In this document: in pieces, positions 1 to 64,000 of the stretch
Position numbering within the stretch: the stretch's first letter is position 1
Layout: the number at the start of each line of letters is the position of its first letter
Source of the DNA: Chlorella sorokiniana
Taxonomy: Eukaryota > Chlorophyta > Trebouxiophyceae > Chlorellales > Chlorellaceae
DNA: 64,000 bases
Assembly: GCA_025917655.1 (NCBI GenBank)
Contig: CP084610.1
Coordinates: 1,674,001 to 1,738,000 of the forward strand
Direction of reading: 5' to 3'
Made by a program: the position numbers and the translations under genes
Notes under the pieces: generated by a model
Told to the model about the DNA's origin: nothing
Seen by the model: only the letters and a program-made list of their open reading frames with translations
The model's database searches: none

Positions 1-1948
1 CTGGGGGCAGGGTGGCAGGGGGATGGTGGGATGGCGGGCCCGGGAGGAGGTGGGGGCGCTGGAGCAGGCCAGGCAGGGGCTAGGGATCCGCCAACTCTTG
101 ACGACTGGTCGGCAAGCCTGGCGTTGCGACGCGTTCTTTGTTTCTACAGATACTGTGGTGCTGCAGCATGCTGCCAGTGTATCCCATCTGCCACTCTGTT
201 TCTTCTGCCCAAGCATTCAATCCGCAGCTGCATAATTATCTGCTTCTGCGCGCTGCCGGCTCCACCCTGCCGGGGCCGGCGGCCCACCTGCAGCACCTCC
301 TCGTAGTTCCACAGCAGGCAGGCGGCGGGGGCAGGTGCGCGGGTGGAAGCACAGGTGGCAGGCCACCAGCACGCGCTCCCCCGCAGCCGCGCAGCCCTCC
401 AGCTGCCCCTGCAGCCAGGCCAGCTGCTCGGCGGAGACGCCGCCGCCAAACTTGACAAACCTGCGGCCGCAGCAGGGGAGCAGCGGCTGCCTGTCTGGCG
501 AGGTGGAGCGATGGGGGCGGCAGCCAGGGGCATCATTTTAGGCAAGCAGGTGAAGCAGCAGCAGGCAGGCTGCGCAAGCCGTCCAGGCTTGGAGGCAGGC
601 AAGAATTGTCAAGCCAGCTGCAGCCGCACCTGCGGTCAACTCCCACCAGCCCCGCTGCGCTGTTCTTCTCCTCGTTGGGGTTGCGCTCAGCCAGCAGCCG
701 CTGCGCCTGCTCATGCAGGGGGTGGCCTGCACCAGCGGAGGGGCGGCAAGGGTGGGATGCAACTGCACAGGCTGCGTCTGTGGGGCCGCCGCAATGTGGA
801 CCCGAAGCCAGCTTGACCTTCCAGCGCGGCACCTCCCAGCCAGCCTCTGCTCGCTGCTGCGCTGCTTGTGGCCGGCCAGAAGGTAGACCGCTGCGGCTGG
901 TGCACCAGCCAGAGCAGCGAGCAACACAGCGCCCAGCCCCGCATCCCGGTGCCGCGCCTCCGCTGCCTTGCCTGGCGGCCAGCCGAGGATGCTGACGTCG
1001 TATCCATCCAGCATGATGAAGCACCAGCCCGGTGCGGGGCGGTACGTGTAGTAGCTATGCGGTACCGCCGTCCCGTGCTGGTAGCTGCTGATGCCCAGGC
1101 GCTGATTGAGGTCGTGGCGGGGGTGGTTGTAGAGGCAGTGGTTCTGTGTGGGTGGGGATGGGGATGGGGATGCACTGCTGGAGGCAGCCAAACAAGGTAA
1201 CAAGCGGGGAGCATTGGCTGCCAGGATGATTGCACTGGAGTAAGACCGACCGTGGGCTGAGCCCGGCTGGCCACAAACCGATGGCGGCGTGTCCCCTTCC
1301 GCCCACAGCGCTCACCCCCAGCAGGTGCAGCGTGGGGCGCCCCAGCCGGTCAAAGTGGCCCAGCACCGCGCGCAGCGCCTTCTCCAGTGGTGCAGCTGCG
1401 TGTCGGGGCAGACGCCCAGCTGGGTGTTGTGGAAGTCGACGATGTCGCCCAGGTGGATGCAGCAGGCCACCCCGCGCCCTGCATGCCCTCCACCGCACGG
1501 TCAAGCTGCTCCAGCGCATACCTGCGGGCGACAGGCAGCATTTTACCTCATGTTTCAGGCGCCACAGGGGCACGGTCAAGGTATTTTGGGGCAGGCGCGG
1601 CTGCAGCGCGATTGCGGCGGCCGACACTGCGAGGCAGCGTGGGCTGCAGTGAGTTTGCCACACAGGGCGACGGGGCAGCCCGGCAGGCAGACCTGTAGTA
1701 GCGGGGGTTCCGTGGAAGCTGAAGCCATCCTCCTTGTCCGCGTGCTGCACGTCAGATATCAGGCCAAAACGGAAGAGCGGCTCCTGAGGTTGCTTTTGCA
1801 GCGCCGCTGCAGCAGACTCCGCCGGGCCTGCCGCCACTGTCATTGTGGACCGCCAGGATCGCCTGAACAGCGTGCTATGGCGCTTCCCGCTGGTCAATTC
1901 TTGCTTGAGTCCACGAATGGCGGTCGCCTGAGGCGCCGCAGAGTGCAT
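1..1948 (-). CDS. Mn-dependent ADP-ribose/CDP-alcohol diphosphatase, 3' part missing
   Basis: This is a calcineurin-like metallophosphoesterase that in its family hydrolyses ADP-ribose and CDP-alcohols. Exons read right to left: about 1948-1693 (with FRFGLISDVQHADKEDGFSF, the first metal-binding motif), 1520-1316 (HLGDIVDFHNTQLG, the GD motif), about 1142-890 (NHCLYN, then SYYTYRPAPGW and MLDGYDVSILGW), about 730-635 (RNPNEEKNSAAGLVG) and about 462-289 (FVKFGG, then VACHLCFHP). The final GHxH motif would lie beyond the left edge, so the gene is cut by the window. The first in-frame ATG is at 1948; a second Met about 30 codons later could also start it. Frame breaks occur in conserved parts (one at the G run 1703-1707) and look like assembly errors. 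The leader before FRFG could be a targeting peptide, but this is inference. It is divergent from the next gene. Family call is confident; exon ends are approximate. Confidence 0.85.
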
Positions 1949-2380
1949 ACAGAGACAGCCTTTACCAGCAGCACCCAGGGCTGCAAAACGACAGCAATTC
2001 AAGTAATTATACTAATAATTATCGAATGTTGTAGTGTGAAGACACCAGGCGAGTCCATCTGCCGATGGCTGTTTTGGCGCGCTCCAGCTGGCATGAGTGC
2101 CTTTGGCGAAAGCTTGCCGTTGGCATAGCGACCCTACATTCGTAAGAAATCGTTTTGTTCATCTGCAAGGGCCCAGAGACGCGTGCGGAACCTCATGGTG
2201 AACTGATCATCGGAAGCGCCAGGTCCCTGCGCCCTTAAGGCTTGCCCTAGATACCCGGTCTGTGTTGGGTACACTTTCAACAACAGCGTCAAGCCCGGGA
2301 GGCACACAATTTGTCTAGGGACGGCGCGACCTTTCCCGTGGCCTGCTTACACAACCCCCGCTTGTTGATCACGCACCTTG
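1949..2380. promoter_or_regulatory. Divergent intergenic region
   Basis: About 430 bases separate the start of the minus-strand phosphodiesterase from the proposed first exon of the plus-strand helical-repeat gene. It is richer in A and T than the flanking exons (for example around 1995-2030), as expected for a promoter region. Only very short ORFs are present and no defined motif is recognised. Confidence 0.4.
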
Positions 2381-5300
2381 ATGGTGCAGGTGAGGATTAT
2401 GACATGTCAGCGGGCTAGCTGGGTCCCACCACGCTCCCTGCCGCCGCGCTTGCCCACCCACGATCGGTTGGAGCTTGCGGCGCGGCCGCTGCCTCGCCCT
2501 GCCTTGTGGGCAGCTCCCCTGGCTGACCATGGGACTTTCTTTGGCCGCAGGGGCGTGAGGAGGGCGGCGGCTGGGGCATCGCAGCGGATGTGTTCCAGCA
2601 GCGGCACCAGGCGGGCGTGACGCACACGCAGGGCGCTTGGCAGCCGCTGCCGCGCGCCAGCCTGCAGCTCGACCCTGCCGCCGCCGCCGCCCGCCGCCCA
2701 CTGCCGCCAAGGCCCCCAGCGGGGCAGCAGTCGTCGCGCCGCAGCTGGATCCTTGGCTGCTGGGGGCGGCGGCAGCGGCGAGGTGGGCGGGTGGCCGCAG
2801 CTGGCGGCCCGCTCCACCCGCGCCCGCATGCTCTTCCAGTTCAAGCCCTACAGCCAGCAGGAGCCGCTTCAAATCAGCGAGTCGGAGGTGGCGGCGGTCG
2901 TGGAGGCGGTGTTTGGGCGCATGGGCGGCGGGCCCTCGGCCTTCCAGGTGGCTCGCGCCTCCCGCTTTCCGCTTTCCACTCGTCCCGTGCCGCCTGCGCC
3001 TCTGCCGCTCCTCTGTTGCTCTCCCTCTGCTGCCTGGCAGCAGGCCCATCCTCGCCCTCTTTCAAACCGTGCGCGCGCCTGTCCGTCCCATGCCTCCTTC
3101 CCTTACTCCCCATGTCCTCTCCCCTTGCTGCCGCAGGAAGCTGCAGACGAGCTGTGGGGCAGCCTGGCGGGCGCTCAGTTTGGGTTGGCTGGCGGCGCGG
3201 CCAGCACGGGGAGGTGGCGGCGGTGATCCTGGTGAAGCTGGTGATGGACCTGTACCTGCGGGCGGGACCCCGTACCGCCTTTCCCCTCACCCTGCTACTG
3301 CTCCAGGTGGGGGGGAGATCAGGGGCTTGGGCGGTGTGGCGGACGCCTGGTAGGCGCCGCCGGCAGCACTATGAGCGTGCGGCATCACGCTCGCCATTGG
3401 CAGGAGGGGCTGTTGCACTCGCAGCAGAGAGCGCACGCCCCCTGACTAGGCGTGGGGGGCCAGGGCCTGCCGCCCTGCCCCAGGCCACCAGGGGATCACC
3501 GCCCACCCACCCGCCGCCCCTGTGACACCAAACCCTTTTGCCTGCTTTTCAACCCCCATACACAGCATAAGCCCCCCCCTTCTAACGACCCCCCCCCCAC
3601 CACCACCACCTCTCCACCCCCGCAGCGCCCGCTGCTGGCTGGCCACGGCGGCGCCCAGGCCCGCGCCTTCGACCTGCTGCTCAACCTGTCGGTGCACGGG
3701 GAGCTGCTGTACGACGCGGCGGCGGAGGCGCTGCCGGAGGACGCCCCGCCTTTGCCGACGCGGGTGAGGCGCGAGCGTGCCTGCCCCTCTCCCTCCTGCC
3801 CCCGCGCCCCCTCCCACCCCCACCCCACCCCCACCCTTTATCTGGGGCCTTGCCCCTTGTTCATCTCAGCATGCTCGGCTGTCACTTTGCCTGCGTTATG
3901 CGTGCTGGTGCGAGGTAGCCTGCCCGGCCCAGCAGATGCCGTGGCCTCTGTCGGCGGGTAGCCTGCCACAGTAGCGGCGAACCAGCAGGAATGACGGGGC
4001 AGGAAGCGCGGCCGCGCCAGGCTCGGCTGCCGACGCTGTATGCGCCTTACACGCCGCCCTGCCCTGCCCCGCTGCTTGCCGCCGCAGTGGCGGAGCTGGG
4101 TGCCGAGGGGAGCATGTGGCGGCCGCCGCCTACTGGAAAGCGACCGTGACGAGCGCCTTCCGCGCCACCCTGGCGGCCACCCTCAAAGCGGCGCCGCCCA
4201 CCCACCGCAGCGAGCTGGATGGCCGCCCCCTCGCGGCTCCACCGACGGGCGGCAGGCACGCGGGGCAGGCGGCGGCTGCGCCGCCGCCTCCGCCGAGTGG
4301 CCGCCGCTGCCGGGGCTGCGCCGCCGCAGCGCTGCGCCGTCACCGCGCGCTTCCAGCAGTGGCTGCGCCTGCTGCTCTGCCAGCTGCTGGGCGCGCTGGC
4401 GGCTTCGGGGACCACCGCGGAGGCGCCCTGGGCCGCCGCGCTGGCCTGCCTCGTCCACCTCACCACCCACGACGGCGCCGTGGTGAGGTGCCACGCCGAG
4501 GAGGTGCCGCTGCCTGCGCTGGCGGCGCTGCTGGAGGCCTGCCGGCGGCACGCCTGGAGCGAGCAGCTGCACACCTGGCTCATCCAGCTGGCTGCCAACC
4601 TGCTGTACGTGCACGGCGACGGCGAGGAGCGCGGGGGCCACCGCTCCGTCAAGGCAGCCTCGCTGGCCGACTCCTGGCGCAGCAGCGGCAGCGGTGGGGT
4701 GCTGCCGGGAGGGGGTGCTGTGTGGCAGCTGGGTGGGAGGGTGTGTATGTGACTTGAGTCTGGGGTGGGGGTGGGGTGGGGTGGGGGTGATTGTCTGCCC
4801 CTGGGGCTTGGGGGCTTGGCCCCGCCGCCAGGCTGCGCTGCCGGGCTGCGGCTGGAGAACCCAGCAAAGCTGCGGCCTGCCCCCTGAGCCTGGGGTTGCC
4901 TGCATCTAATACCCGTGGCACTGCTGTGGGGTCCGCCCGCAGGGAGCGGCGTGGCACACCGCGGCGGCGGCGGCGGCGGCGGGCGGCAGCGGCGGCGCGG
5001 GTCCTGACCCCGCCTGGTGGGCGGGCTCCCAGCTGGACTCCGACCGCCTGGCGGCCTTTGGGGGAGTGCGGCAGGTGGGGGCCGGCGCCGTCGCAGCGGT
5101 TCCTGGTGCGGTTCGCTTTGCTGCTGGCATACAGGGGTGTTACCTGGCATCCGGCCTGCTGCGGCGCTCCTCATAGCTGGCAGGCGTGCTGCGGATCCCC
5201 TCCCTCCCCCCGCACCGCCAGTGTCGGCAAAATCCAATGACCGCACTTCAGCATGCCCCGCTTCTCTCTCTGTGAGCCTGCCTCCCACTCTGAGAGCCCC

Positions 5301-8300
5301 TCGCCCCCGAGAGCCCAGGTGCTGCGGTGCTACCGCGAGGCCCCCACCGCCGATGCGCGCCACTGCATGTTTGCCGTCCTGCTGGATCATGTGCTTGGGG
5401 GCCAGGTGCGCCGACGCTGTGCAGCCTCATCCTGCTCACTCAGACCGCCCTGTCAGCCGCTGCCGGGCCTCCTCCGCTGCTCCGACTTGATGCAACATCA
5501 GCAGATGGCGCGCAGGGCGCTGGAGGACTGCTCTCTAAGCGCTGGGCCTGCCAGCAATTTGTCGGCTCCCGCTGCTAGGTGCAGTGCTTTACGATCCCCC
5601 CCACGCCCACACCCCCCACCCACCCCCCCACACACACGCGCGCGCGCCCCCACACCCACACCCACACCCACCCCCACCCCCACCCCCACCCCCCTCCTCT
5701 CCCCACCCCCTTTCTTTGCAGCGCCCGGTGGCCCCGACGCCTGGGCGCCGGCGCTGATGCAGGCGGCACACCCCTCGGAAGCCTTGGCGCTGGGGGCGGC
5801 GCTGCTGCGCACGGGGCCGCCGAGGCGTTGCACCCGCTGCTGCTGGCGGGGATGGGGGCGGCGTGCAGCCGCTGGCGGATGCCGTCAGCACGCAGGCGAG
5901 GCGCTGCCGGCTTTGGGGGCGGCCCTTGCTCATTCTCGACCCAACCCCACCCACCCATCCCGCTTCGCTCCCCACCATTTAGCTACCCCTTGCAACTCTG
6001 TCTCCCCCCCGCCCCCCACCCCCCTTTTCGCCTTGCCATTTGAAATGCCAGTACCTGAAGCTCCGGAGATGGCTGCGCAAGCTGCCGCGCTGCGGGCCCG
6101 TCTGACGCCCACTGCTGCGCATCTCGACAGCTCGCACCCCCACCCTCCAACCCCCACACAACGCCACCCCTCACGCCCCTGTATGCCCGCGCCTGTGCAG
6201 ATGGCGGCGCTGCAGGCGGCCAACCCGGGCCGCATTGTGTCGGTGCCTGGCGGCCTGGTCAGCGAGGTGCTTGAGTGCCTCGAGGAGCTGGCGGCCAGCG
6301 ACAGCCAGGTGCGGGCTGCTGGGCCACGTCGGCAGGTGCAGGGAAGGTGCCGGCGGCTGCAGGGGCCACGGCAGGCGGCAGGGAGCCTGGGCTGCAGCAC
6401 CGGGCCGTCGCAGCAATCCGCTGGGCTGGTTGGCGGCGCCCTGGGCATGGTTGTGAGGCTTGCTGCCTGCTGCGATGGCCAGGCGTGGCACTGCGGCTGT
6501 GGCCGTGTGAACAGCTGGGCTCTCCGCTGCGCGCTGCAGGTGCCGGCGGCTCTGCACGAAGCGGTCAAGGCGACCCTGGAGGCGGTGGCGGCCCCGGAGG
6601 CGGCGGCGCCGCCGCTGGGCATGCTGCCGACGGGCGCTGCAGCCCCGGCCGCGGTGTGGAGCTGCCTGGCCGACTGCATGCGCGACGCCGGAGCTGGGCT
6701 CCCGGGCGGGCCGCGGCTGGCTGCTGCAGCTGCTGCTGGCGGCGGCGGAGCGTGAGGTGGGCCGCGGCGGCGCCACCGACAGCACGCAGCAGCAGCAGCA
6801 GCAGCAGCTGGGGGGCAAGCAGCCGCCCCGCGCTGCTTCCGGAGGTGTCCGGCCACGGCGGCTGCCAGCTGCAGCCGGGCGGCGGGGGCTGCGCGGCCAG
6901 GATCCCCTGCGGGAGCTGCTTATGCGCGCGCTGGCCACCACCCCAGACCGCACAGCAGCCGACTGCTTCATGGCCGCCGTGGCCGCCCTGCTGGCACACG
7001 TGCGCCTGCGCTGCGCCGCAGCCGCAGCCGCCGCCGAGGGCGGCGAGGAGGGCGGCGGCGGGGGCGGGACGCCCCGCCTGCAGCGGCGGCCGCCACCGCC
7101 GCCGCTGCCACCCCGGGCAGCGGCATGCGTCGCTCCGCGTCGGCGCAGCGGTCGGAGGCCATCGAGCGGGAGGGCTCGGCCTCAGCCCTGCGTGTAGAGC
7201 CGTCTGAGGAAGCCTCCAGCGGCGCACGCAGCTCGCCCTTCGAGGCCCACGGCGGCTGGCGGGTGCGTCGCTGCGCTGTGCCCCCGCGGCGGCAGCCGTG
7301 GGGGGGACGCGCCCGCCTCTGGCCTGCCCAATCTGGGTGCAGCGCTGGCGTCGCACCTGTGGACGGTTCTTGGCTGCGGGGCGTAGGCGGCCCCGGGTCG
7401 AGTTTGGAGGCTCTGTTTATTGTAGTTTGCCTCCAAGCAACTAACCCTGGCTGCCTCTCCATACCTGCAGTCGCTGGACTGCTCGGAAGCCGTGCTTTCC
7501 ACCCTCAGCCTGGCCGTGGAGTGGCTGCTGCAGGCGCCCGCGAGGCCCGGCAGCCAGCCATGCTGCGCGCCGCCCAGCTCCTGCTGGCCTTCACGCTGGC
7601 TCCGCGCGGCAGCGGCGGCGCGGAGGCAGCTGGGGCCGGCGGCGAGGAGCCCTCCACGCCAGCCGGAGCGTCGCCCGCAGGCCCCCGCCCCTCCACCCAG
7701 CACCGGCTGGCGGCGCAGACGCCGCCGCCGCTGCAGCTTCCGCCCTCGCCCGGCAGCAGCCCCGCGGCGGCGCTGTCCCCGGCGGCCCCGCGCAGCGCCC
7801 CGTGTCGCCCAACCTGGCGGCGCTGCAGGCGGCGGCCGCCGCCGCCACGCCCTCCGCCAAAGCGGGCACGCCACGCACCGGCAGCCTGGAGCGGCTGCAG
7901 GTCGCAGCGGAGGGCGGCGGCGGCAACGCCGTCACGGCTGCTGACGTGGCGGGCCTGCTGGGGCCGGGCGGCGACGCCAGCAACACGGCCACGGCTGCTG
8001 CTGCGGCTGCTGCCGCCGCTGTAACCATGGACGAAGCCGCGGCGGCAGCCGAGTCCTGCGTCACCCAGCTGTGGAGCTTCTTGAACGGGCGGGCCATGGT
8101 ACCGCAGGTGCCTCTCAGCTTCCGGGCTCCCACGGGCAGCTGCCTGCACCACTTTGAGGGCCGGGCTGCTGCCCCGCTGCCTGCCTCTGCCACAGCGCGG
8201 CTGCTGCCCCCCCCATCTCAATGCCCCCCCAACCCCTGGTGCTATCCCTTCCAAACAGGAGCTGCTGCGCCTGCTGCCCCCTGCTGCTGCGCACGCTGTT

Positions 8301-9150
8301 CGAGGACCTGCGGCCCGAGGGCGCCGCGCTTGACGTGATGGCGGCGGCGGGGGCGGGGCCAGCGCCGCCAGGCGTGCCGCCGCTGCGGACGAGGCGCTGG
8401 CAGCCAAGGCCGCGGTGCAGGTGAGAGGGGTCCGGGGTGGGCCAGTGCTGTGGATGTTTATGGCTGGGTGAGGGGGCGGCACTGTGTGTGTTGTGTGGAT
8501 GGCTGGGTAGTGGGGTTGGTGCGACAGGCCGTGCGCTGGAGCTGTGCGCATCACGTCAAGCCGACGCCTTTGGTCGGCCGCGTGTTCTGGGAGTGCGTGA
8601 AAACTAATTCCGCTTTGTGAGCCCAGCCCCACGTCCCTCTCAGGCCGTCCTGACCTGCCTGCCCCCCCGTCTGCCCGCAGGCGGAGCGCCCGCTCTGGGA
8701 CGCGCGCGCCGCCGTGCTGCTGCTGCTCATGGGGCGCTGCGGGCGGGACGCCGCCGCGCTGAGCGCGCTGGGCGGCGCCGCCTTCTTCACCGCCCTGCTG
8801 GGCGAGGCCGACGGCCGTGTGCGGCACTACGCGGCGGTGTTTGTGCTGCGCCAGCTCATGACGCGCCACCCGCTGCAGTACAGGTGAGCGTGAGGGTGTG
8901 CTCGGCCGGAGGGCGGGGTGGATGCAGCCGCGGGGCGGCCAGCTGATGGGGCACCACCCTCCTGTGCCTGCATCTCCGAGCGAGGGGCCAGCCGCTCGCC
9001 CGCCGCGCCTGGTGTGCTGCCTGCAGGCGCGCTTTGCGCGGCGTGGTGGCGCGGGCGCAGGCAGCCAACGACGAGAAGCTGCTGAGCAACCCGTACCTGC
9101 AGCTGCGGGCCATGCTGGACCAGGGCAGCGTGCAGCTGGACGCGCTGTGA
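2381..9150 (+). CDS. Plant-conserved ARM/HEAT-like protein of unknown function
   Basis: A long multi-exon gene. Ordered matches remembered from an uncharacterised land-plant family (the Arabidopsis AT3G12590 type) support the call: MLFQFKPYSQQEPL (2829-2946), VILVKLVMDLYLRAG (about 3205-3306), ARAFDLLLNLSVHGELL (3624-3761), a helical stretch with HAWSEQLHTWLIQLAANLL (to about 4690), EAPTADARHCMFAVLLDHVL (about 5318-5404), AALQAANPGRIVSVPGGLV (about 6201-6307), LWDARAAVLLLLMGRCGRD (8681-8883) and the C-terminus NEKLLSNPYLQLRAMLDQG, stop at 9148-9150. The start is weak: ATG at 2381 gives a three-codon exon with a good GTGAGG donor, but this is a guess. Frames switch by one base inside exons at about 5813, 6693, 7540 and 8270. 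No catalytic motif is seen. It is probably an alpha-solenoid scaffold; the function is unknown. Confidence 0.65.
5600..5705. repeat. CCCACA / C-rich simple repeat
   Basis: A strongly strand-biased low-complexity tract made of CCCACA and CCCCCA units with a short CG alternation (about 5635-5647). It lies in an intron of the helical-repeat gene, upstream of the exon that begins near 5723, and may serve as an extended pyrimidine-rich tract. Confidence 0.8.
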
Positions 9151-9532
9151 CCCCAGCGCACAGAGTGCTGCAGCCGCAGCGTGCACAGCGCTGCGCTGGC
9201 GCCCTGGTTGCGCAGGCAGCGGGCGCGATCTGGTTCCGCAGCGCACGTGGGGAGTCGCTGACGGCAGTTGTGCGTTGCCGCCCTCTTCGCTGGCTGTGTT
9301 CTGGATTGTGCAACAGGCATGCATTACATGTGAAGCAGTCACACGCTCAACACCAGTGGCAGCACTGCACCGCTGGTCGCGTCCCGCAGGGGACTCCAAC
9401 GCCAACAACCTGTGTTTCCTTCGAACAGGCGGGCCGCGGGTGCTAACTATTTACATGCAGCTTCCTCACAGCTGCCACACTCTCCTCTCCCGGCCCTGCT
9501 GCACTCTGTGCTCTTGGGGCTGCATGCGGGGC
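9151..9532. other. Convergent 3' flanking region
   Basis: About 380 bases lie between the stop of the plus-strand helical-repeat gene (9150) and the inferred stop of the minus-strand GIN-domain gene (9533). It should hold both 3' untranslated regions. No further gene or repeat is seen in it. Confidence 0.4.
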
Positions 9533-12500
9533 TCACGCGGTGGTGTTGAACGGCACCCGCAGGTCTCGGGGCAGTGCCGTGCAGGGCAGGGAGGTGGCGG
9601 TGGCCTGGCTGGCTCCGTTGGCCCCCACTCGGATGACGCCTGCACCAGCGGAGGGGGCAGGGGGAGTGTGCTCGTGTGAATTGAGTAGGGGCCAAGGGGA
9701 GAGGTGCGGGCGAGTGTATGGGTGTGAAGCGGCAGGGGGATTCGGCAGGCAGCTGGTTGCATCGGCAGGCCTGCCTTAGGGTCGCAGGCCTGCGGGCCTG
9801 GCTGCACGCTGCGGGTGTGACTGCAGGGCACAGCAGGCTCAGCGGGCCCTCCACATGCGGCCCTGCTTTGACCGAGACACCCAGCCCTCACCCGCAGGGA
9901 CCTGGCCGCCCTGGCTGGGGGCTGATGGCTGCGAGGACGAGGTGGCGACAGCGGTGGAGGAGGGGGAAGCTGTGGAGAAGGCGGTGCTGGAGCTGGTGGC
10001 CTGAAAGAGCCCGGAAGGGGCAGGGTGGTTGGGGGGGGGGTAGGTGGTAGCAGTTAGAGACAACTACAAACGACCAACTTTCAATCAATGCGTGCTGGCC
10101 GGAGACGAAGTTTCCAGATGGGGTGTCCCCACACGACGCTCTCCAGGACCCACCGAGGCGCTGGAGGACGCTCCGGTGCCGCCCATGGGCCCGCCGGCGG
10201 CAGGCGCGCCGCCGGCGGCGCCGGTGGTCTGCTGGCCGGTGGTCTGGAAGCCGGTGGTGGCGCCGCCCTGGGTGGTGGAGGTCTGGGCGCCGCCCGGGCC
10301 TGCCACGGAAGTGGCGCCCACCGAGCCGGTGCCTGCCACGTTGGAGGAGGCTGTGGTGCCGCCTGGAGTCACCGAGCCCGCCTGCTGCTGCATGCCGGTG
10401 CCGGGGCCCGCGGGGCTGGCACCCGCAAACTGGAAGGAGCTCGGGGTAAAGGCTGAAGGGGGTGGGGGGGGATGGAGGGTGCTGGTGTTTTGTTGTGTTG
10501 GTGGAGGGGGGTGGCGCGCGCACCGGACACCACACGGCAATTGAGCAGGGGCAGGCAGGCTGCAGCGTCAGCCTTCCAAAGCTTCCGAAGCTTCAAGTGA
10601 CTCCGGCCCCCGCCCTGCCTCCCCCTCTGCCTGCTCCTCACCCGAGACGCCGATGGGCGTGGTGGTGGTGACGGGAGTGGTGCCCTCCCCTCCAGAGGTG
10701 CCCACGAAGCCGGCGCTGCTTGTGAAGGCGGTGCCCTCTGCAGGGTGGCAAGGGGGAGGGCGCAGGCTGTGCAGTTGCGCGCAGCAGGCAACAGATGCAG
10801 TTAGGCTGCCCCAACACCATCTTCAAGGCTGATACGGCTGAGAGAACATATGATCCGCTGGAGCAGTGACAGAGCCCGCCCACCGTTGCTGCAGGTGAAG
10901 GCGCCTTGGACCGCCAGCCCGCATGTCCAGACGGGGTTGGGGGCGGGGATCGCCACGAAGGGCACACCCTGGCAGACCTGGAGGAAGATGAAGTTGGAAG
11001 CTATGGAGCAGGTACCGTCGGTGTACTGCAGCAGGGTGAGAGGGAGAGGGGCAGGGGAGAGTGAGAGGCTCGTGGTGGCCAGCGGGGCATGTCGGCGGGG
11101 TGAGCAGCAGTTGTGTGCCAGGCTGCCTGCAGGTTGCACGGGCTCCGGCGCCGCTCGGCAACCCTGCCCCCCTCCCAGGCAGGCCCCGACCTGGACGGTG
11201 TTGATGCCCTGCGCGGTGCCGGTGACGGCGGTGGTGGGGGTGGCGGGCTGCACGAATGCGTTGCTCACGCCGCGCAGGTCGAGCTGCACGGTTTCGTTAG
11301 CGCCTGCGTGAGTGTGGCTAGGGGGATGGTTGATGCAAGAACGTGGGGGCAGACGCTCGGGAAAACATGGCCAGCCCCGGAATGTCATCGCATCAGCTGC
11401 AGGGTACTGCCAACAGTTCACCATGCCGGCAGGCGCAGTGCACAGCATGGCACGACGGAACCAGGGGAGCTGGAGGTGCGCCCACCTGCGATGTACAGGC
11501 CCCGGTGCCGGTGGTGGTGGCGTTGACGGTGCCAAAGCTGCCGATCAGCACCGTGTCGCCCGTCCTGCAGGGTGTCACGCATGACAGCTGGTGAAGCGAC
11601 GGGCCAGCACCCCCACTCGTTTCCGCACTTGTTTCCAAAGGTGCAAGGATGACCCGCGCGGCAGACCAGTGCCAGGTCTCACCCCGACACCAGCAGATTC
11701 ACATCCTGCGCTGACATGCCGTCCACGTAGAGGCGGCCGGCGCCAAAGGCCGTGGTGGCCACAAAGCTGGGCAGCACAAAGCCAGGCGCCACCGAGACCT
11801 CGGCGCCTGCGGGTTGGGCGAGAAAAAAAGGGGGGCTACAGGGGCGGCTCGTTGTGTACAAGGTCGGACTGAGACCGACAGCAGGGCTGCTCAGACAGAA
11901 ACTCACGGCAGCGCTCACCGGTGCCCTGGTGGTTGATGATCTGCAGGGCGTCCTGAGGCATCGCAACTGGAGGGGGGTCCAGAAGCTGAGTAGGCACCCA
12001 GCTTCCCATCCGCTCGGCAGGGCAACTCCCCGCCAAAGACAGCACTCCAGGTGCCTCACGAGCACCACTGTTAGGCTCGAAAAGCATGCGCACGGGGCAG
12101 CTGTGCTCACTTGTGACCTTGATGGGCCGGCCCGTCGAGAAATTGGCGGCGGACTCGACAAACAGCACGTTGTCGGCGACGCGGAAGCTGAGTGCATCCA
12201 CCACAGCCTGCTCCGCTTCCACAATGGCGTTAAACGCATCGGCGGTGGCGTTTGGCTGGATCAGCACGTTGACGGGCAAGCAAATGTCGATCTCTGCAAA
12301 CTGCTCCAAGGGGACCTGCAGGTGTGGCAGCGGAGCAGCTGCCAAGGTTGCCGCGGCGCAGGGGGTCTCGCTGCGCGGCGGCCCAGCTGGCGGGCGGCGC
12401 GGCGGCAGTTTGAGCAGTTTCAGAGGCTGCAAGAAACGGGCGTGGCTGGCGCTCAACCTGCTGCACCACGAGGGGCGCTATCTGCTGAGCCGAGGCAGTT

Positions 12501-12550
12501 GCAAGAAGGCATAGCAGCAGGGCGCCGGCGGGCAGTGCGTGGGCGAGCAT
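9533..12550 (-). CDS. Secreted GIN-domain (DUF2807) protein with Ser/Thr/Gly-rich tail
   Basis: The first exon (12550-12458) starts MLAHALPAGALLLCLLATAS, a clear signal peptide ending near SAQQ. Exon 2 (12315-12109) and following exons (11966-11919, then about 11811-11683, 11560-11485, 11296-11188, 11020-10886) read as a beta-rich repeat: VPLEQFAEIDICLPVNVLI, FSTGRPIKVT, VNLLVSGTGDTVLIGSFGTV, VQLDLRGVSNAFVQ. This matches the pattern of the GIN (head) domain seen mainly in putative bacterial adhesins. A Cys-containing segment (VCQGVPFVAIPAPNPVWTC) follows, then long Gly/Thr/Ser/Gln-rich exons (about 10735-10640 and 10437-10170), a Ser/Thr exon (about 10011-9900) and a last exon ending PRDLRVPFNTTA with TGA at 9533-9535. 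The last two exons are inferred from splice phase; without them an ORF would stop at 10085. A cell-surface or wall location is likely; the function is unknown. Confidence 0.7.
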
Positions 12551-12769
12551 GGTGCTTCAAGACTATCGCAAAAGGTTGGGTCGGTAGGGGACAGGGCGTG
12601 TCGGAGCCGTTGTCAAGGGTCACGCGGCTCGCTTTCCAATCCACGGTCCTCCGACCCCACGCAAGCCGAAACCCTGGCCATCAGATGCCCGGTGCACTGC
12701 ATGTGAGTAGGTTGCAGTTCGGAGAAGTCCAGCAGCACCCTGCTCGCCTTGCGCCGTCTGGCAGCAGCC
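12551..12769. promoter_or_regulatory. Divergent promoter region, 219 bp
   Basis: The start codons of the secreted GIN-domain gene (minus) and the SPX-MFS gene (plus) are only about 220 bases apart, so both 5' untranslated regions and any shared promoter must fit here. No TATA box or defined element is recognised by eye. Confidence 0.45.
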
Positions 12770-15700
12770 ATGGTGCACTTTGGCCGACGTCTGGTTGCAG
12801 AGGCTCGAGAGGAGTGGAAGCAGGTGCCTGGCTGCACCCAAGGCCGATTGTGCAGTCTTGTATGGCATGCCAGCCGCGCCCCCTTCACGCTGGCTGCCGC
12901 TCCCTCCCGAGGGATACAATATACTGTATTTACTCCGCTCCACACTGCGATTACCTCAATTCCCCACTCGAATTAACCCGCAGCACTACTTGGACTACGA
13001 GGCCCTGAAGCGCTGCATCAAGGACTGTCGCGAGGAGCAGCGAGAGGCGGCGGCGCAGCCCGAGCTGGCGTGTCTGCTGGACGCTCGCCAAGCGGTCTTC
13101 CGGGGTCGCCTCGATTCTGAGGTGCTCAAGGTGCTGGGCTTCTACCAGCAGTGCTCGCGGGAGCTGCTGCAGCGCGTGGAGCAAGTGGCTGGGGAGGTGG
13201 GTGCCGTGCTGGAGCCGGGCGCCTGGGTGCGCTGCCACGCGGAGCCGAACGGGCGGCGGCGCTGGACGCAGCGGCCCAGGCTGTGCACGGCCTCATCCGG
13301 GAGACCACCCAGCTGCTGCAGGCGAGTGCCACAGGGCCCGACGTACACTGTCAGGAGGCAGACGGTTATGTGGGCTGTTCGTGCATGAGCAGCACCCCCT
13401 TTCGCGACGCCGCTGTTCGAATGAACCTGCCCACCCCACCTTTTGTCGGCTCCAGTACGTGTCGCTCAACATGGCTGCGCTGCGCAAGGCCCTGAAAAAG
13501 TACGCCAAGAACGTGGCCGCCACCAACCAGCCGCTGGCCGGCTTCCTGGCGTTAGAAGTGGAGCACCCGGATGACCCGGGTGGGTGGGTGGGTGGGCGGG
13601 TGGTGGCGGTGTGGGTGGGTGGGTGGGTGGGTGGGTGCGTGCATTAACCGCGTGGTTGCTGGTGGCGATCTGAGCGTGTGTGGGTGGTGATGGGTGGTGC
13701 TTGTGGTGATCACCTGTCACAGCAGCTGGTGCATGCATCTCTCCCTCCAGCAGCGCCCCCTCCTCCGCCCCGCTGCCTGCCAGGCTGGCGGGTGCTGCAG
13801 GGCACCTACCTGCCAGCTTCCGTGGCGGACGAGCTGACCGCCATGCAGCAGCACCAAGAGCTGCTGGCGGCCATGGCGCGGCTGCGGGGCCTGGTGGCAG
13901 CCGCAGAGGAGCTGCGGGAGGGGCTGGTTGGGCGGCCCAGCATGAACCTGCCCCGGTGGGCTGAACACCGGACGCACCTGCCCCCGCCCCATTCGCTTGC
14001 AGGGCGCTGCCAATGCATCCCACCGGGCGTCTGACCGCCAATCAAGGACTGTTGTTTTTCTGCCTCCAACTCAGCATGCAGGAGGCCATCGGGCTCAGGC
14101 TGGGCTCCATTGCGGGGCGGGTGGAGGAGATGGAGGCGGCGGAGCACGAGGCCGCCCGCAACGCCTCCTTTGTGCACGCTGTGCCCTGGGCTGAGCGCGC
14201 GGCAGGTGGGCATGAGAGGCGTGGCACTAGGCAGCTCATTCAATGGTTTCCACAGCTTGGCTAGCCTGGTGGCAGCGTGCCTGCCAGGACGCATGCCACC
14301 CCTCCCTTGCACTCAGGCCAGCAGCAGCAAAGACACCCCTTTCCAGCCCCTCGCAGCTTGTGATGAAGCAAACCACCCTCTTTTGAGCTCCCCCAGGCAT
14401 GTTTGAGCCGCCGCCCCCGACGAGTACGCTGTGGCCACGCTGGGCGGCCTGGTGCTCAACAACGCCTCCACCGCCCTCTTCCTGGCCAACTACACCGCGG
14501 TGCTGCCGCCCACCGACGCGCTGTGCGTGCGCATCGGCGTCAGCACCTCGTACACGGGGTGAGGTGGGGTGGGTGTGTGTGTGTGTGGGGGGGGTTCAAG
14601 GGGCAGGACCTGGGATGCGTGCGTCTCGAGTACGTGGATGGGTGGCGTGGTCTCCCCTGTGGAAGCTGGAAAGGCATGGGGTGGGGGGTGCACTGCATAA
14701 GTCAGTGCTCTCTTGACGGGCGGCCCTCTCGCTTTCACATTGGAGAGTCACATGCACCGGCTGGACCCGGCCCCCATCAGGCTGATAATGGCGGCCTCAG
14801 ACCTGGCCGCCCTCTTCGCCTCGCTGGGCATCAGCCTTTGGACGCAGCGCTCCTTCAAGCAGCCCCTGCTGGCCAGCAGCGTGGCGTGCCTGGCGGGTGA
14901 GGCCACATGCGGGGGCAACAGGAGCCTGCGCAGCCAGCCAGGCCTGCCAAGGCTCTCTGTCTCCCCTGCTTGAGCCGACCGCTACCTGCACGACAGCTCC
15001 AGCAGGCCAGAAGGCCGCGCCAGCAGGGTAGCCCGAAAGACGGAAGAAATAACATGCACAACCAACCCTCAACCTGGCCGTGAGGCAGGGGCTGAGCCCC
15101 TATCATCCTGTTGCTGCTCCATCCCCCTGCAGGCAACCTCCTGTTCGTGGCGGCCTACCAGCGGCGCTCCCTGGGCGCCCTGCTCGGGCGCGCCTGCTCA
15201 ACGGGCTGGGGTCGGCGCGGGCCGCCAACCGCCGCTACACCGCCGACTACGTGTCGCGGGCAAGGCGGACCATGGCCAGCGCCGGTGCGCAGGGGATCTC
15301 TTGCCGGGGCTTTGCCGGAGCCTCGTGAGGGCGGTGCCTCTGCATGATGCGCCTCCTGGCACGAGTGCGCGGTACTGCCGTGGGGCAGGGGAGCCGCAAG
15401 CCCATAGATTGCCTGATGGCGACGTGTTTGGCACGGTTGCCGGTCGCCACGCTGCAAGCGTGCCCCCTTGCACCGCGCAGCCTTTGTGGCGGCCAGCAAC
15501 CTGGGCATGGCGCTGGGCCCGCTGCTGTCCCTGCCGCTGGCCTACCTGCCGGAGCGCCGCGTGGCGGGGCTGGCGCTGAACCCGGTCACAGCGGTGGGCT
15601 GGGTCATGGCGCTGGCCTGGCTGGCCTTCTTCCTAGCCACCCTGGTCTGGTTCCAGGAGCCTTCCAAGAGGTGGGCAGCTGGCTTGCATGCAGCTGGCGT

Positions 15701-17149
15701 CGCTGCAAAGGGGACGCCTTGTTGGGCAGCCTGGCATTGCGCAGAGACCGTCGGATTGCGTTGTCCTCGCTGCCTTGCCACCCGGCTGTGCCAGCACACG
15801 TCGGCAGCGCGGCCGCTTTGTGAGCTGATGCCTTCGCTTGATGCTGGCTCTCCTGGGTCGGCGGCAGGCTTCCCATCGGCCTGGCCAGGGCAAGCACCGC
15901 TTCGCTAGCCGGCAGGAGTGCGTCGCTGGCACACTCGCTGCTGGACCGACCTGCGGGCAGCACCGCCGATGCCGACTTGGAGCAGCGGAGGGAAGCGGGG
16001 CCGGCAGGGGACGGCGAGTGGAGCGGGCTGCTGCCGCATGCCGTGCTCGCCGAGCAGAGTTCGGCGGCGGCAGCGATGGCAGACGGCGCAGGCGGGAAGA
16101 GGGCGGCTGTGCCAGCATGGCGGGTCACCCTCCCCGCCACCGCTGCCTGCACGCTGGCCCTGTTTGTGCAGAAAGCGGTGCAGCAGGTGGGCTCCTGCCA
16201 CGCCAGCTGTTTTGAGGCAGCGAGCCCAGGGCAGCCAGGACCGCTGGAGCCACATCCAAAACCCCTGACGTTGCAGCCTGGCCCCTGGGGCTGGGAGGCC
16301 CCATTGCACGAGCACGGCTGCGCCTCGGCTCAGCGGTGCACCCTCCAGCCTCCGTCTTCCGCCTTTCGCCTCTGCCCTCCTCATCCCTCGCCTTGTTCTG
16401 GACAGGCTGTCCCCTCACCTTCTGCGCGTGGCCCTTGCTCACCCCCCCCTCTGCCTGCCCCCGCAGGGCTATCTGGACTCCCTGCCCATCTTCACAGAGC
16501 AGCTGCTCTCCTGGGGTTCATCTGAGAAGGGCCTGTTCCTGGGCCTGCTCTGCGCCGCCATGGTGCCCGTCAACCTCGCGGTGGGCGCCGCCTCCGCCGC
16601 CGCCTCCGACCGCTCCCTGGTGCTGGGCTCGCTGGCGGCCTGCTGCGCCGCGCTGGCCGCGCTGGCGGTGGGCGCCGCCGCCAGGCCCCGCTCTTGCTGG
16701 GCGGCGGCGCGGGCGCTGCTGGCGGCCAGCGTGGCGCTGGAGGGCTGCGCCACCTCGCTCATGTCCAAAGTGATATGGCGGGGCTTCGCCACCGGCGTCT
16801 TCAATGCGGGTGCGATGCGTGAATCGCCATTTATGGGCCCCGCTATGCACCGCCGCAGCTGCCGATGCGCCGCTGCAGCCCGCCTGGCTCGATTTGGGTG
16901 TGGCCTGCAGCTCAAGCGCTGTGCTCCCTGCGCCCTGCGTTTCCTTCCACCGCAGGCCTGCTCAGCACGGAGGCCGGCACGCTGGGCAGGTTCGCAGGCA
17001 ACGGATTGTTGTGGGCAGGGGGCCGCGCAACGGGGCTGGGCAAGGAGCAGCTGCCGCGCTTTGCCGCGCTGCTCTTTGGCACGCTGGCTGCGCTGTGCTG
17101 CGCGCTGCTGGCCCACCTGGCCTGCGTCTATCGACGGCTCAAGGGCTGA
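12770..17149 (+). CDS. SPX-MFS phosphate transporter (vacuolar PHT5/VPT type)
   Basis: An N-terminal SPX domain, which senses inositol pyrophosphates, precedes a major-facilitator transporter. Known relatives move phosphate into vacuoles. Exon 1 (12770-12823) gives MVHFGRRLVAEAREEWKQ; exon 2 (12984-13321) HYLDYEALKRCI and the helical middle; exon 3 (13456-13579) YVSLNMAALRKALKKYAKNV, with the basic KKYAK ligand patch. Further exons: 13784-13926, 14074-14207, 14399-14560, 14781-14896, 15133-15283, 15481-15670 (NLGMALGPLLSLPLAYLP), 15913-16186, 16467-16809 (GYLDSLPIF, then Ala/Leu membrane helices) and 16956-17149, ending ACVYRRLKG. Exon 2 appears to end in a GC donor (CAG|GCGAGT). Frame breaks at about 13245, 14414-14418 (C run) and 15186-15188 (G run) fit missing single bases. 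Family assignment is strong. Confidence 0.9.
13579..13640 (+). repeat. (GGGT)n microsatellite
   Basis: A run of GGGT units with one interruption, directly after the SPX exon 3 donor. G-rich tracts with runs of three or four G like this can form quadruplexes. Confidence 0.85.
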
Positions 17150-17574
17150 CGCCACCGCTGAAGGCCCTTCAATCTGCTTGGCAGCCTGAGCCGCAATGCT
17201 GATTGATCACAGTACGCATGTTTGACGGCATCGCTCAAAGCTGCAGCGCAAGTGAAACCTCTTCGTGAAGCTGCAGCGCAAGTGAAACTCTTCAGGACAG
17301 ACTCAGCCCAGTCTGAGCTGGGCTCGCAACCTACGCCGTCACGCCTGAGCCTGCTCCATCTCCACTTCCCTCACTCCCTCAAGACCTTGCCCCTCCCCTT
17401 CCGGCGGCTGCGCTCCTCCACGCGCTGCATGACGGCCTGCACCAACGGAAAGCGTGCATCTCATCCCTTTTGCCCCCAGGAAGGTAGCAGCGCACGGTCA
17501 AGGCGGCAGCAGGCTGTCTGGATGGCCGCAGCCCCCATTCCACCTAAGCCAGCACCCGGATTCCAGCTGCCAGC
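17150..17574. other. Convergent 3' flanking region
   Basis: About 425 bases between the stop of the SPX-MFS gene and the inferred stop of the minus-strand helical-repeat gene. It holds a short duplicated element (17238-17293, listed separately). Nothing else is recognised. Confidence 0.4.
17238..17293 (+). repeat. Two-copy direct repeat, 30-bp period
   Basis: The unit AAGCTGCAGCGCAAGTGAAA followed by CCTCTTC occurs at 17238-17264 and again at 17268-17293, the second copy lacking one C. It lies about 90 bases past the SPX-MFS stop, probably in the 3' untranslated region. Confidence 0.9.
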
Positions 17575-20046
17575 TCACTTCCAGCAGCTGGTCGGTGCCT
17601 GGGGGCAGTCCAGCCCCTGCATGAGCTGCAGCTGGAAGGCGGGCCCCGCCGCCACCCACAGCGCCAGCCCGCAGTCCTCTGCGGCGTCAGCGATCTGCCC
17701 CGCCTCCTCCCAGCGCGGCCCCTCAATCAGCTCCTGTCTGCTGGGACGGGGTTGCCGCGCAACAGCGGGGTGGCAGGGTGGCAGGGAGGGTTGGGTGAGG
17801 GGCAGTTGGGGGTTGAAGGGTCAGGGGCTGGCCGGTAAACACTGCCAAGGCCCGGAAGCTGCATGCGGTGCTGGATGGCTGCCTCTGGGGCGGCTGCGGG
17901 CGGGCCCTGCAAGGCCTGCCAGGCCCACCACACCCTCTTGTCAGCCGTCCCATTAGGCCTTTCATGCACCCAATGCACCCGCACCCACCTGCTGTTCTGC
18001 TCTTGCTGGAACACACGGCGCAGCACGTGCCACACCACGGCGGCGTGCGCCCCCACGCGGCCACGTCAGCGTGACCGCCTGCAGCAGCGCTGCCAGCGCG
18101 GCCCGCCGCACGCGGCCGCCCGGGTGCTCCGCCCAGCGCAGCAGCAGGGGCATGAGGCGGGCGGAGTGGGCGGCCAGCTGGAGGCCGAGGCGCGGGAAGA
18201 GCGGCGGCGCCGCCGCCAGCCACGCCGCGGCATGCTGCTCCTTATACGAGCCCAGCTCACCCACATCCAGCATGACTGCAGGCACGGGAGCATGGCCGCC
18301 GCAGGAACAGGCGGACCTCTTAAAAGGCGAGACATCTGAACTGAACAAGGGAAGGCACGAGAAACGAAAGCGCAGGAGCAGCGGGGCAGGCCACAGCCAG
18401 CCCAACGACAGCAGCAGGCCCCAGTCCAAGCGCGGGGGCGATGCACAAGCAGCCAGCAGGGGCCTCACCACCCATGACCGCGTGGTAGGGCTGCGCATAC
18501 GGGTTGCGCCCCTCCAGGCGGCCGGCCACCGCGATCGCCGCCGCCGCCGCGGAGGACCAGCTGGCCTCCGTGCTGGCCCCCAGGGCGCGCTGGGTGGCGC
18601 GCAGAAGCGCAGCGGCGTGCTTCCTGCAGGCAACAAAGCAGGTGCGGCGCGTTTGGGCCATCCGAGCATCAATGTAGGAGGTGGCATGCTGCCAAAAGGT
18701 GGTGCTGCACAGTGCAGTCGTTGCAAGAAAATACAATAGTCAGCGCTGTCCCTGCTGCGGGCTCGGCAAGCAGCGCTGCGCCTGCTCAGCACCCGTTTCG
18801 CCCCCCCACCTCAGGTATGCCGCCGTGCTGTGGTCTGCCAGGTGCTGCATCGCCCACAGCGCGCACGCCTGCTCCGCGGGGAACGGGTCCTCCGCCGCCG
18901 CCAGCAGGGCGGGCAGCGCCGCGCCGCAGGCGTCGCCGGCGTGGCGCCCCGTCAGCGCGCGCAGCAGCCAGGCCAGCTGGCCCGCCGCCACGCACCGCTC
19001 AAAGTTGCCGGGGCCTGCGCCTCGGACAGGGAGAGGTTCACTGAGCAGGGCTCTCTGCGCTGAACCGCTGGTGCGATGGCAATTCGATTCCTAGCCTCTG
19101 TTACGAAGCGCTTGTCTTTGGCAACACCACAAACCCTCGCTCACCCTTGTAAGGCTCCAGGCGAGCTGTTCTGTGCCGCTCGTGGTCCACCCTGGCCGCC
19201 AGCACCGGCCGCAGCTGCCGCACAGCATCCGGCAGCACGAGCGCCAGCAGCTGCTGCACATGCGGCGGCTGCCCCTGCTGCCCCCCGCCGCCGCCGCTGC
19301 CACTGCCGCTGCCGCTGTCGAGAGAGGTGGAGGCCACCTCGCGCATGAACCCTCGCCCCGCTGCCCGTGCCCCACACGCGCCCTGCCCGCCAGCAGCGGC
19401 GCCGCCTTGGCCGCTAGCGCGCGCAGCAGCCCCCGAGCGGCCTGATCCACGGCGCCGGCGGCCCAGGGACGGTTCAGCGCCGCATCCGCGCAGTACAGGG
19501 CTGCCGCCAGCGCCGCATCCAGCGGCACGCTGGCGCCTGGGGCCGGCGGCTCGGGCTCCACCTCTTCGATGACGAAGCTGCCGACGGGTCCCCCAGGAAC
19601 CGCTTCTGCTGCCTCGCCGTCCCGGGCTGCCACCAGCGCCTCCAGCCCCAGCTGGCCTGCGGACAAGGCCTCTATCAGCCGCGTGATCAGCTGCAGCTGC
19701 AGGGCAGTGGCGGCTGCCCAGGCCGCCGCCGCGCTGGCTGCCTCAGCGATCGGCGGGGCGGGCGCGTCGCCCACATCCGCATACAGGCTGCTGAGGTGTG
19801 ATGCTGCCGGTAATGTATTGAGCACACGAAGCAGGAGCTCTAAGTTTGCCTCTGCATCCGGGAAGCAGACGAGAGCGGGCAAACAACATTCAGAGCTGGC
19901 AGTGGGGGCGAAAGGCAGCGGAGCACTTTAGCACAAATTTGTCGCCCCATCATGTATCGAATTGGCTTGCCTTGGGACTGAAGAAGCTTCAGCGCTTGCA
20001 GTCGATCGACAGGATCGGCTGGGAGGCCGCCATCGCGGGCCTGCAT
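17575..20046 (-). CDS. Helical-repeat protein, possibly TELO2-interacting protein 2 (TTI2)-like
   Basis: Starts at ATG 20046 (MQARDGGLPADPVDRLQALK). Exon 1 ends at 19971 with a GC donor (AAG|GCAAGC) and joins in phase to EANLELLLRVLNTLP (acceptor near 19855). Later exons are Ala/Leu-rich amphipathic helices: AAALYCADAALNRPWAAG, VQQLLALVLPDAVRQLRPVL (about 19340-19150), ERCVAAGQLAWLLRALTG and ACALWAMQHLADHSTAAYLR (about 19015-18812), a piece ending NPYAQPYHAVMG (about 18625-18470), VRRAALAALLQAVTLTWPRV (about 18275-18000) and a last exon with EGPRWEEAGQIADAAEDCG, stop at 17575-17577. The RRAAL...LTWPR...H pattern and overall layout recall TTI2, which with TEL2 and TTI1 stabilises PI3K-like kinases, but I hold that name only tentatively. 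An unrelated ARM-like protein is the alternative. Confidence 0.5.
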
Positions 20047-20343
20047 CTTTCGATCACGTATGCGAACCTACTCAAAGATTGGCATGCTGAAGACAACGCT
20101 TGTAGCATGCCTGCTTCGCCAGTGCTGTGCCTCGCTGGCGTGCTCTTCCGTGTTGGTGCGACAGAAAGCTCTACATCCTAAATCTGCATGTTTAGCGGGT
20201 GATGCTGGAACCAAAGGGCTACGTGGACTGACGGTGAGCGCTTCCTAGGCTGCACCGGGAGTGTGTGCCCGTTCAACAGCCAAACGTGCTGAGGCGCCCT
20301 GTTTGAACATTTCTTCCATCCGGCAGCACCTTTTTCGTAACTT
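20047..20343. promoter_or_regulatory. Divergent promoter region, 297 bp
   Basis: Separates the start codons of the minus-strand helical-repeat gene (20046) and the plus-strand p25-alpha gene (20344). It is less GC-rich than the flanking exons. No specific element is recognised. Confidence 0.4.
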
Positions 20344-23039
20344 ATGACGTTTAAGGGGTCCTCCGACATCCCACTGTCGCACGGCGGCTCGCCGTCCGCC
20401 CGCTCTGACGCTGGCCCCGCTTTTGCCGCCCACGCTGCAGCAATGACCTCCGCGGCGGAGGACGCTCAGGCCGCCTTCAGCAAGTATGACCGCAACAGAA
20501 GCGGCGGCATCACGGTGGAGGAGCTCAGGGCGCTGCTGAAGGACATGGGGCTGCTGGAGGGGATGGCACCTCAGGAGGCCGCCTCCTGGGTGGTTGCTCA
20601 ATTCGCCATGGCAGGTGCGGCCTGCCGCCAGCAGGGCCCTCCCTGCCTTGTGAGCTGCGCATTTCTCGCGCATCGCACTGTCTGGCAAACTTCCCCATGG
20701 TGGCGGCCTGCCTGCAGATCGGAAGAGCAAGGACGGCAGGCTCGACCTCCGGGAGTTCACCAGCTACTACCAGAAGGTGCCTGCCCTGTTGCTGCAATCT
20801 ACCCGATGCCCAGTCGCCCTGCGCTGCGCTACAATTGATGTTGCTGGCCTTCCAGGGGCTTTTCGCGCTCGCCTTAACCCAGATGCTCACAGGTGTGCGA
20901 TCGATGCAGGTGTCCGCGCCTCGGCTGCTGGAGGCCCTCACAGCCGACATGCCCGCTGAGGTGGCGGCGCTCCGCCACGTCTTTGCCGCCTTTGCCGCCT
21001 TTGGCGCTGGGCGGGGGCAGCGCGGGAGAGATGGACGGGGTGGGTGCCGCAGGGTCAGCAGCAGCAGCTGGGTTGCAGTGCTGAGAGGCAGGCTGTGCAC
21101 ACGCCGCTTGGGCGTGCTGTGAGACGCGAGTACACAGCAAAATGGCTCCACCGCTGCGCGTCAACCCTTGCTGCTGCTTCCACCCGCAGGCCTGCTTCAT
21201 GAAACTCTGCAAGGAGACGGGGCTTGTGGGCCCCGCGCTCAGCGCCACCGCCGCCGACCTCGCCTTTGCGTCAGTCAAGAACCGCAGGACCCGCCGCATC
21301 ACCTTTGACCAGGTGGGGCGCGCAGGCGGCAGCGTTACGGGGAGCTGGGGCCGTCAGAAGTGCGGGCATGTAGTCATGCTGACGCCCGACAAACGGTTGG
21401 GTAGCACACGGATCACTGCTTTCTATGCTGCACTCGGGTTGATGAAACATGGCCCTCGCTGCCCGTTTGTCGCAGTTCTTGGATGCTTTGGACCTGGCGG
21501 CAGCCAAGTCGGGCGGCAGCTGGGCGACGTGGTGCGCCTGGTGGCGGCCAGCGGCGGTCCCCGCCTGAGCGCGGCATCCGAGGCGGGCCCCTTGCAATGT
21601 CCTGGTGCGGCCCGCGTGCTGCGTCTCACCCTGGCCTGTCCCGGAGTCGAGTAACCTGAAGCAGCCTGCTGGGCCTGGCCGGTGCTGCTCCATCGCAGAG
21701 AGCTCTAGGGTGGAGCAAAATCGACCCGTAATGCCTGCCTTCCACTCAAATGCTGCTGGTGCAGAAGCACACGCGCGGCACAGCTCCGCAGCAAGCGCCA
21801 GCTCCCGCTCGGCAGCCAGCGTGAGCCAGAGCAGCTGCAGCACAGCGCGCAGCGTGTCGCACCGCAGCGCCGCGGGCAGGTCGCGCTCTGCGGCGTCGGC
21901 GGGGGCCTCTGCGGCCTCGCAGGCTTCTGTTGGGCAGAGCCTGGGTGCGCAAGACGTCCAGAGCAGGGACGGCCTGAGGGAGACCTTCCTTGCGTTTGCC
22001 AGCTTCGGCCTGGGCTCTGTTCCCTGGGGCCCCTCGGGCAAGGTGTGTGCAACTGCTGGCCACAGCATGCTCAGTGGCAGGCAGTGCTCTGTCATGAGCC
22101 GGCTTGCCTTGCTTGCCTTCAGCTCCATTCATCTGCCCACCCTCCGATTTGTTCCTGCAGGCGAGATCCGCAGAGATGGACTGCACGCAGTTTGCCAAGC
22201 TGTGCCGAGAGGCGGGCCTGCTGGGCGGCGCCCTCACAGCCACCGCCGCAGACCTCGCCTTTGTCTCCAAGGCCCAGCAGCGCGTGAGGGGCAGCTTGCG
22301 GGAGCCTGGGTGCCCCTCTGGCCGTCGCCTGCTCACACGGCACGCTGCACCCTGCTCCCCCACCGCATGCGGGGCTGTGCTCCAAGCTGGTGCGATCCGG
22401 GCCCTTAGCATGTCCCCCACGCGGTGCAGGGCTCCCGCAAGCTTGGCTTCCGCCAGTTCTTGGCGGCGCTGGAGCAGCTGGCCCAAGAGAAGGGCGTGCC
22501 AGCGGGTGCGCTGCGGCGGCCGCCATGGACGCGCCTGCACCCTGCCTGCATGGGCCCCGCCATGCAGGTGGCAAGGCAACTGCTTGCCGGCTCCCGCCTA
22601 AAGAAGCTCACACGGCAGTGCCTGCACCACCCCCATCCTTTCGTTGCAGAGGAGCTTTGCGCTCAGGTGGCCGGGTGCGTGGGGCCCCGCCTCAACGGCA
22701 CCAGCAGCGGCATCGAGCCTCAGCTGCTCACAAGCAGGCGCCGCTCCTCACCCCACGCCACTCACAGCCGGCCGCCACTGGCGGCTGTACAAGCTGCTGG
22801 CAGCGCGGCCGCCCAGGGCAGGGGCAAATCCAGCGGCTGTGGCCCGGCGCCACATGAGGAGGCTGCGGCGGCAGTGGCCGCCGCTGTTTACAAGCTGTGA
22901 GTGGCTGGGGCGCGGACGGTGCTGCTGGCCGGCAGCTGTGGTGCCCCTTGTCGAAATCCCGCCATGGACCAAACTCCGATTGCTCTTCTGCAGATCCATT
23001 GGCAGTGGCGCTGTCAACATAAGGGCGGTTGCTCAGTAA
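20344..23039 (+). CDS. EF-hand protein with two p25-alpha (TPPP) domains
   Basis: Exon 1 (20344-20611) carries an EF-hand loop in SKYDRNRSGGITVEELRALL; exon 2 (about 20719-20777) a weaker one (SKDGRLDLREF). Two copies of the p25-alpha domain of tubulin polymerization-promoting proteins follow. Copy 1: VAALRHVFAAFAAFG, CFMKLCKETGLVG, ADLAFASVKNRRTRRITFDQ, then FLDALDLAAAKSGGSW (about 20910-21042, 21190-21312, 21475-21600). Copy 2: GLRETFLAFASFGLGSVPWG (from about 21926), CTQFAKLCREAGLLGG (22161-22283), GSRKLGFRQFLAALEQLAQ (from 22431). The end is inferred: a perfect GTGAGT donor after VYKL joins in phase to SIGSGAVNIRAVAQ and a stop at 23037-23039; without it the ORF stops at 22900. A G run at 21522-21524 is one base short. 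Relatives bind and bundle microtubules, often in cilia. Confidence 0.75.
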
Positions 23040-23615
23040 CCGTCCACCCCCACCCCAAAACATAACACAGCATAACGTTGACCGCCTGAAACGGAGCGTG
23101 TGCAGCAGACCTGGGTAGGTCTGTGTTTTCCATCCTCCACAAACTTCTTGATGCTGAGATTCTCCAGCTGAACTTTGGAATTCTTTGAAAGACGACCGCA
23201 ATGCCTGATTGAAGGTGCGGCGCTGCCTGCGCCGGCGCCGGCTCTCTGCTTCCACTGCATATCCACACCGTTGTCTCCCATGCTGCACTTGGTCGATTCG
23301 ACACACTTCTGAACACTCCTTGAACCCGAAGGCATTCAGAGCAGCGCCCAAGCGAGGTAGAGTTCACGGCACGTGAGTGTGCGCTGGCAGAATCGGCGTA
23401 TTCTTTCTGCGTGGATGCCCCCAGACGCCAGTCGCGTCCGTAAATCACCCCACTCTCAAACAAATTATTTGCCGGGCCTAGCACAGCGGACAGCTCTCTG
23501 GCTAGGGCAAGTGCTGCTGGTCATCTTTTGGGCTACAGGGCCCCGAACCTCTCTGTCAAAGGTGTCGTTTAAGATTTAAGGGCACGAAGCGGCGATCAGA
23601 ACGTCCCAGCATGCC
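23040..23615. other. Intergenic region, no gene recognised
   Basis: About 575 bases between the end of the p25-alpha gene and the ATG of the channel gene, both on the plus strand. It is visibly poorer in G and C than the flanking exons. It should hold a 3' untranslated region and the channel promoter. The ORFs present on both strands look random. Confidence 0.4.
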
Positions 23616-26600
23616 ATGTCGGCCATGCGCCCTCTGCCCGCTGCGACTGCTGCCGCGCCGGCAGTAGGGGCAACGGCAGGATGGCCCCGCGCACAGCACT
23701 GGCAACCAGCTGCCTGCGATCCTCCTTTCTGGCGACCGGCACTGCATCAAGCCAGCGCGATCGGCATCACACCAGGCTTGCAGCGGGCGCTGAACGCAGG
23801 CGGCGGCGGCATGGCCCCCGCCGCTGCCAGCGCTGGGGCGCCTCTCCGCGTTGGCTCGTCCCTGTGGGCTGGCAAGCTGTGGCGCCCCGGCGGGAGCGGC
23901 GATGGCGACGGCGCTGGCAGCGGCAGCGGCGGCAGTCAGCCTGGAGGCCCCGGGCTGCCCAGCCTGCCAAGCGTGATCATGCCTTGGGACCGGCGGTGAG
24001 CCGGCCGGGAACCTCTTGGCCTTGCGCTGTCGCTGTTTGTGCACCAGACAAACAAGCCCAAACTGTGCTTTTGGGCGTACAGCCAGCTTTCAAGCCGCTC
24101 TAGCACATGATTCCCCAGCCGGACCACCATGCTGCGCGCCGCCGCGCCCTTGGCACCGCCCCCGCCCGCAGCTACCTGGCATGGAGCGCCGCCGCCACGG
24201 CGCTGGCCGCCCTCACCGGCTTCCTCATCCCCTGGGAGGTGGCCTTCCTGCCCCCGAGGAACTGTACCGCCTGGGCAGCCCATGGGCGGTACTGAACCTG
24301 GCGCTGGTGGGCGCCTTTGGGCTGGACATGCTGGCGTCCTTCCGGCTGGTGCGCGGGCCGGATGGGAGCCGGCAGCGATGGCCCGTGGCCCCCGTCACAT
24401 GTAGTGTTAGTGTAGCGCTGTGTTCCATGCGCGCTCCCTAGCTTGCACTTGCGAGTAACTCAAAATGGAGCATCCCTAATGCTGAAGCGCAGCTGGGGGC
24501 CCTCCAGGCTCTGCTTGTTGCCTGGGGTGCCCGGGGCAGAGGCGGCGGGCTGTGAGCCAGGCCGCTGGCGGCTGCTGCCCCTGCACCCCTGCAGGCTTAC
24601 TTCGAGGGGGAGGTGCTTGTGGCGGAGCAACCGGCCATGGCGCGCCGCTACCTGCGCTCCGACTTCTGGGCTGACCTGCTGGGCGCTGTGCCGGCAGACT
24701 GGCTGCTGCTGGCGGCGGTGGCGGCCAGCGGGGACGACGCCGCGCCTGCCCTGCAGTGGCTGCCACTGCTGCGCCTCCTGCACCTCGCGCGCCTCTACCG
24801 CGTGCGGTGAGCGCCGTGCCCAGGGCGGAGCGGGGGTGGGGGTGGGGGTGGGCGGGGGCTGTAGCCGCTGATGTGGCTGCGCACCAACTACAAGTTGCAC
24901 CCCACCCTGCCCGCACCCACACGCTGCGCCGCGGGCTGGCTGCGCCCTGCGCCCCTCCCGGGCAGCAGCCCTTCTTGGCTGACTCTGGCAGTACGGCGCT
25001 GACCGTGCCCGCTGTACTTCTGTACCGCAGGAACCTGTTCTCCTACCTGGAGTACAACCTGAACGTGTCGCTGCTCCAGGTCACCATCATCCGCAACCTG
25101 GCGGTGAGCGGGCAGCCAGTGTTTAATGTGGGGGGATGGGTTGGGGGTGACTGGATGTGTGTGTGTGTGTGGGGGGGCGGGTGCCTCACTCTTGCTGGTC
25201 TGCCAACAAAATACGACATACTTCACACATTCAGCCTCGAGGTCCCCGCTATCAGTTCCTCAGCCTGACGCTGAGGCCTGGGTGAAAGGCAGCGCCTCCC
25301 GCTGCTCTGCCTGTGTGCCGCCCTCCCCACCACGTGGCCCCCACCAAACGCGCGCACCCCACCGCTGCAGATCGTGCTGCTGATTGTGCACTGGACCGCC
25401 TGCGGCTTCTTCCTGGCGGGCGTTCACTCAGGCTTCAGCGCAGACGTGCTCTACGGAGCCAACAACGCTTTCCTGGCGGGGCTGGCGCCCCTGGGTGGGT
25501 GGGTATGGGGTGTGGTGGGCGGGTGGTGGGTGGGTGGTGTCTGCTGTGATGCTGTAGCAGTGGAAGTCACACGGGCAATAGTGCTGAGGGCAGTCCCGGA
25601 GGGTGTTGCTGTCACGGCAGCTGAGGCAGGGCACGGTGGCCAGCACGGGACGCTGCAGCAGCGCGTGCCTGCCTGCGCGGGGCTCCTCCCACGCTGCAAG
25701 GGCATGGGTGGCCTCGCTGGCATCCCCACTTCGATGGCTGGTCGGCCATGCTGGTGGCCCAGATGGCAGCGCTGCTTTCTTCCCTGCCGCAGACCAGTAC
25801 CTCTACGCCCTGTACTGGTCCACCATCACGCTTTCCATGGTGGAAGCCAACTCGCTGCCCAACAACATGGCGGAAACGGTCAGGTGGGTGGGAGGCGGCG
25901 GAAGCAGCACAGCCGCCTGCCCCTCGTGTTGTGCCCCCGCCTGCCTCCGTTGCACCGCCTCCCCTTGGTCGGTCCGGTTGGCGCAGCAGGTTGCTCAGCC
26001 CTGCCCTCGCCGAGAAAAGCTGCCGAGGCCCTCGGACATGTTGTGCGTCTGGGCTAGTCAACGTGCTGCCGCCTGCTGCGTGCCCCGGTGCAGCGCCACC
26101 GTGCGTGCCTCCCTCTTCATGCTGTTCAACACCGCCTTGGGTTCCTACATCGTGGGCACGATCACCCTGCTGGTGGTGAGGGGTTGACGTGTGTTTGGGT
26201 TACTTTTTGGGGGGGCGCCTGCCGTGACTGTGGGCTATAGCGAGCAAGGGGCAGCAGCGGCAGCTCGGGACAGCCGACCCTGCAGGCAGGCAGCAGGACG
26301 CCCCTGCCTCGCTCCCGGACGCCCTGATACCCTGGAGGCGGGTTCAGCTGGCAGGGCAGACCGTGCTGGGCGAGGAATTTGTCTCAGTCCAACAGCAAGC
26401 TGGACACCCTTCAGCCGATGGGACGCCTGCGTGCGTGCAGGTCAAGTCGGACGAACGGTCGGGCGACTTCCGCGAGAAGAGCGCCAACCTGAACCAGTAC
26501 ACGCAGGCCAACCGCATCCCGCCGGAGCTGCGGGAGTCGATGCAGGAGCACCTGCGGCTGCACTTTGACACGCAGGACGCGTCGGACGAGCAGGTGCGGC

Positions 26601-26979
26601 ACCCGAGCTGGCCTTGGTGCACCGCGCGGCAGCTGTGTCCCGTGCATGTGTGTGGGTGGGATGGGGGTGGGCATTGGTCATCTTGGCATGGGTTGAGAGC
26701 ACACAGTTGGGCCCAGCCTGGGTCACCTGCGCCACCATGGGCCCTTTTCCCGGACGTTGTGCTGCCAGCGCCAACTGTTACCGCCCGCCGCCCCCACCCC
26801 TACCCCAACCCCCTGTACCGCAGGTTCTCTCCATCTTCCCCACCACCATCCGGCGCCGCATCCTGCAGTACCTGTACATGCGCCACCTGGCGGCCTGCTA
26901 CCTCTTCCGCCGCTGCCCCCAGCGCTTCCTCGACTCCCTGCTGGCCTCGGCCCGCGTGGAGGTCTTCATGCCGGGTGGG

Positions 26980-27020
<41 letters not shown>

Positions 27021-30000
27021 ATACACGTGTGTGTGGCAGGGGCTGTGTGTGTGTGTGTGTGTGTGTGCATACACGTGTGTTTGTGGCAGGGGGCGGGGTG
27101 AGGGTGTGTGCGGGTGTGGGGCAGTTGGCCCAGTGGCTGCCCGGGTGAGGAGCGGCGGCCGCTGCCGGAGAAGGGGCAGTACCATGCAGCTGGGAAGGAG
27201 TCACCTCTGCTGCTGATACTGCTGGTACTGCATGCGGCCTGCTTCTCACACTCACACAAGCGGCTGGCAATTGGGCGAACACTGCGCTCACACCGTCCTG
27301 TCCCCCTTTCCCCGCCCCCTTTTGCGCCACCAGGGGTGGACATTCTGTCCAGTGGCGATACCGTCAGCGAGCTCTTCCTGCTGCTCAGCGGCACCGCCGA
27401 GGTCATCTCGCCAGACCCCTCGGCCTCGGCCCGGCACGCCAGCCAGCTGGCACCGCAGGGCGACAGCCTGGCGGCCGCGCTCGCCCGACGCCGTCAGCGA
27501 CGCGGAGGGCGAGATTTATGAGCAGACCGGCAACAGAGGCAGCAGCGTGAGTGGAGAGGATGCCCGGCCGGTGTGGTCGGCGGCGAGCGGCGGCGCGCCT
27601 CAGCCCCAACTCCCCATATCCGCCGACCTCGCCGGCATGCGGTCGCCTGTCAGTGAAGGGACTGTGTTGGTGGGTGGGGAGGTGTGGGGTGTGGGAGTGG
27701 GTGTGTGGGGGATGGCGTGTGGGGTGGAAAGGGCGGAAGCGGGAGCGGGAACGGTTGTTTGTTTTGTTGTGGTTGAAGGGAGGGGAAGGGCACGCCAAGT
27801 TGGCCTTTCTTATTGTGCTGCTGCTGCAGCGATGGGGGTGTGCTGGGCTGAGTGATAGGGGCATGCTGGAAACAGTTGAGCTTGCATCCTCCATGCTGCC
27901 TGAGGCGCAAGCGCAGGCCTCCGCTCGACGACACAGCGCCGCCGCCCTGCTGCACCACCCTGCAGGGCGAGGCTGCCTTCTTCACAGAGGTGCCGCAGCT
28001 GGAGGCGGTACGCTCCCTCACAGGTACCGCCACTTGCGCACAGCGGCAGCACTGTTGCCCGCCGCCGTGCCGCACGCAGCGCGTCCGCACCCGCCCGCCT
28101 TCCTGCTTGACGCATGCACGGGCGTTGCTTGCCACAAGACCCAACCCCTTCCCAGTATCTCTGTTGTGCGACTTCCCTGCCCGCCCTGCGCAACCCCCTT
28201 GTGCTGCAGTGTGCCGCGTGTTGGTGGTCAGCCGGGCGGCCTACGCCTCCCTGGAGCGCTCCTACCCCAACTCCGCCCGCCTGGTGCTGCGCAACCTGAA
28301 GCGCAAGGCAGAGAATGTGAGCGCTGGCAGGACAAGGCTGGGGGCAAGGGGCGGGCGGTGGCGATGCTGGTGTGTGTGTGCGTGGCAGTGGGTGCGGGGG
28401 CCCTTTTTGGTGCGCATGTGACGGGCACGCTAACGCACAGCTGGGCAACCAATGTGCCCCCAACCGCCGCTGCACCATTGTGGCGGCGTCAGGGCTTGCC
28501 ACCCTGCCAGCCTCACCCCATCTCCCCCGGCATCACCTGCTGCCTTGCCCGACCACATGTTTTTGTGCTTGCTTGTGCCCCGGTCCCTTCAGGCGGTGGC
28601 CTCTGAGTTCCAAGGGCAGCTGAAGGCGGCGGACCTGGACGCCCTGTGGTCCCGCTTCTCCCACCTCCAGTTCGGCTGGGCCTCCACGGAGCTGCAGGCA
28701 CGCCGGCTGCCCGCGCAGCCGCTGAAACCGTCGCTTCCTTGCTGCTGCCAACTTGTGGTCACGGTTTGGTGGGGGCGGGGGTGGAGGTGTTCAAAGGCTG
28801 GCTGAACACCACCCTTCAGCCGCTGCGAGCACGTTCCCGCCAGAGCTCGAGGGGCAGCCGCCCTTGACGCTGAGTTGCCAGAGCATATGCATGGTACCGC
28901 TGTATTGCTGTACCTCTGCAGGACAACTTGGCCTCCCTATCGCTGCCCAGCCTGGACCAGCAGGGTGTGGAGGACGTGGAACGTGAGCACCCCAGCAGCT
29001 GCACGGCAGCCGCCCGCCTTGCGCTGTCCCAGAGCCGCTGCCAGCGCGCAGGGCTCTCGCAGGGCCGCTGGTCTTGCAGCCACGCTTTCCTGTCAGTCTA
29101 CGTGCGGACCACCCTTGTATTCACCTGCTGCGCACTCAAGGCTTCACGCTTGAAGCAAGGGCACCTGCACCCAACAACATCCATATGGATGGGCCGCTTG
29201 TACCCCCTCCTCCCCCTTCCCCTCCTGCAGACTGGTCGCCCCGCCAGCAGCAGGTGATGAGCAACCTGCTGCGCATCCGTGCGGTGGCCCAGCAGTACAT
29301 CCTGCGGCAGGAGGTGGAGCGAACGACGGAGTTCTTGTGGGCAGCGGCGCAAGGCGGCGAGGCCAAGGTGCGGCAGATGCTGCAACAGGGCTGCCCAGCA
29401 GACTCAGCCGATTACGGTGAGCCGCTGCATTGGGGATGGGGATGGGTGCTGGAAGGGACTTTCCAAGTCGTTTGTTGCTGGTGAAATACTGCGGTGCGTT
29501 TCGTTGCTGCCTCGAGCATAGCAGCAGGATGCTGGCAGGACCCGCTGCAGGGTTTGCACACAGCAGCAGCGGCAGCACTTGCTCGCGCATATTCCGTTTG
29601 GCCCAGCCCGCCCGCCCTAGCTATAGCCCCCTTCCCCCTCCCTCCCCTCCCCGGGTGCCTGCCCGCAGATGGCCGCACTGCGCTGGAGCTGGCGTGCGCC
29701 AAGGGGCACACCGGGGTTGTGGAGCTGCTGCTGGCGGCGGGGGCGGATGTTAACCGCCAGGTGCAAAAGGAGGAAAGGGGCAGGAGGGGACGAGGTGGTG
29801 GGGCGAGGGAGGGGGCAGCGGGGAAGCAAGCGTGGCTGCCGAGAGACGGGCGCTCCCTGCGCCACCCCTGCCGTGCGGCGCTCGAGCCATGCCAGGACCC
29901 TTACAGCTTCGCTGCCGCCCTGCTGCCAACATCTCATGCAGGACCAGCTGGGCAGCTGCGCGCTGCTGGAGGCCTGCAAGCACGGCCACGACGGGCTGGT

Positions 30001-31107
30001 GGCGCTGCTGCGACAGGTGGGGCAAACCGTCGGACGGGCGGGCGGGCGGCTGGCTCGTAACGTCTCTGCTCCGTGATGCTGCCCTTTGGCGCGCCTTTCA
30101 GAGCAAGAGGTGCAGGCGGCTGCACACCACGCCTGCCCTTGCACCTTGCATGCCTGTCTGCTGCAGGCCGGCGCCAGCCTGGACGGCCACACCAGCTCGG
30201 TCGAGCAGGCGGCTGTGCTGTGCACAGCGGTGTTCGACGGCGACCTGCCCCTGCTGCGCCGCCTCATCGCCGCTGGGGTGGCGGTGGATTCGGGGATTAC
30301 GGTGAGCTGTGCGGGCTTGTGGGGGTTGATGAGCGCGCCCTGGGGGCGGCTGGGTTGCCGCTCGCTTGGGCCACCCGCTCGGCAGCTGGGGGAACACATG
30401 AACCAACCCTTGTCAGGGCCTGCCGTGCCGCGTTGCCGCCTGTCCTGCAGACAAGCGCACCGCGCTGCACATCAGCGCCGCGGAGGGCAATCTGCAGGCG
30501 GTGAGGCTGCTGGTGGAGGAAGGGGGCGCCAACCTGCAAGGTGGGTGCGCTTCGTGTGTGTGTGTGTGTTTGTGTATGTGGGGGGGAGGGGGGCCGGGGG
30601 CTTGGCGCGCAGCGGCTGGCCACGAAGACAAGCAGACAGCCTCTTCCGCAGGCGTGCAAGCCTTTTGGCGCCCGCAGTCATGTCCTCAAAGGTGCACCAT
30701 GTGCGATGCTGCCTCCTGCGGTCGTTGCAAACCAGGTCGCCCCATGTTGCCTGCTTGCAGTGAAGGATCGCTGGGGCAGCACGCCGCAGGATGAGGCGCG
30801 GCGGGTGGGGGCCGGCCCCGTCGTTCGCTACTTTGCCAGCATTGGGCTGGCAGCAGAAGGCACCACTTCAGGCGCCGCCGCAGGCTCAGCCTCGGCTGCC
30901 GCAATAGCGCAGGCTGGCATGGACGGAGGCGCGCCAGCAAGACGCCCAGCATCCGCAGCCGACCGCCGCGGCCGCCACATGCAGCCCCCTGCTGCACGGG
31001 CGCGGTCACAGCGGAAACCCATTCAGCAGGCGCCCAGGCGCAGACCCCCATTGGGCCTGCCTTCCAACGGTGCTGCCAGCCACAGTGTGCCTGGCAGCAG
31101 CAACTGA
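23616..31107 (+). CDS. Plant-type voltage-gated-like channel with CNBD and ankyrin repeats, noncanonical pore
   Basis: The layout is that of plant Shaker (AKT/SKOR) channels. Exon 1 (23616-23995) ends SVIMPWDRR. S1 starts at 24172 (AWSAAATALAALTGFLIPW); AYFEGEVLV and S2-S4 follow (24595-24806, with LLRLLHLARLYRVR as S4); then NLFSYLEYNLNVSLLQ (25031-25102), S5 IVLLIVHWTACGFFLAG (25371-25493), the pore exon (25793-25883) and S6 (26094-26174). The C-linker has RIPPELRESMQEHLRLHF (26441-26591) and TTIRRRILQYLYMRHL (26824-26973). The cyclic-nucleotide-binding-like domain spans 27334 to about 28316. Ankyrin-like repeats follow at 29231-30539 (RTALELACAKGHTGVVELLL, RTALHISAAEGNLQAVRLLV), with a last exon (about 30757-31107) and stop at 31107. 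The pore reads ALYWSTITLSMVEANSLPNN: the TVGYGD filter is absent. A C run at 24251-24255 is one base short. Confidence 0.85.
26984..27115 (+). repeat. Duplicated (GT)n microsatellite
   Basis: Two GT runs, each followed by a GCATACACGTGTGT segment and GGCAGGGG, so the whole block looks like a local duplication of about 60 bases. It lies in the intron just downstream of the C-linker exon of the channel gene. Confidence 0.85.
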
Positions 31108-32889
31108 ACTTTTGACCTTGAGATTCTTTGCTGCCATACACCCTGCTCTCCTTTCTAGTTGGCTGTGGTTGGGCAGCGTAATGCAGGCGCCTTGCCTTGT
31201 GGCGATGCTGGTTTACACCTGGCAGCATCATGGCACCCGCTCTTTTCAAAAGTCTCGCTGCAAAAAAATGGTAACTGAGAAAGGGGCACACACATCAAGG
31301 CGCATCCAAAAATGAAAGGTCAGTGCTGCCTGTGCCACGGACGAGCTGTGGGCAGCAGGCATTTAGGACAGGGATAAGTCATGGGGACATGGGGTATATC
31401 AAAAGAGAGCAACGTAGGGTTTGACCAACGCGGGTCAGGCCGGTGCAGGTTTGTTGAAGACAACAGCTTCTGGCAAGGTGGCCAGGCGGGGAACTTCCGT
31501 GGAAGGAGTGGTGCATGCACAGGGCATGAGCAAGAAGAGCCCATGGGGCCTCCTTCCTGCAAGCGATGCAAAGACGGGCTTTCTGAACAGGTGCGCAGCT
31601 TCCCCATGTGGGAAAGGGCAGCCCGGAAAGAAGAAGTCAACAAAGCTAGGGGCGCGTCCCAATGAGGTAGGGATGTTTCAAGCCAGCAGGACAGGCACAG
31701 GCATGCTTGGCGGCGGCGCCTGACGAGCTCCGTCCCGGGCCGAGCCGGCGGGCGCCGAAAGGCGGTGGGCCTGCCCACTTGCTGCTCCGAGCGCCTGCGC
31801 ATCAATCTGGCGGCGCATCGACTGCTGCTGCTGCCGCAGCATGGTTTCCATGGCGTGGAAGGCGGGGCCGGCCGCTGGCAGCTGCAGCAGCGTTACAAAC
31901 GACGCACCGGCGACCGGTTGATGCTGCAAGGCGCGCTTTCGCACCACGTTCACCCCCGCTGAACTGGCAGGAGGGCTGGATGTGGAGAAAGGGCGGTCCT
32001 GCTGCTCGTAATCAGAGCCTGCGCTCAACCTACACCCACGAAGCGGCAGCATGGCACTGGTGAGGCGGCAGAAGGAGCAGGATGTGGTGGGGCAGTCGCC
32101 ACGAAGCTGGCTTATGAAATTGGTTCGGGCGGGCATCTGCGGGGAGGCCTCCATTGTGGGGCCCATCCTCCGGCAGAAAGCCTGAGGGGTTCAAGGGCGC
32201 CCGCCGCTCGACCGGGAGGAGCATGCAGCTGCCAGCTTGCCAGATAACTGGGCAGTGCTCGCAGCGAGCTTACCTCGCACCTTCTCCACATACTGATGCC
32301 ATGTACAATGGCTAACTTTGTATCAAACGGCTGCGAAAGCGGGAAGGGGTGGGCAGCTTGGGAAGGGAGGCACGTGTGCGAGCTGGGCTTGTACACTTGC
32401 TGCAAGATAGCAAATGCCATATGCTAGCGCTGGAAATAAATTGCAAGGTTCATTTCTCTTGCAAGGAAGACCAAGGCGCAGTGGGCTCCAGCATGCGGGT
32501 GGGCTCAGCTTGCACGACATGGGGCAAGCCGATTGTCGCTCAGGTTGTTTGGAGGCGGCATGGGCGGGAATCAGGGTTTGGGATTCGACGACACCGTAGG
32601 AAGGCTAGCCGCCCATCTCGACAAGCGCCAGCCGCCGCCAGCCACCGCCAGCAGTGCTGGCACACTGTGGCAGGCCTGGCAATCGGCGCCGGCTCAGTGT
32701 TCCACCCACGGGTTGACAAGCTGCGTGCAACAAACTGTTGCGATCACACATGATCAGTCGTACACAAGAGAAGGAGGTATTTGAGGGGAGGAACGAAAGG
32801 AATACAGAGTATGTCTGGATCTGGTCACGTCGCCGTCACAGGCGGGCGCTGGCCCCTGGAAGCTGCCATAGGCCCGCCTCGCCCGCCTC
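31108..32889. other. Gene-poor gap between convergent genes
   Basis: About 1.8 kb between the channel stop and the gyrase B stop, parts of it poorer in G and C than the flanking genes. Apart from the doubtful minus-strand ORF at 31678-32166 no gene is supported. Plus-strand ORFs around 32349-32784 have no recognisable domain. Long 3' untranslated regions may fill part of it. Confidence 0.4.
31678..32166 (-). CDS. Doubtful hypothetical ORF
   Basis: An uninterrupted 162-codon minus-strand ORF. Its second half looks protein-like (NVVRKRALQHQPVAGASFV, then an amphipathic HAMETMLRQQQQSMRRQIDA), and the tail is Ala/Pro/Gly-rich. No family is recognised. It could be a small gene or the last exon of one; an acceptor-like CCGCAG precedes an internal ATG (near 32137). 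It could also be a chance ORF, so confidence is low. Confidence 0.3.
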   Translation of the reverse strand: MGPTMEASPQMPARTNFISQLRGDCPTTSCSFCRLTSAMLPLRGCRLSAGSDYEQQDRPFSTSSPPASSAGVNVVRKRALQHQPVAGASFVTLLQLPAAGPAFHAMETMLRQQQQSMRRQIDAQALGAASGQAHRLSAPAGSARDGARQAPPPSMPVPVLLA

Positions 32890-38668
<5,779 letters not shown>

Positions 38669-39061
38669 GCCGCTGGAGGAGGCTTCACCGACTGCTCGCC
38701 ATCAAACGGGAGATATCGCCGTCTGCTTACAATGAGCGATCGCACTTCGTGGACAGCATGCAACAGCAAATGCGCCGAGTCTTGAACCCTGCCACCTCAT
38801 CCCCTGCTTGTCTTGAACACAGGTTGCTCCCTTGACTGCTTCCTTGATGACCCCACCTTCGTTTCCGCAATCAATAATCAGTTTACTGTCTAACGCAGAG
38901 CCTTTGCGTTCTCTGTAGTGTTGGGCACTGGGCTTGTTCAGCCTGTGGCCCTTCAGGCCTCGGCCCTGACGCAATATCACTCTCAGCTCCTCTACATCTG
39001 ACTGGCACCTCTGCAACCGCCAGGCGGCCAAGCCAAGACGGTCCCAAAACCTTCAAGGAGC
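38669..39061. promoter_or_regulatory. Divergent promoter region, 393 bp
   Basis: Lies between the start codons of gyrase B (minus) and phosphatase inhibitor 2 (plus). It is richer in A and T than the flanking exons, especially around 38835-38895. No defined element is recognised. Confidence 0.4.
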
Positions 39062-40407
39062 ATGTCTGGCAGCAAACGGTCCCTCAGCGACCGCAGGAAG
39101 AAGGGAGGAATTACTTGGTGAGGGGGAACTGCGCCCAGAAGCCCTCGATCTCCTGCAGGCTGGGCTGTTGGCGGTGCCGCTGTTGCACGGGCGGCGTCCG
39201 CATACAAACGCCTGTTCTGCAGCCACGCCTTGGCGCCCAACATCAACCTGCATATCAATGCATCGATACCTTGCAACAGGGACGAACAGAACTTGGAGGA
39301 GAATGAGAGAATAAAAAAGGAGTTGAACCCTCGCAAGATAGGTTAGGAACGCTCCTCAAAGAGCAGGCTGCAGTCACTGTACTTGACGTTGTATGTGGCG
39401 CCCTGCAGCCCACCTTGTCTGTTACCAGGTTATGCACACTGGCTGCAGATGAGCCCAAGACGCCGTACCTCTCCCCGATGGATACTGACGAGGAGGGAGA
39501 CCTTGGTGGGCGGTTGTGCATGCACTGCCATTCACAACCTCAAAAAGCTCGCTGGCGTGACGCAGCTGCGCCCACTGATCCGCCCCCGCAGGCAACCGAT
39601 TGCGCCCGCTGTCCTTGGATGATGCTGCCGCGCGCGCCGCAAAAGCGGCGGAGGCGGCGAGCGCCGCAGCGGGCACCACCTCGGATGAGGCGGGGCCGTC
39701 GGGATCTTCGGGCGCAGCCGCGGCCGCCACGTGCGCATTGGCGGCCGCAGCTGGTCGGACAGCGACCGCACGGTGAGCCCCAGCCCGCGGCATCCTGAAG
39801 GCGGCAGCCCCCAAAGCTGCACGCAGCCCCGCTTTTTGGAACAATACTACGATGATCTGGATGAGCACGGCGACGAGGGTGAGTGCTGGGATCATCAGGA
39901 AAGCTTTCATGGCTGCCTGGACGAAGGTTGTGGTGGGGTGCTGGGGCGCACCGCTGGTCTGCTGCCTGCTGCAGACTGTTGCGTGCCCACTCATCAGCTG
40001 CAGCAAGCAGCGGTGCCCAGCAGTGCTGCCTTAAAAGCCTCGACTGCCAACAGGTGATGTGTTGGCCTGTTGTTCTGCAGACGAAGACGAGCCGGCTGAC
40101 CCGCAGCGCCAGGAGAAGCGTCGGCGGTTCAAGGAGGCGCGCAAGCAGCACTACAACATGCGCGAGCAGCTGGCCAGGTGGGGGCCTGCAGCAGCCGTGC
40201 GGTTTTGCCAGTGCATGCGGCGACAAGTTGACCGCAAGCTTATACAGCGGCGGGGTGCTGCACACCAGAGAAAGTGGGGCGGTGTGCGCCTATCCAGCTG
40301 CCGTCCCCTGCACCGCTGCACACAGGGCTCGTGAGCTCATGAACGATGCTGAGGATGAAGAGACGGAGGACGTACGAACTGCGGAGGAAAAGAGCAGCGA
40401 GCAGCAA

Positions 40408-40443
<36 letters not shown>

Positions 40444-40659
40444 GCGATGTCAGGCTTGCAGCAGTCCCTTGGTGGCCTGGCTGCTGCAGGGACACAGGAG
40501 CAGCCCACAGATGCAGATAATTTGGATGCTGACGTTGAGAGCGAGCAAGAGGGGTTGGGGGCGCAGCGATTGCGGAACGGGCTCAGTGGAGCGCTGGCGC
40601 CTCCAGGAGAGCAGCTGCCGCTGGGGCGCGGCAGCTCTTCAGCAATGTCTGATGGGTGA
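39062..40659 (+). CDS. Protein phosphatase inhibitor 2 (IPP-2) homolog
   Basis: Inhibitor-2 proteins bind and regulate type 1 protein phosphatase. All three signature segments are present and in order. Exon 1 (39062-39117), MSGSKRSLSDRRKKGGITW, matches the N-terminal PP1-binding motif that precedes WDE. Exon 2 (39280-39341) continues WDEQNLEENERIKKELNP. Exon 3 (39449-39514) gives the hallmark DEPKTPYLSPMD, whose KTPY Thr is the regulatory phosphosite in animals. Later exons: an Ala-rich linker (39592-39773), FLEQYYDDLDEHGDE (about 39832-39879), RRRFKEARKQHYNMREQLAR (40081-40177, the PP1 catalytic-site helix) and ARELMNDAEDEETED (from 40326). Splice phases join these exactly. A 14-residue polyglutamine run and an acidic tail follow; stop at 40657-40659. 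Confidence 0.9.
40402..40443 (+). repeat. CAG/CAA trinucleotide repeat encoding 14 Gln
   Basis: A near-pure CAG run with CAA interruptions, in frame in the last exon of the inhibitor-2 gene. It is likely length-polymorphic. Confidence 0.95.
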
Positions 40660-40917
40660 CAGTGCTGGACCTCCTGCTCCTCATGTGTTTGACTCTGCGC
40701 ATGCATCCGTTGTTGCTTGTGTTATGCCAGAGGCTGTCCCCGCAGAAAGCTTCAGCACAGCGGGTGTATGGGGGCGCTTCAGGGGAGGGCGGTGGCGTGC
40801 GCTGTCGCCAGCAGTGCAGGGCGCATGTCATGGATGGTTCCAGCCAGTGGGCAGAGTAGTCAAACTTTGATAAGTAGGTGATTGTGATTCGGCCCCAAGC
40901 TGTGATCACTCCGAAAC
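40660..40917. promoter_or_regulatory. Short tandem-gene intergenic region, 258 bp
   Basis: Separates the inhibitor-2 stop from the ATG of glycerol-3-phosphate dehydrogenase on the same strand, so it must hold a 3' untranslated region and a promoter. No specific element is recognised. Confidence 0.35.
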
Positions 40918-43900
40918 ATGGCCTCCCGCTGGGTGCGGGGCGGCGCCCTTTTGCTGGCTGGAGGCGCGGCGTTCGCTGCCACAAGCGGGTCCCTGGCACT
41001 GAGCGACGATCCATCCCCCGCTGGATCTTCAACCGGGTGCCCAGTCGGGAGGAGCAGCTGCACCGGCTGTCTCAGGGCACGGCTCAGAACCCTTACGATG
41101 TGCTGATCATTGGAGGTGAGATGCTCCTTTCAAGCTCTGAGTTGCGCGCCTGGCGCTGCCGGGCGGGCTGGCCAGCGGCACTGCCAGTCGCACTGCCGAC
41201 TGCCCACCCGCCGCTTTTGTTGTGCTCGGCCACCGCCAAGCAGCAGCTTGCCTGGCATCGTTGTGCAGGAGGCGCCACAGGAACTGGCTGCGCTGTTGAT
41301 GCCGTGACACGGTGAGCAAAGGGCTGGGCGTCTTGCGTCTGCTGCACCCGCCGGCCTTGAACTCACCCACCCGCCTGGCCGCCGCCGTGTGTTATCAGGG
41401 GCCTGCGCACGGCGCTGGTGGAACGGGAGGACTTTGCCGCAGGGACAAGCTCCCGCTCCACCAAGCTGGTGCACGGCGGCGTGCGATACCTGGAGAAGGT
41501 GGGACCCCCTCCAGCTCCGCTTGCAGTTCTGCTTGCCAGCAGCTTGTTCGTCGTGCCGCCCTGCAGCCAATCAAATCAGTGCCTCGGTGTCAGCCGAACG
41601 GCAGGACAACCCGGTCTGTCGGCAGCGCAGCAGCAGCGTGGCGGCGTCTGCGCCGCTGGAGCAGCCTGCCGCCGCGTGAGCACATACCAGCCGCCGCTTT
41701 CCGCCCCTGCAGGCATTCAAGCACCTCGACTACGGCCAGTTCAAGCTGGTGTTTGAAGCGCTGCATGAGCGCAACGTGCTGCTGAGCAACGTGCCCTACT
41801 TGTCGCACTCGCTGCCCATCATGATGGTGGGCCGCTGCCCGGGGCCTGCAGGGCTGGGGCTGCGGGTGTAGGCTAAGCCCTGCTGGCCTGGGCTGCAGGG
41901 GCTGGGTGCGAACCTTGCAAGGGTGCTGCCAGCTATGGCTGTGGAGGCTGGGCCAGCAAGCGTGCGCACCTGAAAGTGCGCTGCTGAGTGTAAGGGCGGG
42001 GGTGGGCCCGCAAGGAAACGTGCCGCCGCTGCGCCATGGGAGGGCCGAGCCGCTGGCCGCTGTGCTGCCATGAGCAAGGAGTGCAGCCCAGCCGCACGCC
42101 AAGGCTCGCTGCTGCGCTGGAATGAAACATGTCTGGCTGAGCCCCCACTTCCTCGCCCTGCACCCCCCAGCCTTGCTACAAGTGGTGGGAGCCGCCGTAT
42201 TTCTGGGCGGGCCTAAGGGCGTACGACCTCATCGCCGGCAGCCGCGGCTTGGAGTGGTGCCGCTACCTGACACCCTCCCAGGTGCATGCAGGGCAGGCAG
42301 CATGTGGCGCAGCGCGCGCTGCGTAAGGCTGCGATGTGTGACGCGCTGCTGTGGGCCCTGCCGCCTCTCCAAGCCCGCACGCTGACGCTTGGGCACGCCC
42401 GCACCCGCTGCGTCGCAGTCGCTGTCGCGCTTCCCCACCCTTGCTGAGCACCGCAAGGACGGCCGCTCGCTCAAGGGCGCCATCGTGTACCACGACGGCC
42501 AGTTCAACGACTCGCGCCTGGCTGTCGTGCTGGCCTGCACGGCGGCGGCGGCCGGGGCTGCGGTGCTGAACCACGCAGAGGTCACGCAGCTGCTCAAGGT
42601 GCGCGCGGGCGGGGGGAAGCTGCGGGGACACCATCCACGCCGCAGTGACGGAAGCACAGCGCGCCCAGCGCTTGCTTGCACCAAGCTTGTCCCTCCTGCG
42701 GCTGGCCCTCATACTTGGGGGCCACCCATCAGCGCCCTCCTTACAAAATCCCATGTGGCATGAATTTGCTTGTCTCCACAAATGGAGAAGAATCATTCGT
42801 TCAACCGAACAATCAACTATTGCCGAATCTGCTTTTCGCACCTGCACCGCGGCAGGACGGCGAGGGGCGCGTGGTGGGCGCCACCGTGCGGGACAACCTC
42901 AGCGGGCGCACGCAAGCCGTGTACGCCAGGACGGTTGTCAACGCGGCGGGGCCGTTTGTGGACGAAGTGCGGCACCTGTCCGAGGTGCGGGCCGCTGTGC
43001 TTGCTGGCAGTTTCTTCCTGCATGGCTGCTCGTGCGCGCCACCTGCCGCACAACCGCGCACTGCAAGGCAGCATGTGCTGCATGGTCCTCCATCAAGGCA
43101 TGCACAGGGCCCTGCTGGCTCTATAGACGCAAGTTGCTTGTGGTTCGGTGGTTCCTTTGCCCTGCAGCCAGCTGCCCCCAAAATGATCATGCCCAGCTCG
43201 GGGTGCACGTCGCCCTGCCAGACTACTACTCACCTGAGAATGGTGAGCTTGTGGGTGAGGGTGACTCTGTGTGTACGTGTGTGTGTGTGTGTGGGAGGGA
43301 GGGGGGGGGGCCCAGGGCGAAAACCGGAAAGAAGGTGAACTGCTGGCCAGGCAGCCGGCCGCCCCTGTTTGGAGGGCTCTTTGAGGGGCGGCAGCGGGCC
43401 TTACCTGGCAGGGGGCCTGAATGCCTGATCAGTGCTGTTTACGATGGCCTGCATGCTGACGCATCTGCACGTTCCCCCTACCTGCCCCGCCTTGCCTCGC
43501 CCTCGCCCGCAGTGGGCATGATTGTGCCCAAGACCAAGGACGGGCGGGTGGTGTTCATGCTGCCCTGGCTGGACCACACCATCGCCGGCACCACCGACTC
43601 CTCCTCCGACATCACCATGACGCCGCAGGTGGGAGCCTTTCCGCGCTGTTGCAGGGGCGCCGCGGGGTCCTGCAAACGGGGCAGGGAGGCCTGCGAAGTG
43701 GGCAGGCAGCAGCATGTTGCGTCAACAACAGCCTGAGAGACGGAGGTCACGGCGGCGAGCTGCTCTCCGCCCCTCCCGCGGCCGGTCCCTGGCGGCGGCT
43801 GACCCGCCCATCCCAGCGCTGCCTGCCGCCGGCGCCTGTACCGCCCGGGAGCCCTGTCCGCACAGCCTCCCTGCCCTTCCTGCACTTTCTTCCTGCAGCC

Positions 43901-46117
43901 CAGCGAGGACGAGATCCAGTTCATCCTGGATGCCATCGCCGACTACCTCACGGTCAAGGTGGGCGGCAGGGAGGTGTGGCTGTGAAGGAAGGTGCTTGCA
44001 TGTTCGGGCAAATCACCTTACATTGGCAGCATACAATGCATGACGGGGCGGTTGTAAAGGTTGGTGGGGGCCACGCTGCGCCTTTGCTGCTCCCTCTTCC
44101 CGGCTGCTGCCGCGCCGGCCCAGCGGAACCCCGATGCTGCAGCGGCACGCGGGCGTTGCCTTCCTGCAGCAGGCATGCAGCATGGGAAATCAGCGCTGCT
44201 GGCCCCGGTTCCTGTAGGTGCGGCGCAGCGACGTGCAGTCGGCCTGGAGCGGCATCCGGCCGTTGGCGCTCGACCCGAACGCGACGGGTGCGCCCACATC
44301 GTTTGGTTGACGCTTTCCAGCCGTGCCGAGGCTTTGGTTTGCCGGCACAGCGTATTAATTGCAGCCGCCATGCTGCATCCTCCTCTGCCCGCGCCCTGCC
44401 CGCTCCACCCTGCCCACCCCCGTCCTGGTGGCCCGCAGCCGTGAGACTGCTGCACAGCCCCCGCCCTGCCCGCTGTGCCTGCTGTGCAGACACGGCCAGC
44501 GCTTCGCGCGACCACATTGTCACAGTGGACCCTGATGGCCTCATCACAGTGACAGGTGCTGTGCCAAGAGGGGGTGCGGAGTTGGGAGGGGTTGGCGGCC
44601 CGCACTCAACTTGACCTCTTATGTCGCGGACAGCCATGGCCGCACAGCGGCGGGCTGCGGGGGTCGCCGGCACCTCTCCATGCACCCAAGCTGCGCCTGT
44701 CCCCAACGCCGCGTGTCCACCCAGCTCACTGTACTGCCTCCTGCAGGCGGCAAGTGGACCACGTACCGCCTGATGGCACAGGACGCCATCGACCGAGCGG
44801 TGGCGGAGGGGCGCCTGCCGGCCCAGCCCTGCTCCACCGCGCACCTCAAGCTCATTGGCTCAGGTGCCTGATGTGCCTGCTGCGCTGGCGGGGGCGACGC
44901 CGGAGGACAGCTGTGCAGGCCAGGCCAGGCTGCCCTGGACTTACTTTCGGCACGAGGGCGCCATCTTCCCGCACACATGCTTTCCCACCTCACTCAGTCG
45001 GCGCTCGCGCCCGCCGTGCTGCCCCCTGCTGACTCGTACTGCGATCGTACCGCCTGCAGACGGCTACCACCCCGCCCTGTTCACCGAGGTGGCGCAGAAT
45101 TACGTGGTGCCGCACCGCCCGGGCGCCATCGACACGCACGTCGCCAAGTACCTCGTGGGCGAGTGGCAGCCGGTGTTGATGCCTGCTCCAGCGACCGCCC
45201 CGCCCCTGGAGGCTGGGGCGGCTTGCCTGGCAAGAACGTCACGCGCCCCCTTCCGTCCCGCCACCCACCCACCGCCCGCGCACATGTCCTGCCACCCATG
45301 AGCCCTCCCCCGCTCCCCCGGCAGCGTCTTACGGCGACCGCGCCGCCGAGGTCACGCGCATCGCGGAGCAGCGCAAGCTGGGGCGGCGCATCGTGCGGGG
45401 CTACCCCATCCTGGAGGCGGAGGTGGTGTATGCAGGTATGTGTGTGTGGTGTGGTGGTGTGGTGGTGGTGGGGGGGGACGCGCAGCAGGGGCCCGGGGGC
45501 CAGCACGCTAAGGCAAGGCTCTGAGATTGTGGTTGGGGGTGGCGTGCGGGGGAAGATGCGCTGCAGCAGCCTGCGTGAGTTACAGGTATCATGCACCCTC
45601 ACTCCTCCCTCTCGAGATTCTTGCCTTCTTCCTCTCCAACCTGTGCCCTCTCCTCGATGCGCTGGTTCCCCATCATACGCACCCACCCACCCACCCGCCC
45701 ACCCAGTGCATCACGAGTACTGCGAGACCCCGGAGGACTTCATCGCCCGCCGCACCCGCCTCGCCTTCCTGGACAAGCTGGCCTGCGAGCAGGCGCTGCC
45801 CAAGGTGGGCTGGGCACGCGGGTGCTGTGCGAGGGCAACTGGCGCTGGTGCCGCGGGGAGCGCTCATCCTGAACATCGCTGCTGTTGGGGCTGGCAACTG
45901 TGCCGGGCCAGGAGACCTCGGCCCCGTGCTTGCTCCGCATGCACACACGTACGCCTTGCCGGCGTGATCCCGTCTCCCCCAACCCTCCCCGCGGTCACAG
46001 GTCGTGGAGCTGATGGCGGCGGAGAAGGGGTGGAGCCGGCGGCGCGCGGCTCAGGAGCTGCAGCGCGCCCTGCGCTTCCTCGCCACCTTTGGCGCACCGC
46101 CGGCACCGCCGCAGTGA
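40918..46117 (+). CDS. FAD-dependent glycerol-3-phosphate dehydrogenase, mitochondrial (SDP6-like)
   Basis: Oxidises glycerol 3-phosphate to dihydroxyacetone phosphate and passes electrons to ubiquinone at the inner mitochondrial membrane. The start [19 protein letters not shown] resembles a targeting and anchor segment. Exons: 40918-41115 ([11 protein letters not shown]-binding), 41269-41313 ([13 protein letters not shown]), 41400-41499 ([19 protein letters not shown]), 41713-41826 ([20 protein letters not shown]), about 42172-42281, 42421-42598 ([17 protein letters not shown]), 42856-42984 ([16 protein letters not shown]), about 43168-43243 ([12 protein letters not shown]), 43512-43628 ([20 protein letters not shown]), 43900-43959, about 44218-44290 ([12 protein letters not shown]), 44489-44556, 44746-44868 ([16 protein letters not shown]), 45060-45154, 45324-45435, 45707-45804 and 46001-46117. 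C run 41015-41019 and G run 43200-43203 are each one base short. No EF-hands are present, as in plant forms. Confidence 0.92.
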
Positions 46118-46429
46118 GCCCAACCAGGGCTGCTGCCGGCGGCCTGCCTCGCCGCCGCTCCGGCATGCGTGGCGATGCGCGGCGCTGCCCTGTGACGGCG
46201 GCACCTAGCCTCCCCTTGACACTCTGCGCCTTTGGATATTCACAGCCCTCTTTGATTTGTTAGGCGTTCCGCGCTGCCGGGCGCGGTGTATGTGTAGCGC
46301 TTGCATGGTTTTCCTTGTACAGAAAGGCACGCTCTGAGGGCCCTTGGCGCGCAGCCTGCGGCTACGTAGCCCAGATGCCAAACGACCTGAAACATGTAAT
46401 TGTAAGCGAAGCACTGTTGCCAGGCTGCT
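46118..46429. other. Convergent 3' flanking region
   Basis: About 310 bases between the dehydrogenase stop and the stop of the small secreted-protein gene on the other strand. No gene or repeat is recognised; it should contain both 3' untranslated regions. Confidence 0.35.
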
Positions 46430-46815
46430 TCAGCCGCGGGCCTCCCGCAGCCGGCGACTGCCTTCTGCTGCCAGGGTCGGCGGCCCCCTGGCGGCGGCGG
46501 CGGGTGCCCAGCGGCCAATGAACTGCTGCTGCACCGAGGCGGGCCCGCCAGCAGAGGCGCCGTACGCCTCCAAGCCGCTGCTGGAGCTCAGCACAAACAG
46601 CTTACGCCCCAGCACGGTGTTGTCGGCGCTGCAAGCATGTCGCAAACATGTTGCTGGGCACATGGGAGGCTCGTGTGCATGGAATGCACGTGCTCCGCTG
46701 ACGGCGGCAATGGGGCTCTAGAAGAGTTGGGTGCCCAACGCAATGTGCACCTGGCGGGCGCCGCCAGCAGCACCAGCAGCGCCAACGCAGCGACAGGCTG
46801 CAGCCGGGCGGCCAT
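46430..46815 (-). CDS. Small secreted protein, two exons
   Basis: Exon 1 begins at ATG 46815 (an in-frame ATG six codons upstream is possible) and encodes a clean signal peptide, MAARLQPVAALALLVLLAAP. A GTGCAC donor follows, and the frame rejoins after a GCTTGCAG acceptor (about 46630) to give APASADNTVLGRKLFVLSSS, placing a typical signal-peptidase site at the junction. The mature part is only about 65 residues, Ala/Gly/Ser/Arg-rich, ending GSRRLREARG, with TGA at 46430-46432. No cysteines and no known domain are visible. The good signal peptide and phase-perfect splice support a real gene; the function is unknown. Confidence 0.55.
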
Positions 46816-47507
46816 GCTTGCAGACGCTGCCAATGAACTGTGAACACACTGTGCCTAGGTCACAACTGGCCAGGGTTGGCTGCGCTTGGCATGTTCCCGC
46901 ACCTCCCAAGGCAAGCAAGCTCGAGGCAAGCCAGCTCGAGGCAAGCTAGCTATCAAGGCTCCAGGGCTGGAGCCTGTTCGGCGAATACCATCCCCAGTTA
47001 CTTTTGGGGGCGCATCAGCTTCCTGGTTTTGACAACTGGCAGCCCAGACAGTCGCGGTGGCGCCTGGCGGGGCCACCCCTGCCGCTCGGTGCCGCCGATG
47101 AGCGCCGTGGCCTTCACGACCAGCCAGAGACTGCAGTCACAATATCCGTAATCTTGACATGCTCCTTGCGGTTGCTCAGCACTCATGGTTCGAGGGTGGT
47201 TTGAAGGATGGCAGTCGAGCACAACCCCAGCCAGCACAGGACACCACTGGCTCGCGGGCACCCTTCATTAGCGAATGTAACATGCGAGGCAGGGCCTGCA
47301 AAGAGCCTTTGTCAGACGAATCGCAAAGTGTCCTGTGGCGAGCCCTGAGGAAGCTGCAGCCTCGCGCTTCGCATGCTGTGAACTGTAGCAGTCATTTTCG
47401 TCTGCAGCCAGTCTTCAGCACTTGTGACGGTTTTTCAACGATTCCTATCGACTAAAAGTTTTCTTCTCACCTTCTAACTGTACTTCAGCCGTTTCGATTC
47501 ACCCACA
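46816..47507. promoter_or_regulatory. Divergent intergenic region with short repeats
   Basis: About 690 bases between the small secreted-protein gene and the first CHRD gene. Near 46912-46950 there are three imperfect copies of GCAAGCNAGCTCGAG-like units. The stretch just before 47508 is richer in A and T, as expected for a promoter or leader. No ORF of interest is seen. Confidence 0.4.
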
Positions 47508-50250
47508 ATGGCAGTGACTTCTCGCTTGTGTCGCTCTGCGACACTTGTTCTGCTGGCTTTCGCCCTGGGGTGTAATGCCCAGAAGTGGATGGCGAGCCTT
47601 GACGCCGCAAGTCAGGTGTGTGCGCGTCATACGGTGGTGCCCCGACCAAACCTACTGATATTTTGCACCACAACACCACAAGATTCAAATTTGCGCCGGC
47701 TTTATAACTAGTACACGGCGCAAATGTTGCTTGGCGGGGCGAGGGGGCCATGATTCCTTCAGCCTGCCTTTCCCGCCGCTCACCGCGGTGCGCCACGGTG
47801 CCGCCGCCGCCTGCCCCCGACAGGTGCCGCCCCTGACCGAGGAGGAGGTGGGCGGCGCCATGGGCACCTTCACCATGTGGAGCACCGCGGACGGTGGCAT
47901 GGAGTACATGCTCGAGGTGTCGGGTGCGCCTGGCTGGGGCTGGCCCCTCCATCCGCCGTATATGCCCGCTCGGCGCTGCCAGCCCCCCAACTGACGCTTG
48001 CAGCCGAGTCAGTCTCCGCAGGTCCCTCAGCGCGCCCTTTTCTTCCACGCTTTCCTGCTGCAGACATCACCAACTTGATCATGGCCCACATCCACGTGGG
48101 CAACGCCACCACCAACGGCGGCCTCGCCCTCACGCTGGTCCCCGAGCTGGCCCCGCTCGGCGCGGTGAGCAGCCCTTGCGGGAGCACCCCCTCCGCTGCC
48201 TCTGCCTGCCAGCGCCATGCGCCCCCGCCTGGCGGCCCGCTGCCCGCCACATCGGGCATAGCACTGACCAGGAGTGCCTTCCGTTGTCGAAGCGATTGCA
48301 TCGTTCCAACCCACACACCCAGCCCTCGGCCCCCCCCACCGTTTTCACGCCCTTGCGCTGCAGGACGGCAGCCTGCCCATGCTGGCCGACCCCGTGACCG
48401 GCATGTACTCTGTGGGACCGTGAGCAGCTGCCAGGCTGCATCCAAACATTGCTGCAGCCAAGAGCCTGCTCAAGCCCCGCCGCCGCTAGTGCAAGCTTGC
48501 TGCCCGGCGCCTGGCCGACCCCCTCGCCCGCCTGCCCGCCCCCACACATACAGCGTTGCCTTCACCACCGCCGATTTTGTGGGCGACGCTGAGGGCTGGA
48601 CCTGGGACGAGTTCCTGAATGCCGCTGACGACATGGGACTCTACGTGAGCTGGCTGCACAGCCTGTGTGGCTGCCTCGGGCGCTGTGGGCCCCCGTCACC
48701 TTGCGCCGCTGCACCGCGCGGCGCACCCCTGGGCGCTCGGCCGCTGCCGACCTGGTGCGGCGTGTTGCATCCTCGCGCAGGCAAACCTGCACACGGTGGA
48801 GTTCCCCGGCGGCGCCATCCGCGGCCAGATCATGGCGGGTGAGCAGCCGCTTCGGCGGCCATCCCCTCACCTTCCTGCGCCTCGAGCAGCCAGCCCCCCG
48901 CCTCCAAGGCAGCACCACCAGCGCAGCCTGTCCGCCCCGCCCCGTCCTTCTGCAGTGCCGGGCCATGGCCTGGCTGCTTGCTTCTCACGCCTCCCTCCTT
49001 CCCACCCACCCCTCCTGTCTGCCCCCTCCCGCTCCCCAGTGCCCGACCTCACCTACACTGCCAACCTCAACGGCGAGAACCAGGTTCCCGAGCCGGTGGA
49101 CACGACCGCCACGGCCTCCTTCAAGCTCATGCAGGACGGAGAGGAGTACATGTACGAGCTGACGGTGCTGGGTGCGTACCGCTGCGCCGATCGACTGTAC
49201 CGCCGGCATCGCTGCGAACGCCACATGCTCGCTCGCCCCGCCTGGCCCCGCCTGCCTGCCGCTGCCTGGGGCCCGTCCCAGCCAGCACTGCCACCTGGCG
49301 CATCTGGGTGGTCAGAAGGCTGCCCAGCCCCAACTGTGGCTCCAGCTCCGGCTGCTGCGCAGGCATTGAGGGCATGACCATGGCCCACATCCATCTGGGC
49401 AACGCCTCCTCCGCCGGCGACGTCGCCGTCTTCCTGGTGCCCGTGGGCGAGATGCCGGTGAGTGCGCTGGCGGTCGGTGCGAGAGCGGTGCAGCAGCAGT
49501 GGCTCGCGCCCACACAAGCATGCCATGTTTTGCCTGCGGCGGAATGGTTTGCAGGGTCGGCCGGCATGCCAGTGCTGACTGCGTTGATGCGCAGCTCACT
49601 CCCCTGCCTCTCGCCGCCCCCATCTGCCCTGCAGGTCGACGGCGCCCTGCCCATGCTCATGCCCGCCGAGTCCGGCTCCCTCTCCTTCGCGTGAGCTGGC
49701 CTGAGCTTGTTGCCCAGCATACCGCTGTGATCGGCTCGTGCTCTGGGTGTGCCACTCACGCACAACTGTGGTGTCGGGCCCCCTTGTGGCCTGCAACCTC
49801 AGCCTCAAGGCTTCTCGCGCCCACCCCCTGCAGCGGCTCCTTCACCGCCGCCGACCTCAACGGCCTCACCGCCGAGGAGTTCCGTTCCCTGCTGCGCTTC
49901 GACGTGCAGAACAACTTGTGAGCGCGTCTGGCTGCCGCTGCTGCTGCAGCTGGGCAGTCGATGCCACTCCGTGTTACCCTTGCTGCTGCCACTGCTTGAA
50001 GCCTTCTGGACTGATCCAGTTTTGAGGTGCGTGCAGCTACATCAACGTGCATACCGAGGCCTACCCGGGCGGCGAGATCCGCGGCCAGCTGATGTGGATG
50101 GACGCCGTCGCCCCCGCCCCCTCCATGGACATGGGTGGCGACATGGAGACGCCCGCCCCCATGCCCGGCACGTCCGCCGCCGCCGCACCCGCCTTCAGCA
50201 AGGCCCTGGGCCTGCTGGCCTCCGCGCTGCTTGCCGCCGCACTCTTCTGA
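47508..50250 (+). CDS. Two-CHRD-domain secreted protein, probably GPI-anchored
   Basis: A signal peptide (MAVTSRLCRSATLVLLAFAL, exon 1 47508-47615) is followed by two CHRD domains, a beta-sandwich first seen in chordin. Domain 1: EYMLEVS, DITNLIMAHIHVGNATTNGG (48064-48164), DGSLPMLADPVTG, WTWDEFLNAADDMGLY and ANLHTVEFPGGAIRGQIM (48781-48840). Domain 2: YTANLNGENQVPEP (49040-49171), GMTMAHIHLGNASSAGDVAV (49361-49456), DGALPMLMPAESGSLSF, LTAEEFRSLLRF and INVHTEAYPGGEIRGQLMW (from about 50036). The AHIHxGN and GxIRGQ motifs are intact in both. A Pro/Met/Ala linker leads to a C-terminal hydrophobic tail ending LLASALLAAALF, typical of GPI-anchor signals; TGA at 50248-50250. Eleven exons. It probably acts at the cell surface; the ligand is unknown. 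It is a paralog of the next gene. Confidence 0.85.
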
Positions 50251-50930
50251 GCTCCTGCAACATCTGCTTGGTGTCAGGTGCCGGCTGGCATCGATCAGGA
50301 ACACCGTCGCTATCCCTTCTGCATTGAACCACCTATTATCTCCATCCCATGCCCTGCACTGCATTCCCCAGCAACCGCATGATCCGACCCCTTCTGTATC
50401 CTGCTAACTCCTCGCTGGCGCCCTCGCTGCCCGCTGGTTTGCTGCCCGGCGCCGGGCGGCCGCCAGTCCGTGTGTACACGCCTCTGCAGCACCAGGCCTC
50501 AGCTATCAACCTCATCCATCTCCTGCGAATCCCTGCAACAATCTCGATCAAGGCGGCATGGCGCCCTCCATCAGAGCAGGTGATGTCCCTCCTTGTCCAT
50601 CTGCGGCTGCTGGTGGGGCGGCAGGGGGACAGGGAATCAACAGCTAGGCAGGATTGGGGACGGCCGTGGTGTTCCTTTCCCTTCATCACTGTCTGCAGCA
50701 CCAGATGATTGGTGAGCCGATGCAGTTTCCTCCCTTGAATTATCACCATTTGGATCGCTGAGGGCTGTCCGATTTGCATATCTGCCAGGGGGCATGAGGT
50801 TTGCCTCGTCAGCACTGGCGGGAAAGCCAGTTTCAAATCCCTGCCTCCACTACACACCTGCACTCGGTCCTTCGTTCGTCACACCGCCAATAGCTGCTTG
50901 TTTGTCAGGTTGCTGCCCCCCGTCCTCAAC
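50251..50930. other. Intergenic region between CHRD paralogs
   Basis: About 680 bases with no supported gene: the 3' region of the first CHRD gene and the promoter of the second. A short stretch near 50810-50830 superficially resembles a tRNA T-arm but does not fold into one. Confidence 0.4.
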
Positions 50931-52394
50931 ATGACTCGCCATTTGAACGCGTGCACTCTGGCTCTCCTGGCGCTCGGCTTCCTGGCCGCCGGTAGCCAGG
51001 CACAGACCTACACCGCCGTGCTGGAGGGTGCCAACCAGGTGTGGAGCCGCGTGGGTGGAGCATGACGCCCGGGCGCACGGGATTTACCTCCCCCGCTTTT
51101 GAAGCGCTTTGAAAAGCCCTCTGGAGAAGCACACATGGCTTGCGCCTTGCAACGTGCGGCCGTCTCTCCTCCACCAACAGCCACCAGTGGCGCCCTCTGC
51201 ACCGTCTCTCACGTGCCTGCCCATGCTCCCACCCCCTTGCACCCTGCAGTACCCCGACCCTCTGACCGATGCGCAGGTCAACGGCGCCACCGCCACCTTT
51301 GATGTGACCCTGAACGGCGACGATGCTTCTTGGACCCTCGACATCAGTGGTGAGGGGCCGGCCAGTAGCTTGCCGCCGTCACGCGCTGTCTGATGCTGAC
51401 TTGCGCTTCTTCGTCCAGCTCTGACCTCTTCTTCATTGTATTTGGACCCTCAACTGTGCATTGGTTGTGTGATCTATCAATTTTCTGCAGACATCGTGAA
51501 CCTCACCATGGCACACATCCACATTGGCAACGCCACCACCAATGGCCCCGTGCTGGTCATCCTGGTCCCCGTTGGCGGCGTCCCGACCGAGGTGGGTGCT
51601 CATGCCCCATGCCATGCTGCCTTGCAGCACTGGCGACGCCCACCCTGCGCTGCCATCAGCCGCCTCCTGCCTCCTGCCTCCTGCCATGATCGCCGTCTCA
51701 GTTTCTGTGCTGCCCGACTGTGCAGGACGGCGGGCTGCCTGTGCTGGCGGAGCCCTTCTCCGGCACCACCACCTTCACGTGAGCCATCTGCCGACGTACA
51801 TGCTGCTTAGGCTAATCGGCATGCTCTGCCTCCCGATGGAGGGATGCCAATGTTTCACAAGCAGCTGGTCTGCCGCCCAGCTTATGTCTGCACTGCCCGT
51901 TCAGCGGCTGCTTCCGGCGCCTTTCATTGCATCTGTTTTGCATCTGTCAATGCCTCCCTCACCTTTGCAGTGGCAACTTCACTCCCAGCGACTTCATTGC
52001 TGGCGCCTGGACCTGGGATGAGTTCACTGCGGCCGCTGACAGTGAAGGCCTTTACGTGAGCTGCTGCCGCCCGACTGCCTGCTGTGCCTGTCTCCATCCA
52101 CTTCGTGCTGACAGTTTACGTGGCTCCTCAGGCAACGCAACCAACCCCGCCCATGCGTTTGAGTCCGCACTGTGGTGAACCGCAGGCGAACTTGCACACT
52201 GTGGAGTACCCCGCCGGCGCCATCCGCGGCCAGCTGATTGAAGTGGGTGTTGCCCCAGAGCCTGCGCCGGCCCCCTGACCCCCATTGAGCCGGAGGTGCC
52301 CGCCCCCACCCCCGCCCCCTCCGCCGGCATGGCCGCCTCCTTGGGCAAGGCAGCCACGCTGGTGGCCGTGCTGCTGGCCGCCGCGCTCTTCTGA
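50931..52394 (+). CDS. Single-CHRD-domain secreted protein, probably GPI-anchored
   Basis: Signal peptide MTRHLNACTLALLALGFLAA in exon 1 (50931-51038), then one CHRD domain: YTAVLEGANQ, TATFDVTLNGDDASWTLDIS (51250-51350), DIVNLTMAHIHIGNATTNGP (51491-51592), DGGLPVLAEPFSGTTTF (51727-51780), SDFIAGAWTWDEFTAAADSE (51970-52055) and ANLHTVEYPAGAIRGQLIE (from 52187). Exon order and phases mirror the first CHRD domain of the neighbouring gene, so the two arose by duplication. After a Pro/Ala-rich linker the hydrophobic tail LVAVLLAAALF, like its neighbour's, suggests a GPI anchor. The C run at 52271-52275 appears one base short; read as given, the frame would stop at 52278-52280, before the tail. 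End placed at TGA 52392-52394. Confidence 0.82.
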
Positions 52395-53163
52395 GCGTCG
52401 CCGCTAAACACCAAACGAGTCCTCAAGCCAGAACTTGTCGAGTTGAACTCTATCGATTCCGTGAACAAAAGCAACCCTCATCCCTCACGCCTGTGCTGTA
52501 CTATTCTGGAAATGACGAAATCTGCCGCCGCAAACTGTTGTGTACTCATACAGTGTGCCACAGCGTTTGCCACGATGAGCGTTCTGCCCTCCGCCCGTGC
52601 AATCGCGATCCTGTGATGACACTGCGCACCGCACCTTGTTTAGGCAGCCAGCAGGCTTTGCGTCTTTGCTCTGCTTATGTAAGCTGCTATGCTGGAATCA
52701 ACAACTTGAAGACATGGGGTGCTGTTGCATGCCGTCTGGCTCCCAGTGCATGACAGCGGGCAGCGGCATGAAGTACCAGCTTCAAACCCTCACCATCGCC
52801 CACATCATCCAGTTTGTCAGCGTTTTGTATCAACCGTTTGCGCCTTGCGCGCCGGCTACCCCTTTTGTCTCCCGGCTGCCTTTGGTTGTAAGCGATCAAG
52901 CTGATGCCCAGCGCTCCATCTGCTCCTCCCTGCAATTCTGGTCAATCAACCGACACGCGTGTTGTTTAATTGTCACTGGTGAGCTCCTAGCCGCCCCAGT
53001 CGTCATATCAGCAGTCCGCTTCTGCATCAGCCGTTGTCTTGACTGCTGCAAGTAGATCAAAGCCCCGAATGCGACTTGTCTTTGAATTGTGCAGGAACGG
53101 GCCCAGGCAGCAGCTACAACTGTTGACAGCATAAGCTCCCGCCGGCAGTTCTGACCTGCAACC
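52395..53163. other. Intergenic region, no gene recognised
   Basis: About 770 bases between the second CHRD gene and the F-box gene, poorer in G and C than the surroundings. ORFs here show no domain, signal peptide or splice pattern that I can support. Confidence 0.4.
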
Positions 53164-54688
53164 ATGCAGCTTGAACAACCCCCTCCAAGCATTCATGCGC
53201 TTCCGGACGCACTGCTGGTATCCATCTTCAAGCGCATATCTTTGAAGAACAGGTGCTGAATGCATTAGAGCGAAACACCAAGCGACTAACTTCAAACCGC
53301 CGCCATGCTCCCCTTCACCTGGCTTGCATGCGTGCCCTGCAGATGCCGGTTTGTGTCCCGAGTTTGTCGCCGTTGGGCGGTCCTCGTCTGCAGCCCAGCA
53401 CTCCTGCGGCACGTCGAAATCGTCGGTTACAGCGATTCGGCTGGGTTTCAGCGCCGTGCGCTGTCGGCCGCCAGCTGGCTGGAGAGAAGGGCAGCAGGGC
53501 ATGTGCGCACCATGGACCTGGATCTGGGTCTATCGCTGTCACTCGCGCCCCCAGACCCCACCCTCGATTTGACACCGGCTGGCGAGGCGCTCATGACTGC
53601 GCTGGCCGCGTGTGGCGGATCCAGCGGGCTGCGGAAGCTGGACATCCGGCTGCCCCCGGCATGCAGCTGGGCGCCTGGCTGGAAGCGCTAGACGGCCTGG
53701 CTGAGCTCGCCGTGTTTCCAGCGCAGCGCGAGGACCTCGTCGTCAGCGCTCAGCTGGACCGGCTGGCTTCCCTGCAGCGCCTGCGGCTGGCCTGCCCGCT
53801 GGAGGGTGCACGCGCCATACAGCTGGCGCCCCATGTCCGCCTGCCGCCCTCCCTGACCTCCCTGATTCTGCAGGGAGACACCAGCAGGGCCATGCCTGCG
53901 CAAGTGAGTGGGTGCTGCCGGGTGGCGGCGCAGGCCTGGCCGGGGTGCTGCCCGCTGGCTGCCAGCTGCCCGCGCGGTCGTCGCCTTGCCCCGCAACAGC
54001 CGCGCTGCCTGGGTGCGGCGCAGGTGTCGGCGCTGACCAACCTGCGCAGCCTGCTCCTCCACAAGGTCGGCTACGCCGCCGCCGCCTGCCAGCCGCTGGC
54101 CGCCCTGCACGGCTGCCTGGAGCGGCTGGAGGTGGTGCTGGCGGCGGTCCCCGCCGACCTGTCGCTGCTGACCGCGCTGCGCCACCTCGGCCAGCAGCGC
54201 CACGCCATGGACGGCTGCCGCATGGACGCCAACGGCCAGGCGGCCGTGCACGCGGCGCTGCCGCGCCTGCAGCGGCTGACGCACCTGGAGCTGGCTGACC
54301 TGGCGCAGGCCCCCGCCGCGCTGAGCGCGCTGTGCGAGCTGCGCACGTTGTGCCTGCCCAGGTGCCGCGGCCAGCTGCCCCCTGGACCCTGGCTGGCGGG
54401 GGTGCGGGAGCTGACGGCGCGGCACGCGCTGCTGGCGGACAGCCTGGGCGCGCTGGCAGCTGCCGAGCAGCTGCACGAGCTCGTGGTGCTGCCAACGCGC
54501 CGGGCGCCGAGCCCCGCATGCCGGACTTCATGCAGTGGGCGGTGCGCTGCGCCTCGCTGCGCCTGCTGTGGATGGAGCTGATGGGTCGGCAGGCCGGGGA
54601 CGTCGATAGCGTGCGGCAGGCCCAGGAAAGCCGGCCCGACCTCACGATCCGGCAGCTGCCCGACAGCGCCCGGTTCAAGTACTACTGA
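53164..54688 (+). CDS. F-box protein with leucine-rich C-terminal region
   Basis: Exon 1 (53164-53252) encodes ALPDALLVSIFKRISLKN and joins in phase to exon 2 at 53343, giving CRFVSRVCRRWAVLVCSPAL. Together this is an F-box, the motif that docks on SKP1 in SCF ubiquitin ligases. The remainder, in exon 2 (to about 53904) and exon 3 (54025-54688), is leucine-rich with LRR-like phrases such as LTSLILQG, LTNLRSLLLHKVG and LTHLELADL, suggesting a substrate-binding solenoid. It ends IRQLPDSARFKYY, TGA at 54686-54688. The C run at 53653-53657 and a site near 54488 show single-base frame breaks. The substrate is unknown. Many such F-box/LRR-like proteins occur in green algae. Confidence 0.75.
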
Positions 54689-55373
54689 TGCATGTCTCTA
54701 CTGCAGGCAAGCTTCAGGCTTGGCTTTGCTGGATTGCGCTGCCGGAAGCTGTCAGCAGTGCTGTGGGCCGCCTTTCTCCAAATTTGTCAGTCTGCTTGGG
54801 ATACGTGCACTGTGTGCCAGGCAACACTGATTGCCGCGTGACGAGCCAAGTTTCCCTTCATCCCGCGCAGCACAAACTGCCAGAGAGACCACTGGCCGCT
54901 GCACTGCACAAAGCCGCATGCAAGGCGGTGGAAGCTTCACTGGCAGAGGGAGTTGAAAAGTGACAACTCACGAGCACCGCTGCTTGCCCGGCAGCATTCG
55001 TTGAATACCTTGCTCCCGGCCCGCTGATGTCTATGAGTTCTTCACATGACTGGGTGTAAATTTGTCTCCCAAGTACTTGACTGCGATCGAATGCTCACCA
55101 CGTTTCTCAGCTTGGGTGGCGGCCGCTGGTGCTGCCGACTGTGCCTGAAACATGAGGTTCTCATACGTGAAGCTTGCTTTGGTTTTGCAGTATTTATGCA
55201 CTCTTATGTTGTTTTTTGACTGCCCGTCCCCAAAAGAGAGGCAAGGCCTATCATGAGCGGGACTGTACCGTGCTTGTGAATACCCCGCGCTCAGCATCCA
55301 CTCATTGCGGTTTGTGTGAGCTTGATGAGGTGCGAGATGAGTGTCGGGTGCGAAAGCTGTTGATGTTGGAAGG
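54689..55373. other. Intergenic region, no gene recognised
   Basis: About 685 bases between the F-box gene and the LRR kinase gene on the same strand. It includes AT-richer stretches near 55180-55230. No supported gene, repeat or RNA is seen. Confidence 0.4.
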
Positions 55374-58300
55374 ATGAGGGCCGCGGCCTTCACTGCGGCC
55401 CTGGTTATAGCGGCTCTGCCCTCCACTCTGTGCGCAACGAACCTCACCGAACGTAAGAGCCATCGCGCGCTGCGGTTCGACTGTCAAATGCTGCCGCCGC
55501 CCGCTGCCGCTCCTTACCGCACGCCACACGTCCTCAGCTGGGAAATCTCCCGCTCGCTGGTTTGCAGGGGCGGTTACAGTGTCAGAAGATGGGATACGCA
55601 GCAACTTGCTGTCGCAGAAGCAGGCCATAGCCAATTGGGACCAGTTTGCGGATCAGACGGGCATCACGGGCTGGGACACCGCAAGCGCTGTGTGCGACTG
55701 GACGGGAATCGAATGCCTTGGCGGCTCCGTCCTTGACGGTTTCGCGCTGTGAGGATGCTGCGCGCGGCGACCCCAACATCAGTCATGTTTGTGAACGCCC
55801 GTCAAGTTGAGACTGAGCGCATTCCACGGCGTCCCCGCCGCTTTGTGCTGGCTTGCTGGGACGCAGGTCTCTTGGGTGCGACAACAGCAGCGATGTCGAG
55901 GGCCTCAGCTTCTGCGCCGCCAACCCTGCGTATGGCACGCTGGCGCCTGAGCTGGCAGATGTGCCTCCGCTTCTGCTGCTGGACCTCAGCAACCAGAACA
56001 TCCGAGGCACGGCATGGCCGCCTGGGGTGGTGTCGCTCCTGCAGCGTCCCTGCTCCCTGCTTCTTGAGGCCAGCCGAGCTTGCGTGCAGCACCTCACGCT
56101 GGCCCCGACTCAAAGCAGCGCGAGATTGCGTCGACATAGTCGGCTCACGGGGGTGCTGCTGCCCCTGCCCCTTTGTGCAGGCACGCTGCCGCCTGCCTGG
56201 GGCAATGCCGACAGCTTCCCAGAGCTGCGAGGCCTGGACCTCTCCTCCAACTTCCTGACAGGTAGGCGCAGCCATGTGGGCTGCAGAAGACTTGGTCGGC
56301 CAGCTCGGGGGCGCCACGCCATGCCGCTCCCCGGCTTTCGCTGCCCACGCAAGCACGAGGCGCTGTCCCCACGGATGGCCCCGCCAGCGGCTGCCCCCGC
56401 GCAGGGCCGCTGCCGGCGTCCTGGGCAGCCTTCTCTGCCTCCCCGCCCTTCAACTCCTGAACCTCAGCTTCAACGACCTCAGTGGTGGGTGCTCAGCTGC
56501 CACCTGCGCTTAGCTGCTTCCCGCCCGCCGCCTCTCCCTGTACCGGCACACCATGGCAGTCAGCGGCGCAGCCCTGGCCCTCACCCCCGCTGAGGCACGC
56601 CGCCGCTGCCCCCGAGCTGCGATGCACTAGATTTGTGTGGGGGATGGCGATGCTTGCAGGGACGCTGACGCAGGGCTGGGGCAACGTCGAGGGCCTGCCC
56701 GCGCTTTCCATCCTGGACCTCGCCAGCAATGACTTGACTGGTTGGTGTACCGCCAGGCTTCATCGGTCTCGCTTGGGGGACATGCGCCGCAGCAAGACCA
56801 GCACCAGCACTGAGCACGGCTTATACTCTCATTGCGCACCTGTTCATGTCTGTGGCAGTGATCGTGCGCCCTGTGCCTTGAGGCTTGGCCTGCTGCTGGG
56901 GTTTTGCGGCGCCAATCGCCACCGTTGCTGCCACCGCAGGCACGCTGCCACGCGCATGGACGTCTGGCGGGTTTGACAACCTGACTGTGCTCCTTCTACC
57001 CGACAACCTGCTGACTGGTGAGGCGGCTGGGTCGTCGCGCTGGCGCTACCCTGGCTCTGCCGCACTGGGCAAGGCGCCGGTGCCCGCCCTGCCCTTCCCC
57101 GCATGCCTGCCAGTGCACTGTCTGTCCTAGGCTGGCAGGCGGCCGAGTGCCGCCCACCGCGTTGTCAAAACCAGACTGCCCTTTCCTTGGAGTGTGCAGG
57201 CACGCTGCCGGGCGACTGGGACCTCCCCAGCCTCTCCACGCTGGACCTTAGCCAGAACTCGCTCACGGGTGGGGGCCGGCTCGGCTGCACTCACTGCGCC
57301 CGCGCTTGCGCTGCTCATCCCGCAGCGGATGCGTGCGGGGGCGGAGGCTTGCTGGCTAGCTGCGCGGGCTTGGCTGCCTGCCCAGGTTGCCGCACAGGCA
57401 CTGCTGCTGCCCAGCGCCCTTCAATCTGCAGCCACCCACCCAGGCAGCTCGCCCCAGCCCTCTGCCGCCATCAGCTCTCCCTCCCCCTGTCGCCACCACC
57501 GCGCCGCCTGCACGCAGGCACGCTGCCCGACCAAGTGCACGTTCCAGATACAGACCCTGCCCCTGCGCTGCACGTGCTGCGCCTCGCGCGCAACACGCTG
57601 TCGGGCACCCTGCCCCCGGCTGGGGCCGGCCCGAGGTCTTCTCCTGGCTGGAGCTGCTCGACCTGTCGCACAACGCGCTGGCGGGTGCGCTCCACCGCCC
57701 CGCCCCCGACCCCGCCGCCGCTGCTGCCTGGGTCGTGGGGCCCTTCCCAGCGGCAGCTATGTACTGCGATCATGCCCTTGCTTCTGCTGCCGCTGCAGCT
57801 TGCGCGGCAGTGCTTGGCCCGGCGACGCTGCTGGGAGCAGCCACTGCTGCTGGCGCCCCCATCTCTGCCTGCGCCGCTGTGCTTCCCATGAACCTCCTTC
57901 TTTTGCCATCATGCTTGTTGCCTGCAGGCCCCCTGCCCAGCCAGTGGTCCTTCCAGAACCTGCGCAACCTCAGCCTGTCCCACAACCAGCTGACCGCGGC
58001 CATCCCCCCAGCTGGGGCTACCGCACCACCTTCCCAGACCTGCAGAACCTGTGAGGCTGGGGGTGGCAGGGGTGGTGTGTGTGTGTGTGTGTGTGGGGGG
58101 GAGGACGCCCAAAGAACAGTCTTGGCGGGTGAGTGGTGGGTGGTTGTTTCAGTGTGTAGCGGTGTGGTCGTTTCGGGGTATTGGGGTGGGGCAGGCGGCG
58201 GCTGCTTCAGTAGTGCGCATGGCTTGGCGCTTGGCGTGTGTTGGGGCGTGCACGTTTTCGCATGCCAACCACCTCTTGAAGACGCTGGGAGCGGGCTGAC

Positions 58301-61300
58301 GGCACCGGCAGTGCAGGCAGCAGCGCAGGGGAGGATGCATTTCAGCGGCCCACTCAGCCCTTGCTCCCCCTTGCTGGCTGCCCTGGCCTCCGCTGCAGGG
58401 ATCTTGAAGGAAATCGGCTGTGCGGCTCTGTGCCTATCGGCCTTCTACCCATGTGCTACAGCACGGACAGCTTCAGCTGCCCAACAGGCGGCGCTTGCCC
58501 GCCGCCGCCGGCGTTCACCTCCCCGCCGCCCCCGCCAGGCGAGTGGAGCCTGCTTTGGGAAGGCAGCCACAACTCGTTGATCTGGCATCCTTGTGGCTCG
58601 GCCGTTCTGCCTCCTGCCAGCAAGCCGTGTGGTTCGCTCCTGCTCCCCTTGCTGCTGGCGTGCAGGCAGCGACCCCACGCCAGCCCCCGCCCCCGACGCC
58701 AGCTCTTCCTCTACTGTGGGCATCATTGTGGGCTCGGTGGTTGGGGGCCTAGGTGAGCCCGGGCCGGCTGAGGCTGATGCCCTGCTGCTGGGCCATGCCA
58801 GCCGCAGGCAACCGTGACCGGGAGCGGCTGCGGGCCTGCAGCTAGCAAGGGCCCTAGCACCGCTTTGAGTGAACCGCCTGCTTGCGCATCTCCCGCTCTG
58901 CAGCGGCGGTTGCGCTCCTCGTTGCCTTTGCCGTGTGGCGGGGCAGGAGCTCGCTGCGGCGTCCCGTGGCGGCGCCGCCGCCGCCGCCTGGCAAGGGTGA
59001 CTTGAGAGCAATCTGAGCGACGAGGCCATCATCGTGGTCGGCCAGCAAAGCGGCACCGACCGCCCTCGCCAAGTGACGGCGGCCTGGGCGGCGGGGGCTT
59101 GCCGACGCTGGCGCGGGATTCGACGCTCGCTGAGCTGGCAGCGGATTTCGGAAAGCGCAGGCAAGCGGGTCCACGCAGGGTTGCCACGCTCTGCTGTCCC
59201 AGGCCTGCTTGTAGGCTGTGCATGTGTGCATCTCGCTTTTCTCAGTCAGCAAGTGGATTGAGTGCTGCGCCTCGCTGGCGTTTCGAGCTGCAGCGCCGAC
59301 CTGGAAAACGACCCCGTGATCAGCTTCCTCAGCAGCCACCTGGCCACCCTGCGCGGCGCCTCGCTGGCCCGCCACGCAGCCCGCGCTTCGCCCGCTGGGC
59401 CAGGCGTCGGCGACGGCAGCAGGGGGGGGGGTGCCACTCTGGCGCCCGAGGTGCGGCAGTGGGAGGTGCAGTGGGGTGACATCACAATCGTGCGCCCGAT
59501 TGGCCGCGGCTCCTTTGGCAGGGTGAGCGGGGGTGGCTGGCTGGCCCGGGCTCTGTGCCCGCCCGCGCACAGGCCTCAGCTTGCTCCGCCTTGCGTCGCT
59601 GCCCTGACAACCCTCCAGCAAGCTGGCAAAGACGTTTCCCTGCCGATGAGCATCCTGCCACGGTGTGCACATAGGGTGCTTGTTTCGACCGCGCTGCGCA
59701 CGCTGCCCCCTGCCTGCCTGCAGGTCTACCTGGCCTCCTGGCGGCAGACGCCTGTGGCTGTCAAGGTGCTGACCAGCTCAGACTCCGACTCGGGTGGGTG
59801 GCGGCTGCTGCGCTTGCTGCGGCACTCCTCCGGCTGGGCTGCTGTCCTCCCTTGGCAGCTGCCCTGCTGTTTCTTCTTTCAGCCTCAGCCTGAATCTGTT
59901 CTTGCTGTCCCGTCTTGCCTGCACCTGTCGTCTAATGTTCCGGTTTCATGTCGCGATGGAGAATGCAGGGGAGCTGCGAGAAGAGGACTTCATCCTGCCC
60001 GAGGGGGTGGTGCGGGAGCTGCAGGAGGTGAGGAGGCACCCCTGCCCTGCAGGCCATGCCTCGACCGCCTCATGGCCGCTTTCGCCCCTCGGCGCCCCCT
60101 GCCCTGCCCGTCACGTCTGGTGAATGCGCGCTGCCACGCGTGCATGCCACGCATCGCCGCCGACTGCCCATCTCTGCTGTGCGCCGCGCCGCCGAAGGAG
60201 GCGACTGTCATGACCAGGATGCGCCACCCCAGCATCGTCTCCTTCATGGGCCTCTGCCTCATGCCGCCGCTGATCGTGACGGGTGCGTGCAGCTCGCTGC
60301 TGGCCGTCGGCCGTGCGGTCCGCGCTTGCTGGCTTGCGCTTCTGGCTGCCCTGCCGGCGCCTCGCCCGTGGCCCTGTCCTCACCTGGCGGCTCTGCCTGT
60401 GGCTGGCAACCGCGCAAACCTCACCAGCCTGAGACTCTGACGCCCCCCGTGCCCCGCGCTGCCCCGACCGCTGGTCAGAGTTCTGCGGCAGGGGCTCGCT
60501 GTACGACGTGCTGCTGCGGGCCGCGCGCCTGCCCGAGGCTGCGGCCCAGCTGGGATGGGCGCGGCGGCTGCACATGGCGCTGGATGCGGCGAGGGGCCTG
60601 CTGTACCTGCACCGCCACTCGCCGCCCATCATCCACCGCGACGTCAAGAGCCCCAACTTGTTAGTGGACCAGCACTGGAGGGTCAAGGTGGGTGGGGGCA
60701 GCGTACATTGCACGTGTTGGTGCGTCAGTGCGTGGGGCTTGCGAGAAGGGGGGTGTCTCGTGTGTGGGTGGTGGTGGTGGGGTGGGTGGGGGGTGGGGGT
60801 GGGGGTGGGGGCGCTGCCGTTGATGTGCTTCAGTGTGACTATAGCTGGGGGGATGTGGCGGCGCGGAATGCATGCAACATCAGCTGTTCAAGATGCGTGG
60901 GGCCTGCGGCAGCCTGCGTCTGTCTTTGTGGCACACCTCACCCTGCCCCCAGCCTGCCCCTCCTGCCCCTCCACAGGTGGCAGACTTCAATCTCTCAAAG
61001 ATTTTCGGCGCCGCCAACGAGACGGACGGCCCCAGCAACCCCATGTGGCTGGCCCCGGAGGTGGCCCTGGAGGATGCTGAGGCCACCGAGGCCAGCGACG
61101 TGTACAGCTTCGCCCTGGTACTGTACGAGCTGCTGACGTGGCAGCTGCCCTGGGAGGGCCGCGGCCCCATACAGGTGGGGCGGCACAGGGGGCTTGAGGG
61201 CACGGCAGCTGCCGCCGGGCGTTGGTTCACCAGTCCCCTGTGCCAGCTGTGCCGCCTGGGCTGCGGTCCGGATCAGCCGCTGCCGCCGCTTTCCCCTCCC

Positions 61301-61660
61301 GCTGCTGAGTTGCACCGGCATTGTGGGTGGATCAAGCGCTCCTCTGGTTTGAATTGCTGGCGCTCGTGCTGTCTGCAGATTTCATACAGCCTGCAGCAGG
61401 GGTTGCGGCCGGAGGTCCCGCCTCGTATTGCACTGCCCGGCCCCGACACGCTCGCCTTTGCGGGGCTGGACTCGTACTGCCAGCTGATGCGGGACTGCTG
61501 GGCGCAGCGCCCCGCTGACCGCCCCACCTTTGAGGCCATCATCCCCCGGCTGGGTCGTCTTCTGGAGGGCCTGGCACGGGCCAGCAGCGGCGCCGCTGGC
61601 CGCCCGCCGCACCGCAGCACCAGCGGCGCCGTGGGCATCGACGCCGGCTGTGCCCCGTGA
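55374..61660 (+). CDS. LRR receptor-like protein kinase (TKL/Raf-like kinase domain)
   Basis: Signal peptide MRAAAFTAALVIAALPSTLC (exon 1, 55374-55452), then a plant-style LRR N-cap ending VCDWTGIECLGGS (55568-55749). LRRs follow, largely one per phase-1 exon, each starting G(T/P)LPxxW and ending LTG: about 55867, 56180-56261, 56403-56489, 56660-56741, 56939-57018, 57198-57268, 57516-57687 (two), 57929-58051 and 58400-58539. A Pro-rich hinge and a transmembrane helix (VGIIVGSVVGGLG plus AAVALLVAFAVWR, 58667-58753 and 58903 on) lead to the kinase: GRGSFGRVYLASW, VAVKVL, MTRMRHPSIVSFMGLC, IHRDVKSPNLLVDQHW (60476-60687), ADFNLSK with DFN replacing DFG, WLAPEV and RDCWAQRPADRPTF. Stop at 61658-61660. 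G or C runs at 56423, 57613 and 58004 are one base short. Extracellular ligand sensing is inferred from the architecture. Confidence 0.85.
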
Positions 61661-62234
61661 AGCGGTGGGACACCGCGCCCATCAAGATGGAGGGCCGCTG
61701 ACACCGCTGCTTCTGCTGCGCTGTCAATGTTGCCGTGCCCGCTCTCAGCATTGCGCTCGATCCTGTCAGACTGCGAACGTCCGGACGGAAGATGCGGCAC
61801 GACCAGCAGAGCGTGCGCAGCGGGGCGGCAGCAAGTTCAGTGGCTGATGGTGTCCTGTCAGCCCAGCCTGATGTTCAAAGGGGACAGCTTGAATGCGCAG
61901 TGGCAACAAAGCTTTACAGCGACTCGCGGCGCAGACGCCATCATTGCAACGATTAACCCATGGGATGGAAAGGACGGGTGCTTCGGCGGTCTGTGCAGGC
62001 GCGGGTTTGTGTGCAGTTCGTTTGACATCAGGCGAATGAACGACAATACTAAATATGTGCAGAAACAAGACAATGGAGAGAATCCCGACCGATCGTAGAT
62101 GCGTAGTACGAGACGAGGTTCACCCCGAGGCGCGGGGCATAGCGTTCACACCAAGGGCGCCGTGCGTGTTGCAGGCGCCCCTGGAGTCAAGCCAGGCTGG
62201 CTGTGGATTGAAGGGTTTCAGAGGGTGAATGCGT
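61661..62234. other. Convergent 3' flanking region
   Basis: About 575 bases between the kinase stop and the stop of the repeat-precursor gene on the other strand. Less GC-rich around 61900-62060. No gene is recognised; it should hold both 3' untranslated regions. Confidence 0.4.
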
Positions 62235-63046
62235 TTACATCTGCAGCGGCTCCTCCATGCCGTACGGGGTGCCCTCGGGGCTGCAGCACAGGTGGGCGGG
62301 AGGGGCGGTCGGCAAAGCGCCGCCAGCACTCAAAGCAATGAAAGGGGGACGGCACAGCAGCGGCCTGGTGCCCACACGCGCCCGGCTCCCACCCACCTGG
62401 GCCGGGGCCTCAGCCTGCTGCAGGCGGCGCATCTGCAGCGGCTCCTCCATGCCATACGGGGTGCCCTCGGGGGCTGCAGCACAGGTGGGCGGGGGGCGCT
62501 CAGCAAGGCGGCCGCAGCACTCAAAGCAATGAAAGGGGACGGCATCGCAGCGGCCTGGTGCCCTCACCCGCCCGGCTCCCACCCACCTGGGCCGGGGCCT
62601 CAGCCTGCTGCAGGCGGCGCATCTGCAGCGGCTCCTCCATGCCGTACGGGGTGCCCTCGGGGCTGCAGCACAGGTGGGCAAAGGGGGCGCTGAGCGAGTT
62701 GGCAGCAGCACTGGAAAGCAGGGCAGGGGTGAAAACATCGCAGCGGCCTGGTGCCCACACGCGCCCGGCTCCCACCCACCTGGGCCGGGGGCCTCAGCCT
62801 GCTGCAGGCGGCGCATCTGCAGCGGCTCCTCCATGCCGTACGGGGTGCTCTCGGGGCTGCAGCACAGGTGGGCAAGGGGGCTGAGCGAGTTGGCAGCAGC
62901 ACTGGAAAGCAGGGCAGGGGTGAAAACATCGCAGCGGCCTGGTGCCCACACCCGCCCAGCTCCCACCCACCTGGGCCGGGGCCTCAGCCTGCTGCAGGCG
63001 GCGCATCTGCAGCGGCTCCTCCATGCCGTACGGGGTGCCCTCGGGG
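62235..63046 (-). repeat. Tandem array, about 190-bp units, five copies
   Basis: Each unit consists of the 76-77 bp coding repeat plus its intron of about 110 bp, and both parts are conserved between copies. On the plus strand the units begin near 62238, 62430, 62620, 62814 and 63004; the last continues only as far as 63046. Two intron types are visible: copies one and two share ACTCAAAGCAATGAAAG, while copies three and four share GCACTGGAAAGCAGGG and GGTGAAAACATCGC. This indicates stepwise, fairly recent duplication. Confidence 0.95.
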
Positions 63047-63625
63047 CTGCAAAGCGGCCAGATGGCCGGGCAAGGCAGCAGGGCGGCTCCTGTCGGCGCC
63101 GGGAGGTGTGGCGCCCGACAGCGCCTGGCGATAGTTGAGCATGCATGTGGGCCTCGAATGCAGCTCCGCAAGGTTCAAGCACCGCTGCCCGCCACCCACC
63201 TGGGCCAGGGGCCTCAGCCTGTAGAAGCTTACGGGCGTCACCAGTGGCGCTCAGCACCAGCAGCGCGACGGCCAACCCAGCAATGCGTGGGCCCTGCAGC
63301 AGAGGAGTGCGAGTCGGAATAAAGGCAGCACGCGAAAGATTATTGCGGCAAGACAGGCGGAGCAGGTGGTGGGCAGACCAAATATTCCTGGCTGATTCAA
63401 GCCCCTTGAAGCCGCCCCCGCAGCTGCCGCCCCTGCTTGGCTCCCCGTCTGACGGCGACCAGACGCCGCGGTTCCGAGATTCTCAACGCCAGAAAGGTCA
63501 AGCATACCGGAAAACACAGGCAGCAGCCTAATCAAACGCGAGAGCCGGGGGCACTAGGGCATGGGGGAAATGCCGGAGCGCCGCTTTTGCAGCACACTTG
63601 TCTACAAGAGCTCACCTTCATCATT
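62235..63625 (-). CDS. Secreted tandem-repeat precursor with dibasic sites (candidate peptide prohormone-like gene)
   Basis: Not recognised as a known family. A mini-exon (63625-63617) encodes MMK with a GTGAGC donor. It joins in phase to GPRIAGLAVALLVLSATGDA, together a clean signal peptide, then RKLLQAEAPGPG (exon 63294 to about 63207). Four near-identical exons follow (63046-62971, 62856-62780, 62662-62587, 62473-62397), each encoding APEGTPYGMEEPLQM, then RRLQQAEAPGPG. A terminal exon (62280-62235) encodes the first half again and stops (TAA) right after PLQM. The exons are 76-77 nt as given. Two C runs vary among copies (CCCC/CCCCC at the start, GCCCCGG/GCCCCCGG at the end); with both longer forms the exon is 78 nt and phase-symmetric, so the repeat would read through. 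An RK or RR pair precedes every LxQAEAPGPG unit. The alternative frame (Arg/Cys-rich) is also open but does not match the N-terminal exon. Confidence 0.6.
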
Positions 63626-64000
63626 CAAGTTCTTGCACGAGATCTCCTGCAAGTATTTAAGCGAGTCTGCTCTTCAAAGACAGCAGGGAAGTGGGTTGGG
63701 GTTGGAGGACCACGAACTGCTTCAGCCGCTCACCTGGGCTTGGTTGGTTCTGATGCGGTGCTGGAGAGCCCGATCGCCTGGAATGTTTCAATGGCATGCA
63801 AGGTGGGGGCAGTTTGAGCACACACAACCCGCTTGAGGCCTGGGTAACTCCCTTTCCAGAGGCCCCACCGCTGGCACCTCATGCGACTCCCAAGTGAGGT
63901 ATGGCAGCCTGCAAGTCATTACAATACCATCAAGGAATTCTCATAAGAATTTGGATTGAAATGGGTCGCTTTCTGTCGCGACCAACAACAGGGCAAACAA
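63626..64000. promoter_or_regulatory. Upstream region of the repeat-precursor gene
   Basis: The last 375 bases of the window lie upstream of the proposed minus-strand start at 63625. An AT-rich TTAAATACTTG element (minus strand, 63651-63661) sits close to the start codon. Bases after 63900 are AT-rich. No other gene is supported. Confidence 0.35.

What the first reader, a model, noticed from the sequence alone, without database searches (positions are those of the whole stretch)
62235..63625. Candidate kexin-type repeat peptide precursor in a green alga
Seen: a signal peptide, then KLLQAEAPGPG, then four tandem copies of an exon encoding APEGTPYGMEEPLQM plus RRLQQAEAPGPG, and a terminal copy that stops right after PLQM. 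Every LxQAEAPGPG unit is preceded by RK or RR, so cleavage at dibasic sites would free about five nearly identical peptides of about 25 residues. Known: this layout (signal peptide, repeats, dibasic spacers) is shared by yeast alpha-factor, fungal Kex2-processed repeat proteins and animal neuropeptide precursors. Inference: this may be an undescribed algal peptide signal or surface-peptide precursor. Caveat: short basic-plus-LLQ stretches just after signal peptides also occur in ordinary secreted algal proteins, and the repeat frame depends on C-run lengths that differ among copies.
Basis: partly seen in the sequence, partly recalled or inferred. Interest (0 to 1): 0.88.

Follow-up and report, generated by a model that had tools for sequence, protein, structure and literature searches.

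The report
Algal gene for five repeated peptides
A stretch of what is probably green-algal DNA looks like a real gene for a secreted protein made of five nearly identical 24-residue peptides joined by cutting sites, as in yeast mating pheromone and neuropeptide precursors, although the assembled sequence has run-length faults and nothing yet shows that the peptides are made.

Summary
The array is real: five copies in about 0.8 kb on the minus strand (62235-63046), behind a signal-peptide-like exon (63293-63200). Three tests favour a genuine coding exon. Its PEGTPYGMEEPLQMRRLQQAEAP frame scores like the window's conserved genes (+12.8 bits; held-out coding median 10.6); other frames score -0.8 or less. 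Its donors are in the top 0.1% of GT sites. Exons carry substitutions at 2 of 78 columns, introns at 28 of 117 (P=2.5e-5).

The four internal exons are 76-77 nt, and no literal model tried keeps more than 3 of 5 copies in frame. Seven of nine C-runs would have to be one base longer. That is credible here: gyrB in the same window breaks frame inside conserved exons at three places, and G/C runs pile up at length five.

With runs of five the product is 153 aa: a 23-aa signal peptide, RK, then five 24-aa peptides separated by RR, with no other basic residue after the signal peptide. Processing, expression and function are inferred. No amidation site precedes the RR pairs. By layout, a new member of a known kind.

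The parts
63616..63624 (-). proposed exon 1 (ATGATGAAG, M-M-K), donor AAG|GTGAGC
   Evidence: sequence; donor score 10.3, top 1.0% of plus-strand GT sites of the window
63294..63615 (-). intron 1 (322 nt)
   Evidence: GT..AG; acceptor score 13.4, printed as top 0.0% of AG sites
63200..63293 (-). exon 2: hydrophobic signal-peptide core IAGLAVALLVLSA, then GDA-RK-LLQAEAPGP, ending phase 1
   Evidence: 12-residue hydropathy up to 2.69; codon score is low in this exon (-7.3 bits)
62971..63046 (-). repeat exon A, 76 nt, PEGTPYGMEEPLQM-RR-LQQAEAP
62780..62856 (-). repeat exon B, 77 nt, G to S variant (PESTPYGM); its 3' C-run has the frame-keeping length of five
62587..62662 (-). repeat exon C, 76 nt, identical to A
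   Evidence: 0 differences from A in the exon; 17 substitutions and 7 gap columns in the following intron
62397..62473 (-). repeat exon D, 77 nt; its 5' C-run has the frame-keeping length of five; synonymous TAC to TAT
62235..62280 (-). terminal exon E: PEGTPYGMEEPLQM then TAA in place of the RR codons
   Evidence: similarity to the other copies ends at the stop codon
61914..61918 (-). TGTAA, a possible poly(A) signal for this gene (signal recalled for green algae, not tested)
   Evidence: another TGTAA overlaps the stop codon at 62239
62229..63140 (+). antisense rival: ATG 62229 plus about 60-nt exons (AAHLQRLLHAVRGALGAAAQ) with good splice sites; judged spurious
   Evidence: codon score -8.0 bits for the 60-nt exon and -0.8 for the same frame over copy A, within the range of antisense of real exons

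Best explanation
The locus is a functional, intron-rich gene for a secreted polyprotein. Shown: a tandem array of exons that vary far less than their introns, with a coding-like frame and strong splice sites. Inferred: the two C-runs bounding each internal exon, and the one opening the terminal exon, are truly five long, so each internal exon is 78 nt and symmetrical (phase 1-1) and the product is 153 aa. The signal peptide (about 23 aa, cut after GDA) sends it into the secretory pathway. A subtilisin/kexin-like protease cuts after RK and after the four RR pairs, and a carboxypeptidase trims the basic residues. Five acidic, proline-bearing 24-residue peptides are released: LLQAEAPGPAPEGTPYGMEEPLQM once, LQQAEAPGPAPEGTPYGMEEPLQM three times and its G-to-S variant once. 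They most likely act outside the cell, as a signal or a surface/defence peptide. Copy number grew by unequal exchange of the exon-intron unit. The founding fused exon joins the end of the terminal exon to the part of exon 2 that begins at the dibasic site.
For: Frame: copy A scores +12.8 bits over 25 codons with GC3 24/25; 122 pieces of GPDH-like, kinase and gyrB exons scored with the gene itself left out have a median of 10.6 (12.9 when not left out); the other five frames run from -25.3 to -0.8. Splice sites: the exon 2 donor and four repeat donors 11.5 bits (top 0.1% of plus-strand GT sites; the 9-mer occurs 7 times among 2874 GT on the minus strand), repeat acceptors 7.4-7.7 (top 4-5%), exon 2 acceptor 13.4 (model from 29 donors and 30 acceptors of this window). 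Constraint: substitutions at 2/78 exon columns and 28/117 intron columns, Fisher P=2.5e-5; A and C exons identical while their introns differ at 17 sites plus 7 gap columns; the only 2 exon gap columns lie in the C-runs. Dibasic kept: exon 2 CGT AAG and repeat CGC CGC differ at 4 of 6 bases yet both encode a basic pair. Layout: cutting at RK/RR gives a 23-aa signal peptide and five 24-aa pieces with no other basic residue after the signal peptide. Run-length faults in the same contig: gyrB frame breaks inside conserved exons; G/C runs of 5 number 263 against 179.8 +/- 12.7 simulated, and of 6 number 30 against 53.9 +/- 7.8. Each C-run position has one copy of the frame-keeping length (B at 3', D at 5'), and exon 2 has CCCCT at the homologous place.
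Against: As assembled the frame is broken: seven of nine runs must be lengthened, and literal joining gives a 131-aa mixed-frame product. Runs of five are not depleted in this window, they are in excess, so the general artefact seems to affect runs of six or more; the array would need a context-specific undercall repeated in identical sequence. The simulation is imperfect: runs of three are also fewer than simulated (1736 against 1929.5 +/- 44.1). Exon 2 has poor codon scores. The first 45 nt of the introns are also little varied (6/45, P=0.05 against the exon), so the low variation does not end sharply at the exon edge. No relative was found, but the collections searched hold viruses and prokaryotes, not algae. 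No transcript, no peptide, no SignalP run; the signal peptide rests on hydropathy only.
Confidence: 0.6

Rival explanations
1. Same gene, but the product is not cut: an acidic, proline-bearing repeat polypeptide of the wall or matrix in which RR pairs are just part of the repeat.
For: Convertase-type sites are near universal in algal signal-peptide proteins (756 of 771; PMC6313938). Exon-unit expansion is common in secreted repeat proteins (recalled).
Against: All basic residues after the signal peptide sit in the five pairs. RK and RR are kept although 4 of 6 bases differ. The last unit ends with a stop exactly where RR stands in the others.
Confidence: 0.17
2. Run lengths are as assembled: the array is a recently frame-broken gene, or a gene whose literal splicing yields a short mixed-frame protein.
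For: Exon lengths 76/77/76/77. Runs of five are callable elsewhere in the window (263 of them), and two of the nine runs here are called as five.
Against: Exons are otherwise almost invariant while introns drifted, which a broken gene would not show unless the break is very recent. The same contig has frame breaks in gyrB. Alternative donors at +4 are weak (0.3-2.6 bits against 11.5) and still rescue at most 3 of 5 copies.
Confidence: 0.15
3. The coding strand is plus: ATG 62229 and about 60-nt exons encoding an amphipathic repeat AAHLQRLLHAVRGALGAAAQ.
For: Donors 11.0 bits and acceptors 10.3 bits, both top 0.9%. Its first four exons are 63, 61, 60 and 60 nt, so only the D copy breaks the frame.
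Against: Codon score -8.0 bits over 20 codons with GC3 13/20 for the exon, and -0.8 for the same frame over all of copy A; codon-aligned antisense of real exons has a median of -9.6 (95th percentile 0.0), coding 12.9 (held-out -9.1, 0.9 and 10.6). As assembled the frame is lost in the second exon.
Confidence: 0.05
4. A non-coding minisatellite whose exon-like appearance is accidental.
For: No homologue, and no family above a curated cut-off.
Against: Codon score, splice sites and low exon variation together.
Confidence: 0.03

Closest known systems
Fungal KEX2-processed repeat proteins (KEPs) and dikaritin precursors
   Same: Signal peptide followed by several short cores separated by dibasic pairs (definition from passages of PMC9769878).
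   Different: Probably a plastid-bearing alga, not a fungus; an intron at every repeat; no homology tested; cleavage not shown; layout complete only in the run-adjusted model.
Chlamydomonas amidated peptide precursors (proGATI = Cre03.g204500, Cre12.g487700, which carries repeat sequences, Cre17.g722300)
   Same: Green-algal secreted precursors with paired basic sites; proGATI is cut by the subtilisin VLE1 (passages of PMC10886904, and of PMC6919629).
   Different: proGATI is large (nominally 91 kDa) and amidated at a -GRRR site (passages); here the residue before RR is Met, the C-terminus is Met, and the precursor is 153 aa of almost pure repeat.
Yeast alpha-factor and animal neuropeptide precursors (recalled)
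   Same: Multiple copies of one peptide released from a secreted precursor at basic pairs.
   Different: Not compared by sequence here; no long pro-region in the model; spacers are RR alone.

Membership tests
KEX2-processed repeat proteins (KEPs) | N-terminal signal peptide | tested here: inconclusive
   Hydrophobic stretch up to 2.69 over 12 residues with GDA before RK; no SignalP; exon 1 of 9 nt is a proposal
KEX2-processed repeat proteins (KEPs) | Several similar cores flanked by dibasic pairs | tested here: inconclusive
   Met in the run-adjusted model (five 24-aa cores, RK + 4 RR); not met with literal run lengths (at most 3 of 5 copies in frame in 162 models)
KEX2-processed repeat proteins (KEPs) | Cleavage by a kexin-type protease | not testable with these tools
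   No genome held for the window, no peptidomics
KEX2-processed repeat proteins (KEPs) | Fungal origin | not tested
   Intron-rich, 67% GC window with a gyrB gene suggests a plastid-bearing alga, but the species was not identified
PAM-amidated algal peptide precursors | Gly before basic residues or at the C-terminus | tested here: not met
   PLQM precedes every RR and the stop; the RK pair after the signal peptide follows Ala
Any Pfam or NCBIfam family | Match above curated cut-off | tested here: not met
   Run-adjusted protein: best Pfam SAM_NCD1, E 0.00091, 19.6 bits against cut-off 24.3, over 12 residues; best NCBIfam 12.7 bits against 86; literal 346-aa ORF no Pfam match at E up to 1

The most novel reading that the evidence does not exclude
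A multi-copy, non-amidated peptide signal in an alga: a precursor that is almost nothing but five copies of one 24-residue peptide, expanded exon by exon, showing that alpha-factor-like polyprotein precursors arose independently in the algal lineage.
Probability: 0.3. Interest if true: 0.75.

Novelty: new member of a known kind. Interest (0 to 1): 0.52.

Why it matters
The algal peptide precursor that I found best described in the papers seen (proGATI) is large and amidated. A compact precursor with one symmetrical exon per peptide would give a simple, searchable signature (variable numbers of a phase 1-1, 78-nt exon) and a synthetic 24-mer that can be tested at once. It is also a warning: in an assembly like this one such genes would be hidden from annotation by run-length faults.

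Tried and rejected
Literal splice models with two donor choices and all subsets of exons A-D: 162 tried, 24 end in PLQM, none has more than 3 in-frame copies; other GT sites further into the introns were listed there but not modelled. Antisense gene model: good splice sites but antisense-like codons. Unspliced 415-codon open stretch (62235-63482): only the 9th longest in the window, so no evidence of a gene by itself. An alternative run assignment (5' runs of four true, 3' runs of six, exon 2 one base longer) would also give 78-nt exons but needs more changes; worked out by hand, not excluded. Relatives in viral and prokaryote collections: none (in one search two stretches matched a pattern and neither was confirmed), as expected for an algal gene. 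Solved structures: none at E up to 10. RNA families at gathering score and tRNAs in the window: none. Paper searches: the string LLQAEAPGPG 0 papers; RRLLQ with signal peptide and alga 0; Kex2 with repeat, precursor, green alga, signal peptide, tandem 0; Chlorella with peptide hormone, precursor, subtilase 0; green alga with peptide precursor and dibasic 2 papers, seen as listings only.

Full report
What is there. On the minus strand between 63624 and 62235 lies a proposed start exon (ATGATGAAG|GTGAGC), a 94-nt exon encoding GPRIAGLAVALLVLSATGDARKLLQAEAPGP, four copies of a 76-77 nt exon and a terminal copy that ends PLQM-TAA. A 24-base core occurs five times without mismatch, and 100 shuffles held no match even with 3 mismatches allowed. 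Copies are 189-194 nt apart (from the coordinates). The repeat unit includes the intron, so the array arose by duplication of an exon-intron unit.

Exons A-D are 76, 77, 76 and 77 nt. Exon 2 ends one base into a codon. Joined with the strong donors, the frame alternates between an Arg/Cys-rich frame (A, C) and the peptide frame (B) and stops in D after 131 residues. Over 162 models with two donor choices and any subset of A-D, no model has more than 3 of 5 copies in frame. If the C-run that opens each copy and the one near the end of each internal copy are five long, all four internal exons are 78 nt and the protein is 153 aa: 23-aa signal peptide, RK, and five 24-aa peptides separated by RR. 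That needs seven of nine runs to be one base longer than assembled.

Is the exon coding, and in which frame? I trained codon usage on 1308 codons from conserved exons of this window: a glycerol-3-phosphate dehydrogenase-like gene (Pfam DAO_C), a kinase and gyrB (tblastn). The minus-strand PEGTPYGM frame of copy A scores +12.8 bits with GC3 24/25. 122 overlapping coding pieces of the same length have a median of 12.9 when scored with their own training set and 10.6 when the gene they come from is left out (5th percentile -2.4). 5000 random open 25-codon windows have a median of -13.3, and 1.06% of them reach 12.8. The other five frames of copy A score from -25.3 to -0.8. Exon 2 scores -7.3, so the codon test does not support it; its support comes from splice sites and hydropathy.

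Splice sites. A model from 29 donors and 30 acceptors of the same three genes puts the exon 2 and repeat donors at 11.5 bits (top 0.1% of plus-strand GT sites; the same 9-mer occurs 7 times among 2874 GT on the minus strand) and the repeat acceptors at 7.4-7.7 (top 4-5%), the exon 2 acceptor at 13.4. The plus-strand rival also has good sites (11.0 and 10.3), so splice sites alone do not choose the strand. Codon usage does: the rival exon scores -8.0, and its frame over all of copy A -0.8; antisense of real exons has a median of -9.6 and a 95th percentile of 0.0 (held out -9.1 and 0.9).

Constraint. Among copies A-D, 2 of 78 exon columns carry a substitution against 28 of 117 intron columns (Fisher P=2.5e-5). 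Two further exon columns carry gaps, both in the C-runs. A and C are identical in the exon and differ at 17 sites plus 7 gap columns in the intron. The first 45 intron bases are intermediate (6/45, P=0.05 against the exon; the rest of the intron 22/72), so constraint or homogenisation spills over the exon edge. Of the two exon substitutions one is synonymous and one is G to S. Exon 2 and the repeat encode RK and RR with codons that differ at 4 of 6 bases, which suggests that the basic pair itself is kept.

Can the run lengths be trusted? Not well. In gyrB of this window (minus, about 38.2-32.9 kb) the frame changes inside conserved exons; 9 bacterial GyrB proteins served as yardsticks. At HAGGKF (37528), 8 of 9 match on both sides in different frames with no room for an intron (the ninth, L071, gave one piece in one frame); the run there is G5. 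Between 37103 and 37055, 5 of 9 match on both sides in different frames at E<1, some weakly. At the KLYKNNE...[10 protein letters not shown] exon (34279-34177), 4 of 9 match on both sides in different frames at E<1, with G4 where five would keep the frame; one (L060) aligned through in a single frame (E 0.034) and L044 in the other. A fourth, near 33750, is suggested only by an alternative frame reading. Runs of G or C number 263 at length five (simulated 179.8 +/- 12.7) and 30 at length six (53.9 +/- 7.8); but runs of three are also off (1736 against 1929.5 +/- 44.1), so the simulation is rough. In one MinION assembly study deletion errors were most numerous after stretches of four to five equal bases, A/T more than G/C (PMC12007338, passages); that this assembly is nanopore is my inference. 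Against this reading, runs of five are in excess here, not missing, and the three kinase exons that I joined show no break. In the GPDH-like gene each of 14 exons is open in one frame, with one phase mismatch between two exons as I bounded them. I therefore hold the run-adjusted model as likely, not shown.

How it would work. Signal peptide entry, cutting after RK/RR by a subtilisin-type convertase, trimming, release of five 24-mers. Chlamydomonas has such convertases and uses VLE1 on proGATI (PMC6313938 abstract and sections 3.1 and 3.2 read; PMC10886904 passages). Amidation is not expected for the five peptides as read, since Met stands before every RR and at the end. Whether the peptide signals, defends or coats the surface is open.

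Place among known things. Fungal KEPs share the layout (PMC9769878 passages). Chlamydomonas precursors share the probable lineage, and one (Cre12.g487700) carries repeat sequences (PMC10886904 figure-legend passage). No family match passes a curated cut-off. I file it as a new member of a known kind, and only by layout. The species is unknown: no genome is held, and 'green alga' rests on base composition, introns and a gyrB gene.

Noticed in passing
window 37604-37463, 37180-37011, 34279-34177 (minus): gyrB changes reading frame inside conserved exons at three places (HAGGKF; between 37103 and 37055; before [10 protein letters not shown]), most simply assembly run-length faults.
   Followed up: yes
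window 1-64000: G/C runs of five are in excess (263 against about 180 simulated) and runs of six depleted (30 against about 54), a sign of run-length compression in the assembly.
   Followed up: yes
window 45060-45435 (+): Glycerol-3-phosphate dehydrogenase-like gene: the exons at 45060-45172 and 45325-45435 do not agree in phase as I bounded them; possibly another run-length fault or a different donor.
   Followed up: partly
window 59262-61660 (+): Protein kinase gene (PF07714) running towards the peptide gene; no TGTAA on the plus strand after 58000.
   Followed up: no
window 62229-62291 (+): The plus strand of the array opens with ATG and reads as an amphipathic repeat with good splice sites; judged an antisense by-product.
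   Followed up: yes
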